From Rhodothermales bacterium (GTDB lineage: Bacteria > Bacteroidota > Rhodothermia > Rhodothermales > Bin80), in contig JAJECE010000012.1 in NCBI GenBank assembly GCA_022822185.1, positions 1-45,775 of the forward strand: a stretch of DNA of 45,775 nucleotides, given 5' to 3'. Shown here one piece after another: positions 1 to 45,775 of this stretch. Below the pieces are notes generated by a model. It saw nothing but the letters and a program-made list of their open reading frames with translations, searched no databases and had not been told where the DNA came from. The translations under genes were made by a program, and so were the position numbers. The stretch's first letter is position 1. The number at the start of each line of letters is the position of its first letter.

Positions 1-715
1 ACATCAGTGCAAGACTGGGAACCAGATATAAGACCCGGCCGCCAACCCCCGCCAGATCCTCGGCAATCCGAAGTGAGGTGAAGGTCTTGCCGGTTCCGCA
101 GGCCATCAAGAGTTTGCCCCGGGATCCCGGTTCCTGAAGCCCCCTGACCACATTGCGGATCGCTTCCTCTTGATGCGGGCGCGGGGTCTTCTGCGGGGCT
201 TTCTCCTCCACCTTCCCCGCGCCAACATACGCGGCCCAGTCAATCGGGCTTTGTTTGAGGTCATGAAGGCCAATACGGAGGACGGGAACGGCCTGATCAC
301 GAATCGTGTCCTCGGCCTGCTTATTCCAATTCTTCCCCGTCGTATCAATGATGACGCGGCGTTCAAAATGCTTCTTGCCCGACATCGCCAGGAAGGAGTC
401 CAGATCCTCCTTCCGCAGCGTCTTCCCTTTTGCAAAGAACTTGCACTGGATCGCACACCAGCCTCCCGTATCCCGGATCTTTGCCACCAGATCTACCCCG
501 ATGTCCTGCTCCGACACTCCCTGGCCGGATGCCCACTCAGCATACGTCACGGGCGGCTCATACTGCGCTTTCTGGACCGGGTCATGCGTCAGAAATGCAA
601 TGCAGAACTTCTCAAATGCGGTTCCTTTGATGCGTTCTTGATTGTGGTCGGATGCCGCGGCTTCTTTGCGCCAGACATCAAGGATGTGCTCCAATGAGGA
701 GTCAGATACAGGCAT
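1..715 (-). CDS. Restriction-type helicase with N-terminal Mrr-like nuclease domain (3' end outside window)
   Basis: An open frame runs from an ATG at 715 off the left edge, giving the first 238 residues. Residues 25-155 look like an Mrr/PD-(D/E)xK nuclease domain: GVDLVAK around D75 followed by the AIQCKF strand (Q90, K92) fits the D...(Q/E)xK catalytic pattern. A helicase segment follows, with a Q-motif-like RPHQEEAI at 179-186 and a Walker A ACGTGKT at 205-211. This order (nuclease, then SF2 helicase) is typical of the large type ISP and related restriction-modification proteins, where a methyltransferase usually lies further C-terminal. Whether that part exists cannot be seen here. It could instead be a nuclease-helicase of another defence system. 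The family call is fairly secure, the subtype is not. Confidence 0.8.
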   Translation of the reverse strand, partial: MPVSDSSLEHILDVWRKEAAASDHNQERIKGTAFEKFCIAFLTHDPVQKAQYEPPVTYAEWASGQGVSEQDIGVDLVAKIRDTGGWCAIQCKFFAKGKTLRKEDLDSFLAMSGKKHFERRVIIDTTGKNWNKQAEDTIRDQAVPVLRIGLHDLKQSPIDWAAYVGAGKVEEKAPQKTPRPHQEEAIRNVVRGLQEPGSRGKLLMACGTGKTFTSLRIAEDLAGVGGRVLYLVPSLALM

Positions 716-1096
716 GATGGATGAAATGATCGAAGGTGAGGCTAAATTAACGAATCTCACTGAATTTCAAGATTATTCGGGGACCTGCGCCACATAGTGA
801 CACGACCTGTCATCGCTCACCGTTCCAATGCCACGCAAGATGTTGGGCCCCTCACTGAAGGATGATTTGTCTGAAACGGAAGCCGTCTGCCAAATTGTAT
901 GGTCGGCAATAAATTTTAGTCATGAGTAAGCATATCAGCAATCTTTCGTGTATTGCCCAATCACCAATCTTCCTATCTTGCCTGCTGCACCGGAAAATTG
1001 CAATCCGTTCCGAAATTCGGATGATTAATATCAAACGGGCTTGCTATCTGCTTCGTGCTTAACTTGTATGCTCTGTAACTAATTCTCATTGAAAAC
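716..1096. other. Intergenic region between divergent genes
   Basis: These 381 bases separate the minus-strand restriction gene from the plus-strand DoxX-esterase gene. The stretch must hold promoters for both directions. It is AT-rich around 900-1080, but I see no convincing repeat, hairpin or small gene. Short frames here look non-coding. Confidence 0.5.
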
Positions 1097-2383
1097 ATGA
1101 TCTGGACAAAACTGAGCAGACACACCGATCTGGGACTACTCATCCTGCGTATAGGATTCGGCCTTGGCATGCTCATCTTCCACGGCTGGAGGAAGTTAAC
1201 CGGGGGCCCGGAAACATGGGCAAACGTTGGAGGGGCCATGGAGATCTTGGGGATCGGCTTTGGCCACACCTTCTTTGGCTTTCTCGCCGCTTTTGCCGAG
1301 TCAATCGGAGCGATTTTAATCATCCTCGGACTCCTCTATCGCCCCGCTGTCGCGATGCTGGGATTTACCATGCTTGTCGCAACGCTCACCCTGGCCATCA
1401 CTGGAAATGGGGACCCCTCCCACGCGTTCAAAAATTTCTTTGTCTGCGGGGGTAAGTTCCTGATTGGCCCCGGAAAGTATAGCCTGGATTACATGTTTGG
1501 TAAAAAAACGATAGGGAGCGCTGCGGTACTGGCGTTGCTTTTTGTCGCAATCCCCGGCACATCCTTTGCGCAGCACAGCACTGTCCATGACCAGTTGACC
1601 ATGCAAAGCCAAATCCTGGATTCGGAGCGGAAGTTTGCCGTCTACCTCCCGCCTGATTATCATACAAGCGAACGTAGCTATCCCGCACTCTACCTGCTGC
1701 ATGGCGCCGGTGATGATCAGACCGGATGGGTTCAGTTTGGCGAGGTCCGTCATATTGCAGACAAGGCGATCAGACAGGGACAGGCAACCCCGATGGTCAT
1801 CATCATGCCGGATGCCAATACAGGGGTTCGGGGATACTTCAACGATGTCACCAACTCATGGCGGTATGAGGATTTCTTTTTTGAGGAATTGATTCCCCAT
1901 GTAGAGGAGCGATTTCGAATCAAGTCTGAGAAACGCTATCGGGCCGTTGCAGGCCTCTCCATGGGTGGAGGAGGCTCATTCATCTATGCCCTCCGCCGCC
2001 CGGAGCTCTTTTCGTCTGCTGCCCCGCTGAGCGCATGGGTCGGGCCGAGTTCTGCCGAAGATTACAAAAGCGTGATGGAGCGCTGGGGGAACAATCTGTC
2101 GGATATTTCCGATGAGGAAATTGAAAACTACGTTAAACGGCACAATGCTGTTGAACTGATCCGTTCGCTACCGGAAGACGAGATGCGGTCTGTTCGATGG
2201 TTTATCGACTGCGGCGATGATGATTTTCTGTATGAAGGAAATTCGCTCGCCCACATTGAGATGCGAAAACGTGAAATTCCACATGAGTTCCGTATTCGTG
2301 ACGGTGGACATACATGGACCTACTGGCGTGAGAGCCTGCCGGTTGTCCTTCACTTTGTCTCACAGGCATTCCACCAGTACTAA
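1097..2383 (+). CDS. DoxX-family membrane protein fused to a secreted-type esterase
   Basis: The 428-residue protein combines two normally separate proteins. Residues 5-131 form a DoxX-type four-helix membrane domain, ending in the family's usual GPGKYSLD motif. A second hydrophobic, signal-peptide-like stretch follows at 133-158, ending in TSFAQ. Residues 165-426 are an alpha/beta hydrolase of the esterase D / PF00756 type: an HGAG oxyanion region (202-205), nucleophile elbow GLSMG with Ser288, acid residue in the DCGDDD segment (371-376), and His405 in GGHTW. The hydrolase would sit outside the cytoplasmic membrane. The second domain has its own signal-like start beginning at Met133, so the fusion looks like a lost DoxX stop codon between two adjacent genes. 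A sequencing error is the main alternative. Confidence 0.85.
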   Translation: MIWTKLSRHTDLGLLILRIGFGLGMLIFHGWRKLTGGPETWANVGGAMEILGIGFGHTFFGFLAAFAESIGAILIILGLLYRPAVAMLGFTMLVATLTLAITGNGDPSHAFKNFFVCGGKFLIGPGKYSLDYMFGKKTIGSAAVLALLFVAIPGTSFAQHSTVHDQLTMQSQILDSERKFAVYLPPDYHTSERSYPALYLLHGAGDDQTGWVQFGEVRHIADKAIRQGQATPMVIIMPDANTGVRGYFNDVTNSWRYEDFFFEELIPHVEERFRIKSEKRYRAVAGLSMGGGGSFIYALRRPELFSSAAPLSAWVGPSSAEDYKSVMERWGNNLSDISDEEIENYVKRHNAVELIRSLPEDEMRSVRWFIDCGDDDFLYEGNSLAHIEMRKREIPHEFRIRDGGHTWTYWRESLPVVLHFVSQAFHQY

Positions 2384-2545
2384 GTGAGTGCTCGGCTTGG
2401 GAAGGTAGTTAGCCTAATCTTGAATTCTCCGTGATCCAGTTCGCTTTGGTGACCTTTTATGCCATATCAAATCAACTTGCATGAATTTTGAGAACTTCTA
2501 TCTGGAAACTCCATCTCTTGTATTACATGCCATGATCGTCTGGCA

Positions 2546-2671
2546 ATGACTCCGTTACTTGCTCGCTATACGGAATCTCTCTGGCCCGTAGAAACTTATT
2601 TTCTAACCCGCCGATATAAGTTGAAAACCCCCATCCGGGGGATCCAGAACGAGGTGATCAATGAAAGATAA
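2546..2671 (+). pseudogene. Decayed copy of the exported small protein, surviving as a 41-codon ORF
   Basis: An ATG at 2546 opens 41 codons ending at a TAA (2669-2671) that overlaps the start of the following barrel gene by 11 bases. Its last 26 residues match the C-terminus of the intact small protein at 4183-4599 (YFLTRRYKL, then TPIRGIQ, EVI). The first bases also resemble that gene's start (shared ACTTGCTCGCT), so an internal deletion of about 290 bases best explains it. In both copies the small gene overlaps the barrel start, so the remnant may still provide translational coupling. No function is expected for the peptide itself. Confidence 0.65.
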
Positions 2672-3626
2672 TTTATTCACTCGAACCGCGTATACCCTGA
2701 AAGGACTGACACTGTATGCCCTTTTCAGTATAACCCTGTATGGGCCCTCGCAAACGACCTTCGCCCAGGGGACACCGTGGATTGCAGAGCCCCGTACCGG
2801 CAGTATCAGTCTTTCGTACTATAGTCAGAATTCGGACAAATTCTATTTCGGCACAGATCTCGTGGATGGGCCATCACTGGAAGATGCTGAAGCAGAGCAG
2901 ATTACGGTTTGGCTTCATGCCAACTACGCAATTACAGATGCAATTGCGGTTGATCTACAGACGGCCTGGGCTCGGAACACCTTCGATGATCCCGTCAATC
3001 CGTCTGATGAGGAACACTATGGAGCACTTTATGACAGCAACGTTTCTGTAACTTGGCGCTTTGTGGACGAATTAGTCCGTAATCATGCACCCAGCATTGC
3101 AGCGCGTGTGGGGGTAACCATTCCCGGTAAATACAAAAACGGTTACATTAGTTCGCTTGGAGATGGTGCCAGTGGAGTTGAGGGATCCCTGATTGTTGGT
3201 AAGTTCTGGGATATGGTAGGTGCATCAGGCGAAATTGGCTACCGACACAGAGGGTCTTCTTCAATAAGTGCCGGTGCTCTCGGCCCCGATGCAGGTACGG
3301 ATGTTGATGTTCCTTCAGAAATATTCCTGAACCTTTGGGTCTTTGTTCCGATTGGTAACCGTATCCGAATAGGAGGCAATTACCGCATGATCAATGCCAT
3401 TTCGGGGAGCGGACTCAAGGATCCTGATTTCCCGCCCAGCCAATTCCCCAATCTGCAAGAGGATATTCAATTTATCGGTGGCCAGGTATTTGCCGATTTG
3501 TTGTGGGGCATCAGTGCAAATGCCTTTTTCGGAAACGTTATTGACGGTCGTAACACACTAAAATTAACCGTGTCTGGCGTAGGACTGAACATGAATTTCG
3601 GTGGCAGATTCCGTGGTGGCATGTGA
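2661..3626 (+). CDS. Outer-membrane beta-barrel protein, copy 1
   Basis: The 321-residue protein has a signal peptide (about residues 1-36, ending TTFAQ). An alternating strand pattern with aromatic girdle positions follows and continues to the C-terminus, as in transporter- or porin-like barrels of Bacteroidota. No conserved domain name can be given with confidence. It is a paralogue of the 4589-5560 product: both share TPWIAEPRTGS after the signal peptide, VSVTWRFVDELV-type strands, ARVGVTIPG, and a GEIGYRHRGS segment. Loops differ most, which suggests changing surface specificity. The ATG overlaps the short decayed upstream ORF. Function is unknown. Confidence 0.75.
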   Translation: MKDNLFTRTAYTLKGLTLYALFSITLYGPSQTTFAQGTPWIAEPRTGSISLSYYSQNSDKFYFGTDLVDGPSLEDAEAEQITVWLHANYAITDAIAVDLQTAWARNTFDDPVNPSDEEHYGALYDSNVSVTWRFVDELVRNHAPSIAARVGVTIPGKYKNGYISSLGDGASGVEGSLIVGKFWDMVGASGEIGYRHRGSSSISAGALGPDAGTDVDVPSEIFLNLWVFVPIGNRIRIGGNYRMINAISGSGLKDPDFPPSQFPNLQEDIQFIGGQVFADLLWGISANAFFGNVIDGRNTLKLTVSGVGLNMNFGGRFRGGM

Positions 3627-4182
3627 TCATATGAGACGAAGCCCTGCGCTTTATCTCTAACAATCGCCGCCCCCTGCCTGAACCAACTCGTGCATAACGG
3701 TCACGGAGTCACGCGTTTTATCCATTCGCAGTTGTTTTTGATAGGATACTCACAGCCATCTCCCCTGCGGCCATACTGCAGGTAGTGTCTGGAACAGTCT
3801 GCCCCCTGAGTACCGCGACGATTAACTACTGTCTGGGGATAATGACTCTGCTGGAAGGTAATTCTGGTTGGATACCCGTCATAAGATACGTTCGGCTATT
3901 TCCTTTTAAGTATCCGACACTCCAGTAAAATCAACACACCGGCAGATTCTGAGCCTAAGTGTTTGGCACTGGGAAATGAATATTTTTAGGGTTGGATCCT
4001 CACCATTCTCAAAGAATATTCGGCAATATCGGGAGGAAATCCCAAAATGCCCTGACTGTAAGGGGGATAAAGGATACATGTCCATTGAATCCACAAATCA
4101 CTGACTGCCCCCTTTTCGAATTAAACATATTAATTACGTATATTGGGATTGTTCAGTTATTGGCAACCATTCTTGAAAACTC
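3627..4182. other. 556-base gap between duplicated units
   Basis: The gap holds no convincing gene. A frame at 3992-4186 is short, lacks recognisable features and runs into the next gene's start, so I do not call it. The promoter for the second small protein-barrel unit is expected in the AT-rich 4090-4180 part. I saw no strong hairpin. Confidence 0.4.
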
Positions 4183-4599
4183 ATGATTCGTTCTACTTGC
4201 TCGCTTGCTGTTGTTGCGGTCCTTTTTGGATTCACGGCTCCGGTTATTGCCCCATCAGGTTCCATCGGCACCGGGCCTGGTCAGATCAGTCCGCGTAAAG
4301 CATACGCACAGGGCAAGTCCCTCACCTTTAAGGTGCTGGCCTGCAAGGGATGCCCAATCCAGAAAACCGAATTGGACAAGGACCGGGCAGTCAGTCTGGC
4401 GGCCAGCCTGGAAGCGGTGTACGCGGATGAAGAAACCGGATCGCCGGATGACGATATAGTAAGAGGGCTGTGCGGGCCGGATACAGAGGAAAAAGATTGC
4501 GGCATCCGCATGGAGGTCGTCCATTATTTTCTAACCCGCCGATACAAGTTGCAAACTCCCATCCGGGGAATTCAAGACGAAGTGATTGATGAAGGATAG
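4183..4599 (+). CDS. Exported small protein with CxxC motif, upstream partner of the barrel gene
   Basis: This 138-residue protein starts at an ATG with a hydrophobic N-terminus (residues 1-24) and a YAQG-type cleavage candidate near 43, so it is probably exported. A CKGC motif lies near residues 54-57 and further cysteines near 97 and 106, possible disulfides. The C-terminal 26 residues are preserved in the decayed copy upstream of the first barrel. Its stop overlaps the start of the second barrel gene by 11 bases, implying translational coupling and a shared task such as barrel accessory or periplasmic partner. I do not recognise a family. Confidence 0.65.
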   Translation: MIRSTCSLAVVAVLFGFTAPVIAPSGSIGTGPGQISPRKAYAQGKSLTFKVLACKGCPIQKTELDKDRAVSLAASLEAVYADEETGSPDDDIVRGLCGPDTEEKDCGIRMEVVHYFLTRRYKLQTPIRGIQDEVIDEG

Positions 4600-5560
4600 C
4601 ATTGTCAGTAAAACCACCTGTGCCTTAAAAGGGCTGGCATTGTCTGCACTCCTGAGCATGGTTCTGTGGGGGCCGTCGCAGACCGCCCTTGCTCAGGGTA
4701 CCCCGTGGATTGCAGAGCCCCGCACCGGCAGTGTCAGCGTTTCATATTTCAACCAGAGTGCCGAGGAATTCTACCGAGGTACAGAAACCGTGAAAGGACC
4801 TCTGGAAGCTACCGGGGCAAGCCTGGGGCAGAGTACAGTGTGGATTCATGCCAACTATGCAATTAATGATGCAGTTGCCGTAGATCTGCAGACGGCCTGG
4901 GCACAAAGTAAAGTGGATGGTGCCGTCGGCCCGTCCGGTGGAGAGGAGAGTTACAGCGGGCTGTTTGATACCAATCTTTCTGTGACCTGGCGCTTTGTAG
5001 ACGAGCTGGTCAGCAATAATGCCCCCAGTATTGCTGCACGCGTGGGGGTAACCATTCCTGGCGGGTACGATACTGGCTATATCAACTCACTCGGTGATGG
5101 TGCCAGTGGATTTGAGGGATCCCTGATTGTTGGTAAATTCTGGCGTGTACTCGGGGCATCAGGAGAGATTGGCTACCGGCACAGAGGATCCACTTCGGTG
5201 AACTCCAATGCAGTCGGTGCCGGGAACGGCGGTGATGTTGATGTTCCATCGGAAATGTTCATGAACCTGTGGGTCTTTGTTCCGGTTGGCAACCGGATCC
5301 GGATAGGCGGTAACTACCGAATGGTCAACGCCACATCGGGAATTGATATTGGCGGAGAAGGTTTTTCGCCAAGCCGATTCCCCGGCCTGGAAGAAGACAG
5401 TCAGATTCTTGGCGGCCAATTATTTGCCGACCTGTTTGGCAGTGCAAGCGCAAATGTATTTTTCGGGAGTATTGTTGGAGGCCGTAACACGGCAAAGTCT
5501 ACCGTATTTGGTCTTGGGATCAGCGTAGGACTCGGTGGAGGCTTTGGTGGTGGCCTGTAA
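4589..5560 (+). CDS. Outer-membrane beta-barrel protein, copy 2
   Basis: The 323-residue barrel is paralogous along its full length to the 2661-3626 product. A TTG at 4586 is possible, but I chose the ATG at 4589 because it gives the same MKD start as copy 1. A signal peptide ends at about residue 37 (ALAQ), and repeated amphipathic strands reach a glycine-rich C-terminus. The conserved core and divergent loops match a tandem duplication followed by surface divergence. Its start lies inside the end of the upstream small-protein gene. Substrate or ligand unknown. Confidence 0.75.
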   Translation: MKDSIVSKTTCALKGLALSALLSMVLWGPSQTALAQGTPWIAEPRTGSVSVSYFNQSAEEFYRGTETVKGPLEATGASLGQSTVWIHANYAINDAVAVDLQTAWAQSKVDGAVGPSGGEESYSGLFDTNLSVTWRFVDELVSNNAPSIAARVGVTIPGGYDTGYINSLGDGASGFEGSLIVGKFWRVLGASGEIGYRHRGSTSVNSNAVGAGNGGDVDVPSEMFMNLWVFVPVGNRIRIGGNYRMVNATSGIDIGGEGFSPSRFPGLEEDSQILGGQLFADLFGSASANVFFGSIVGGRNTAKSTVFGLGISVGLGGGFGGGL

Positions 5561-5670
5561 TTGCAGAAAGCCGAATATCGTTCCTGAATGTCTGACGGAA
5601 ATGGGCACTATTACTGTCCCAGTTATGTGACATCAACATTGATCCACGAACGGGAAAAAGGTAGATCCGA

Positions 5671-6540
5671 ATGGATGCACAAACGATAAGATCTAAGCAG
5701 CGCTGGGATGGCTCCTCCCTCTGGCAATTTGGAATTGGTGTCTTAGGGGTTTTGATCTTCACGACTTCGCTTTCTTATGGCCAGGCGACCAATTGGGATA
5801 AGGCGGATCCCTCGAATACCGCTACAATTGACCACTCCGCCTGGCAGACAATTCTGGATACCTATCTAATCACTGATGATCCATCCGGTATCCATCTTTT
5901 TGACTATCAGGCACTCCAGGAAAATGCAACAGACCGGCAGCGCCTGAATCAATATCTTGAAAATATTCAAGGGCTAGATCCCCGCCAGTACGCAAAGGAT
6001 GTTCAGATGGCATATTGGATCAACCTCTATAATGCATTGACCGTGAACACAGTGGTGGATGCCTATCCCGTTGAATCTATCATGGAAATCCATGACGGAG
6101 AGAATCCCGGTACGGGCCCGTGGAAAGATATCCGTGCAAACGTGGCCGGAGTTCCTCTGACGCTTGACAATATTGAGCACGACATCCTGCGTCCGATCTG
6201 GCAGGATAATCGGATTCATTACGCGGTCAATTGTGCCAGTTTAGGCTGTCCAAATTTGGCACCTGAAGTATTCACATCTGCGAATCTGGATACGTTGATG
6301 GATCAATGCGCCAAAGATTTTGTGAATCATCTGCGTGCAGTGGAACTCCTGGATGAAGCGTTCGGGGTTACGTCAAGTTTGTATTTCTGGTATATGGACG
6401 ACTTTGGCGGCTCGGAGGCAGGTGTGCTGGCGCATCTGCAAAAGTACGCAGACCTAGACTTAGCCGAGCAACTCAAAAGTTTTGAGGGATCGCTGGATCA
6501 CGAATATGACTGGCGACTTAACGGGGTGGTTGCTCAATAG
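5671..6540 (+). CDS. DUF547 domain protein, exported
   Basis: The 289-residue protein has an N-terminal hydrophobic segment (about 18-37, ending SYGQ) that looks like a signal peptide or anchor. The rest carries DUF547 hallmarks: AYWINLYNALTV near 111-122 and the cysteine-containing HYAVNCASLGCPNL near 189-202, followed by the conserved C-terminal part. The conserved Cys/His region suggests a papain-like fold, as proposed for DUF547 relatives, but catalysis is not established. It lies 110 bases after the barrel gene and convergent with the glycosyltransferase; no operon partner is evident. Confidence 0.85.
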   Translation: MDAQTIRSKQRWDGSSLWQFGIGVLGVLIFTTSLSYGQATNWDKADPSNTATIDHSAWQTILDTYLITDDPSGIHLFDYQALQENATDRQRLNQYLENIQGLDPRQYAKDVQMAYWINLYNALTVNTVVDAYPVESIMEIHDGENPGTGPWKDIRANVAGVPLTLDNIEHDILRPIWQDNRIHYAVNCASLGCPNLAPEVFTSANLDTLMDQCAKDFVNHLRAVELLDEAFGVTSSLYFWYMDDFGGSEAGVLAHLQKYADLDLAEQLKSFEGSLDHEYDWRLNGVVAQ

Positions 6541-6576
6541 CTTCCCCTTTGGCCATCCACCCCTACACCCTCCTAT

Positions 6577-7899
6577 TCAGGAATCTGGGGGCATGCTGAA
6601 CCGGTTTACCGCGGGATCACTGCCTCTATATCTTCGCCTGAACAGGTCATAGAGGAGGGCCAAAAGAATCAGACCATACTCTAAAGGCCGCACCCAGGCT
6701 GGATGTGCAAATGGATGCATCTCCATATTGCTCAGATTCAGCCCGGTGATATACGATAACAGCACCGCTACAGACGCTGTCCATGCCCATGCACTTGGAC
6801 GAATCGCCGCAAAAGGCAGTAGCCATAACAGATACCAGGAGTTAACGACGGGCCAGAGCGCAAACAACCCGCCATAGATCCAGTCCCCCCGCACAATTGC
6901 ACCCGAAGCATCCCGGCGATAGACCAGATAGTACCCCCCTATCATGACAGCAAGCACAAGTCCACATAGGATCCGGGCGGTCGCATTCGTCATCCAGGGT
7001 TTTAATAGACTGAACAGGGCGGCATTGAACTCCCATTCGCGGGTAAACACAAGAAGCGTCTCCAGGTCTGTGCTCCCCTGCAAAACAAAAGGCAGATAGA
7101 TCAGCACCAATGCCCCAATAAAAATCCCCCAAACATGCAACCCTCTTCGCACCAGAATAAACGGAACGACGAGTAATGCCAGGATTTTAGCCCCCACAGC
7201 CAACGCCAGAAAGATGGCCGCACTGTAAGTCCGGTCTCTTTTGACCAGCACAACTGCCGCAAGCACAAGAAAAACAGCAATACCATCCGGGTGAGCGGTG
7301 AAGGCAATTTCCTTGATCACCAAAGGGCTCCACGCATAGAGCAGTACTGCCGGTGCAGGAGCCAACCGAAGTAACAAAGCGACGGTCATCAGATCAACAA
7401 GAATCATGAGCACCTGCAATGCTGTGACACTGCCTGGAGCAAGCCCATATCCCCCCAGAAAGACAAGTTGGGTTACCGGTCCATAGATCGTCGGCAACTC
7501 AGGATAGTTGATGCCATCCAGAATACGCTGGAACTGATCCGGTACACCTGCATCACCAAAGAAAGCTTCAGGAGCCAACCCATAAGGAGTGCCGTCCTGA
7601 ATGAAGCGAAAAGCATCCCATAAATATCTGTAGAAATCATCCTCGTAGAAGGGACCGCCAATGATCCCGCAGATCCGAAACAGGATTGCCCAGCCGATAA
7701 GCCGACTCACTGAGAATTTTTGATCAGGATGGCGGCGGTAATAGGCATAAATAAGGAAGGTTGCTGCCGCAATACAACCGGATAGCCCAAGGAAGAGTTG
7801 AAGTGATGGATCCCCTGAAGTTTGTGTAATCCAGGAGAGCAGGCCATACGCCAGTAAACATACCAAGCCCGCAATATCAATCGGAGAAAGAAATCGCAT
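6577..7899 (-). CDS. Multi-span membrane glycosyltransferase of the GT-C / GT87 type
   Basis: The 440-residue protein has about ten hydrophobic spans. After the second or third span comes an acidic EDDFYRYLWD motif (around residues 88-97), the extracytoplasmic catalytic-loop signature of GT-C enzymes that use polyprenyl-phosphate sugars. A YGP segment and W-rich loops further on fit mannosyltransferase-like GT87 relatives. I place the start at the ATG at 7899, with GAGG just upstream; a TTG at 7911 would add four residues. Likely role: transfer of a sugar to a lipid, glycan or protein at the membrane. Donor and acceptor cannot be read from sequence. Confidence 0.75.
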   Translation of the reverse strand: MRFLSPIDIAGLVCLLAYGLLSWITQTSGDPSLQLFLGLSGCIAAATFLIYAYYRRHPDQKFSVSRLIGWAILFRICGIIGGPFYEDDFYRYLWDAFRFIQDGTPYGLAPEAFFGDAGVPDQFQRILDGINYPELPTIYGPVTQLVFLGGYGLAPGSVTALQVLMILVDLMTVALLLRLAPAPAVLLYAWSPLVIKEIAFTAHPDGIAVFLVLAAVVLVKRDRTYSAAIFLALAVGAKILALLVVPFILVRRGLHVWGIFIGALVLIYLPFVLQGSTDLETLLVFTREWEFNAALFSLLKPWMTNATARILCGLVLAVMIGGYYLVYRRDASGAIVRGDWIYGGLFALWPVVNSWYLLWLLPFAAIRPSAWAWTASVAVLLSYITGLNLSNMEMHPFAHPAWVRPLEYGLILLALLYDLFRRRYRGSDPAVNRFSMPPDS

Positions 7900-8177
7900 C
7901 AACCTCGGCAAGGGACAAAGAAGGGACGGGGATGCTGCCTCTGAACGAATGCCCAGAACATGAAAATGCAGTCGTAGTTGTCCAAAGTGAATACCGACAT
8001 GAATTTATTCGTGAAAACATGGGAGATGGTGTATCCCCGCGGCAGCATGATACGATCCGTGTCAAAATAATGCATGGCGACAGATATAGGAATCCGTACC
8101 ATCGAACTCCTGCCTCTACAATTTTGGCCATTATATAGTATTTTGAGTATATACGGTTCTGAACTGCGACACGATCC

Positions 8178-9425
8178 ATGATGACTGATAACCTATTTCT
8201 CTCACAGCACAATTTTCGTGCTGTTTCAATCTCCCTTGTACTCATACTCCTGAATGCGCAATCCGCACTGGGCCAGAGCCGGCGCAGTGCACCTCTTCCA
8301 GAAGGACAAGGAAAAGAACTGGTGGAGCAGTTGTGCACCTCCTGTCATGCAATTTCTACAATTACAAGGTCGGGGTTTGACGGCGTAGAGATGTGGCGTG
8401 CAGTCCAGGAATCCATGATGGAACTACCCGAATCAGAAGCCGCCAGTATTGCGGAGTATCTGGCGGAGCATTTTCCTGCCCGTGAAAACCGGAAGCCCAC
8501 ACTCGTAGACGGACCGATTGAAATAGACTTTCAGGAATGGCTCGTTCCCACACTTGGACAACGCTCCCGTGATCCGATTGAAGCTCCGGACGGCTCCATC
8601 TGGTGGACAGGAATGTGGGCCAGCCTGGTCGGACGGCTGGATCCCGTGACAGGAGAAATGCAAGAATACCCCCTGCCCCCCGAAGCAAGGCCGCACAGCA
8701 TCGTTCCTGATCATGACGGCTTTATCTGGTACACGGGCAACAGCAATGGCACCATCGGTAAACTTGACCCCGATACAGGTGGAATTACCGAGTACCCGAC
8801 CGAGGCCGGGGATCCTCATACAGCAGTTTTTCATCCAAATGGAAAACTCTACTTCACCTCACAGCGGGCCGCAATGCTTGGTCGACTCAACCCTGAGACG
8901 GGAGAACTCACTGAAATCCCAACCGATCCAAGACCCTATGGCATTATCGTAGCTCAGGACGGTATGGTATGGATTGCCTATAACGGGACAAACAAACTGG
9001 CCGTGATGGATCCCGATTCCATGGAATTGCGCTATTATCCAATTGCAGAAGAGGAAACCCGAATTCGTCGCCTGGGCATTGATTCCAGTGGAATTATCTG
9101 GTACGTGAATTCCACCATGGGGCGAATCGGCCGCCTTGATCCGGCAACCGGTGAATTCAAAGAATGGGAATCTCCGAGTGGTCCACGATCCCATCCCTAC
9201 TCTCTGTCCGTGATTAACGACAAGATCTGGTACAATGAATCCGCAATGCGTCCGGATGCACTGGTCCGATTTGATCCTGAGACCGAATCCTTTCAGAGTT
9301 GGGCAATCCCAAGCGGCGTGGGAATCATCCGACATATCTGGGTGACCCGCGAAAACGAACTGCTGATCCACCAGAGCAGCTCTAATCGCGTTGGCCGTGT
9401 AACCATCAAGGATCTGGCAAACTGA
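8178..9425 (+). CDS. Cytochrome c domain fused to a Vgb-like beta-propeller
   Basis: A signal peptide (residues 1-32, ending ALGQ) is followed by a small c-type haem domain with CTSCH at 53-57; Met85/86 is a candidate distal ligand. Residues 110-412 form a beta-propeller of the virginiamycin B lyase / SMP-30-like class, seen as repeats of the pattern IWYT...IGRLDP.TGE..EYP. Haem-binding plus propeller suggests a periplasmic redox enzyme or sensor rather than an antibiotic lyase. Many proteins labelled Vgb in environmental genomes have no lyase activity. The gene stands alone, divergent from the glycosyltransferase. Confidence 0.8.
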   Translation: MMTDNLFLSQHNFRAVSISLVLILLNAQSALGQSRRSAPLPEGQGKELVEQLCTSCHAISTITRSGFDGVEMWRAVQESMMELPESEAASIAEYLAEHFPARENRKPTLVDGPIEIDFQEWLVPTLGQRSRDPIEAPDGSIWWTGMWASLVGRLDPVTGEMQEYPLPPEARPHSIVPDHDGFIWYTGNSNGTIGKLDPDTGGITEYPTEAGDPHTAVFHPNGKLYFTSQRAAMLGRLNPETGELTEIPTDPRPYGIIVAQDGMVWIAYNGTNKLAVMDPDSMELRYYPIAEEETRIRRLGIDSSGIIWYVNSTMGRIGRLDPATGEFKEWESPSGPRSHPYSLSVINDKIWYNESAMRPDALVRFDPETESFQSWAIPSGVGIIRHIWVTRENELLIHQSSSNRVGRVTIKDLAN

Positions 9426-9622
9426 CCGGCGGCGGATATTCGTGGGATTGTATCCGATGGGCACCTCTCTCCACATTTTTCAATTTATTCCCGGGGGGAG
9501 TGGACTTTCAGTAAAAAACAGATGTCTGGACATAATAAAGGGGTATCCCCGAACCTGTTTTTGCTTGGAACAAACCGTTCCTGGAATCATTTTCCGTACT
9601 ATCCATAGTTTCCATTATACCC

Positions 9623-10801
9623 ATGTGTAATCGTGATCGCAGATCCCCCGATATAGAAGACCGGGGAAAAGCAAAGTATTTCCACGGGCGGAAACAGATA
9701 CTGGCCAACTTCAAGGAACGTCTGGAATTCGCAATGGCCAATACAGAAGCGGGAACCACATTCCTGATTCAGGCTGCGCCTGGCGCGGGCAAGACCGCGC
9801 TGCTCCATGAATGTGCACGCCTAGCTGCAATTGAGGGATTTGCAGTGGCAGAGGTGGATCCGCACAAGCTTCTAGATCCAGAGGTACTTCACGAGTCTAT
9901 TGATACATCATGGATGCGATGGCGTAGATGGCTCACACATGGATCGGCTAGCGTAGGTGTTGGTGTATTCAAGGCGGGAGTCGTTGTCGGCGGGGCGGCA
10001 AAAACCCCTCTGGGGGTCATCGAAAAGGGGAAAGGAGGGCTAGTTCTACTGTTGGATGAAGCGCAGTTGATGGACAACCTTGCGGTGGGGACCGGGATTC
10101 CGTTTATCGGTGCGAAGGCCCTGCTGACCGCAATCCACAACGGGCGGACTGGACACCCCGTGATGCTGGTCGCAGCCGGGCTGAGTGCAACGAAGCAAGC
10201 ATTCAAAGATTTGAAAATCTCAAGATTCAAGGATAACTGCTATGTTGAATTGGGCCCGCTAAAGCCAGAGGCGGAGCGGGCCGTCATTCAGGACTGGCTT
10301 AAGGAAGATGGAAAGGCGAAAGGAAATCCCATGGCATGGATTGACTCGATTGCAGCAGAGACATACGGCTGGCCCCAGCACGTTTCTGCCTATGCACAGG
10401 TAGCGGCGGTTCACCTGCGGGCAACGGGGCGGAAGATGACCCCAAAGAAGTTGAATACGGTGCTCGAAGCGGGGCGATTGAAACGGACAAAGTTCTATGA
10501 AGCCCGTGCAGACGGGCTCATTGAGGAGCACCGCGCAGCCATCGCCAAGGCTTTTGTGGATGTACGGGAGGATTCCACACAGACATACTCCGTGATTATG
10601 GGGTCCCTGATACAGGACTTCGGCAAGCGTAAAGCAGCGTCTATCTTCGAGCGTGCACTCGACAAGGGGGTACTGGACAACCGTGCAGGACGTTTCTGCA
10701 TCCCGATCCCCTCCATGCGGGACTGGTTTCTTAATAATTATTTTTCATCAAGCGGGATCCGCCTGGCAAACCGCTCCCTGCCTGAATACACACATGAATA
10801 G
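9623..10801 (+). CDS. AAA-type P-loop ATPase, orphan
   Basis: The 392-residue protein has a Walker A APGAGKT at 52-58 and a Walker B LVLLLDEA at 140-147, then a sensor-like region and an all-helical C-terminal part, resembling the AAA/STAND-like ATPases often found in accessory regions. No effector domain, transmembrane segment or DNA-binding domain is obvious. A glycine/alanine/valine-rich stretch at 107-126 sits between the Walker motifs. The gene stands alone, with flanking gaps of 197 and 344 bases, which fits an acquired single gene. Substrate and role unknown; a regulatory or defence ATPase is possible. Confidence 0.65.
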   Translation: MCNRDRRSPDIEDRGKAKYFHGRKQILANFKERLEFAMANTEAGTTFLIQAAPGAGKTALLHECARLAAIEGFAVAEVDPHKLLDPEVLHESIDTSWMRWRRWLTHGSASVGVGVFKAGVVVGGAAKTPLGVIEKGKGGLVLLLDEAQLMDNLAVGTGIPFIGAKALLTAIHNGRTGHPVMLVAAGLSATKQAFKDLKISRFKDNCYVELGPLKPEAERAVIQDWLKEDGKAKGNPMAWIDSIAAETYGWPQHVSAYAQVAAVHLRATGRKMTPKKLNTVLEAGRLKRTKFYEARADGLIEEHRAAIAKAFVDVREDSTQTYSVIMGSLIQDFGKRKAASIFERALDKGVLDNRAGRFCIPIPSMRDWFLNNYFSSSGIRLANRSLPEYTHE

Positions 10802-11145
10802 ATATCGGCAATTGAGAGACAAAAAGGATTCGTATGACAGAACGCCTTATTAGCATCTCCCCACCCACCTGTCTGCCATATCCGGTGAGCACACTATGTA
10901 TCCACGCATCCGCTCTACCGCATTCAGAACGACCAACAGGCCCTCCACACATACGCGTCTAGACGGAATGTATCCGTCCAGGAATTGATTTATTGCTCCA
11001 GTCGGAATGAAATAAAATTGTCTGATATTTCGGGAACTTCCCCGATTTCACATGGTGTCGGAAGACAAGAGAACTGTCGTTCATTTGGTCCCACAGCAGG
11101 CCTCACGCACACCGCGTCCAACAATGCACGAGATTCACACTGAGG
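10802..11145. other. Intergenic gap with one hairpin
   Basis: There is no credible gene in these 344 bases. A perfect inverted repeat, GACGGA-ATGTA-TCCGTC, lies at 10962-10978. It could end transcription from either side, although no T-run follows, or act as an operator. Confidence 0.45.
10962..10978. terminator. Perfect 6-bp hairpin, possible terminator or operator
   Basis: GACGGA and TCCGTC pair around a five-base loop between two genes that point towards each other. The lack of a U-tract makes a classic intrinsic terminator uncertain. Confidence 0.35.
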
Positions 11146-11604
11146 TTATCCCGCAATCAGAGCAACGACCGTTGCTAGCACGCCCCCAAGCACGGCAACT
11201 ACTATTCCAACAAACCAACGTAAATGGCTCATTTCCGCCTTCAGCCTACTGTTCTGAGCATCTATCTTCTCCTTCAGGCTACCGTTCTGTGCCTCCAGGC
11301 TATCCATCTTTGCCTCTAGGCTACTATTCTGCGCATCCATCTTTGCCTCCAGACTACTGTTCTGCGCATCCATCTTTGCCTCCAGACTACTGTTCTGCGC
11401 ATCCATCTTTGCCTCCAGACTGGATTCTAATTGCATGTGACTGGACTTGATTTGCTCAAGAATAGGGGTAGACAACATGTTGAATAAGGATTTGGTGAAC
11501 GCAACCGCCTCTTTGCCAGAACAACCCATGTGCTCCAAGAGAGTAAAGACATACACCTCTTCCTCAGTGGACGATGGGAGATCTGCTTTATCCTGTTTCG
11601 GCAT
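11146..11604 (-). CDS. Coiled-coil membrane protein of DUF1640-like layout with hendecad repeats
   Basis: This 152-residue protein has a helical head (15-57), a coiled coil (57-127) and a C-terminal transmembrane helix (about 130-151). The coil contains an 11-residue unit, SSLEAKMDAQN, in three to four nearly perfect copies (61-101), then diverged copies such as GSLKEKIDAQN. An 11-residue period favours a right-handed or straight hendecad coil. The overall layout resembles DUF1640/CCDC90-type proteins. Function unknown; a tail-anchored spacer or oligomeric scaffold is likely. The matching 33-base DNA repeats could vary in number between strains. Confidence 0.7.
   Translation of the reverse strand: MPKQDKADLPSSTEEEVYVFTLLEHMGCSGKEAVAFTKSLFNMLSTPILEQIKSSHMQLESSLEAKMDAQNSSLEAKMDAQNSSLEAKMDAQNSSLEAKMDSLEAQNGSLKEKIDAQNSRLKAEMSHLRWFVGIVVAVLGGVLATVVALIAG
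11308..11422 (-). repeat. In-frame 33-bp tandem repeats
   Basis: Copies lie at 11308-11340 (diverged), 11341-11373 and 11374-11406 (identical), with a partial copy to about 11422. Each encodes the 11-residue coiled-coil unit. The period is a multiple of three, so gain or loss of a copy keeps the frame and only changes coil length. Confidence 0.85.
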
Positions 11605-11954
11605 AACTGCTTAAATTCATTCTGGGGTAAACAGTTCCCTGAAACTGCATCTGATTAAGTCTCAGAAATAAACCGTGAACCGACACAATGGAACGTATTG
11701 AATACCCTTAACCAGCCATACGACTTTCTGTTCCATCTGATTTAAATACATTCCATTTCCTGCAATTTAGACCTGCCCCTGCCTCTTTCCAGATCACATC
11801 TTCAGTATCCAGACATGAACATTCGCAGTATGGATAGATTTTCGGACAGATACGACGGAAGAGATCCGAAAACGGCACACCGTGACAGAGGATGTCAACA
11901 ACAACCCTGCTACATTTGAAGCACTTGACTTCAAATCATATGTAACCTCAAGGA
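11605..11954. other. Intergenic gap
   Basis: The 350 bases contain the presumed promoter of the coiled-coil gene near 11605-11700 and a strong hairpin at 11914-11936 just past the sod stop. Frames in this stretch look like extensions of antisense sod sequence, not genes. Confidence 0.45.
11914..11936 (-). terminator. 8-bp hairpin after superoxide dismutase gene
   Basis: ATTTGAAG pairs perfectly with CTTCAAAT around a seven-base loop, 18 bases downstream of the sod stop. It is a good candidate transcription end, although no long U-run follows on the minus strand. Confidence 0.5.
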
Positions 11955-12569
11955 CTACCCCGTTGCAGCAGCAAAGTTGGCTGCAACCTGACTCCAGTTC
12001 ACGACATTCCAGAATGCAGCCACATAATCAGGACGGCGATTCTGGTAATTCAGGTAATAGGCATGCTCCCATACATCCAGCCCAAGAATGGGCGTATGGC
12101 CCTGCATATATGGACTGTCCTGATTCGCGGTAGAGTACACATGAAGCGCACCCTCCGCATCAACAACAAGCCATGCCCACCCACTGCCAAACCGCGTTCC
12201 TGCAGCCGACGAGAATTTTGTCTTAAAATCCTCCAATGAGCCGAATGCATTGTCAATGGCCGCTGCCAAAGCACCGCCTGGAGCGTCTCCGCCACTAGGG
12301 CTGAGGATTGTCCAGAAAAGATTGTGATTGGCAAAGCCGCCACCATTGTTGCGGACCGCCCCATGAATCCCCTCCGGTAAATCCGAAATTCCACGCAAGA
12401 GATCTTCAATAGATTTGCCATGAAGACTTGCATGCCCCTCCAAGGCGTTGTTCAGGTTCGTGGTGTATGCATTGTGGTGCTTCCCATGGTGAATCTCCAT
12501 GGTTCGCCGGTCAATGTAAGGTTCCAGAGCGTCATGCGCATACGGAAGACTAGGAAGTTCAAAAGCCAT
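11955..12569 (-). CDS. sodA: Superoxide dismutase, Mn/Fe family
   Basis: The 204-residue enzyme has a full ligand set for the Mn/Fe superoxide dismutase family: His27, His82, Asp165 and His169, with the signature DVWEHAYY at 165-172. It converts superoxide to oxygen and hydrogen peroxide in the cytoplasm. Gly77 in GGGFANH together with the later NQDSP glutamine (Gln150) follows the pattern of manganese-type enzymes rather than iron-type, but metal choice cannot be settled from sequence and cambialistic use is possible. It is separated by 81 bases from the end of the complex I operon, so co-transcription with it is possible. No signal peptide. Confidence 0.95.
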
Positions 12570-12650
12570 TTAATTGGATTGATTTGGTGTGAGTGTATAC
12601 TCTGAAGAACACAGATGGTTCCATCATTCTACGAATATCTTGTGGGTTCA

Positions 12651-13187
12651 TTAAGGGCAAACATCCATCAGACGCCTGAAGTCCGTCCCGGTTAAACGCC
12701 CCTCAGAACGCAGGCACTCCAGCGCCCGCACAACTGCCTCCCAGTCCGTCTCCTCTGAATTTATTGAAGGATCCGGGAGCAGCATAACCTTACGAAGCAG
12801 TTGTTCAATATAGGTCAGACTTCCCGGGTTTTTCGAAAGATCAAGTTTGACCGAAAAGGTCGCCCTCCCCCGATTTACCTCCATCGTGATATGCGCTCCG
12901 CGAAGCTTTGACCGCTTAGACTCAACAAATACAATATCCCGGTAGCATACAGTCTGAGACGGCTCTAGGTCTGAGTTCTGAAAAATCAGACGGTCTTCCA
13001 AGAAAACTGCACCGTCCCGTCCGTTGCCTAGGAAGGTGCCATCATATAGAGCAAGGACATCTTCGGAATGCGTCCCTTTCGCATAATCATGGGTTGCCCC
13101 CCTTAGCTTTTTTGAGGGAATTTCAGGGGCAACATACAACCCGATCTTCGGAGCATGCGGCAAGAGATCCACGATCAGCGTTCTCAT
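12651..13187 (-). CDS. Hypothetical protein with PH-like and SHOCT-like segments, last gene of the nuo operon
   Basis: I place the start at the ATG at 13187, eight bases after the nuoN stop; the frame stays open upstream, but only as a shadow of nuoN. The 178-residue protein has no signal or membrane segment. The middle (about 45-145) reads as a bacterial PH-like beta domain: LALYDGTFLGNGRDGAVF, then short alternating strands. The last 30 residues (AVVRALECLRSEGRLT...) resemble a SHOCT-type helical tail. Similar layouts occur in uncharacterised bacterial proteins. Its link to complex I is positional only. Confidence 0.6.
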   Translation of the reverse strand: MRTLIVDLLPHAPKIGLYVAPEIPSKKLRGATHDYAKGTHSEDVLALYDGTFLGNGRDGAVFLEDRLIFQNSDLEPSQTVCYRDIVFVESKRSKLRGAHITMEVNRGRATFSVKLDLSKNPGSLTYIEQLLRKVMLLPDPSINSEETDWEAVVRALECLRSEGRLTGTDFRRLMDVCP

Positions 13188-13195
13188 TTGAACAA

Positions 13196-14695
13196 CTACG
13201 GAAGGGTCACAAATGAACCCGGTACAAAAAAGGACAGCGTCAGATCCCGGATTCCCGGAATGAAACCGATCCCCAATAACAGAACCGCACAGGTCACAAG
13301 AATAATGGAAGACGAACGGGGAACCGGAAATGTGCCGGACTGAACGGCCGGGTCCGAATCCTCGGCAGGCTTCATCCAGAATACATACAGTACGCGCAAA
13401 TAGTAATACCCCGAAAATACACTGGCCAGCACCCCCACAATCGCCAGCCAGGTCAGACCCGCATCCACTGCCGGTGCGAAAACGGCAAGCTTTCCAAAGA
13501 AACCTCCCAGAGGTGGAAAGCCCGTCAAACTGAACATGAACACTCCCATCGTGACCCCGATCAGAGGCTTCTTGAAGCCAATACCCGCAAGCGAATCCAG
13601 CGTCTGCAAACGCCCCTCTTTGCCATCCCATTCCAATAACGCAATCGCACCGAATGCCCCGATATTCATCAGTGCATAAATCAAGAGATAGTACACCGCA
13701 CCCGCATACGCTTCACTAGTGCCCGCGGCCAGTGCAATGAGTACGTAGCCCGCATGCGCAATAGACGAGTAGGCAAGCATCCGCTTCACATTATCCTGCG
13801 TCAGGGCAAGAAGATTTCCAAATACGACCGTTACCAGTGCAACGAGTGCCAGCGCCAACTGCCAGTCGGCACCCCCGATATCCAATGTGCCGATTCCATG
13901 GTAGAGCACCAGCACCAGTGCGGCAAAGGCAGCCGCCTTGGAGGCGGTTGCCATAAAGCCCGTCAGCGGGGTGGGTGCCCCCTGATAGACATCCGGTGTC
14001 CACATGTGGAATGGAACTGCGCCCACCTTAAACAGGAATCCAACCAGAAATAATGCCACCCCGACCCAAAAGAGCGGCTGTAATTCACTCACCGAATACC
14101 CGATCGCCATCTCCGTAAAATACATGGTCCCCGTCGCACCGTAAATGAGCGCAATGCCATACAGAAAGAAGCCGGTTGAGAATGCACCCAGTAAAAAATA
14201 CTTGAGTGCACTCTCCAGTGCCCCCTCGTCACTGCGAACAATGCCCGTGAGGATATAGAGTGCAATGGACATGGTTTCCAGGCCCACAAACACCGTCACC
14301 ATGTTGTTGGCCGTCCCCAATAGAACCATCCCGCTCGTCGCAAACAGCATAAGCGCATAGATCTCCCCGTAACTGCGCCCGATCCCTTTCAGATAGGGAA
14401 CCGAGAGGATCATGGAAAACAGCGCACTCAGTAAAATGGTCACACTGATAAACGACGCCTCCCCCCCTGTCTGAATGAGCGAAAAAAATACCGTTGAAGC
14501 AGGATCGGTAACCTTGAAGAATTCATACACCAGCGCAATGCCAACCGACATCCCTGCCACCCAGGGCAACTCACGCGCATCGTTACGGAAAATATCCCAC
14601 ACAATGACGATCACCCCCACGAGCGAGAGCCAGAGAATGGAGCCCCCCCCAGCCAGGTCCGTCAGGATAGTATCAAATGCAGATGCGATCTCCAT
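13196..14695 (-). CDS. nuoN: NADH-quinone oxidoreductase subunit N
   Basis: This 499-residue polytopic protein is one of the three antiporter-like proton-pumping subunits of complex I. The conserved segment VPFHMWTPDVYQGAPTP and the following lysine-containing SKAAA helix are the subunit N signature, and about fourteen hydrophobic helices are seen. It is in the cytoplasmic membrane and works with NuoL and NuoM in proton translocation. In the operon it is separated from nuoM by nhaD and a pterin dehydratase gene, an unusual break. Length is normal for the family. Confidence 0.95.
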   Translation of the reverse strand: MEIASAFDTILTDLAGGGSILWLSLVGVIVIVWDIFRNDARELPWVAGMSVGIALVYEFFKVTDPASTVFFSLIQTGGEASFISVTILLSALFSMILSVPYLKGIGRSYGEIYALMLFATSGMVLLGTANNMVTVFVGLETMSIALYILTGIVRSDEGALESALKYFLLGAFSTGFFLYGIALIYGATGTMYFTEMAIGYSVSELQPLFWVGVALFLVGFLFKVGAVPFHMWTPDVYQGAPTPLTGFMATASKAAAFAALVLVLYHGIGTLDIGGADWQLALALVALVTVVFGNLLALTQDNVKRMLAYSSIAHAGYVLIALAAGTSEAYAGAVYYLLIYALMNIGAFGAIALLEWDGKEGRLQTLDSLAGIGFKKPLIGVTMGVFMFSLTGFPPLGGFFGKLAVFAPAVDAGLTWLAIVGVLASVFSGYYYLRVLYVFWMKPAEDSDPAVQSGTFPVPRSSSIILVTCAVLLLGIGFIPGIRDLTLSFFVPGSFVTLP

Positions 14696-14704
14696 AGAAA
14701 AAAT

Positions 14705-14998
14705 TTACTTGTCAAACACCTTATCCATAGCCTGTGCTAAAAGCACATCCATCTGAGTAACCTGATTCCCTGCACTGTGAGTCGTCAGTTCAATGGTGAC
14801 CTTATTGTATACATTGTACAGAATGGGATGATGGTCCAAATGGTCTGCATGGAACCCGATATGCACAATGAAAGCAACCGCTTCGCGAAAATTTTCAAAC
14901 TCAAAGGTTCGGACAAGTCGGTTGTCGCGAAACGTCCAACTCGGCAGGGACGCAAGCGCGTCTTGACGTGTCTTTTGATCAAGCGGATTACGATTCAT
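14705..14998 (-). CDS. 4a-hydroxytetrahydrobiopterin dehydratase (pterin-4a-carbinolamine dehydratase)
   Basis: The 97-residue protein, starting at the ATG at 14998, matches the small PCD family: DHHPILYNVYNKV (about 56-68) carries the catalytic His-His-Pro region, and the LTTHSAG segment with the third histidine follows. The reaction removes water from 4a-hydroxytetrahydrobiopterin during aromatic amino acid hydroxylation; many bacterial copies may instead act in molybdopterin or pterin repair. A longer frame to 15058 overlaps the end of nhaD and lacks family support. It sits 16 bases after nhaD and 9 before nuoN. Confidence 0.88.
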   Translation of the reverse strand: MNRNPLDQKTRQDALASLPSWTFRDNRLVRTFEFENFREAVAFIVHIGFHADHLDHHPILYNVYNKVTIELTTHSAGNQVTQMDVLLAQAMDKVFDK

Positions 14999-15014
14999 GA
15001 GCTTACTATACTGA

Positions 15015-16565
15015 TTAAAAGATCCATCCACTATAGAAAACCAGCCATACCACTGCATAAACCGGCAGCAGGATCGTCAGTCCGTACTTGACTAAGTAGC
15101 CAACAAAGGAAGGGACATCTGCACCATTGGATTCAGCAATGGCCTTGACCATAAAGTTCGGTGCATTGCCGATATAGGTCATCGCACCAAAGAACACCGC
15201 CGCAATTGAGATTGCGGAGAGATAGAGCATGGACGCGTCCGCATTCGCAAATTCCCGCACATCCATTGCATTATTTACATCCATCCCAAACTTACCCATG
15301 GCAGCCGCCAGGAAATTCAGATAGGTGGGCGCATTGTCCAGCACTCCCGACAGCGTACCGGTGCCCCAGTAAAAGGTTGTCGCATTGAGACCGGATGCAT
15401 TCTCCGCGGCATAGTTCGAGATCAAGGCCAGCGCCGGCACCATGCAGGCAAAGATGCCAAGAAACAACCAGCCAACCTCCCGAATCGGCTCAAACGTAAA
15501 CTCGTTCTTTTTCAACGCCTCCTGATCACAGTACTTAAAAGCAAGTACACACATGGAGAACATAATAATCTCCCGAATTCCAAAAGGAAGATGGTAGGTG
15601 CCAACGAGGTCAAACGGGGTGGCCTTTAATGCAGTGATTACATTGGGGTCAATAAATACAGAGATCACAATGATCACGACAAAAATGAAACTGCGGTTCC
15701 CCTGTAACTCAATCGTCTTACCCGAAGAAATATCTGTGGTTGACTGCGCCTTGTTGCGACTGTCCATCACATAGAAAATGCCAAGTAATACAATCAGGGT
15801 CGGGATCCAGATGTACCAGACATGGGCGGCGGTCCAGAAAAATGGCACGCCGCGCAAAAATCCAAGAAACAGCGGCGGATCCCCAATCGGGGTCATCGCT
15901 CCACCGACATTAGCAACAATAAAGATGAAGAAAACAATGTGATACGCCTTCAAGCGTCCCCGATTGAGGCGCATATACGGACGGATAAACAGCATTGCTG
16001 CACCGGTGGTGGCAATCAGGTTTGCGATGACAGCCCCCACTGAAAGGATTGAAATATTCGCAAGCGGAGTTCCCCTTGCATTGACCTTCAGGAAGATCCC
16101 GCTCGCCGCAATAAATAGCGAAGCCACCAGCGCAATGAACGAGAGATACTCCTGCAATGCGTGAAGCATTGAAATTCCATCCCCTAACACAAACAGATAA
16201 TATATCGTTACAAAGGCCCCAAGGCCAACGGCATACTTCGGATAATGATGGTGCCAGTGATGCCCGTAAAAGAGCGGCCCGGTTGCAATCATTAAAAGAA
16301 GAATCACAAAAGGAGCCACCAGCCATAACGGAGGGAGCACCTTGGCATGTCCTCCACCGTGACCATCCCCGTACTCCCCTTCGTCCGCGTGTGCCTCCTG
16401 TTCGCCATGATCCGCGCCCTCGACACTTTCCATCACTCCTTCCGCACTTCCCTCAACTTCATGGACTGCTTCTGGCGCGGCTTCATTCTCCTGGGCCAGA
16501 ACCGTAGAACTGCCGAAAAGAAGGAGTAGGACAAGCCACAAATAAGATGTACGTGGAATCGTCAT
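15015..16565 (-). CDS. nhaD: NhaD-type Na+/H+ antiporter with His/Glu-rich N-terminal extension
   Basis: The 516-residue protein has a cleavable-looking signal (1-25, ending VLAQ), then an acidic, histidine- and glycine-rich stretch (26-75), and about 12 membrane helices typical of the NhaD / ion-transporter superfamily. Motifs such as AVIANLIATTGAAMLFIRP and GGAMTPIGDPPLF are characteristic. It should exchange Na+ (or Li+) for protons across the cytoplasmic membrane. It lies in the complex I operon between nuoM and the PCD gene, 15 bases after nuoM, which suggests linked control of proton and sodium circuits. The His-rich leader could bind metal or sense pH. Confidence 0.9.
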   Translation of the reverse strand: MTIPRTSYLWLVLLLLFGSSTVLAQENEAAPEAVHEVEGSAEGVMESVEGADHGEQEAHADEGEYGDGHGGGHAKVLPPLWLVAPFVILLLMIATGPLFYGHHWHHHYPKYAVGLGAFVTIYYLFVLGDGISMLHALQEYLSFIALVASLFIAASGIFLKVNARGTPLANISILSVGAVIANLIATTGAAMLFIRPYMRLNRGRLKAYHIVFFIFIVANVGGAMTPIGDPPLFLGFLRGVPFFWTAAHVWYIWIPTLIVLLGIFYVMDSRNKAQSTTDISSGKTIELQGNRSFIFVVIIVISVFIDPNVITALKATPFDLVGTYHLPFGIREIIMFSMCVLAFKYCDQEALKKNEFTFEPIREVGWLFLGIFACMVPALALISNYAAENASGLNATTFYWGTGTLSGVLDNAPTYLNFLAAAMGKFGMDVNNAMDVREFANADASMLYLSAISIAAVFFGAMTYIGNAPNFMVKAIAESNGADVPSFVGYLVKYGLTILLPVYAVVWLVFYSGWIF

Positions 16566-16580
16566 TGGACTCAGGATTTA

Positions 16581-18197
16581 TTAGGGTTGATACGTTGTTG
16601 GATCTGGTGATGATGGTGCAGATTGGGCGGCCCTTCGTTTCATTTCAAAGGTGCGCTGCAGACTCGGATCATCAATCTCTGCATAGGCGCGCTTCTCTTC
16701 AATGATTTCGATCAGCCGCGTTGCTGCCGGTTCACTCACCTTTAAGAAGGGCTGCGGCATGAGCCCCATCACAATCATGAGCAGTGCCATGGGAACAAGG
16801 ATCACCAGTTCCCGGCGATTCAGATCCGGCATATTTCGATTGGCTTCCACCGTTAAGGGACCAAAAAACATCCGGCTCAGCATCCAGAGTAAATACACGG
16901 CGGCGAGGATCACCCCTGTCGTGGCAATGATCGTCAGGGCGGGCATCCCCGGGGCCTCACTGCTAAATGCTCCAACCAGAATCAGAAACTCGCCAACAAA
17001 ACCATTCAGTCCGGGCAGTCCTGCACTCGCCAGTGCGGTGAGTACCATAAAGAACGTCAGGATCGGTACAGATCTGGCAATACCGCCATAATCCGACATC
17101 AGACGCGTGTGTCGCCGCTCGTACAACATCCCGACAATCAAAAATAATGCACCCGTGGAAATCCCGTGATTGATCATCTGAATCATGGCACCCTGAATGC
17201 TTTCAAGCGTCAGTGCAAAGATCCCCAATACTACAAAACCTAGATGACTCACACTTGAATAGGCCACCAGTTTCTTGGCATCCGTCTGTGCACGGGACAC
17301 CAGCGCACCGTACACAATTCCAATCACAGCAAGAATCCCAATCAAAAGCGTATGCGCCACCGAGGCACTCGGGAAGAACGGCAGGCAGAAACGAATCAGA
17401 CCATAGGTCCCCATCTTCAGCAGTACGCCGGCTAGAATCACCGATCCGCCGGTCGGTGCCTGCACATGTGCATCGGGCAGCCAGGTATGGAATGGGAACA
17501 CCGGCACCTTAATCGCAAACGCAAATGCAAACAAAACAAACAGCCATGTCTGCATCCCCAACGGAACATTAAAGGACAGCAGCTTGAAATAATTCGTCGT
17601 AAATACTCCATCGTTGACCGCATTCCCCGCCGCATACCCAAGGTATAGAATTGCAACCAGCATCAGAAGGGAACCGACCATCGTGTAGATCACGAACTTG
17701 ATGGCCGCGTAGATCCGGCGCTCTCCGCCCCAGATCCCAATGAGAAAATACATCGGAATCAGCGTGAGTTCAAAGAAAATATAGAAGAGAAGGACATCAA
17801 AGGCACAGAATACCCCCGTCATACCGGTCTGCAGAATCAGCAGCAGTACATAGTAGCCCTTCGTGCTCTCTTTAATGTAGGTCCACGAACACAGAACAAC
17901 AATTGGCCCCAGAAAAGTCGTCAGAAGCACAAGCAGCAGACTGAACCCGTCAATTCCGACGAGATAGCGTATATCCAGGCTCTCCGAGATGAGCGGGAAT
18001 TCCATCCCGAGAAACTGCAAGTTTGCTGCACTTGCCACATCAAACCCAAACCATAACGGGATCGAAAGCAGAAAGGTGCCCAGGGTTACCAAAAGCGCAA
18101 ACCATCGAACTGAGCGGTCACTCGGTGCCGCCAGCATCAGGATCGCTCCCACCAAGGGTAGAAAGATGACTGCGTTCAAGAGATTTCCAAGTTCCAT
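16581..18197 (-). CDS. nuoM: NADH-quinone oxidoreductase subunit M
   Basis: The 538-residue membrane protein has the antiporter-like subunit M signature PFHTWLPDAHVQAPTGGS and the following LLKMGTYGLIRF helix with its proton-path lysine. Some fourteen helices are visible. A polar C-terminal tail of about 45 residues, rich in charged residues, is longer than in many relatives. It forms the middle pump module of the membrane arm of complex I. It is six bases downstream of nuoL and fifteen upstream of nhaD. Confidence 0.95.
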   Translation of the reverse strand: MELGNLLNAVIFLPLVGAILMLAAPSDRSVRWFALLVTLGTFLLSIPLWFGFDVASAANLQFLGMEFPLISESLDIRYLVGIDGFSLLLVLLTTFLGPIVVLCSWTYIKESTKGYYVLLLILQTGMTGVFCAFDVLLFYIFFELTLIPMYFLIGIWGGERRIYAAIKFVIYTMVGSLLMLVAILYLGYAAGNAVNDGVFTTNYFKLLSFNVPLGMQTWLFVLFAFAFAIKVPVFPFHTWLPDAHVQAPTGGSVILAGVLLKMGTYGLIRFCLPFFPSASVAHTLLIGILAVIGIVYGALVSRAQTDAKKLVAYSSVSHLGFVVLGIFALTLESIQGAMIQMINHGISTGALFLIVGMLYERRHTRLMSDYGGIARSVPILTFFMVLTALASAGLPGLNGFVGEFLILVGAFSSEAPGMPALTIIATTGVILAAVYLLWMLSRMFFGPLTVEANRNMPDLNRRELVILVPMALLMIVMGLMPQPFLKVSEPAATRLIEIIEEKRAYAEIDDPSLQRTFEMKRRAAQSAPSSPDPTTYQP

Positions 18198-18203
18198 CGC
18201 CGC

Positions 18204-20198
18204 CTATATCAGAAAGAGTGCAATCATTAAAACAGATCCAAGCAGGATAGCCAATGCATAATTCTGTACGACTCCGGTCTGCAGGCGCCCGAACAGCCAG
18301 CTGAACGCCATGGATACCCGAGCCGCCGCATTGACCAGTCCATCGACTACATATTGATCAAACGGTGCAAATGCCTTCTGGGCACCACCGATTACCGGCC
18401 GCACAATGGTGCGATCATAAAATCTGTCCCAATAATAACTGGACTGCCACCACCGATATAAAGCGCCAAATCGATCCCGAATCAACTGATCCCCTCCCAG
18501 TTCATACCTCGCAAAGAATCTCCATGCCCACCAAACCCCTGCAACGGCAATGAATGCGCCCAGCAGGATAAGAACGATCTCAGCGGCAACACTTACATGA
18601 GCATGAACTTCCGGCTCGGCAACCGGGCCTGAATGATCCCCATGCCCGACAAGATAATCATGGATCCAGTTGGACAGGCCAATCTTTTCGGAAACTTTCG
18701 GGAAGCCGATGGCACCTCCGACCATCGACAGGCCCGCCAAAATGATGAGCGGAAGCGTCATGGACCGCGGGGACTCGTGAGGATGCACATCCTCCTTCAT
18801 GGGCCACCTTGGTGCCCCCTCAAATGTCAGCATGTAGGAACGTGTCATGTAGAATGCCGTCAAGAGCGCCGTGACAAGTCCGATCCCCCATACCAACCAT
18901 GCATACCCGTGCCCATCATATCCGTATTCAAATGCCTTGAACAGGATTTCGTCTTTTGAAAAGAATCCCGCCGTCAACGGGATTCCCGCAATTGCCAGCG
19001 TCGCCAGAAGATAGGTCCACCGGGTAACGGGCATATACTGTTTCAGTCCCCCCATGCAGTGCATATCCTGGGCATCAAAATCACCGTCGTATCCTTTGTG
19101 CCGAAGATCATGTTCAACGTGATGCATGCCATGAATCACGCTCCCAGACCCCAGAAAGAGGCATGCTTTGAAGAAAGCGTGGGTAATGACATGAAAAATG
19201 GCGACAAAGAATGCACCGACCCCCGCCGCCATGAACATGTACCCCAACTGGGATACCGTTGAATAGGCCAGAACACGTTTAATATCACGCTGCGTCAAGG
19301 CAATCGTTGCGGCCAAAATCGCCGTCAGTGCCCCCACCACTGCAATCACGGTCATCACCTCCGGGGTCATCAGTACCAGCGGAGACAGCCTTGCCAGCAG
19401 ATAGAGTCCGCTGGTGACCATCGTTGCGGCATGAATCAGCGCAGAGACCGGAGTCGGGCCTGCCATCGCATCAGGAAGCCAGACGAAGAGAGGAATTTGG
19501 GCACTCTTCCCCGTTGCTCCCAGGAACAGAAGGAAGACCACCATCGCAATGGTGCCTTCGGACATCAATTCCGCCCCCGATAATATACGGTCAAAATCCA
19601 GCCCCCCGATTTCCCGAACCAGAATAAACATGGCAATGAGGAAGCAAAAATCCCCTACCCTGTTTACAATAAATGCTTTACTTGCTGCCGCACTGTTCTT
19701 GCGCTCTTCATACCAGAATCCGATGAGGAGATAGGAACAGAGTCCTACGCCTTCCCAGCCCAGAAACATCAGCAGCAGGTTATCTGCCAGAACCAGATTG
19801 AGCATCATGAAGATGAACAGGTTCAGGTACGCAAAGAACTTCCAGAAGGAACGGTCCTCGGCCATGTAACCGGTTGCATAGACATGAATCAGTGCACCAA
19901 CCCCGGTAACCACCAGCGTCATGACCAGAGAGAGTTGATCAATCCGGTACGCAATATCAATAGAGAAATCCCCCACGCCCATCCAGATATAGACGGACGT
20001 AACCGGTGCCGTATCCACACCCTGAGCAAAAAGTGTTACCGCAAGCCCGAATGGAATGGCAACCATCAGGGTGCCGAACACCCCCAGCAGCCCCTTATAG
20101 GAACGTAATCCATGGGCAAATAAAGGAAGGATCCCCAATAATGCTGCCCCGATGAGCGGCAGCAGAATAATAAACTGAACCGTCAGATCAGTGGACAT
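18204..20198 (-). CDS. nuoL: NADH-quinone oxidoreductase subunit L
   Basis: The 664-residue protein is the distal pump subunit of complex I. It shows the signature PLFVWLPDAMAGPTPVSALI with the HAATMVTSG helix, and the long C-terminal part expected for the lateral amphipathic helix that spans the membrane arm. A loop near 520-550 is rich in histidine. It is nine bases from nuoK and in the same operon. The length is normal for subunit L. Confidence 0.96.
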   Translation of the reverse strand: MSTDLTVQFIILLPLIGAALLGILPLFAHGLRSYKGLLGVFGTLMVAIPFGLAVTLFAQGVDTAPVTSVYIWMGVGDFSIDIAYRIDQLSLVMTLVVTGVGALIHVYATGYMAEDRSFWKFFAYLNLFIFMMLNLVLADNLLLMFLGWEGVGLCSYLLIGFWYEERKNSAAASKAFIVNRVGDFCFLIAMFILVREIGGLDFDRILSGAELMSEGTIAMVVFLLFLGATGKSAQIPLFVWLPDAMAGPTPVSALIHAATMVTSGLYLLARLSPLVLMTPEVMTVIAVVGALTAILAATIALTQRDIKRVLAYSTVSQLGYMFMAAGVGAFFVAIFHVITHAFFKACLFLGSGSVIHGMHHVEHDLRHKGYDGDFDAQDMHCMGGLKQYMPVTRWTYLLATLAIAGIPLTAGFFSKDEILFKAFEYGYDGHGYAWLVWGIGLVTALLTAFYMTRSYMLTFEGAPRWPMKEDVHPHESPRSMTLPLIILAGLSMVGGAIGFPKVSEKIGLSNWIHDYLVGHGDHSGPVAEPEVHAHVSVAAEIVLILLGAFIAVAGVWWAWRFFARYELGGDQLIRDRFGALYRWWQSSYYWDRFYDRTIVRPVIGGAQKAFAPFDQYVVDGLVNAAARVSMAFSWLFGRLQTGVVQNYALAILLGSVLMIALFLI

Positions 20199-20206
20199 TG
20201 AAGAGC

Positions 20207-20515
20207 TCAGTGCCTAAACAATTTGATATCGTTAACATCAACTGTAAGCTTATTACGGAAGATTGCAATCACTATGGCGAGACCGATTGCCGCTTCGGCG
20301 GCGGCAACCGAAATTACGAAAAACACCAGAATCTGACCGGATATATCCCCCATAAACTGCGCAAATGCAACCAGAGTAAGGTTCACTGCATTCAGCATGA
20401 GTTCAATGGACATCAGGATTACGATCAGATTACTCCGATACAGGACCCCCATCACTCCGATGGAGAAGAGCACTGCGCTGAGCGTCAGATACCATGTAAG
20501 AGGGATTCCCATCAA
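20207..20515 (-). CDS. nuoK: NADH-quinone oxidoreductase subunit K
   Basis: This 102-residue, three-helix protein carries the conserved glutamate in [13 protein letters not shown] (helix 2) and a second one in the [10 protein letters not shown] helix, both part of the proton path at the base of the membrane arm of complex I. It starts three bases after nuoJ ends and ends eight before nuoL starts, typical of a translationally coupled nuoJ-K-L order. Confidence 0.96.
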
Positions 20516-20518
20516 TAT

Positions 20519-21019
20519 CTATTCAAACGTACGTTTTGCAAGGATTACCGCACCCACTGTTGCGACCAGAAGGAGAATTCCGATGATTTCAAACGGGAGT
20601 ACATAACGGGTAAACAGTGCTTCTGCGATGTTTAATGCGGATCCACTTTCTGCACTTACGACTGCCGATGACAGGGATTCCGAGGTCGTTGCCGTAACAT
20701 AAACCAACTGGGCAAGGATCACCGTAAACAGAATAAATCCGGTCACTTTCTTGCCATCAATCCGGTCTATTTCAGGGACGGCACTCAAATTGAGCAGCAT
20801 AATAACAAACAGAAACAGCACCATGATTGCCCCCGCATAAACCAGAACCTGTACCACTGCAATGAACTCGGCATTTAAGGTTACATACAATCCTGCAACG
20901 CACAGCATCACAAGGATCAGCCATAATGCGCTCTGCACCGGACTGCGTGCAATCAGCATTGCCAGTGCCGAAAACACTGCAACGAGACTGGCCGCAATAA
21001 AAAATATTTCAGCAAACAT
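20519..21019 (-). CDS. nuoJ: NADH-quinone oxidoreductase subunit J
   Basis: The protein has five hydrophobic helices including the subunit J signature VVQVLVYAGAIMVLFLFVIM. I start it at the ATG at 21019 (166 residues), giving the usual short MFAEIFF N-terminus; a TTG at 21046 would add nine residues without support. It is the first complex I gene here: nuoA-I are absent, and the next gene upstream is a repair nuclease 88 bases away. The promoter is probably in that gap or further upstream. Subunits A-I must lie elsewhere in the genome. Confidence 0.94.
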   Translation of the reverse strand: MFAEIFFIAASLVAVFSALAMLIARSPVQSALWLILVMLCVAGLYVTLNAEFIAVVQVLVYAGAIMVLFLFVIMLLNLSAVPEIDRIDGKKVTGFILFTVILAQLVYVTATTSESLSSAVVSAESGSALNIAEALFTRYVLPFEIIGILLLVATVGAVILAKRTFE

Positions 21020-21107
21020 ACATGACCCGTGGACTCTGATCCCCAAATTTAGGCAAATTTTCGTAGCCGTTCACTATTCAGAGTCTGAAATTTTCGTGAT
21101 TTCTGTT

Positions 21108-22745
21108 TTACTGCTTTGTATGCATTTGATCCAGCACCGCTTCCAGAGCCGCATCAAACTCTGGAGGGGATCCTCCGGTTGCCAGCGGCAGCACTGTAAT
21201 GCCCGCCCGCTCCCGAAACATCCAGGCCCCTAACACACGAACGGCATCCATCTGCTGCTTGCTCAGCCGATCTGGTGCATCAAGCACCCGTTCATGGAAG
21301 GTGGCTTTCACTTGATTGAAGGCATTTTGATCACACGGCCACATCGAATGTGCAACCGGGAACCCGCAAGCCATGAGATGAATCTCAATTTTTCCCTTGA
21401 ACGTATAGATCGCCGCCCCGGTCCGTTCCAACAGGGGGATCCGTAAAAACTGTGGACGCGAATGGATCCGTTTCACTATTTCCAGCCAATCACGAAATTT
21501 TGCGGCAAGTTCATACTGCTTCGCTCTGGATGCTTCCTGCATTCTGGTTTCCAGTGCAGACAGCACCTGTGTGCTGTGCCCTTCCAGAATCTCCACCGCA
21601 CGTAAAAATCCATCCTCCGTCAGAGGACCGCCAATCCGGGCGGTTTCCATTCCGATCCCAAGTCGCTTGGGGGACCGGAATGATTCAGGAGATGCCCCGT
21701 AAAGAGAGACCAGCAGTTGTGCCAGATGGATGGCTTCGTCTCGATTTGCCATCGGACCATAGTGTTTGGCACCATCTGCGCGGACATGCTCAATAAGCGT
21801 CACCCAGTCTACATTGGAAATTTTGCCAAGCCGCAAAAAAGGCTGATTCCGGTATTCCTTTGCTGCTTTATTGTAGGGCGGAACATGTTCTTTGATCAGA
21901 CACGACTCCAGGAGCAGCGCTTCCAGTTCTGTCCCGGTCTCGGTCCACTTGATATCATGGATCTGCCGAATCATTGCACGGATGTGCTTGGGATGGCTCT
22001 CTGTACCTGCAAAATAACTGCGTACCCGCTCACTCAATAACCGGGCTTTCCCAATGTAGAGCAACTTCCCATCCTTCCTCCGCATCCGGTACACACCGGG
22101 TAAGTCCGGAAGTTTGCTTAAATAATTTTTGCGAATCTCTTCCAGACGCTCCTGACCGGCTGCACTTTTCTTGTACGGGGCATTTTGAAAGTGCAGTACC
22201 TCTTCCAAATCGGTGATCTCGTGCTGCCTTTCCAGCATGCGGAGCAGCCGGACCAGTACCCCCTGCGTGGCAAACGCGTCGCTGCGGGCACGGTGAAGCC
22301 TATCTGCAGGAAGCCCGAAATGCTTGATCAGACTCCCCAAACTCCTCGATGGCAACCCCCGAAGGAGCCGGCGTGCTAAGCGTACCGTGCAGAGAGTTCG
22401 GTTTTGGAGTGGAAGAAGTTCTGCACGGTGCAGTGCGGCCTGGATAAAGCCCCAGTCAAATTTTGCATAATGCGCCACAAAGACAGCATCCCCCAGAAAT
22501 TCAACAAAATCGGGTAACACATCTGACATCTTCGGTTGCCCCAATACATCGTTCGTCGTGATTCCGGTGATTTGTGTAATACGGCCTGGAACCATGCACC
22601 CAGGATCTACCAGATGCGCGAAGACATCGTTCGGTTCATGTCCTTTTACCCGGACTGCTCCAATCTCAATAATTCGATCATGATCTGCACGCAGTCCTGT
22701 CGTTTCCACATCGACAACTACAAATTCTGTGTCTTCAATTCGCAT
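21108..22745 (-). CDS. DnaQ-like exonuclease fused to a Cho/UvrC-type GIY-YIG nuclease
   Basis: The 545-residue protein starts with a DEDDh exonuclease domain (1-170): Asp12 and Glu14 in VDVETTGL, Asp97 in AKFDWGF, then His151 and Asp156 in HRARSD. A GIY-YIG endonuclease follows (about 212-295): GVYR at 217-220, YIGKA at 230-234, and the catalytic arginine and glutamate regions. A UVR motif (EASRAKQYELAAKFRDWLE, about 406-424) suggests interaction with UvrB. Such DnaQ-Cho fusions are known in several phyla, and the likely role is DNA incision and trimming in nucleotide excision repair. It lacks the UvrC RNase H-like and HhH regions, so it is not UvrC itself. It is divergent from mdh. Confidence 0.88.
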   Translation of the reverse strand: MRIEDTEFVVVDVETTGLRADHDRIIEIGAVRVKGHEPNDVFAHLVDPGCMVPGRITQITGITTNDVLGQPKMSDVLPDFVEFLGDAVFVAHYAKFDWGFIQAALHRAELLPLQNRTLCTVRLARRLLRGLPSRSLGSLIKHFGLPADRLHRARSDAFATQGVLVRLLRMLERQHEITDLEEVLHFQNAPYKKSAAGQERLEEIRKNYLSKLPDLPGVYRMRRKDGKLLYIGKARLLSERVRSYFAGTESHPKHIRAMIRQIHDIKWTETGTELEALLLESCLIKEHVPPYNKAAKEYRNQPFLRLGKISNVDWVTLIEHVRADGAKHYGPMANRDEAIHLAQLLVSLYGASPESFRSPKRLGIGMETARIGGPLTEDGFLRAVEILEGHSTQVLSALETRMQEASRAKQYELAAKFRDWLEIVKRIHSRPQFLRIPLLERTGAAIYTFKGKIEIHLMACGFPVAHSMWPCDQNAFNQVKATFHERVLDAPDRLSKQQMDAVRVLGAWMFRERAGITVLPLATGGSPPEFDAALEAVLDQMHTKQ

Positions 22746-22828
22746 GGGATTTCTGTTTTGTGAGCAAACTCATTGACTTGTGCGTACTAGTGGACTCCGA
22801 ATTCTTCACCATCTGATTAAAACAGTTC

Positions 22829-23776
22829 ATGAACAAACTCACCGTGATTGGAGCAGGCAATGTCGGAGCCACCGTGGCCGAATGCGTCGCCCGCAAAGAT
22901 ATGGTTAAAGAAGTAGTTTTGATTGATATCAAGGAGGGGCTGTCCGAAGGAAAAGCACTTGACATCGCCGAATCTGCACCCATTCATTTATTTGACACCC
23001 AAGTTAAGGGGGTAACGAACGACTATGATGCCACCGCAGATTCTGACATTTGCGTAATCACCAGCGGCGTACCCCGCAGACCGGGCATGAGCCGGGATGA
23101 CCTGCTGGGAATCAATGCCAATATTGTTCGAAGCGTGACGGAGTCTTTTATAGCGAAGAGTCCCAATGCAATCATTATCGTGATCTCCAACCCTCTTGAT
23201 GTGATGACCTATGTCGCCCATCAGTCCAGCGGGTTCCCGTCCAGCCGGGTCTTTGGAATGGCAGGCGTTCTGGATACTGCACGATATCGGGCTTTTCTGT
23301 CCATGGAACTTGGCGCATCGGTCAAGGATATTCAGGCACTCCTGATGGGGGGGCATGGTGATACGATGGTTCCCCTGCCCCGCTATACCAGTGTAGGCGG
23401 GATCCCGATCACCGAACTGCTCTCTGAAGATCGAATTGAATCCATTGTTGCGCGTACCAAGAGCGGGGGTGGCGAAATTGTACAGTTGATGGGGACTTCT
23501 GCCTGGTATGCACCCGGGGCCGCAGCCGCCGAAATGGCGGAAGCCATTGTGAAGGACTCCGGCAGAGTGCTCCCGTGCGCGGTATGCCCATCGGGGGAAT
23601 ACGGTCTCTCTGATTTATTTATCGGCCTGCCCGTCCGCCTCGGCCGTTCCGGAATTGAAGAGATTATTACCGTAGATCTGAATGAATCCGAACAGGCGCT
23701 GCTGGACATTTCGGCGGAGCACATCCGTAGCAATTTTGAAGCGCTCAGGCGCGTTTTGAGTCAAGCAGAGGCTTAA
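22829..23776 (+). CDS. mdh: Malate dehydrogenase, LDH-like type
   Basis: The 315-residue enzyme converts malate and NAD to oxaloacetate and NADH in the TCA cycle. The NAD fold has GAGNVG at 8-13 and Asp33, indicating NAD rather than NADP. Substrate residues are Arg83 and Arg89 (in PRRPGMSR, with arginine at the malate-specific position), Arg152 and catalytic His176 in GGHGDTMVP. It starts 83 bases from the divergent repair gene. Its 3' end overlaps the Smr gene tail-to-tail by 32 bases. Confidence 0.95.
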   Translation: MNKLTVIGAGNVGATVAECVARKDMVKEVVLIDIKEGLSEGKALDIAESAPIHLFDTQVKGVTNDYDATADSDICVITSGVPRRPGMSRDDLLGINANIVRSVTESFIAKSPNAIIIVISNPLDVMTYVAHQSSGFPSSRVFGMAGVLDTARYRAFLSMELGASVKDIQALLMGGHGDTMVPLPRYTSVGGIPITELLSEDRIESIVARTKSGGGEIVQLMGTSAWYAPGAAAAEMAEAIVKDSGRVLPCAVCPSGEYGLSDLFIGLPVRLGRSGIEEIITVDLNESEQALLDISAEHIRSNFEALRRVLSQAEA

Positions 23777-24035
23777 GGTCCACCAGGGTCGCTCCCCAGC
23801 TGCTTGCGTCTGTGGCAGTTTTCCAGTGCTCCACAAGCGGGAAATCTGCCAGAACTTTATGGACGGTGCGCCGCAGTACTCCTTTGCCCTTTCCGTGAAT
23901 CACACGTACACGGTAAATACCCTCACGGTGACAGGCACGGAGGTATTCCCGGGTCACATCTGCGGCATCCCGGGGATGAAATTCATGCAAGTCCAGAATC
24001 CCATTGACGGGATAAGGGTGAATCTTGTCCATCAT
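23745..24035 (-). CDS. Smr-domain protein (MutS2/Smr nuclease family)
   Basis: Starting at the ATG at 24035, this 96-residue protein is a stand-alone Smr domain: LDLHEF near 14-19, and the IHGKGKGVLRRTV motif near 45-57. Smr proteins cut branched or stalled nucleic acid or act on stalled ribosomes. The frame stays open upstream to 24221, but that part has no family likeness and I leave it out; a start at the upstream ATG of MEGIHC (about 24077, preceded by a purine-rich stretch) is the main alternative. It overlaps mdh at its 3' end. Confidence 0.82.
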   Translation of the reverse strand: MMDKIHPYPVNGILDLHEFHPRDAADVTREYLRACHREGIYRVRVIHGKGKGVLRRTVHKVLADFPLVEHWKTATDASSWGATLVDLKPLLDSKRA

Positions 24036-24375
24036 GTGCTTCTGTTCTGCTGTGTGCGTGCAATGTATCCCCTCCATCCCGCTTAACGCCAGCAACCCGT
24101 GAGCAAGATACGATTCCAGAATTAAACAAGGCAACTGCGTATCATGCAGTAACCAGTATTTATTTTCAACCCTGTCGGACTCGTTCAGGAGCGAAAGACA
24201 TCCTCTTGATGGATCCTGCAAATCGTCTGATCACAAAAACCGGAATGAAAACGCACAGACTGGATTTTTTCTGGTTTTATTCTGGACAAAAGAAAACCGG
24301 CGGTCTTCCCAACAGAGAAAATTTTTTCCACCGCTACGTATTTGTTGCTGCCCCAAATTGCGGTTAAGCAGTGAA

Positions 24376-24498
24376 TCAGCCCCCGCCTCCGAAGTTTTGA
24401 ATTCCCCGCTCAATAGCATGTTTCCCATCTGGTGCTATTCCTGCAAGAACAAGGGTGCGAGTGTGCACATCCATACCGATATAAATAATTTCGTGCAT
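24376..24498 (-). pseudogene. IS110-family transposase, 5' fragment
   Basis: A 40-codon frame begins MHEIIYIGMDVHTRTLVLAG and ends early at TGA (24376-24378). The pattern I(Y/F)(I/V)G(I/L/M)DVH.. is the start of the DEDD RuvC-like domain of IS110/IS1111 transposases, with the first catalytic aspartate present (Asp10). The rest of the RuvC and Tnp domains is missing, so it is a dead remnant. It lies in a gene-poor gap, consistent with an old insertion. Confidence 0.65.
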
Positions 24499-24571
24499 AC
24501 GGATTGAGATTTGGTGAACCGGATGGTCTGCGAGGGGATGCACCATTGTTAGTTGGAGTTTGGGAGTATAG

Positions 24572-24677
24572 CCCTATTCACGGACTGATCGATCATAGGG
24601 AATAATGGATTAACTCAACCGGTGAGACTCCTCCACTGCGAAGTCTTTTTGGCGGCATCAGACTGTCGTTAGACAGT
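24572..24677 (-). other. Hairpins upstream of the transposase remnant (possible relic of IS110 non-coding end)
   Basis: CCCTAT (24572-24577) and ATAGGG (24595-24600) enclose 17 bases, and ACTGTC-GTTA-GACAGT (24662-24677) is a tight hairpin. IS110-type elements encode a structured bridge RNA in their non-coding end upstream of the transposase, so structure in this place is suggestive. Boundaries and expression cannot be judged. Confidence 0.25.
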
Positions 24678-25185
24678 TCGGCTAGACGTTCCTAATGCAG
24701 GCATATCCTCTGCCGATGAATTTCCAGAATTGAGGATTGTCTAATGTCATAGACGAACTGCCTCGCACATGCGGTCCGACAAAAACAGAAGACAGATCAT
24801 CGCCTCGGCCAAAAACGGGGAGTTTCGCGTGTCTTTTTGTGTGTGCGAACCTACTCTGCAAAATCTGTCTGTGCTAGAAGTTGGTCACCGCGCTGTTTGC
24901 AGACGATGTCTCTGTTTTTAAGGCTGAACTTACCTCTGGTATAGGATTGCAGATTCCAACTACGAATACCCCTGCACAAGCCGTCCATCGGGAGATTCCC
25001 TGCTTCGTCGGCAACACACGACACTCGTTCAGTTCTAATTCGGTATCTTACACGAATACTGGACGAATTATTCAATAAGCCCTTCGATTCAGGTGCTTTT
25101 TTGCAGGATGGCACATCTTGTAACACGACTAAAGTCAGGTCTTGTGAGCAGGTGCGTCCTGCGTTCAAACTAAACAGCAGAAAAT

Positions 25186-25899
25186 TTGCCTAAGAAACCC
25201 CACATAGTACGCAGGAATCAACCCAGCCGCTCTGCGGCCATCAGCCGCTTTGACGCACTGGATACGATGACCGATGAGGATCTCATGGAGCTTTTTCAGG
25301 CAGGAACGGTGGAAGCCTACAATATCCTGGTGGATCGCTACAGTGATCGCCTTATGCACTATCTGTATGGATTTTTGCAGGACAGGAAACGCTGCGAGGA
25401 TCTCCTCCAGGAAACATTCCTGCGCGTTCACCGCAACCGCCATTCGTATCAGCGAATTGCAAAATTCTCTACCTGGCTCTATACCATTGCAGGGAATCTG
25501 GCCCGGAGTGAATACCGGAAACAGAAACGCCGGCATATGCAATCCATTCAGTCCGTGAGCCGGGACAATGAAGAGTACGAGATGCCGCTGCCGGATGAGA
25601 CCTTTCTGCCCGATAAACACACAGAAAGTGCACTTCAGGACGAGTATATCCAGGAAGCACTGGGAGCGATCTCATCCGATTTCAGAGAGGTTCTGATCCT
25701 TCGGGATATTCAGCAGCTGGCCTACAGTGAGATTGCACAAATTACCGGGCTCCCGATGGGAACCGTCAAAAGCCGTATTAACCGCGGACGCAGCAAACTG
25801 CAGAGTATGCTCGGAGGAATCTATCCCTTCGAGAAAAAAGATTCTCCCGACCCCGCTGATCTGTCTGACAATGCACCCCAACTGGAAACGGTCGAATGA
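25186..25899 (+). CDS. RNA polymerase sigma factor, ECF-like (copy 1)
   Basis: The protein has a sigma-2 region (about 36-112, with DLLQETFLRVHRN and KFSTWLYTIAGNLARSEYRK) and a sigma-4 helix-turn-helix region (154-208, with AYSEIAQITGLPMGTVKSRI). The 40-residue linker contains EMPLPDETF. No ATG lies before codon 28, and the N-terminal SRFDAL is conserved in the paralogue at 26561, so I use the TTG at 25186 (237 residues). No anti-sigma gene is adjacent. Its stop overlaps the DUF971 start in an ATGA junction. Targets unknown. Confidence 0.88.
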   Translation: MPKKPHIVRRNQPSRSAAISRFDALDTMTDEDLMELFQAGTVEAYNILVDRYSDRLMHYLYGFLQDRKRCEDLLQETFLRVHRNRHSYQRIAKFSTWLYTIAGNLARSEYRKQKRRHMQSIQSVSRDNEEYEMPLPDETFLPDKHTESALQDEYIQEALGAISSDFREVLILRDIQQLAYSEIAQITGLPMGTVKSRINRGRSKLQSMLGGIYPFEKKDSPDPADLSDNAPQLETVE

Positions 25900-26240
25900 G
25901 TCCGCTTCCAATCGGGGTCGCCTGCCAGCGTCTGATGATAAATAAAGAGGCGCAGACGCTGACGGTTCACTGGTCAGATGGCCGCCATTGCACCTTCCCG
26001 CTGGATGGCCTGCGGCGTGCCTGCCCCTGTGCCGCCTGTCAGGGACACGAGAAAATGCATGAACTCCCGGATCCCGAGATTTTTCGTCTCCCCGCTTTAA
26101 TGCGATGGGAGAACGTAAGAGCTGAAATCGCCGGCAGCGTAGGCGTGCGTCTCACCTGGGACGATGGACATAACAGCGGCATTTTTACCTGGGAACGCCT
26201 GCGTGCAATGTGTCCATGTGAGGTAACCTGTCCGTCCTGA
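25896..26240 (+). CDS. DUF971 (gamma-butyrobetaine hydroxylase-like N-terminal) protein
   Basis: The 114-residue protein matches the small DUF971 family: WSDGRHCTFPLDGLRRACPC near 26-45, with conserved cysteines (CPCAAC) and a second half ending GIFTWERLRAMCPC. Family members are linked to Fe-S cluster assembly (ApbC/Mrp neighbours), and the cysteines could bind metal. It starts within the ATGA overlap with the sigma factor stop, so the two are translationally coupled. The pairing with a sigma factor is unexplained. Confidence 0.85.
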   Translation: MSPLPIGVACQRLMINKEAQTLTVHWSDGRHCTFPLDGLRRACPCAACQGHEKMHELPDPEIFRLPALMRWENVRAEIAGSVGVRLTWDDGHNSGIFTWERLRAMCPCEVTCPS

Positions 26241-26545
26241 TTACAGCGGGAATTAGAGGACATCCAGAGAAAAAATCCACCATTCTGTACTGAAATGGTC
26301 GTTCTGCAGGGGACTGGAGCCCCCCGGGTATGAGCATGTCCACAGTATTTCGTATATTTGAGCCCGCACAGAAATCATATTTTTGCGTACCGCCCCACAA
26401 TTTATTGCTGGATTTTGTGAAGATTTGAAGAAGATTGCACAAATCGCATCACAATGATGTGCAGGTACCGTACGTTTGATGTGTACTGTAACAAGACGTT
26501 CAGTTTATACGTAAGGGGGCGGCGGATCTGTACCCCAATCTTTAA
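26241..26545. other. Intergenic gap before the second sigma gene
   Basis: These 305 bases hold no gene that I can support. The AT-rich part from 26395 to 26500 is the likely promoter region for the second sigma factor. Confidence 0.4.
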
Positions 26546-26560
26546 TTGATTCATAGCAAC

Positions 26561-27259
26561 GTGAAACACATAACACGAATTATTCGAAAAGACTCACGGC
26601 GTATGACGGCCCTGAGTCGCTTTGACGCACTTCAGGACATGTGCGATGAAGACCTGATGGAGCATTTCCAGGCAGGTGTCGTTGAGGCATACAATATCCT
26701 TTGGGAACGCTGGACCGGGCCTCTGGTCAATTTTCTCTACCGATTCACGGGAGATAAAAAAGCCTGCGAGGATCTCATCCAGGAGACCTTCCTTCGGGTC
26801 TATCGTAATCGCCATTCCTACAAACGTATCGCTAAGTTTTCCACTTGGCTGTATACCATTGCGGGCAACCTGGCAAAAACGGAATACCGTAAGCGCAGTC
26901 GGCGGCGTATGGACTCCATCCAGTCATTTAACCGTGACGGAGAGGAGTTTGAGATGCCGCTGCCGGATGAAACCTTCTCCCCGGATAAGCACGCAGAGAG
27001 TGCCATCCAGGATCACTATATCCAGACGGGGCTTCTTGCCATGCCGGATCATTTTCGAGAAGTGGTCATCCTCCGGGATATCCAGCAACTCAGTTATGAG
27101 GAGATTGCGATCATCACCGGCCTGCCCATGGGCACGGTAAAGAGCCGGATTAACCGGGGACGCACGAAACTGCAGGAACTCCTGCATGGCATCTATCCCT
27201 TTCTGGACGAAATGGAAGACGAAGAGGAGGAAGAGCAGCAGCTTCCCGAATACGCGTAA
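26561..27259 (+). CDS. RNA polymerase sigma factor, ECF-like (copy 2)
   Basis: This 232-residue paralogue of the 25186 product has the same layout: SRFDAL near the start, sigma-2 with DLIQETFLRVYRN and KFSTWLYTIAGNLAKTEYRK, linker with EMPLPDETF, and sigma-4 with SYEEIAIITGLPMGTVKSRI. The GTG at 26561 gives an N-terminus equal in length to copy 1; a TTG at 26546 or an ATG at 26603 are alternatives. It ends in a very acidic tail (EDEEEEEQQ) absent from copy 1, which may affect interaction or autoinhibition. Retention of both copies suggests distinct regulons. Confidence 0.87.
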   Translation: MKHITRIIRKDSRRMTALSRFDALQDMCDEDLMEHFQAGVVEAYNILWERWTGPLVNFLYRFTGDKKACEDLIQETFLRVYRNRHSYKRIAKFSTWLYTIAGNLAKTEYRKRSRRRMDSIQSFNRDGEEFEMPLPDETFSPDKHAESAIQDHYIQTGLLAMPDHFREVVILRDIQQLSYEEIAIITGLPMGTVKSRINRGRTKLQELLHGIYPFLDEMEDEEEEEQQLPEYA

Positions 27260-27280
27260 ACCGGATATTCAGACAGCGTA

Positions 27281-27376
27281 TCAACTGCTGAACTGGATCA
27301 GGATTGTAAAGGCAGCCACAACCCCTAAAAGGATCGTGAGCGCAATGACGATGTTCTTGCGTTGCTTTCGATTCAT
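27281..27376 (-). CDS. 31-residue single-span membrane protein
   Basis: The frame encodes a basic start (MNRKQRKN) followed by a clean hydrophobic helix (IVIALTILLGVVAAFTILI) and a short polar end. It lies convergent with the sigma gene, 21 bases past its stop. The charge and hydrophobic pattern is what real small membrane proteins show. No family known to me; a chance frame remains possible. Confidence 0.4.
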   Translation of the reverse strand: MNRKQRKNIVIALTILLGVVAAFTILIQFSS

Positions 27377-27471
27377 AGGTATGCGAGATTTTATTCTGCA
27401 ATAAACGCTTTTGTATACAAATATGCAAATTCCTGTGACCGTTAGGTAACGAACTCCAATAGACCTGCATC

Positions 27472-28350
27472 ATGGCATCCTTTCCCTTCTTCCAGGTTGA
27501 TGCATTTACGGATACCCCGCTGAACGGGAATCCCTGCGCAATTGTTCTGGATGCAGATTCACTCACCCGTGAACAGATGCAGACCATTGCCCGTGAGCAG
27601 AATCTCTCGGAAACCGCATTCATTCTGCATTCGGAGAAAGCGGATGTGCGTGCCCGCTACTTCACTCCGGCCGAAGAGATTCCACTGGCTGGCCATCCCA
27701 CGATTGCCGCGATACATCTGTTGGCCGAAACGAAACGTATCGCTTTGACCAGACCCGTGACTGCAATCACCCTAGAACTGGAGGCAGGGATCATCTCTGT
27801 CACGATTGTGGTTTCGTCTGAAAAGCAGAATCGGATTGCTATGACACAACCGAAACCACAGTTTCTGTCCCTGCTGCCTCCAGAACAGGCGGCATCCGCA
27901 TTTGGGCTGTCCACGAAGGATCTGATCCCGGGAAAGCCGGTTCAGGTCGTGAGCACCGGTACTCCGCAGTTGATGGTGCCAGTACGTGATGAAACATGTC
28001 TCAGGCGAATTCAGGTCCATGCCACCTCTCTGTCGCAGTTGCGGGATGAGTTTAAATTTTTCAGTGCTCACCTGTTCACGGTCAACGGCTCGGAAACATT
28101 TGCAAGGCATTTTGCCAGTCCACCTGATGTATTCGAGGATCCGTTTACCGGAAGTGCAACGGGCGGGATGGGTGCATACCTGTGGCACTATAACCTGATC
28201 CGGGAACCGTTCTTTGTTGCAAATCAGGGAAAATGGATGTACCGGCCCGGTCAGGCCCTCGTCACGGTGGCGGGGCCCCGCAATAACATTGAGGCCGTTG
28301 AGGTTGCCGGACAGGCCGTCACCGTAATTACCGGTACACTTCGGATCTGA
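27472..28350 (+). CDS. PhzF-family isomerase-like protein
   Basis: The 292-residue protein has the two-lobed PhzF fold signature: FFQVDAFTDTPLNGNPCAIV at 6-25, catalytic Glu47 in NLSETAF, and a second-half DPFTGSATGGMGAYL motif near 222-236. PhzF proper isomerises a phenazine precursor, but most family members act on unknown substrates and no phenazine genes are nearby. It is followed after 12 bases by a PLP trans-sulfuration enzyme and may be co-transcribed with it. Confidence 0.88.
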   Translation: MASFPFFQVDAFTDTPLNGNPCAIVLDADSLTREQMQTIAREQNLSETAFILHSEKADVRARYFTPAEEIPLAGHPTIAAIHLLAETKRIALTRPVTAITLELEAGIISVTIVVSSEKQNRIAMTQPKPQFLSLLPPEQAASAFGLSTKDLIPGKPVQVVSTGTPQLMVPVRDETCLRRIQVHATSLSQLRDEFKFFSAHLFTVNGSETFARHFASPPDVFEDPFTGSATGGMGAYLWHYNLIREPFFVANQGKWMYRPGQALVTVAGPRNNIEAVEVAGQAVTVITGTLRI

Positions 28351-28362
28351 CCTAGATGAATA

Positions 28363-29517
28363 ATGTCCCAAATATCTAGATCCCGGGCAATTGACACGCA
28401 ACTGATTCATGCAGGCGAAGAATGCCGCATTGAGGGTGCAATACGCATGCCGATTTTCCAAACGGCGATGTTTGAGCATGATGAATCTCCGCTGCGGTAT
28501 GTCCGCTACAACAACACACCAAACCAAATCGTGCTCAATCGAAAACTTGCGATTCTTGAAGGTGCAGACGAGGCACTGGTCACTGGAAGCGGCATGGCCG
28601 CAATCAGTGCGGCACTGATCACCGCCCTGAAACCGGGAGATCATCTACTCGCCCAGAACTCCCTTTACGGAGGAACCCATTCATTCGTGCGCACACTGCT
28701 GACCGATCTTGGCGTGACGGTTTCATTCTTTGATGCGGATGTCCCGGAATCCTGGAACTCACTCCTGCAGACAAATACACGTGCGATCTATGTTGAATCC
28801 ATCACGAATCCCCTTGTCCGCGTATGCGATCTGGAGCGGATCGTGGACTTTTCCGATGCCCATAATCTGGTATCCCTGATTGACAACACGTTCGCAACCC
28901 CGTTCAATTATCAGGCGGCGGCCGCGGGATTTGACTATTCGCTTCACAGCGCAACGAAATACCTCAATGGCCATTCGGATGTTGTTGCAGGAGCCATCAT
29001 TGGAAAAGGCGACTGGGTACACAAGGCCGGGAAAAATTTAAAGCATCTCGGAGGCTCACTGGATCCGCATGCCTGCTTTCTGCTCCATCGCGGAATTCAG
29101 ACCCTGGCCCTGCGCATGCGGCAGCACAATGCTACCGCACAGGCACTGGCAGAATTCCTTGAATCCAGAAGTGAGGTCACTCAGGTTTACTACCCCGGTC
29201 TGAACTCCCATCCCCGGCACAAACGGGCTGCCCGCCTGTTCGGAGGGTTTGGAGGGATGCTGAGTATTGAACTAGATGGAGGTCTGGAGGTCACGAAAAA
29301 GATCATGGACCGCCTGCAGATCCCCGTCTATGCACCGAGTCTTGGAGGCATTGAATCGCTGATGACCCGCCCGGCCATCAGTTCACACGCAGGATTAACC
29401 CCCGATGAACGCAAAGCTGCAGGAATACGGGATCACTTATTGAGGATTTCCGTGGGAATTGAAGACAGTCAGGACCTGATTGAAGATTTTGAACAGGCGC
29501 TGGCTCAAGAAGATTGA
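28363..29517 (+). CDS. Cystathionine gamma-lyase/synthase-type PLP enzyme
   Basis: The 384-residue enzyme belongs to the Cys/Met metabolism PLP family. Lys199 in SATKYLNGHSD binds PLP; Asp174 in LIDNTFATP and the SGMAAI region (76-81) hold the cofactor; YVRYNN near 46-51 matches the family's substrate/PLP tyrosine and arginine. It probably cleaves or forms cystathionine or a related sulfur amino acid in the cytoplasm. The exact reaction (gamma-lyase, beta-lyase, gamma-synthase, methionine gamma-lyase) cannot be told. It follows the PhzF-like gene at 12 bases. Confidence 0.9.
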   Translation: MSQISRSRAIDTQLIHAGEECRIEGAIRMPIFQTAMFEHDESPLRYVRYNNTPNQIVLNRKLAILEGADEALVTGSGMAAISAALITALKPGDHLLAQNSLYGGTHSFVRTLLTDLGVTVSFFDADVPESWNSLLQTNTRAIYVESITNPLVRVCDLERIVDFSDAHNLVSLIDNTFATPFNYQAAAAGFDYSLHSATKYLNGHSDVVAGAIIGKGDWVHKAGKNLKHLGGSLDPHACFLLHRGIQTLALRMRQHNATAQALAEFLESRSEVTQVYYPGLNSHPRHKRAARLFGGFGGMLSIELDGGLEVTKKIMDRLQIPVYAPSLGGIESLMTRPAISSHAGLTPDERKAAGIRDHLLRISVGIEDSQDLIEDFEQALAQED

Positions 29518-29538
29518 AGGGAGACACGGAACGAACTT

Positions 29539-29555
29539 CCCGTCTCGCTGACGGG
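29539..29555. terminator. Hairpin between convergent genes
   Basis: CCCGTC and GACGGG pair perfectly around the loop TCGCT, 22 bases past the PLP enzyme stop and upstream of the convergent DUF4062 gene's end. It may end transcription in both directions. No long T-run follows. Confidence 0.5.
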
Positions 29556-29654
29556 TTGTCAATTCCTCCCCATCCATCGACTGCAATCCGGATCAACTGA
29601 TGGCAGGCGAGCAGGAATCCGGCAATCCCCATACCACCCGGCTTATCCTGAAAA

Positions 29655-31184
29655 TTAAACTCCCTCGAATCCCACTAATTCTCCAACAACTTCACTGAAT
29701 GTGATTGGGGCACCATTGGATTGAGGAATCAGTTCTATGGATAGCATGTCCCGATACTTGCGACTCCAGTCATGCTTTTTGAAGGTGTTAAATCCGTCAG
29801 CAAAAGCAAAAACAGTCGTCGGAGCATCAAAATATCCAAGTTTAAAGTAGGCCTTCCCATGTTCATTGGTTGTGGTCTGCCGCAAGGTGCCGTCAGGGGT
29901 TAATGCCACAACCTTAACGTTCGCAATCGCCTCACCGCCCTGGTGCACCATGACCGAAGCATCGTGATCCGAACGACGTATGATTACACTGAAAAATCCG
30001 TCATCCTTAAACTGCGGCTCCGGCAGATCCGCTTCTATACACCGCCTGATCATGTCCACCGTACCGGTTCCCACCCGCTCAATATAGTCACCTAAAAACA
30101 TAGAATTTGCCAGTAACCGATTATGTGGTTTTGACGGATGAGCGACACGCAGTTGCTCAAGTGTCAATGAGTTCGGGAGTCCCCCTGGATTCCATATCTC
30201 CAAACGGTCACTGAATAACATCACCTGCACAGTTCCACTGCTTGTGTAGTCTCGGTGCACCACTGCGTTAACAATGGCCTCGGTAATTACTTTTTTGGGA
30301 ATCTCCGCAATTCTAGGGGCCCGCCCCGACTCAGAGCGCGTACCAACCATACAATCAATCTTACTCAGCACAAATCCAACTGCCTGATCCACTAACTTGA
30401 ATACGTCTCCGTAATAGACTTGAAGTGTCGGGATGGGCTTCTCGACATTCGTGCCATAAAAATGAGCACATTTAACTTCGGATGAAAGCAAAAACCGCTG
30501 CGGATCCTTTCCAAACAGCAATATAGCCGCATTCGTAAGTTCGCCTTTGTCCGTCAGCAGGTCAAGATGATTCAACAGCTTCTCTGGATGTGTATTCTCT
30601 GGAAGTGGAAATCCTCTCTCCGAGCGTGCTGTACGGATAAACTGGACTATTCGTTCAGGATCCAGATCCTCTAATTTGGCACGAAAACAAGGGGCTTCAT
30701 CAAATGGACATGTACGGATCAAATTTGATTCTTTTAAGTATTTTGCCAGTGCGATATCAACGCCGGATATTAACTCTTCCGATGTCTTAAACCGTTTTCT
30801 GACCAGGCTGGCCTCGGCTTTGTGAATCAATGCCTGCATCTTCGAATCCCGAGGCTTTCCCTGCACATCCTTTACAAAAATCAGCCGATGCTTGCCGGTT
30901 GACGATGCCTGATCAAACTCTCGCTCTGTTGGGGATATTCCCCCACGGTCTTCCGCACCATATTTGCTCCCAAATAAACCAATGTAGATATCGGACCGTT
31001 CGACTTCGTCCAGATAAAATTCGTCGGGGCGCTGATCCACAGCCGGAACATCCTCAAAGAAACATACATCAAAAAAATCCTGTACATACGCATGGTTAAG
31101 GATGTAGTCCCGCAGCATCGCCCTTTCCTGGGCAAATTCACTTTGCACACTGCTGATGAAAATGCGTAGAGTGCTCATGTTCAC
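29655..31184 (-). CDS. DUF4062 sensor-GHKL ATPase protein with Ig-like C-terminal domain
   Basis: The 509-residue protein has three parts. Residues 5-92 form a DUF4062 domain (RIFISSVQSEFAQER, then SDIYIGLFGSKYG and SPTEREF), a TIR/SLOG-like fold common in bacterial conflict proteins. Residues 165-400 resemble the RecG-like/HATPase_c_4 regulators: EAIVNAVVHRDY (302-313, N-box-like), NPGGLP (332-337), and VGTGTVDMI (371-379). Residues 410-475 look like a carboxypeptidase-regulatory Ig-like domain (TTTNEHGKAYFKLGYF). The usual AlbA_2/Schlafen domain is not recognisable here; DUF4062 seems to take its place. It is last in a minus-strand cluster, eight bases after a small gene. Possible roles are nucleotide sensing or defence; none is proven. 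Confidence 0.75.
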   Translation of the reverse strand: MNMSTLRIFISSVQSEFAQERAMLRDYILNHAYVQDFFDVCFFEDVPAVDQRPDEFYLDEVERSDIYIGLFGSKYGAEDRGGISPTEREFDQASSTGKHRLIFVKDVQGKPRDSKMQALIHKAEASLVRKRFKTSEELISGVDIALAKYLKESNLIRTCPFDEAPCFRAKLEDLDPERIVQFIRTARSERGFPLPENTHPEKLLNHLDLLTDKGELTNAAILLFGKDPQRFLLSSEVKCAHFYGTNVEKPIPTLQVYYGDVFKLVDQAVGFVLSKIDCMVGTRSESGRAPRIAEIPKKVITEAIVNAVVHRDYTSSGTVQVMLFSDRLEIWNPGGLPNSLTLEQLRVAHPSKPHNRLLANSMFLGDYIERVGTGTVDMIRRCIEADLPEPQFKDDGFFSVIIRRSDHDASVMVHQGGEAIANVKVVALTPDGTLRQTTTNEHGKAYFKLGYFDAPTTVFAFADGFNTFKKHDWSRKYRDMLSIELIPQSNGAPITFSEVVGELVGFEGV

Positions 31185-31192
31185 GCTGTAGG

Positions 31193-31477
31193 TTAATTAT
31201 TGAACCAGCCAGGGATCGCCTCTTCATCGATAACCTGTAAATCCTGAATGGCAAACCAGCCCTCATTCTCAATCCCGCCACTGTTTGTATATGTGTCCGC
31301 TTCTGACTCGCCTCCCAAAACCTCAATGTCCACCACCAGAGCTAAGTCCTTTTTCATGCCGGGTGCCACTTCCACCTTGGAAGCCACATCGGCTACACGA
31401 CCGGCAATTGTACCGATCATCAGTCCCTCCTTCGTGTACAGATGTACACGGACCTGCTTACCAATGAAATGATACAT
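31193..31477 (-). CDS. Small beta-rich hypothetical protein
   Basis: This 94-residue cytoplasmic protein begins with strands (VRVHLYTKEGLMIGTIAGRV) that look like a small SH3- or Sm-like barrel, and ends in an acidic tail with aromatic residues (EGWFAIQDLQVIDEE). Spacing of eight to nine bases on both sides (lipoprotein upstream, DUF4062 gene downstream) implies co-transcription. I do not recognise the family. Confidence 0.55.
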   Translation of the reverse strand: MYHFIGKQVRVHLYTKEGLMIGTIAGRVADVASKVEVAPGMKKDLALVVDIEVLGGESEADTYTNSGGIENEGWFAIQDLQVIDEEAIPGWFNN

Positions 31478-31486
31478 CGTTCAGAC

Positions 31487-31900
31487 CTACTGGTCGGAAC
31501 GAGTTGCCAGGATCGGCACATCCATCCCGAACTGAACGACATGTAGTGTCCCGCTCAACCCCGCTTCATCAAGCACCATAGAGACATTCATTGTTCCAAA
31601 CTCGGGGTTATCAAAGGTAAACGACAGTGTCTGTGTCTCTTCATCAAACTCATTGGATTCGGGCCGGACCACATCTGCAGAGTTGTTCCCGTCCTGGGAC
31701 ATGATAATCACCAGTTCGCCTGGATCTGCTTCAACAATCTGCAATGTACCCGTATAAACCCCCTGGGGAGAATCAATACTGTAACTCCAGTTGCCTGAAA
31801 CAGGACTGGGACTTTCCTTAGAGAAGAGTCCGCCAAGAGCGGAGCATCCGCCAAGAAAAATGACTGAGACGAGAGCGATGAATGCATATATTCTTTGCAT
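31487..31900 (-). CDS. Small lipoprotein
   Basis: Starting at the ATG at 31900 (a TTG at 31915 would add five residues), this 137-residue protein has a signal peptide ending in the lipobox LGGC near residue 19. The mature part is a beta-rich domain with paired strands (GNWSYSIDSPQGVYTGTLQI). It should be attached to the outer or inner membrane facing the periplasm. It lies between the oxidoreductase genes and the small beta-protein gene in a tight cluster. Function unknown. Confidence 0.7.
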   Translation of the reverse strand: MQRIYAFIALVSVIFLGGCSALGGLFSKESPSPVSGNWSYSIDSPQGVYTGTLQIVEADPGELVIIMSQDGNNSADVVRPESNEFDEETQTLSFTFDNPEFGTMNVSMVLDEAGLSGTLHVVQFGMDVPILATRSDQ

Positions 31901-31929
31901 GGTTACGTGTTGCAAGCTAATGTATTTAT

Positions 31930-33255
31930 TTAAGGTCGGATTGCCCGGGGTTTGAGTGTGGTCAGCGATTCAATGCGAACCGGCTCACCAGTCTTTACAC
32001 TCTCCCGTGCAGCCACACCAATCAGCACGGACATCGCACCGTCTCTGGAACCTGCTGCCTGTCGATATGGATCGGAGGTTGCCTCACTCCGAAAGATATG
32101 ATCCTGCAATCTTACGTCCCCGCCTCCATGTCCACCCCCGCCATGCGGAATCTGAATCAACTCCGTCTGCCCAAAATTATCCGTTATCCGAAGTTCATCA
32201 AAAGGCGCGTCCTCCCAGGGCTGACGCTCTTTGATCCACGCCTCCAGCCGCCCCTCTGTGCCATTAAAGGCAATCCGGTATCCTTCGTAAGGCGAATAGG
32301 TCGTACAGGAGTAACTGACCTGAACTCCATTGGCATACTTGATCTGTGCAGCCATCTTGTCGTAGATATCAATTTCTTCACTCCATACACACCCGTCCCT
32401 TAGGTAGCCATCATGGTGCTCATGGGCAACATAGAGATTCATAGAACTCTCACTCTCCGTAATATCCCAGTAGTGCCTGCACTTCGAGGCGTGTGGACAA
32501 CCCCGGCAGTTGGTGTGACGGAATTCATTGTTATGCCCATAATACTCCAGGTCCCCGTACGCAAAGACTTCCTCCGGCTCCGATTCCAGCCACCAGTTTA
32601 ATAAGTCAAAGTGATGCGTTGCCTTATGCACAAACAGTGTTCCCCCAAAACGCTCCTTCCCATGCCAGCGCCGAAAATACGCCGCCCCATGATAGACATC
32701 CAGATACCAGTGAAAATCCACCGAGGTAACCCTGCCGATGCGATAATTCATCAGGAACTCTTTCATTGCTCGACGATGAGGAGAATACCGGTAGTTGAAG
32801 GTGACCGTTACATTCTTTCGCGTGAGTGCCTGCGTATCCAGAATTGCCTGACACTTCTCGGCATCCGTCGTCATGGGCTTCTCGGTGACGACATCACAAC
32901 CGAGTTCCATCGCCCGGACAATATACTGATGATGGGCAGAGTCCACAGTCGTCACAATCACCGTATCCGGGCCGGTCACGCGGATCATCTCATCAAAATC
33001 CGTAAATGTCGGGCAGCTGGCCCCCATGTACTCTTTCACATACTCCAGGCGGCCGGGATTGATATCGCACAGCCCCACATGTTCCACCACATCCGAGTAG
33101 TCACGGATCAGGTTCCGCCCCCAGGTTGTACTTCCACGAATACCGGTTCCGACCAAAGCAACCTTCATGCGCTGCGTCCCCTTGGGGACAGGCCGAGCCA
33201 GTATTCCCGCGGCAGCGGCCGTGCCACCCGTCCGAATAAAATCACGTCGATTCAT
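31930..33255 (-). CDS. Gfo/Idh/MocA oxidoreductase with Tat signal (copy 1)
   Basis: The 441-residue protein starts with a twin-arginine signal (NRRDFIRTGG at 2-11). A Rossmann fold with VGTGIRG near 35-41 and the family motif TEKPMTT near 125-131 place it in the Gfo/Idh/MocA group, NAD(P)-dependent sugar or inositol dehydrogenases. A cluster of cysteines, CRGCPHASKC, around 254-263 could bind metal. Secreted Tat-type members are common in Bacteroidota and Planctomycetota in sugar catabolism. It is 24 bases after the second oxidoreductase. Substrate unknown. Confidence 0.88.
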   Translation of the reverse strand: MNRRDFIRTGGTAAAAGILARPVPKGTQRMKVALVGTGIRGSTTWGRNLIRDYSDVVEHVGLCDINPGRLEYVKEYMGASCPTFTDFDEMIRVTGPDTVIVTTVDSAHHQYIVRAMELGCDVVTEKPMTTDAEKCQAILDTQALTRKNVTVTFNYRYSPHRRAMKEFLMNYRIGRVTSVDFHWYLDVYHGAAYFRRWHGKERFGGTLFVHKATHHFDLLNWWLESEPEEVFAYGDLEYYGHNNEFRHTNCRGCPHASKCRHYWDITESESSMNLYVAHEHHDGYLRDGCVWSEEIDIYDKMAAQIKYANGVQVSYSCTTYSPYEGYRIAFNGTEGRLEAWIKERQPWEDAPFDELRITDNFGQTELIQIPHGGGGHGGGDVRLQDHIFRSEATSDPYRQAAGSRDGAMSVLIGVAARESVKTGEPVRIESLTTLKPRAIRP

Positions 33256-33279
33256 TTCTTTGATGAATGAATGAATGGT

Positions 33280-34605
33280 CTACACCTTGACTTCCCAGCC
33301 CGGTTCGTATTGCCGCCCCCACATCTTCATCGCCTCCGCATCATTCAGAATACGACCGTTCGCTGGATCGCAGTGAAGCGTCCGTCCAGTTTCCTGGGCA
33401 ATATTGCCCAGGTGGCACAGCAGGGTACTCTTGTGCCCTTCGTCAATGGGAGAGTACTGTGAAACTCCCTCCCCCCGAATGGTCTGAAGCATATTTGCAA
33501 TATGCCGGTCTGTGAGTCCACCTCCCCCCCGGATGTCCAATGAGGCTTCACCGGACATTTTTGACCGCTTCCATACTTCCTCATTATCCTGATCGTAGAC
33601 CGTATACCCATCACGATCAATCACAACCGTCCCCTGCTCTCCATGAATGGAGGCACCGCGTCCGCGATTCTCAACCGGGTACGGGTTGCAACTTCGGCCA
33701 TCCCATGTTATAGTCTTGCCCCCCTCAAAATCAAAGGATGCCACCTGTGTATCATAAAATTCCCAGTCATCATCGTAGCGGTACCGTCCGCCTGATGAGG
33801 TCACCCGGATCGGATAGTCCACGCCAAGCGCCCAGCGGCAGACATCAATCTCATGCGTCCCATTATTACAGATCTCACCGGTCCCCCAATGCCAGAACCA
33901 GTGCCAGTTGTAATGAATCAGGTTATCCTTGTACGGCATCCTTGGAGCGGGCCCCTGCCATAAATCATAGTTCAACCAGTCGGGAATGTCAGCGGGCTGG
34001 CCCCGACCAATGGATCCGCGGTTGTTGGCATACCACGCGCGGGCATAATAGGGGCGGCCAATAATCCCCTGCCGGATGGCATCAATAATCTGAGCAGATT
34101 CCACAGATGCACGCTGTTGATTCCCCATCTGCACAACACGGTTATAGCGCTCCTGGGCCTGCACCAGCATCTCCCCTTCCTCGGGATTATAGCTGCACGG
34201 CTTTTCTACATAGACATGCTTGCCCGCCTGGAGTGCCATAATCGCAGCAGGTGCGTGCCAGTGATCTGGAGCCGCAATGACGAGAATATCCACATCAGGA
34301 TTGTCCAGCACTTCTCGCAGATCAATCACCCCGGCCGGGGTACGGCCCCCATTGGCTTCGGTCACCTCCGGGATTGATCTAGCAATTGCCCGCTCGTCAA
34401 CATCACAGATGTGTGTAACTTCACATCCCTCCGCTCTGGCAAACGAAGTGGCCAGTACACCACCCCGGCTGTGCACTCCCATGACGGCGGCAGTCAAGCG
34501 GTTGGAAGGGGCAGACAGGCCGCGTGCGGCTCCCAGAAGGGTCGCTCCAGCTATACCGGCGGAAGCAGTCTTGATAAAGGTTCGGCGATTTGGTCGTTGG
34601 TTCAT
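33280..34605 (-). CDS. Gfo/Idh/MocA oxidoreductase with Tat signal (copy 2)
   Basis: The 441-residue protein has a Tat motif (NRRTFIKTAS at 6-15), a Rossmann start around 38-50 (TAAVMGVHSRGG), and the VEKPCSYNPEE motif (about 134-144). The downstream part has the NHWH/WHW- and GTHEID-rich segments found in exported Gfo/Idh/MocA family members (INYNWHWFWHWGTGEICNN-like region). It is likely to oxidise a sugar or sugar-like compound in the periplasm with a co-exported or tightly bound NAD(P). It differs substantially from its neighbour, so the pair may act in series. Confidence 0.88.
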   Translation of the reverse strand: MNQRPNRRTFIKTASAGIAGATLLGAARGLSAPSNRLTAAVMGVHSRGGVLATSFARAEGCEVTHICDVDERAIARSIPEVTEANGGRTPAGVIDLREVLDNPDVDILVIAAPDHWHAPAAIMALQAGKHVYVEKPCSYNPEEGEMLVQAQERYNRVVQMGNQQRASVESAQIIDAIRQGIIGRPYYARAWYANNRGSIGRGQPADIPDWLNYDLWQGPAPRMPYKDNLIHYNWHWFWHWGTGEICNNGTHEIDVCRWALGVDYPIRVTSSGGRYRYDDDWEFYDTQVASFDFEGGKTITWDGRSCNPYPVENRGRGASIHGEQGTVVIDRDGYTVYDQDNEEVWKRSKMSGEASLDIRGGGGLTDRHIANMLQTIRGEGVSQYSPIDEGHKSTLLCHLGNIAQETGRTLHCDPANGRILNDAEAMKMWGRQYEPGWEVKV

Positions 34606-34664
34606 GCGTCAAAATTGTTTGTTGAAAAAACAATTTACAACGCAATCCGACACAAATGGAAATT

Positions 34665-36977
34665 TTAGGTGCGAAAAAGGTACTGAACCTTAAAAAATAT
34701 CTGCCGACTGCTCTGCCGAAAGTACTTTTCAGCCCCCTGCGCACGATTGAACTGATCAAAATCATGCGTTGACCCTACATGCAGGGCGGTAAATGCATTG
34801 ATCTTATAGGTTAAGAGCGGGTCAATCTCCAGAGATTTAGAGAACTCGCTGTACTGGACAATGGTGCGCAAAAAGAAGTAACGGCTGAACTGATACTTCA
34901 CCCGGGTACGGACAATGTATCCGCTGAAGAATTCTTCGCCTGTTTCCTTATCCGACAGCCGTGAATAGGAAAATTGCGGACGAATGGACATCCGCTGTGT
35001 CGGGCGCAGTGTCCCCCAGGCACTGATATCCAGACTGTTTCCGATTTCCGGCTCATCAAGAAAGCGCGCGATGGACTCGCCAATTCCAGCATCTATTCCC
35101 AGATTGACACGCTTACTGAAATTACTGAAAATATTCGCGTTCACCCTAGTCATTCCGTCAAACTGGATCCCTGCAAAATTCTCTTCCCGATACCACCAGT
35201 TAATTTGAATATTTGTCTGCCGTTTTAGCTGAACAGAGACCGCAGGGCGGAAGAAAAAGCTTTTTTGCAGACCATCAAAATTCCAGTTACTGCCGATCAG
35301 CAGATTTGGCCGGATCCGGTCTACAAACCCGATCACCTTTTCCGGATAGATGGTGACCCCCTGCCAAAGGTACGCCGTCTGTTCATTGTTCTGGCGAACG
35401 AAGCCGTTATCGGCACGAAAGGTTGGGCTCACCGCTTCATAGCCCCCCTCAAATGACCAGTGCCGCGCTCCCCGGTCAAACTCGACCCTTGCCGCATACC
35501 CGCTGAACGACTCTCCATCCAGTGCGCCGGTATACCCCTTTTTCCCAAATGTGATATCCCCCACATCTTCGCTCAGTTTTTCATCTTCAGGCTCCACATT
35601 GCGGCTGTACACAAATTGGCCGCTGAGGGTATACTTCTGCAGAAATCTCGCTGCCGCATCGACACTGACCGTAGATCCGGATCCCCCTTCATCCAGTCTG
35701 CGATCCGTAATGAGTGCGCCAATAAAGGAGTCATTATTGAAATTATGCCGCACCCGCAGGATATTGGAAACACTGCGACCTCCAGCCAGCACCCGGCTCT
35801 CTTCCTCAAAAGGCAGCAGGAGGGGCGAGTGGTTATCTCTTGCACCGATATAGGCCACATCCACCGAACCAAACCGCCCGGTCAACTTTGCGGCCCCAAT
35901 CGGATCATTAATGGATCGGGTATAGACGGTCTGAATATCGGTGTCAAACAGCCCCGATCCTTCCTGAAAAAATGGACGGCGCTCCTGAAAGAACAGTGCA
36001 AACGTCGAGTTCACATCAATCTGCGCCTCATCCGATTCAATCTGGCTGAAGTCCGGGTTGACGGTTACATCTGCCGTGAGTTCCGAGGTGATGCCGTACT
36101 TTAGATTCAGCGAAGGCTCAAGCGTGACCCGATCATTCTTGAACCCGGAGGCAGGTACATCCGCATCCCGGAGCGCACCAACGCCGCCCCCCGTCAATGA
36201 AGGAAGAATTTCGAGGTTGCGTCCGGCTCGTACCCCCCGGATCCCGTTGATCTCGCCAAGTTGACAACTCATGCATGGATCATCCTGATCAATGGCGGCC
36301 CAGGAGTATTGACTCCGGCTTTCCCGGGGACGGGTAATCCAGAGGGTCGCCCCCCAGGTCTGGACATCTGTATTGGGAAAGCGCAGGCTCTTGAATGGAA
36401 TGGCTATCTCCACCTGATACCCCTTTTCGGTGATCTGCCCGCCGGACCGGAACAGGATGTCAAATCCATCATCCTCGTTATTTGGCGAGATAAACGAATC
36501 GGCCTGGATCCCAAGGGGATTTGCGGCAATAAAATACATGCCCTGCCCGTCCCGGTTCGGGTCCAGCACAATCCCGGCATAATCATCCTGCCAAATCTCA
36601 TCCCTGTCACTGAGGTTCGCACGGATCTCATCTGGATCATCCATGACCATGATCCCCACATAGAGGTAATCGTCATCGTACATAACCCGTCCACTCAATT
36701 CTACCGGAGGGCGGCGCTGTTCATTCGGAAACACTTCCGAAAAATTGCGGACTTCCACAACAGCCTTCCAGGCTTCTTCATCCAATTGCCCATCCACCCG
36801 TATTGCTCCTTTTGCTCTGGTAACGGTTAGAGTTGGTTTGAAATTCGGTTGAAATCCTGTAGAGAATTCAATCCCGGAATCAATGGTTTCGTGTTCTGAA
36901 CCCCCATTTTGGGACTGGGCCTGGGATCGGGAGACAAGACAGCCGCAGAATGCGGCACATAATAACAGTCGAAGCAT
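34665..36977 (-). CDS. CBM9-like/DUF5916 outer-membrane protein
   Basis: Starting at the ATG at 36977 (a longer frame to 37028 has no support), the 770-residue protein has a signal peptide with a cysteine-rich start, then an N-terminal carbohydrate-binding CBM9-like domain (IRVDGQLDEEAW near 56-67, YDDDYLYVGI near 94-103). The rest, about 250-770, is a large beta barrel of the DUF5916 type with repeated amphipathic strands ending in VQYLFRT. The layout suggests recognition and possibly import of a polysaccharide or glycoside. It is first in a minus-strand cluster with two exported oxidoreductases, which fits a glycan-use locus. Confidence 0.82.
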   Translation of the reverse strand: MLRLLLCAAFCGCLVSRSQAQSQNGGSEHETIDSGIEFSTGFQPNFKPTLTVTRAKGAIRVDGQLDEEAWKAVVEVRNFSEVFPNEQRRPPVELSGRVMYDDDYLYVGIMVMDDPDEIRANLSDRDEIWQDDYAGIVLDPNRDGQGMYFIAANPLGIQADSFISPNNEDDGFDILFRSGGQITEKGYQVEIAIPFKSLRFPNTDVQTWGATLWITRPRESRSQYSWAAIDQDDPCMSCQLGEINGIRGVRAGRNLEILPSLTGGGVGALRDADVPASGFKNDRVTLEPSLNLKYGITSELTADVTVNPDFSQIESDEAQIDVNSTFALFFQERRPFFQEGSGLFDTDIQTVYTRSINDPIGAAKLTGRFGSVDVAYIGARDNHSPLLLPFEEESRVLAGGRSVSNILRVRHNFNNDSFIGALITDRRLDEGGSGSTVSVDAAARFLQKYTLSGQFVYSRNVEPEDEKLSEDVGDITFGKKGYTGALDGESFSGYAARVEFDRGARHWSFEGGYEAVSPTFRADNGFVRQNNEQTAYLWQGVTIYPEKVIGFVDRIRPNLLIGSNWNFDGLQKSFFFRPAVSVQLKRQTNIQINWWYREENFAGIQFDGMTRVNANIFSNFSKRVNLGIDAGIGESIARFLDEPEIGNSLDISAWGTLRPTQRMSIRPQFSYSRLSDKETGEEFFSGYIVRTRVKYQFSRYFFLRTIVQYSEFSKSLEIDPLLTYKINAFTALHVGSTHDFDQFNRAQGAEKYFRQSSRQIFFKVQYLFRT

Positions 36978-37043
36978 AATCAGATATTTGATCGTTAGAA
37001 TTATGCTTTTGCATTCCCAGTCATACAAGAGCGTCTAACCTCA

Positions 37044-37075
37044 TTACGGAAGCCTTTGCCGTATTGTTACGGAAG
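37044..37075. promoter_or_regulatory. Candidate operator between divergent glycan-cluster and SDR genes
   Basis: TTACGGAAG occurs twice (37044-37052, 37067-37075), the starts 23 bases apart, about two helical turns. The second copy overlaps an inverted repeat CCGTA-TTGT-TACGG (37059-37072). The site lies in the 138-base gap between divergent starts, so a regulator could control both directions. Confidence 0.4.
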
Positions 37076-37115
37076 GATATATCTTTTATCATCAGATCCA
37101 CAGATCTCACGAAAC

Positions 37116-37937
37116 ATGTTTGATAACCAGGCTGTCTTAATTACAGGAGCTGCAAACGGAATCGGGCTTGCCGCCGCACAGCAATTTGCCAAGATGGGAG
37201 CACGGGTATTCATGAATGATCTGGATGCGGATGCGTGTACATCCGCTGCACACACGATCCGGGAAGCAGGGCTCGCCGCATGGCCCGTGCCCGGCGATGT
37301 GACGGATCCTGAAATTCCTGAACAACTGATTCAGCAGGTGCTCCATCAATGTGGACATCTCAATATTCTGGTCAATAATGCAGGATTTACCTGGGACGGG
37401 ATGGTGCATAAGATGACCGACGAGCAGTGGTACCAAATCCAGGAGGTGCACACGATGGCCCCCTTCCGTTTAATCCGTGCAATCGCACAAATATGGCGCC
37501 CTCTGGCAAAAAAGGAGATGCGCCTCGGACACTCCCATCCTCACCGATGTATTGTGAATGTCTCCTCCACCTCAGGGCTGCACGGCAATATCGGACAGAT
37601 CAACTATGCGACGGCCAAGATGGGGATAATCGGCATGACCAAGACCGTTGCCCGGGAATGGGGTATCTTTGGCATCCGGTGCAATGCGGTTGCGTTTGGG
37701 TTCATTGATACAAGACTGACACGCCCGCTGGATGAAGGACATACGCTTGCAGTTGAAGGAGCCGAAGTTGCCCTGGGGATTCCTCAAAAGGTGAGAGATG
37801 CCTCCTTCGCTGCGATCCCCATGAAAAGACCCGGCACCGCGGATGAAGCTGCGGCGGGAATTCTTCTTATGGCATCCCCGCTGGCTGGTTACATCACTGG
37901 ACATACACTGGAAGTAACCGGTGGACTCGGGATCTGA
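37116..37937 (+). CDS. Short-chain dehydrogenase/reductase
   Basis: Starting at the ATG at 37116, the 273-residue enzyme has the classical SDR features: TGAANGIG near 10-17, NNAG near 91-94, catalytic serine in VNVSSTSG and the YATAK motif (Tyr-x-x-x-Lys) near 164-168. An insertion near 118-140 (RPLAKKEMRLGHSHPHR) is longer than usual. NAD(P)-dependent oxidoreductase, FabG-like; substrate unknown. It is divergent from the CBM9 cluster and may serve the same sugar pathway. Confidence 0.88.
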   Translation: MFDNQAVLITGAANGIGLAAAQQFAKMGARVFMNDLDADACTSAAHTIREAGLAAWPVPGDVTDPEIPEQLIQQVLHQCGHLNILVNNAGFTWDGMVHKMTDEQWYQIQEVHTMAPFRLIRAIAQIWRPLAKKEMRLGHSHPHRCIVNVSSTSGLHGNIGQINYATAKMGIIGMTKTVAREWGIFGIRCNAVAFGFIDTRLTRPLDEGHTLAVEGAEVALGIPQKVRDASFAAIPMKRPGTADEAAAGILLMASPLAGYITGHTLEVTGGLGI

Positions 37938-38211
37938 ATCTTTGTTCTCCAATGGAAACCCCGGCCCCACCAGAGCATAGAACTGTCTGGTGAATGGATA
38001 TCATGGCATTGAGAGATGTCACGATATTAAGTCTCGTTGGCAGTACCGCTGGCGGGACTTTTTTGTTATATTTTCTGTCAATCCGCCACTTGGCATACAA
38101 CCTGGGAACCGTTGATGATTGCGAAAACATACCCCCATGGCGTATTTTGCTGGTCCAAACCCTGCGCCGAATATCAAACGTGACGATTACACCTTGTCCA
38201 TTGGATGCAAC

Positions 38212-38274
38212 CATGTCACTGGTGCCTGCGGGAATGCTGTTCGTGCAAAATTTGACGTATCATGTCACTGGTGC
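38212..38274 (+). repeat. 14-bp direct repeat at the receptor gene start
   Basis: CATGTCACTGGTGC is found at 38212-38225, containing the start codon, and exactly again at 38261-38274, 49 bases later. A slip or recombination between the copies would remove 49 bases and bring in a stop codon after seven codons, switching the gene off. Confidence 0.5.
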
Positions 38275-40144
38275 AGTGCTTCTGACCTCTTTGATTGTGA
38301 TTCCTCAGAGCACTGCACAGCAAAGTAAACCGGCAGGAAACAGATCTGACTGGGAGGGGCTAAAAGCCCTCTATATCGAAACCGGCGGGGAAAACTGGAC
38401 GAATAATTCTAACTGGGATGTCACGCTTGAAGATCCTCCCCCTCCTGCACAGTTAACCACATGGCACGGTGTCACACTTACAGACGGGCGCGTTACCGAA
38501 TTAGATCTCTCAAATAATGGATTATCGGGAATTCTTCCCGCTGAAGTGGGAAATCTGTCGTATCTGCGTGTCCTTGATCTCCAGGAAAATGATTTATCCG
38601 GTTCCATTGGTGCCTGGATCGGGACGCTTACTGCGCTAGTCAAACTGCATCTCCAGCAAAACCAATTATCGGGCCCGATCCCTGATGAAATCGAGAACCT
38701 GACTCATCTTGAATATCTAAACCTGCGGGGGAATCGTCTGGAAGGCATGATTCCGGAGGGTCTGGGAAATTTGCAGCAACTCCAGGGGATTTGGTTGCAC
38801 GCGAACCGGCTATCTGGTCCCATCCCGCAACATGTACTGAATCTCCCGAATTTGGGCTGGTTATGGGTAGGGGAGAACCCGGATCTATCAGGAATTCTTT
38901 CCCTGACAGATCCAAGTCGGACTGCGGCCATTGACTTCTATTTAGAACAAACGGGCCTCTGCATTGATCGGCGAAGTACCGAAGTTGCAGATGTCTCAGT
39001 CCCGGACTATGCCTGCCTGCTGGAAGAAGAATGGAAGGCACTCGAGATGCTCTATCTCGCGACGGATGGTGACCATTGGATTGCCAATACCGGCTGGAAT
39101 TTTGAAAACCGCCCAAAAGCCGAAACCGTTGAAGATTGGTATGGCATTACCATCAAGGATGGATCAATTCAGGCACTGCGACTTGAACTGAATCACCTTG
39201 ACGGGATTCTGCCCCCTGAACTTGGAGCCTTAACGAAGCTTGAGTTCCTGCGCATTGATGGAAACCCTCTCTATGGACCCATTCCAGATGAACTTTCTTC
39301 GCTCGCAGGCCTGAAGGTCCTTTCTGCCGCAGAAACACAACTGTGTGCACCATCCACGGCTGCCGTGCAATTATGGCTGCGGAGAATCCCCACCGTGCTC
39401 GAACTTGACGATTGCACCAGCATCGAAGCAGCCATTTCTGCTGAATATCCCCCCGGATCATGGAGGTCACTCCCTCTCTGGATGATCATAGGACTTGGGG
39501 TATTGGGAATACTGGGGACCGGTGCAGCGTTGATCGCAGCATTCAGGAAAAATAATATCCCCGAAGAGACGGAGGAAGATGAACCGGAGGCGGATCCGTA
39601 TACCGATCAATGGATGGCCATCCAGGAGCGGCTGGAAGAGTTTATCCAAATGGCAGCTTCCATGTCCACGCTTGCGGAGCAGTCGATCCACCAGAGTGAT
39701 ATTACCAGAGATTTTGCATCCGCGCTTAAAACTCTGCGTAGTGCACTGGATCAGCGGGATCTGGAAATCAAACGTCTGCAAAGAGGCCATGATAACACAG
39801 TATTCCGTAAATTTGTTACCCGCTTCATACGCGTGGATCAGGCGATCCAGTATTTTTTGCAGAATACAGCAGGCCCGGCAGATCATTTGGAGTCTATTCA
39901 ATCTCTGATGATGGACGCGTTGCAAGAGTGTGATGTACAGCAGTTTCAGCCAGAGATTGGCAGTGATTACCGGTCCGCCTTTGGGGTTGCTGAGCATCCA
40001 AAAATTTTAATCACCACCGTAGCGGAGGATGATTGCCAGATTGTTGAAATCCTGGAACCGGGCTATTTCATGCAAGGTGGCAACGAGAAAGAAGTCCTGA
40101 TTCCGGCACGTGTGGCCATATACAGATTTAAACCCGAACAATAA
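38213..40144 (+). CDS. LRR receptor with single membrane span and GrpE-like cytoplasmic tail
   Basis: Starting at the ATG at 38213 gives a 643-residue protein with a signal peptide (hydrophobic 18-32, STAQQ near 33-37). The frame is open back to 37994, but that part lacks coding character. Plant-type leucine-rich repeats of the form LxxLxLxxNxLSGxIPxxLGNL occupy 92-227, with a second block at 273-377; each is preceded by an LRR-cap-like segment with W residues. A transmembrane helix spans 420-443, then an acidic linker (450-462), a helical stretch and a GrpE-like region (502-639). The end, IVEILEPGYFMQGG...VLIPARVAIYRF, follows the GrpE beta-domain pattern. The gene is five bases ahead of an Hsp70 gene, so the tail is probably its exchange factor. 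Confidence 0.75.
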   Translation: MSLVPAGMLFVQNLTYHVTGAVLLTSLIVIPQSTAQQSKPAGNRSDWEGLKALYIETGGENWTNNSNWDVTLEDPPPPAQLTTWHGVTLTDGRVTELDLSNNGLSGILPAEVGNLSYLRVLDLQENDLSGSIGAWIGTLTALVKLHLQQNQLSGPIPDEIENLTHLEYLNLRGNRLEGMIPEGLGNLQQLQGIWLHANRLSGPIPQHVLNLPNLGWLWVGENPDLSGILSLTDPSRTAAIDFYLEQTGLCIDRRSTEVADVSVPDYACLLEEEWKALEMLYLATDGDHWIANTGWNFENRPKAETVEDWYGITIKDGSIQALRLELNHLDGILPPELGALTKLEFLRIDGNPLYGPIPDELSSLAGLKVLSAAETQLCAPSTAAVQLWLRRIPTVLELDDCTSIEAAISAEYPPGSWRSLPLWMIIGLGVLGILGTGAALIAAFRKNNIPEETEEDEPEADPYTDQWMAIQERLEEFIQMAASMSTLAEQSIHQSDITRDFASALKTLRSALDQRDLEIKRLQRGHDNTVFRKFVTRFIRVDQAIQYFLQNTAGPADHLESIQSLMMDALQECDVQQFQPEIGSDYRSAFGVAEHPKILITTVAEDDCQIVEILEPGYFMQGGNEKEVLIPARVAIYRFKPEQ

Positions 40145-40149
40145 CTTTC

Positions 40150-41640
40150 ATGAGTTCAGTCGTAGGAATTGACCTGGGGACCACATACTCCGCAGTCGCA
40201 CAATTTGATGAATTTGGCCGACCTGTAATGGTGCCGGATCAGGATGGGAAATATCTGTTGCCTTCCTGTGTTGCGCTCATTCACGGTGAGTGGCGGGTCG
40301 GATCGGATGCCCGCGGACAGTGGGCCGCCGACCATGGGATGGAGCAGAAGTCTTCTGCCGCACGCTTCAAGCGGGAGATGGGCACCTCCAGAGACTATCA
40401 GATTGCAGAACACCGCCTGACTCCGGTGGAACTGAGCAGCCATCTGCTTCGATATCTAGCTGACTATACCCGGAAATCTGTCGGCCCCATTGCACCGGTG
40501 GTCATTACCGTACCTGCAAATTTCAGTAACGAGGCCCGACAGGCGACTATGGATGCCGCCAAGGATGCAGGACTGGAGGTCGCGAACATCATTAATGAGC
40601 CGACCGCCGCCGCCCTCTACTATGCCTATTCCGGCAAACTGAATGAGGCAGGAACGTATGCGGTCTTTGATCTGGGCGGTGGCACCTTTGATATTACTAT
40701 CGCAAGGTTTGACGGGAAGTCGGTCAATGTCATCTGGAGTGACGGCATTGCAAGGCTGGGCGGAGTAGACTTCGATGAGGCGCTGCAAATGGTACTGAAA
40801 GAGAAATATGAGACACTGACCGGCGAAGAGATCTCCATCCAGAGCATGAATCATGAGGGGTTTGATCTGGGCAGGATTCAGGATATGAAACACTCCCTGT
40901 CGCGCCGCGACAAAGTCAGTTTTTTTGCGAGGGGCCAGGTCATTGAAGTGACACGGAAGGAGTTTGAAGACAGTATTTCCAACTTTGTGACCCAGATCCA
41001 GCTGTGCTGCGAAAATGCACTGGATGGTGCAGATCTGGATGCAGTGGAATTGGATGGTGTAATCCTTGCCGGAGGCAGTACACGGATTCCTGCCGTTCAA
41101 CAGTGCGTAGAGGATGTCTTTGGATGTGAGCCCCTGAGTATTGCGAATGTAGACGAGGTCGTTGCATTGGGGGCCGCACTGTATGCCGGCCATCGATCAG
41201 ATCAGGATGTCCTTACAAAACTCCAGCAGGTCTCGGCGGCAGAGTTGAGTGTTCAGGATGTGGCAAACAAAAATTTTGGCACCAAGGCACTCTCCTGGGA
41301 CGCTGAACTGGAAAAACCCTTCGCAATCAATTCTATCATCATACGAAAGGGGACACGGATTCCCTGCTCCATGACTGAGTCCTATACGACGGTTTCGGAC
41401 GACCAGACCACCGTGGACTGCAGCATTACCGAATGTGATCATGCAGAATTGGATTACGATCCAAAGTTTGTCCGGATCATTGGCCAGACCAATCTGAAAC
41501 TGCCCCCGGGAAGACCTGCCGGGCAGGAAATTCGGGTGACCTATGAATATGACATCAACCAGATCATGCACTGCCATTTTGAGGATGTTGAATCTGGCGA
41601 GAAGAACGAGATTACCGTGGATCTGATGAAGGGCTTATAG
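40150..41640 (+). CDS. Hsp70 (DnaK-like) chaperone, lid-less
   Basis: The 496-residue protein has a complete ATPase domain: phosphate motif GIDLGTTYS (6-14), the FKREMG lysine (74), the INEPTAAALYY segment (148-158), DLGGGTFDITI (174-184), AGGSTRIP (307-314), and the closing DEVVALGAALYAG (335-347). The C-terminal part (about 360-496) is beta-rich and resembles a shortened substrate-binding domain; the usual helical lid and DVTPLSLG linker are absent. It starts five bases after the receptor-GrpE gene and ends 17 before the membrane TerB gene. It is likely to act with those neighbours rather than as the general DnaK. Confidence 0.9.
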   Translation: MSSVVGIDLGTTYSAVAQFDEFGRPVMVPDQDGKYLLPSCVALIHGEWRVGSDARGQWAADHGMEQKSSAARFKREMGTSRDYQIAEHRLTPVELSSHLLRYLADYTRKSVGPIAPVVITVPANFSNEARQATMDAAKDAGLEVANIINEPTAAALYYAYSGKLNEAGTYAVFDLGGGTFDITIARFDGKSVNVIWSDGIARLGGVDFDEALQMVLKEKYETLTGEEISIQSMNHEGFDLGRIQDMKHSLSRRDKVSFFARGQVIEVTRKEFEDSISNFVTQIQLCCENALDGADLDAVELDGVILAGGSTRIPAVQQCVEDVFGCEPLSIANVDEVVALGAALYAGHRSDQDVLTKLQQVSAAELSVQDVANKNFGTKALSWDAELEKPFAINSIIIRKGTRIPCSMTESYTTVSDDQTTVDCSITECDHAELDYDPKFVRIIGQTNLKLPPGRPAGQEIRVTYEYDINQIMHCHFEDVESGEKNEITVDLMKGL

Positions 41641-41657
41641 GCAATTCCCCGCAATCC

Positions 41658-42875
41658 ATGACCATATGCCTGATTCTGGTCGCAGTTGTTTTTTTACTTT
41701 TCTGGCTCTTTCGTGGAAGAGACTTCAGCGGCAATGCTGAAGAAGAAGGAGAACCCCCGCAGATTGCCCGTATGGATGTTCGCGTCCGTGAAGTCACGGC
41801 GGATGATTTGGTGGCAAAGCAAATCGAGGTGAAGGGACCGTTTCCCTTTGAAGCCTACGGCGAGGCCGCCGGGTTGATTGTATCCGTTTTTGATTGCACA
41901 GGGGACGAATTACATCCGGTTCTTTCGGCCGTAGAAGCCTTTCAGGAACCGTACACAATCGCCTATGATGACCGTGTAAAGGTGGGAGACATATCACCGG
42001 GAACGGGGCTTCGTATCTGGACCCCCGTCGGGATCTTCATTCCAGACATAATGCTCGGACCGCATGGAGGACACCGGCAGCTGGTCGCTGTGGTGAGACT
42101 CGTTGATGTGCATGCCAATGTGATCATTCGGAACGGGAGCGTCATTGGGGGGAGGCAAAGAATTTTTTGGACAGGAAAAGCCGAGTTCACCTGCTCCCTG
42201 GGTAAACCTGGATATATTGGATTTGAAAAGCAGCGTCGAAAACTTCAAGCGATCATGGTTAAACTGGCCGCCGCCGTTGCGATGGCAGATGGCACCATGG
42301 ATGCAGATGAACTCCAGGTCTTGCAGCAGAAAATTGAGCAGTGGCTTGAGCGGGCCGAGTCGTATTATGACGGCCTGACTGAAGCGCAGCGGACAAAATC
42401 CTATGAAAAAATTGCCCAGCATGCACTGACGAAGGCGCAAGATCATCAGATCAATACAGATGACCTGCTAAACCGCCTGCGCCGCCATGGAGATCAGAAA
42501 GTCTGGTATGAGGTGCTGGAACTGTGCATTGATGTAATGGCAGCCGATGGCATTGCAGATATAGACGAGTTGCACATCCTCCGTAAAATCGGAGATGCAT
42601 CTGGAATTGACGCAAAAGAAATTCAGAAACTGCGTGATCAGAAAATTGTTGACTTGGAAATCAAGAATCAGGGACAGACTCCCATAGAAGAGTTACTGGG
42701 CATTGATGCGGACTGGGATTTGGCAAAGATTCAACGACATCTTCGAGGGGAGTACAAGAAATGGAACAGCCGCCTCAACATGGTTTCGGAAGGGAAAGCG
42801 CGACAGAATGCCCAGATCATGCTCAATATGATCGGGGAAGCGTACAAAGATTACACTTCACAAAAAAAATCCTGA
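41658..42875 (+). CDS. Membrane-anchored TerB protein with HPD-less J-like C-terminus
   Basis: The 405-residue protein has an N-terminal membrane helix (1-19), an unknown beta-rich domain (about 38-178), a TerB-like helical domain (195-325) with two ADG(x)4(D/E)EL acidic motifs (around 210-219 and 296-305), and a C-terminal J-like domain (342-399; ELLGIDADWDLAKIQ, then KWNSRLN and MLNMIGEAY). Order TM-TerB-J recalls the DjlA co-chaperone, but the HPD tripeptide is replaced by KWN. It follows the Hsp70 gene, so it is a candidate J-protein partner using a changed contact. Confidence 0.75.
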   Translation: MTICLILVAVVFLLFWLFRGRDFSGNAEEEGEPPQIARMDVRVREVTADDLVAKQIEVKGPFPFEAYGEAAGLIVSVFDCTGDELHPVLSAVEAFQEPYTIAYDDRVKVGDISPGTGLRIWTPVGIFIPDIMLGPHGGHRQLVAVVRLVDVHANVIIRNGSVIGGRQRIFWTGKAEFTCSLGKPGYIGFEKQRRKLQAIMVKLAAAVAMADGTMDADELQVLQQKIEQWLERAESYYDGLTEAQRTKSYEKIAQHALTKAQDHQINTDDLLNRLRRHGDQKVWYEVLELCIDVMAADGIADIDELHILRKIGDASGIDAKEIQKLRDQKIVDLEIKNQGQTPIEELLGIDADWDLAKIQRHLRGEYKKWNSRLNMVSEGKARQNAQIMLNMIGEAYKDYTSQKKS

Positions 42876-43010
42876 GATCCTGGCGAAATCCTGCGATAGA
42901 TCCCATAAAAAATCTTAAATTTGGGGCATGTCTGAACAGAACCGGGATCTGCAAATATCGCCTGAAACTCAGACTCCACAAAACCATGCAAAACTAGAAA
43001 CTTGCACCCA

Positions 43011-44258
43011 ATGCCCACCGCTCCTGACGGTTCTTCCCTGCGAATTCGCGTCGAGCACTTAGATGTGGATGATGGCGAATTTTTTCAAATTGCAGTGAAG
43101 GGGAGACTCCCGGACTGTGCATATCGTAAGGATATTGATTTTGTGGTGTCCCTTTTTGATTGCAGCGGAAGTCGGGATCTTGCAATCCTTTCGGCCGAGC
43201 CCCTGCTTCAGGAGATCCATACCCCGGTTTACCAATCTCGTGAAAATGTCCGAGATAGCTACCCACGAGCAAAGGTGATCAGTTCCTGGCTGCCCATCGG
43301 GGGCTTTATGCCCGATTTTTTGATTGGCCCCCACTGGGGATTCCGAAATATCCGGGTGGTCGTGCGACTCGTGGATGTGATTGAGGATGTGGAAATTATG
43401 GTTGGAGAGGTAGTGGATGGTTTTGATGGACACCTGTGGACCGGAGAGATGACCTTTCAATGTTTCCTTCGAATGGAAGGATATACTGAAACCGCAAGTC
43501 GGCACCGGAGACTTGAATCGGTCGCACTGCGGCTGGCGGTGGCGGTGGCCATCGCTGATGGTGAGCTTGACACCAAGGAAATTGATGTCTTTCGGGATCG
43601 AATAAAATGGTGGATGGCAAATTCCCGATTCAATTTTGACGGACTGGATAAAAAACGACGCTCCACATCTTACCGGGGTATGTTAAGCCGTGCACTTTCG
43701 AGAGCCACAGAAAATAAGACCTTTGACACGGATAGGCTCCTGAAGAGATTAGATAAGGATGCAAGCCCCTACCTTTGGCGGGAACTCCTGGATCTCTGCT
43801 ATGAGGTCATGTCTGCAAACGGGATTGCCCATGCCGACCAGTTGCGTCTTATCCGCAAAATCACCGATAACGCCAACCTTGATCCAAAGGAGATTGCAAA
43901 GTTTCGGGAGCATAAAATGCTCGAATTTGAGATCAAAACCCAGGCTACGTCTGCAACCGACGAATTACTTGGAATTGACACCAGCTGGGATATTGCCAGA
44001 ATCCGAAAACACCTTCGCTGTGAATACAAGAAATGGAATGGCCGGCTCAATACTATTCCCGAGGGAAAAGCTCGCGAAAATGCGCAGGGCATCCTCAACA
44101 TGATCGGAGAAGCCTATAAAAAATATACCCTCCCAAAGCCGGCTTCTGGCGCAGACCAAACTTTGCCTGCCGCCTCCAAGACAGAAGAAATCCCCGAAGA
44201 CAGGCAAAATTCACAGGAAAATTACTGGACGCAGTTAGATCTTTTCCGTAACATCTGA
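43011..44258 (+). CDS. Soluble TerB protein with HPD-less J-like domain, paralogue of the previous gene
   Basis: The 415-residue protein begins at the ATG at 43011 (TTG at 43002 possible). It has the same layout as the preceding gene without the membrane helix: beta-rich domain 10-155, TerB 166-300 with ADGELDTKE, and J-like domain 315-372 (ELLGIDTSWDIARIR, KWNGRLN, ILNMIGEAY). The second acidic TerB motif is weakened (ANGIAHADQL). A polar 43-residue tail rich in Glu and Gln follows. It is 135 bases after its paralogue. One form is anchored and one free, so they may compete for or hand over a client or the Hsp70. Confidence 0.75.
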   Translation: MPTAPDGSSLRIRVEHLDVDDGEFFQIAVKGRLPDCAYRKDIDFVVSLFDCSGSRDLAILSAEPLLQEIHTPVYQSRENVRDSYPRAKVISSWLPIGGFMPDFLIGPHWGFRNIRVVVRLVDVIEDVEIMVGEVVDGFDGHLWTGEMTFQCFLRMEGYTETASRHRRLESVALRLAVAVAIADGELDTKEIDVFRDRIKWWMANSRFNFDGLDKKRRSTSYRGMLSRALSRATENKTFDTDRLLKRLDKDASPYLWRELLDLCYEVMSANGIAHADQLRLIRKITDNANLDPKEIAKFREHKMLEFEIKTQATSATDELLGIDTSWDIARIRKHLRCEYKKWNGRLNTIPEGKARENAQGILNMIGEAYKKYTLPKPASGADQTLPAASKTEEIPEDRQNSQENYWTQLDLFRNI

Positions 44259-44295
44259 TAGGGGCAGGATCATCTGCGAATCTATCCTATGGCGC

Positions 44296-45198
44296 TTACA
44301 GGTCCGTCTTGATCCGGGCAATCAGGTCATCAAACGCTTCCACCGGATGTGCACCGTTCAGCATGTAGCCGTTCACAAAAAATGCCGGTGTCCCGGTCAG
44401 TCCAAAACGCTCTGCCGTTGCGCTGGAAATGTCAACCTGAAGCGATACACCTTGATTTGAAGCGGAAGATTCATCAGCAGCACAGGTTTCCCAGGCCTCA
44501 AGATCAAGGCTGGTTTCCTGAAGCCAGGAGCGCGTCTTCTCCAGCATTGATTCCTTCGAAATTTCGCTCTGCATCCTGAAAAAATTGTCATGCAGCACCC
44601 AAAAAGCATCCTCGCTCTGTCTTGTCGCACAATCTGCGGCGACCGCAGCAGGCTTTGCCCAGTCATGCATGTCCAATGGGAAGTGTAGATACACAAATCG
44701 GACTTCCTCCGGATATTTATTGAGAAGTTCTTCTACGACAAAACTGGCTCGTGCACAGTAGGGACACTGAAAATCACTGAACTCATAGATCGTAATGGGC
44801 GCATCCGCCGGCCCTCGACTCGGCTTCCCGTCTGCAAACCGGGTTAACGTGCTGTGAGATTCCACTGCAACCAGTTTCTCCTGCCTTGCCCGCTCAGCGA
44901 GTTGCTCGGCTATTTCTGCCTCGGATAGACTCACATCAATTGGGGGTGTGGTAAGGAGAATGAATTGCCCTTCTTCTTCCGAAAGGAGAAATTGAAGGGT
45001 CTGCTGCCCGTTGATCGTGAGGGATCCCTGTTTCAGATTGCCATACGGACTGGGTTCTAACTCATTAATCGTGACTTCAGCACCGGCTAGATCAGGGATT
45101 TGAAACCGCAGGTTCATCAAGAGTTGTTCTTGATCTATTTCCTGTGCGCCAACAGAATACACAACCAGCAGGTTAATCAGAAGTAGGGTCCACCGCAT
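44296..45198 (-). CDS. DsbA-like thiol oxidoreductase, exported
   Basis: From the ATG at 45198, the 300-residue protein has a signal peptide (1-18, ending VGAQ), a helical/beta N-terminal region of about 100 residues, and a DsbA/Thioredoxin_4-type domain (125-300): CPYC at 145-148 and a cis-proline at 271 (TGTPAFFVNG). It probably forms or isomerises disulfides in the periplasm. The longer frame upstream (to 45384) has no family support. Its 3' end is 37 bases from the convergent chaperone cluster. Confidence 0.88.
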   Translation of the reverse strand: MRWTLLLINLLVVYSVGAQEIDQEQLLMNLRFQIPDLAGAEVTINELEPSPYGNLKQGSLTINGQQTLQFLLSEEEGQFILLTTPPIDVSLSEAEIAEQLAERARQEKLVAVESHSTLTRFADGKPSRGPADAPITIYEFSDFQCPYCARASFVVEELLNKYPEEVRFVYLHFPLDMHDWAKPAAVAADCATRQSEDAFWVLHDNFFRMQSEISKESMLEKTRSWLQETSLDLEAWETCAADESSASNQGVSLQVDISSATAERFGLTGTPAFFVNGYMLNGAHPVEAFDDLIARIKTDL

Positions 45199-45485
45199 AA
45201 ACAGGTCCGTTAATATCTGTCGACAAACGATGAGCACCTTCAAATGTTGCGAATCCTGATGATCCGCGGAAGGAACCCAAGGCATTCGACACGGGAAAAA
45301 GGAGTCCGACTCACCACCATGCCCCGCCAAACATTCTTGCCAAATCAGCCGGTGATTGTCTTGACAAAATGCGAATGTTCCCAAAAGATATCAACTCCTG
45401 CCTGACCTGCCGGGAAGTCCATCCTGATACATGGACATGCCCCCTTGCCAAATACCCCGGGAGTATCCTTCTTTGTTCAGTCTCG

Positions 45486-45775
45486 TTATCGAATTCGGAC
45501 AAAGCGCCCAACCTGAACGGAATTTCCCGAAGGCGAATCTGCAATCAGACGGTAGAGATAGAGTCCCGGCGGCAAAGATTTACCATTGAGTTCAATGCGC
45601 TGTGACCAACCGGCGGACATCGTACGCTCAGGAGCGTTCATGACCCGTCTTCCGATGACATCGATCACCTCAATGCTCACCTGAGACTGCCTGGGAAGGT
45701 CAAACGTCAACTGCGTGGTTGTCCGAAAAGGATTGGGATAATTACTGTGCACCACAAATTTTTCGGGCAATGATT
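45486..45775 (-). CDS. C-terminal end of a T9SS-secreted protein (5' end outside window)
   Basis: The frame enters at the right edge and ends at the TAA at 45486-45488. Its last 95 residues are a type A sorting domain: LPEKFVVHSNYPNPF, then paired strands, SLPPGLYLYRLIADS and the basic VGRFVRIR end. This is the signal cut off and replaced by attachment to the cell surface in type IX secretion. The cargo domain is not in the window. Confidence 0.85.
   Translation of the reverse strand, partial: SLPEKFVVHSNYPNPFRTTTQLTFDLPRQSQVSIEVIDVIGRRVMNAPERTMSAGWSQRIELNGKSLPPGLYLYRLIADSPSGNSVQVGRFVRIR

Follow-up and report, generated by a model that had tools for sequence, protein, structure and literature searches.

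Can an Hsp70 serve as a signalling output, and can its J switch be replaced? The usual Hsp70 cycles are set by soluble exchange factors and by J proteins that bear the HPD motif, and the locus described here offers a natural test of both questions. In the window (the whole analysed stretch of DNA, 45,775 nucleotides from a Rhodothermales bacterium), four genes occupy positions 38213-44258, all on the plus strand and with ORF coordinates that leave gaps of 5, 17 and 135 bases (Table 1). Sequence and profile searches identify their products as a leucine-rich repeat (LRR)-transmembrane (TM)-GrpE-like protein, a lidless Hsp70 and two TerB/J-like proteins. A preliminary description of the locus had listed four same-strand genes with these gaps, an LRR receptor joined through a membrane helix to a GrpE-like region, an ATPase without a lid and two J-like proteins without HPD. 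The coordinates and gaps are correct, and the remaining features are borne out by the LRR_1 match and the one TM helix, by an Hsp70 terminus at the equivalent of DnaK ~507 and by the sequences of P0003 and P0004. What is unusual in the cluster is the LRR-TM-GrpE fusion; among the matches listed in the literature searched, neither an LRR-GrpE fusion nor the four-gene layout is described.

Table 1. Features of the cluster and the evidence for each (positions in the window)
Feature	Position	Strand	Description and evidence
Gene 1 (P0001), receptor, 643 aa	38213..40144	+	LRR ectodomain, then a single TM helix and the cytoplasmic GrpE-like tail; orthologs known
Main LRR stretch, P0001 residues 96-236	38489..38911	+	Pfam LRR_1 8.8e-22, LRR_8 7.1e-17; NCBIfam LRR matches
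Transmembrane helix, receptor residues 424-442	39482..39538	+	19-residue segment, hydropathy 2.21
Cytoplasmic tail, a coiled coil followed by a GrpE-like domain	39539..40141	+	Alignment, PF01025 in the G002b ortholog, rank test
Gene 2, lidless Hsp70, 496 aa	40150..41640	+	PF00012 4.5e-78, residue table, dN/dS 0.048
Gene 3 (P0003), TM-anchored TerB/J-like protein, 405 aa	41658..42875	+	PF05099 35.7 bits; TM residues 1-19; AF2 helices
Gene 3 TerB domain (residues 201-326)	42258..42635	+	Pfam
J-like region of gene 3, KWNSRLN at the expected HPD position	42669..42866	+	Sequence comparison
Gene 4 (P0004), soluble TerB/J-like paralog, 415 aa	43011..44258	+	PF05099 24.7 bits; 43% identical to gene 3

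The single TM helix of P0001, detected by hydropathy, is C-terminal to the LRRs, and the six receptors compared, of which one is partial, all have such a helix ahead of the tail. In a diderm bacterium, the outside-facing ectodomain of an inner-membrane protein would be periplasmic. Sequence comparisons support the tail as a very divergent relative of GrpE. One of six tails, that of the G002b ortholog, exceeds the PF01025 cut-off of 25.8 (26.8-26.9 bits over tail residues 53-209); the window tail itself has no Pfam GrpE match, and its NCBIfam GrpE matches are below threshold (E = 0.12 and 0.011). Against a background of six-frame ORFs, many of which are not real genes, a tail HMM ranked 30 GrpE frames above 1335 other ORFs with an AUC of 0.983. 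In the tail search, three non-GrpE frames scored above the first GrpE. The part of the tail after the coiled coil gave an AUC of 0.811, and the DnaJ controls gave 0.575 for the tail and a slightly raised 0.602 (p = 0.018) for this beta part. Profile alignment by hhalign with 27 local GrpEs (3 of 30 sequences dropped) was weak (9%). The AF2 model of the tail shows helices followed by strands, with a pLDDT of 49. Of the GrpE-like tail described initially, GrpE descent is supported by the one ortholog over threshold and by the rank test, and a GrpE-like fold is putative. Foldseek searches with the AF2 models of the tail and of P0003 (pLDDT 61) returned no matches at E <= 0.001. No GrpE, J-domain or TerB was a standout among the fold-search matches listed (the top VIA entry, 2h5n, at Z = 7.5, is inside the stated noise), and sequence searches of the PDB with the tail found nothing at E < 0.01. 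A weak tail match in genome G113 was rejected; it sits in an ORF that, by its motif, is presumably histidine-kinase-like.

The gene 2 product scores 263.4 bits against PF00012 (cut-off 20.6) and is below the NCBIfam equivalog cut-offs for HscA (271 versus 708.55) and DnaK (260 versus 648). All six aligned cluster Hsp70s keep the equivalents of DnaK D8, T11, K70, E171, D194 and T199, which we take to be the ATPase residues. The same six proteins have N at the D481 equivalent and no lid (SBD alpha) sequence, since the cluster Hsp70 ends at the DnaK position given above. Purifying selection is evident in the dN/dS of 0.048, which makes the Hsp70 the most constrained of the cluster genes measured (0.339 for the receptor, 0.234 for gene 4). 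The GrpE-signature loop is missing in the seven cluster Hsp70 copies looked at, and both cleft salt-bridge pairs, K55-E267 and R56-E264, are absent in the six aligned ones. HscA and HscC also lack this loop and these salt bridges, and are thought not to use GrpE (PMC8215388). Given these absences, the cluster Hsp70 may release ADP unaided, and the tail may not control nucleotide exchange.

Both TerB/J-like proteins of the window exceed the PF05099 (TerB) cut-off of 24.4, as do four of the nine family members in all. Because only P0003 has an N-terminal TM helix, the two proteins are not equivalent. For gene 4, an alternative TTG start at 43002 is possible. The J-like region is collinear with the J domains of DjlA (L025, in a wrong reading frame, was left out of this comparison). 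The TM-TerB-J order of DjlA recurs in P0003 only, where a further beta-rich domain separates TM from TerB, and the DjlA equivalog score of 162 is reached by neither protein (22.7 for P0003, 13 for P0004). No PF00226 match is listed for any of the nine J-like members, and the genome scan gave none at the cluster. The hhalign comparison of the J-like region with 21 J domains (9 of 30 dropped) is not significant (2.7%; one of 30 shuffles reached 7.0%). As a candidate for the helix II-loop-helix III hairpin of a J domain, the AF2 model of P0003 offers helices spanning residues 355-375 and 380-401 (pLDDT 64-80 by block over 351-400), and unrelated hairpins match them equally well. Searched against the PDB, the TerB/J profile hit calcineurin B EF-hand chains (best E = 8.8e-7) and one TerB (0.31), which we took as a resemblance of helix repeats. 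Of its six weak matches in the phylum, also set aside, five are DjlA-like proteins with HPD and one is unrelated.

HPD is absent from all nine J-like regions, which have KWN[SG]RLN instead, and at the position of DnaK R167, the arginine on which HPD acts, all eight cluster Hsp70s have N, Y or H. The same genome also encodes a canonical DnaK-DnaJ-GrpE set; its DnaK keeps R167 and its two canonical J proteins keep HPD. Read from the residues, the J contact is changed on both sides, in the J-like protein and in the Hsp70, and this is new here. There is a genetic parallel: DnaK R167H suppresses DnaJ D35N (PMC7289447). J proteins encoded in accessory plasmid operons also lack HPD (4/4), and their partner Hsp70s have lost R167 in two of four cases and kept it in two. 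The altered contact is therefore a recurring trait of accessory Hsp70 operons and not special to the cluster, and an answer to the J-switch question may reach further.

The genes travel together. Eight clusters are present in six genomes, this one included, and the receptor-Hsp70-TerB/J order holds in seven of them; the eighth (G005b) keeps the Hsp70 and TerB/J genes and has no intact receptor, and in G003 gene 3 is disrupted by an insertion. The co-location test proposed in the preliminary description is thus upheld in relatives. In each of the seven places where the tail was seen, it is followed by an Hsp70 of this lidless kind with an ATPase-competent look, and TerB/J-like proteins accompany it. 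The set is kept in two paralogous lineages and at a second chromosomal location; its divergence is vertical-looking, and the chromosomal neighbourhood is the same in four of the six genomes. Among 244 genomes of the class, the six with the cluster all belong to one family. Within the genus, the Hsp70 occurs in five of 10 genomes, the same five that have TerB/J, which supplies a presence/absence set for comparison. A scan of genome contigs returned L003 only; it was limited to exact peptide patterns, so that a wider spread is possible. Copies of P0003 and the tail were absent from plasmids and IMG/VR viral contigs, and a phage collection, searched with the Hsp70 only, gave a best match of 32.6%.

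Our preferred reading, held tentatively and at a little less than an even chance, is that the genes form a dedicated Hsp70 module, tethered to the membrane, in which a signal sensed by the LRRs is passed via the tail to the Hsp70. The layout suggests that an outside signal is relayed through a chaperone, a direction that we infer. We propose that the tail, dimeric by its coiled coil, would dock onto the Hsp70 ATPase domain, and that the TerB/J-like proteins, one of them membrane-bound, would dock at the altered J interface, with WN[SG]RLN at its centre. If the LRR domain sensed a ligand or an envelope change, the tail would shift and could thereby alter the Hsp70 in its nucleotide state, its peptide binding or its position; the Hsp70 would then act upon a membrane or signalling client nearby. 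The chaperone would thus be the output of the receptor. In a more specific form, which we consider doubtful, the Hsp70 would be ligand-gated: the GrpE-derived tail would switch it across the membrane, and the Hsp70/J pair, like some accessory pairs, would have exchanged the HPD-arginine switch for another co-evolved contact, here between WN[SG]RLN and the N, Y or H in place of R167. If true, a ligand-gated Hsp70 would represent a transmembrane signalling class in which the chaperone cycle is the output. The earlier proposal that a ligand alters nucleotide exchange is weakened by the partner Hsp70 having neither the GrpE-signature loop nor the cleft salt bridges.

These same losses, shared with HscA and HscC (PMC8215388), and the loss of HPD would fit a tail that is simply a tether. 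The GrpE scaffold would then hold a fast-exchanging Hsp70 at the membrane and the J-like proteins would be scaffolds, with no ligand-controlled nucleotide step. However, every ATPase residue checked is kept, the Hsp70 is the most constrained cluster gene measured, and a GrpE fold would be an odd choice for a plain anchor; we regard this alternative as unlikely.

Could the cluster instead assist envelope biogenesis, by folding or quality control, at the inner membrane, of exported proteins or of proteins with LRRs? The second gene beyond the cluster encodes LRRs homologous to those of the receptor (38.9% over 175 aa, E = 9e-27) together with a subtilase domain. Its product also has a T9SS sorting domain, which scores 32.8 bits in the window fragment against a cut-off of 27, and 26.9 bits in G003; a DsbA-like gene lies between it and the cluster. 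This secreted subtilase-LRR protein could be among the clients, and the LRR domain would recognise related proteins with LRRs or the state of their folding. Yet in G006 the DsbA-LRR pair is kept in the absence of the cluster, and folded periplasmic proteins would be out of reach for a cytoplasmic Hsp70; we find this account quite improbable.

A role in conflict or anti-phage defence, with the Hsp70-GrpE-J components setting an effector threshold, is very doubtful. It would agree with the patchy presence of the cluster and with a weak PADLOC match to SngA of Shango (E = 0.002), which we take to be TerB-bearing. Hsp70 and GrpE with DnaJ or TPR form a theme of about 14% of GAP1-N2 GTPase neighbourhoods (PMC7159879), and a Rhodococcus plasmid operon combines a short Hsp70, J-TPR, GrpE and an FtsK-like gene. 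However, no effector was recognised in the cluster, and the absence of P0003 and the tail from plasmids and viral contigs, the vertical-looking divergence and the neighbourhood kept in four genomes argue against it. The immunity role proposed earlier is accordingly left without positive support. Adjacency of unrelated genes by chance, which the 135-base gap between genes 3 and 4 and the receptor lost from one cluster might indicate, is contradicted by the conserved linkage of eight clusters and is highly improbable.

Among known systems, HscC of E. coli shares with the cluster Hsp70 the 76-101 deletion, the missing GrpE signature, N at D481 and a location near genes for dedicated membrane J proteins (the membrane-anchored DjlB/DjlC; PMC8215388). 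In contrast, HscC keeps the lid sequence and R167, its system has no receptor or GrpE-like tail, and tree support for grouping the two is only 0.54. DjlA, a membrane TerB-J protein whose activation of the Rcs phosphorelay needs DnaK and GrpE, is a precedent for the preferred reading and resembles the cluster in joining a TM-TerB-J protein to an Hsp70 and GrpE, the envelope signalling being that of the DjlA system; it differs in its required J-domain histidine (H233Q is inactive), in using the general DnaK and GrpE and in having no LRR receptor (PMC11709261). Like the cluster, the operons of the GAP1-N2 theme (PMC7159879) and of plasmids supply a second Hsp70 along with a GrpE, a J protein or both of its own. 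No GTPase family was matched by Pfam among nine neighbouring window proteins or the four cluster genes. The Rhodococcus operon Hsp70 (510 aa, with a linker insertion) is short like that of the cluster. The accessory plasmid operons share the HPD-less J proteins; of their Hsp70s, the two cyanobacterial ones carry Q in place of R167, whereas those of Rhodococcus and Paracoccus keep R167, unlike those of the cluster. The accessory operons also differ in that their GrpE and J proteins pass Pfam where scanned, no LRR-TM-GrpE fusion is present, and TerB is neither annotated nor matched. With canonical DnaK-DnaJ-GrpE, finally, the cluster shares the same three types of component, and all three of their interfaces have diverged in it.

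The Hsp70 cluster is conserved and represents more than a chance adjacency of genes. Relatives of gene 3 occur in 6 of the 59 genomes searched (the window's own included), all from one family; class-wide, the same 6 of 244 genomes (2 of 89 genera) carry them, and across a phylum sample of 296 genomes, strong matches to gene 3, as to the receptor tail, are confined to G000 (the window's genome) and G002. These six genomes hold eight clusters (one each in G000, G003, G009, and G010, two each in G002 and G005). The succession of receptor, Hsp70, and TerB/J genes is kept in seven of the eight, which upholds the co-location in related genomes on which the preliminary description had staked its proposal. 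In the second G005 cluster, all that lies upstream is a tail-like stretch of 35 residues. In the G010 cluster, on a 4-kb contig, the receptor is partial and the Hsp70 frame is broken. TerB/J genes are paired in G000, G003, and G009. Within the genus, the Hsp70 is present in 5 of 10 genomes, the same five that have TerB/J genes.

Coordinates of the cluster genes and of other features in the window and the compared loci
Location	Positions	Strand	Feature
Window	38213-40144	+	Gene 1, receptor
Window	40150-41640	+	Gene 2, Hsp70 (Pfam, 4.5e-78)
Window	41658-42875	+	Gene 3, TerB/J-like
Window	43011-44258	+	Gene 4, TerB/J-like
Window	45486-45773	-	Subtilase-LRR gene
L022 (G003)	3264-6170	-	Subtilase-LRR gene
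Window	9623-10801	+	ATPase-like ORF, 392 aa
L003 (G003)	~10118-11023		~906-bp element
L003 (G003)	~10873-10971		~95-bp repeat
Window	10987-11853		Relative of ~906-bp element
Window	11146-11604	-	ORF of that relative
L015 (G009)	~7890-7965		Gene 3 membrane segment, split off by in-frame stop codon
L042 (Nostoc)	5821-6117		HPD-less J protein beside accessory Hsp70
L041 (Acaryochloris)	6073-6369		HPD-less J protein beside accessory Hsp70
L040 (Rhodococcus)	8580-9689		HPD-less J protein beside accessory Hsp70
L043 (Paracoccus)	8700-10943		HPD-less J protein beside accessory Hsp70

In the window's 3.7-Mb host genome, the four genes lie on one strand at spacings of 5, 17, and 135 bases, and the architecture first proposed for gene 1 is borne out by Pfam and hydropathy: a leucine-rich-repeat region (LRR_1, 8.8e-22) is joined through a single membrane helix (residues 424-442) to a tail some 200 residues long. 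A hydrophobic, signal-like segment at the N-terminus reaches the hydropathy threshold in the G009 receptor and both G002 receptors and falls below it in those of the window and G005, the latter short (418 aa). Nearby, a secreted subtilase carries a T9SS sorting tail and LRRs that share homology with those of the receptor ectodomain; in the window, the contig ends within its gene, and the G003 protein spans 968 aa. The ATPase-like ORF elsewhere in the window has a P-loop discernible by eye and no Pfam match at 1e-4.

Transitive homology leads us to regard the receptor tail as a diverged homologue of GrpE. The window's own copy, described at first as GrpE-like, is below threshold for both Pfam and NCBIfam GrpE. 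The claim is supported through an ortholog, the G002b tail (40% identical to the window's), which scores 26.9 and 26.8 bits along the domain (Pfam GrpE cut-off, 25.8), and through a rank test, where a six-tail profile placed 30 GrpE frames over 1335 other ORFs (AUC 0.983; 0.811 for the part after the coiled coil; DnaJ controls, 0.575 and 0.602). Individual matches score low, and the first GrpE is outranked by three frames that are not GrpE. Direct hhalign comparison with GrpE is weak (9%), and the AF2 model of the tail is uninformative. Three genomes of the same family (G011, G014, and G015) encode GrpE frames that are 358-513 aa long and each match GrpE twice, with a DnaJ gene on the same stretch in the first and third (L071 and L073).

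The Hsp70 retains the catalytic residues checked in all six aligned cluster copies. Alignment confirms that it lacks a lid; the IB segment (DnaK 76-101) and the GrpE-signature loop are also missing, and a linker insertion is gained. At the peptide-pocket positions examined, I401 is replaced by T in 6/6 copies; M404 and V436 are hydrophobic, as is A429 except in G005b, where it is R. Neither salt bridge, K55-E267 or R56-E264, is intact in any of the six. The GrpE signature is reported to be absent from HscA and HscC, and fast ADP release by HscA is explained there by the missing K55-E267 and R56-E264 (PMC8215388). It is chiefly the missing loop and salt bridges that speak against a classical exchange step. 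Ligand-controlled nucleotide exchange, as originally envisaged, is possible, yet weakened by the Hsp70's own features.

Both J-like proteins lack HPD, as had been noted; all nine J-like regions carry KWN[SG]RLN instead, a placement that comes from alignment with DjlA-type proteins and relies on collinearity: of six weak matches in the phylum, five are TerB-J proteins that keep HPD. Statistical J-likeness is poor, both by hhalign and by rank test (AUC 0.732 versus 0.566 for the GrpE control). R167, the nucleotide-binding domain residue that the HPD aspartate perturbs, and whose R167H change suppresses DnaJ D35N (PMC7289447), is replaced in all eight cluster Hsp70s, five times by N, twice by Y, and once by H. 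Its partner D481 is N in 6/6 aligned copies, and D393 is D or E. Within the window's own genome, R167 and D481 persist in DnaK, and HPD persists in the two canonical J proteins. Loss on both sides together with a new invariant motif suggests that the contact was altered rather than decayed. HPD loss is less special to the cluster, because it recurs in all four accessory plasmid operons compared (Rhodococcus, Nostoc, Acaryochloris, and Paracoccus), and is perhaps a more general trait of accessory Hsp70 partners. It is not strictly tied to R167 loss, since R167 is retained in Rhodococcus and Paracoccus and is Q in both cyanobacteria. D481 is also N in HscC and the Nostoc Hsp70.

Genes 3 and 4 share 43% identity and exceed the Pfam TerB cut-off of 24.4 (35.7 and 24.7 bits). 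Gene 3 has an N-terminal membrane helix; gene 4 has none, nor do any of the seven remaining TerB/J proteins as annotated. An in-frame stop codon in G009 parts the gene 3 membrane segment from the rest, through either an error or a real split. The region upstream of TerB is predicted with low confidence to be beta-rich (AF2) and has no convincing Pfam match. In G003, gene 3 is broken by an element with a 9-bp target duplication, similar ends, and a 128-aa coiled-coil/membrane ORF, and no recognised transposase. Nested within it, and missing from its related copy in the window, is a MITE-like hairpin-forming repeat (fold, ~-32 kcal/mol), dispersed in G000 and G003, where it accounts for 28/36 and 32/49 matches, respectively; the eight remaining genus genomes have two matches in total.

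Hsp70 divergence is close to that of flanking genes (G009: 80.6% for Hsp70, 78% and 69% for flanks), so the cluster seems to be long established in the genus, with several losses and one relocation. The Hsp70 of a near relative is 99% identical to the window's. Between the flanking SDR and DsbA-like genes there are ~63 bases in G006, ~125 in G004 and G009, and 6.4 kb in the window; G001 has a 951-aa ORF in that place and no cluster match, and the G009 cluster sits on another contig. Values of dN/dS against G003 (receptor, 0.339; gene 4, 0.234; Hsp70, 0.048; three flanking genes, 0.091, 0.178, and 0.213) indicate faster evolution of the receptor and gene 4, and slower evolution of the Hsp70, than in the neighbouring genes.

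The suggested role in immunity has no positive evidence. The most likely reading is that the cluster forms a dedicated Hsp70 module tethered to the membrane, in which a GrpE-like tail is fused to the receptor and the co-chaperone contact is altered. Among known relatives, DjlA, a membrane TerB-J protein, is reported to activate Rcs with DnaK and GrpE, an activity that requires membrane localisation and the J domain (PMC11709261); HscC partners with membrane DjlC (PMC8215388); and HSP70, GrpE, and DnaJ or TPR fusions occur in GAP1-N2 GTPase neighbourhoods (PMC7159879). On the Rhodococcus plasmid, J-TPR, GrpE, and FtsK-like genes accompany a short Hsp70, and all of them exceed Pfam cut-offs. No description of an LRR-TM-GrpE fusion was found among the matches listed in the literature searched. 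That fusion, present in none of these four systems, sets the cluster apart from them, and we class it with the accessory Hsp70 systems.

Follow-up and report, generated by a model that had tools for sequence, protein, structure and literature searches.

A divergent GrpE-type domain on the cytoplasmic tail of a leucine-rich repeat receptor, encoded next to a lidless Hsp70 in Rhodothermales

Nucleotide exchange factors are usually regarded as soluble proteins that assist Hsp70 in a housekeeping role. GrpE (PF01025) serves DnaK in this capacity and GrpEL1 serves mortalin, and the β-domain of GrpE acts as a wedge in the cleft of the nucleotide-binding domain (NBD) of the chaperone (PMC4753570, a review; PMC10803776). 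In Escherichia coli, the membrane protein DjlA, which has the domain order TM-TerB-J, activates the Rcs pathway together with DnaK and GrpE and thereby links chaperones to envelope signalling (PMC11709261). Neighbourhoods containing Hsp70 and GrpE genes have also been described among the GAP1-N2 conflict systems (PMC7159879). A TPR-DnaJ-GrpE-Hsp70-TPR gene set is present on a small Nostoc plasmid (L077), and a TPR-DnaJ-GrpE set is present on an Acaryochloris plasmid (L078). No description of a receptor-fused or membrane-anchored GrpE was found in the literature searched, which is weak evidence of novelty given that this literature lay mostly outside subscription journals.

The window analysed here is a stretch of 45,775 nucleotides from a Rhodothermales bacterium (assembly GCA_022822185.1, contig JAJECE010000012.1). 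It contains a conserved module that consists of a leucine-rich repeat (LRR) receptor, a lidless Hsp70 and one or two TerB proteins (two in this window) with a J-like end that lacks HPD. The features of the module are collected in Table 1.

Table 1. Features of the receptor-Hsp70-TerB module in the window
Feature	Coordinates	Strand	Basis or remark
LRR-TM-GrpE-like receptor	38213..40144	+	643 aa; ORF open from 37994
Signal-peptide-like segment, N-terminal	38213..38320	+	hydrophobic, ends IPQSTAQQ; cleavage inferred
LRR ectodomain	38342..39457	+	Pfam LRR_1 2e-21, LRR_8 1e-16
TM helix, residues 424-442	39482..39538	+	Kyte-Doolittle mean 2.21 over 19 residues
GrpE-like cytoplasmic domain, residues 456-643	39578..40141	+	helices, then β-domain
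β-domain of GrpE-like tail (in true GrpE, the wing that touches Hsp70)	39935..40129	+	pLDDT ∼92-94 in first part; 9bls_B Z 7.7
Lidless Hsp70, NBD + linker + SBD-β, 496 aa	40150..41640	+	Pfam HSP70 4.5e-78
TerB protein 1, membrane-anchored	41658..42875	+	Pfam TerB 1.2e-8; structure model
TerB protein 2, no TM, C-terminal QLDLF tail	43011..44258	+	Pfam TerB 3e-5

Position 38213 was taken as the likely start of the receptor in preference to the upstream 37994 because homologues, which range in length from about 420 to 660 residues, begin near a hydrophobic segment. Such segments are clear at the N termini of the homologues in genomes G009, G002 and G015. Inspection of the polypeptide reveals a signal-peptide-like segment, an LRR ectodomain built of plant-type LxGxIPxxLGxLxxLxxLxL repeats in two blocks, a single transmembrane (TM) helix and a cytoplasmic tail of ∼190-200 residues. 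The TM helix is kept in every receptor homologue checked and in the window is followed directly by RKN, in agreement with the positive-inside rule. The LRRs are nearly gone from a 418-residue homologue in G005 (L014:7763-9019), in which the TM helix and the GrpE-like tail are intact; the inner half is thus the more constant part of the receptor.

Alignment of eight tails from seven genomes revealed 33 invariant columns, including R-L, G-x-x-N and the ending I..E.GY....E...PA.V. The preliminary description of this DNA had placed a GrpE-like module with a GrpE-type β ending at residues 500-643 of the receptor. The region itself is real, and the ending, E-x-GY...vL-PA-V, is present in all eight tails, but the GrpE-like domain is longer than was first proposed and begins at about residue 456.

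Searches with individual sequences gave weak to borderline scores. The window's own tail matched PF01025 at 15.8 bits, below the cut-off of 25.8, and NCBIfam GrpE models matched it only at E values of 0.01-0.05. Three of the eight family members did match Pfam GrpE (best value, 2.8e-6). When all six frames were searched, the paralogous tail G002:C18 scored 26.9 bits, its match running from position 8 to position 163 of the 165-position profile. Searched as a whole protein, the same tail scored 23.3 bits and therefore straddles the cut-off. A single-sequence search of the PDB with the window's tail returned only PIP5K (E 1.1), which was rejected, and no GrpE; likewise, GrpE was absent when the PDB was searched by hmmsearch with the eight-row tail profile, the matches being chance coiled coils.

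The tail profile gave no match by hhalign when the GrpEs of the host lineage (Rhodothermales) were used alone, but its similarity to known GrpEs was significant when a broad profile combining these with GrpEs of other phyla was used (p = 1.8e-4 local, 9.7e-6 global), the two profiles being collinear over the C-terminal half. The HMM-HMM score against the broad profile was 35.2. None of 300 column shuffles, in which the composition of the helical and β parts was preserved, scored higher (maximum, 23.7), and the reversed alignment scored 14.5.

A single-chain AlphaFold2 model of the tail, built with the eight-row alignment, had a mean pLDDT of 72.7 and a pTM of 0.50. Helices were predicted at tail residues 7-35, 41-67, 74-96 and 100-117, followed by a β-domain at 120-184, which is the GrpE fold order of long helix, bundle and C-terminal β-domain, with the helical part modelled at low confidence (pLDDT 54-69). 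Confidence was highest over residues 121-160 (pLDDT 92-94) and was 77-87 beyond. When 350,542 PDB chains were searched by Foldseek with this model, ranks 1 and 2 were both GrpEL1 bound to mortalin (modest E values of 0.02-0.05), so that the matches were not limited to unrelated coiled coils. Using VIA-align, the β-domain was superposed on GrpEL1 (9bls_B) over 61 residues with an rmsd of 2.3 Å, and a longer segment of the tail was superposed on E. coli GrpE (1dkg_B; Z 6.7, rmsd 5.9 Å). Further VIA-align matches to dynein, IncA and CBL covered mainly the helices and were taken as common bundles.

The weak single-sequence scores, and the predominance of unrelated bundles among the helical PDB matches, would be expected if the tail were an unrelated coiled coil joined to a small β-domain, with a likeness to GrpE that is convergent or due to chance and an Hsp70 neighbour that is coincidental. 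We consider this very improbable in view of the null test, the near-complete coverage of the Pfam model by the G002:C18 paralog, the rank of GrpEL1 in the Foldseek search and the strict linkage of the tail to an Hsp70. Taken together, the sequence and fold evidence identifies the tail as a GrpE-type domain of divergent sequence. It is named GrpE-like here and is not filed as a member of the GrpE family because its own sequence falls below the curated Pfam cut-off. In a separate observation, tandem double GrpE matches were present in reading frames of 358-513 residues in related genera (G011:C1:402117-402968, G015:C168:19454-20320 and G014:C3:17596-18486); these are apparently duplicated or enlarged canonical GrpEs.

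As the preliminary description had stated, an Hsp70 gene lies directly after the receptor gene, its reading frame beginning 5 bp past the receptor stop codon. The DLGTT, NEPTA and DLGGGTFD motifs are intact in this Hsp70, and the phosphate, connect and adenosine motifs of the ATPase domain are all present. The protein aligns with residues 1-507 of DnaK and ends there, such that the β part of the substrate-binding domain (SBD-β) is present and the helical lid (SBD-α) is absent. Apart from short tails, all complete module Hsp70 homologues end at the equivalent of DnaK residue 507. In the interdomain linker, the DVLLLD motif found in the host DnaK is missing, and the IIB hairpin is ∼10 residues shorter than its counterpart in that protein. 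The IIB region of Hsp70 has been tied to GrpE dependence. The shortened IIB loop and the missing lid of the partner Hsp70, together with the sub-threshold Pfam score of the window's tail, complicate a canonical mechanism.

A further change concerns the site at which J-domain proteins act. Two residues of DnaK pair with the HPD motif of a J domain: Arg-167 with its Asp, and Leu-391, in the linker, with its His (PMC13012618). The Arg-167 position, which is Arg in the host DnaK, is Asn, Tyr or His in every module Hsp70.

TerB protein 1 comprises a TM helix (residues 1-19), a β-sandwich (40-181), a TerB domain (186-330) and a J-like helical hairpin (343-404), and the TerB assignment is supported structurally by a match to the TerB protein 2ou3 (Z 12.1). 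The C-terminal sequence K-W-N-S-R-L-N is suggestive, by eye, of K-Y-H-P-D-R-N. A J-domain reading of the C terminus was nevertheless unsupported, with a score of 14.9 against shuffles that reached 17.8, and no Pfam DnaJ match was obtained in the TerB proteins. N-[SG]-R (NSR or NGR) occupies the would-be HPD position in nine of nine aligned TerB proteins. Loss of the HPD-R167 contact may be paired, having occurred on both the TerB side and the Hsp70 side; as no significant J-domain homology was obtained for the TerB proteins, this correspondence is no more than suggestive.

The C terminus of each of the five soluble-type TerB proteins reads QLxLF (QLDLF in three, QLKLF and QLELF in one each; window 44232-44246, L113, L114, L115 and L116), which follows a hypervariable linker rich in Pro, Gln and Ser. 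This ending could be a β-sliding-clamp binding motif, which it resembles, or an internal peptide for the Hsp70.

Given these alterations, the tail might be a GrpE-derived scaffold that binds Hsp70 without promoting exchange, serving to tether or hold the chaperone at the membrane or competing with the canonical GrpE. Strong divergence of the tail from GrpE is in keeping with such a role, as are the changes to the linker, IIB loop and Arg-167 position of the Hsp70 and the absence of HPD from its TerB/J-like partners, which may mean that the whole cycle has been re-wired. Set against this are the intact active site of the Hsp70 and the retention in every tail of the GrpE-type ending, which is also the most confidently modelled part of the domain. 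On balance, we regard a scaffold without exchange activity as rather unlikely.

Four genomes (G003, G009, G002 and G005) share the receptor-Hsp70-TerB order, which G002 carries a second time, and parts of the module cut by contig ends are present in G010 and G015. The membrane-type TerB gene of G003 is either broken or divided between contig ends. Of 114 Rhodothermales genomes, 7 contain the tail family, all within the family of the host, and the TerB family was found in six, all of which belong to the seven with the tail family. In the seventh, G015, the contig edge lies inside the Hsp70 gene; the two families thus occur together in six of six genomes in which both could be seen. No member of the tail family was detected outside the host's family, whether in these 114 genomes, among 394 genomes of the phylum or in a pattern scan of genome contigs. 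With G003 as the reference, dN/dS was lowest in the Hsp70 (0.05), intermediate in the tail core (0.22) and highest in the ectodomain (0.31); all three are under purifying selection. A scan for promoters and terminators yielded no more than chance.

The host encodes a canonical set at other loci, comprising one GrpE beside DnaJ, a full-length DnaK and two J-proteins, and the module is therefore accessory. Neighbours of the window locus are shared with G002, G005 and G003: one flank encodes a carbohydrate-binding/β-barrel-like protein or an oxidoreductase, and the other, in G002 and G005, a DsbA-like protein. The locus thus has the appearance of a stable chromosomal site. A mobile or viral origin was considered and rejected, no plasmid or viral relatives having been found.

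The surroundings of the additional copies differ. Genes for an HmaA-like SNF2 helicase and for an AAA ATPase are found near the second G002 copy (L015, G002:C18). In G005, a further locus (L111, G005:C27) has intact Hsp70 and TerB genes, with a decayed remnant of the tail, beside DNA methylase genes. These settings, and the Hsp70-GrpE neighbourhoods of GAP1-N2 systems, raise the question of whether the module belongs with such accessory systems and acts in defence or conflict, its receptor sensing phage or neighbouring cells. PADLOC matched none of the four proteins in the window, no effector domain was recognised, and the housekeeping genes around the main locus are conserved across species; a role in defence therefore seems improbable.

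Independent lines of evidence from sequence, structure and genome context support a GrpE-type module on the cytoplasmic tail of the receptor, beside an Hsp70 gene, as the preliminary description had proposed. The gene set suggests that the receptor may be able to switch the chaperone. We favour the view that this is probably a self-contained, membrane-organised Hsp70 module in which the GrpE-type tail of the receptor would gate nucleotide exchange on the neighbouring Hsp70. In the simplest reading of a GrpE-type tail beside a dedicated Hsp70, exchange and client release would take place at the receptor and would depend on its state. The LRR domain would sense something outside the cytoplasm, and the ligand, or stress, would alter presentation of the tail or its dimer state and so gate the Hsp70 cycle. 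The β-domain, on binding the lidless Hsp70, would open its nucleotide cleft, allowing recharging with ATP and release of a putative client at the membrane. The TerB/J-like proteins might serve as the cognate stimulator or adaptor, in a manner similar to DjlA, which acts with DnaK and GrpE in changing a membrane-bound signalling complex of E. coli. A more specific version is conceivable but tentative: the output of a one-pass receptor would be an exchange factor, an extracytoplasmic ligand of the LRR domain would control the ATPase cycle of the dedicated, lidless Hsp70, and the chaperone cycle itself would become a signalling switch, in the position that a kinase occupies in plants.

If the favoured view is correct, the recharging of an Hsp70 would come under the direct control of an outside signal through a conserved exchange-factor domain carried by the receptor. 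The module would also offer a compact and genetically separable system, with four genes and one dedicated Hsp70, for study of the factors that limit and direct Hsp70 cycling in the cell. The lack of a lid on the Hsp70, and a contact between HPD and R167 that is apparently lost on both sides, suggest a re-wired allosteric cycle that is testable in vitro.

Each of the described systems shares part of this arrangement. TerB protein 1 resembles DjlA in having a TM helix and a TerB domain but lacks HPD, ends in a J-like hairpin where DjlA has a J domain and carries an extra β-sandwich between the TM helix and TerB. At the level of the system, the exchange factor of the module differs from that serving DjlA in being fused to the membrane, and the Hsp70 is both dedicated and lidless. 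The GAP1-N2 systems are comparable in that an accessory Hsp70-GrpE set stands apart from the main DnaK system, as are the Nostoc and Acaryochloris plasmids in carrying a small dedicated chaperone or exchange-factor set off the main DnaK system. In all three, by contrast, the exchange factors are annotated as stand-alone GrpEs, and fusion to a receptor was not seen there. The plant LRR receptor kinases share with the receptor an LRR ectodomain, a single TM helix and a cytoplasmic output domain, although the output here is a GrpE-like domain and the likeness is one of plan, with no descent implied. The closest counterparts of the tail remain GrpE and GrpEL1, with which it shares the order of its structural elements and the motif of its ending, and the adjoining Hsp70 gene extends this likeness to genome context. 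Whereas the canonical GrpE is a soluble dimer, of which the host itself has one, the module carries its divergent GrpE-like domain in the same polypeptide as an LRR ectodomain, on the other side of a TM helix.
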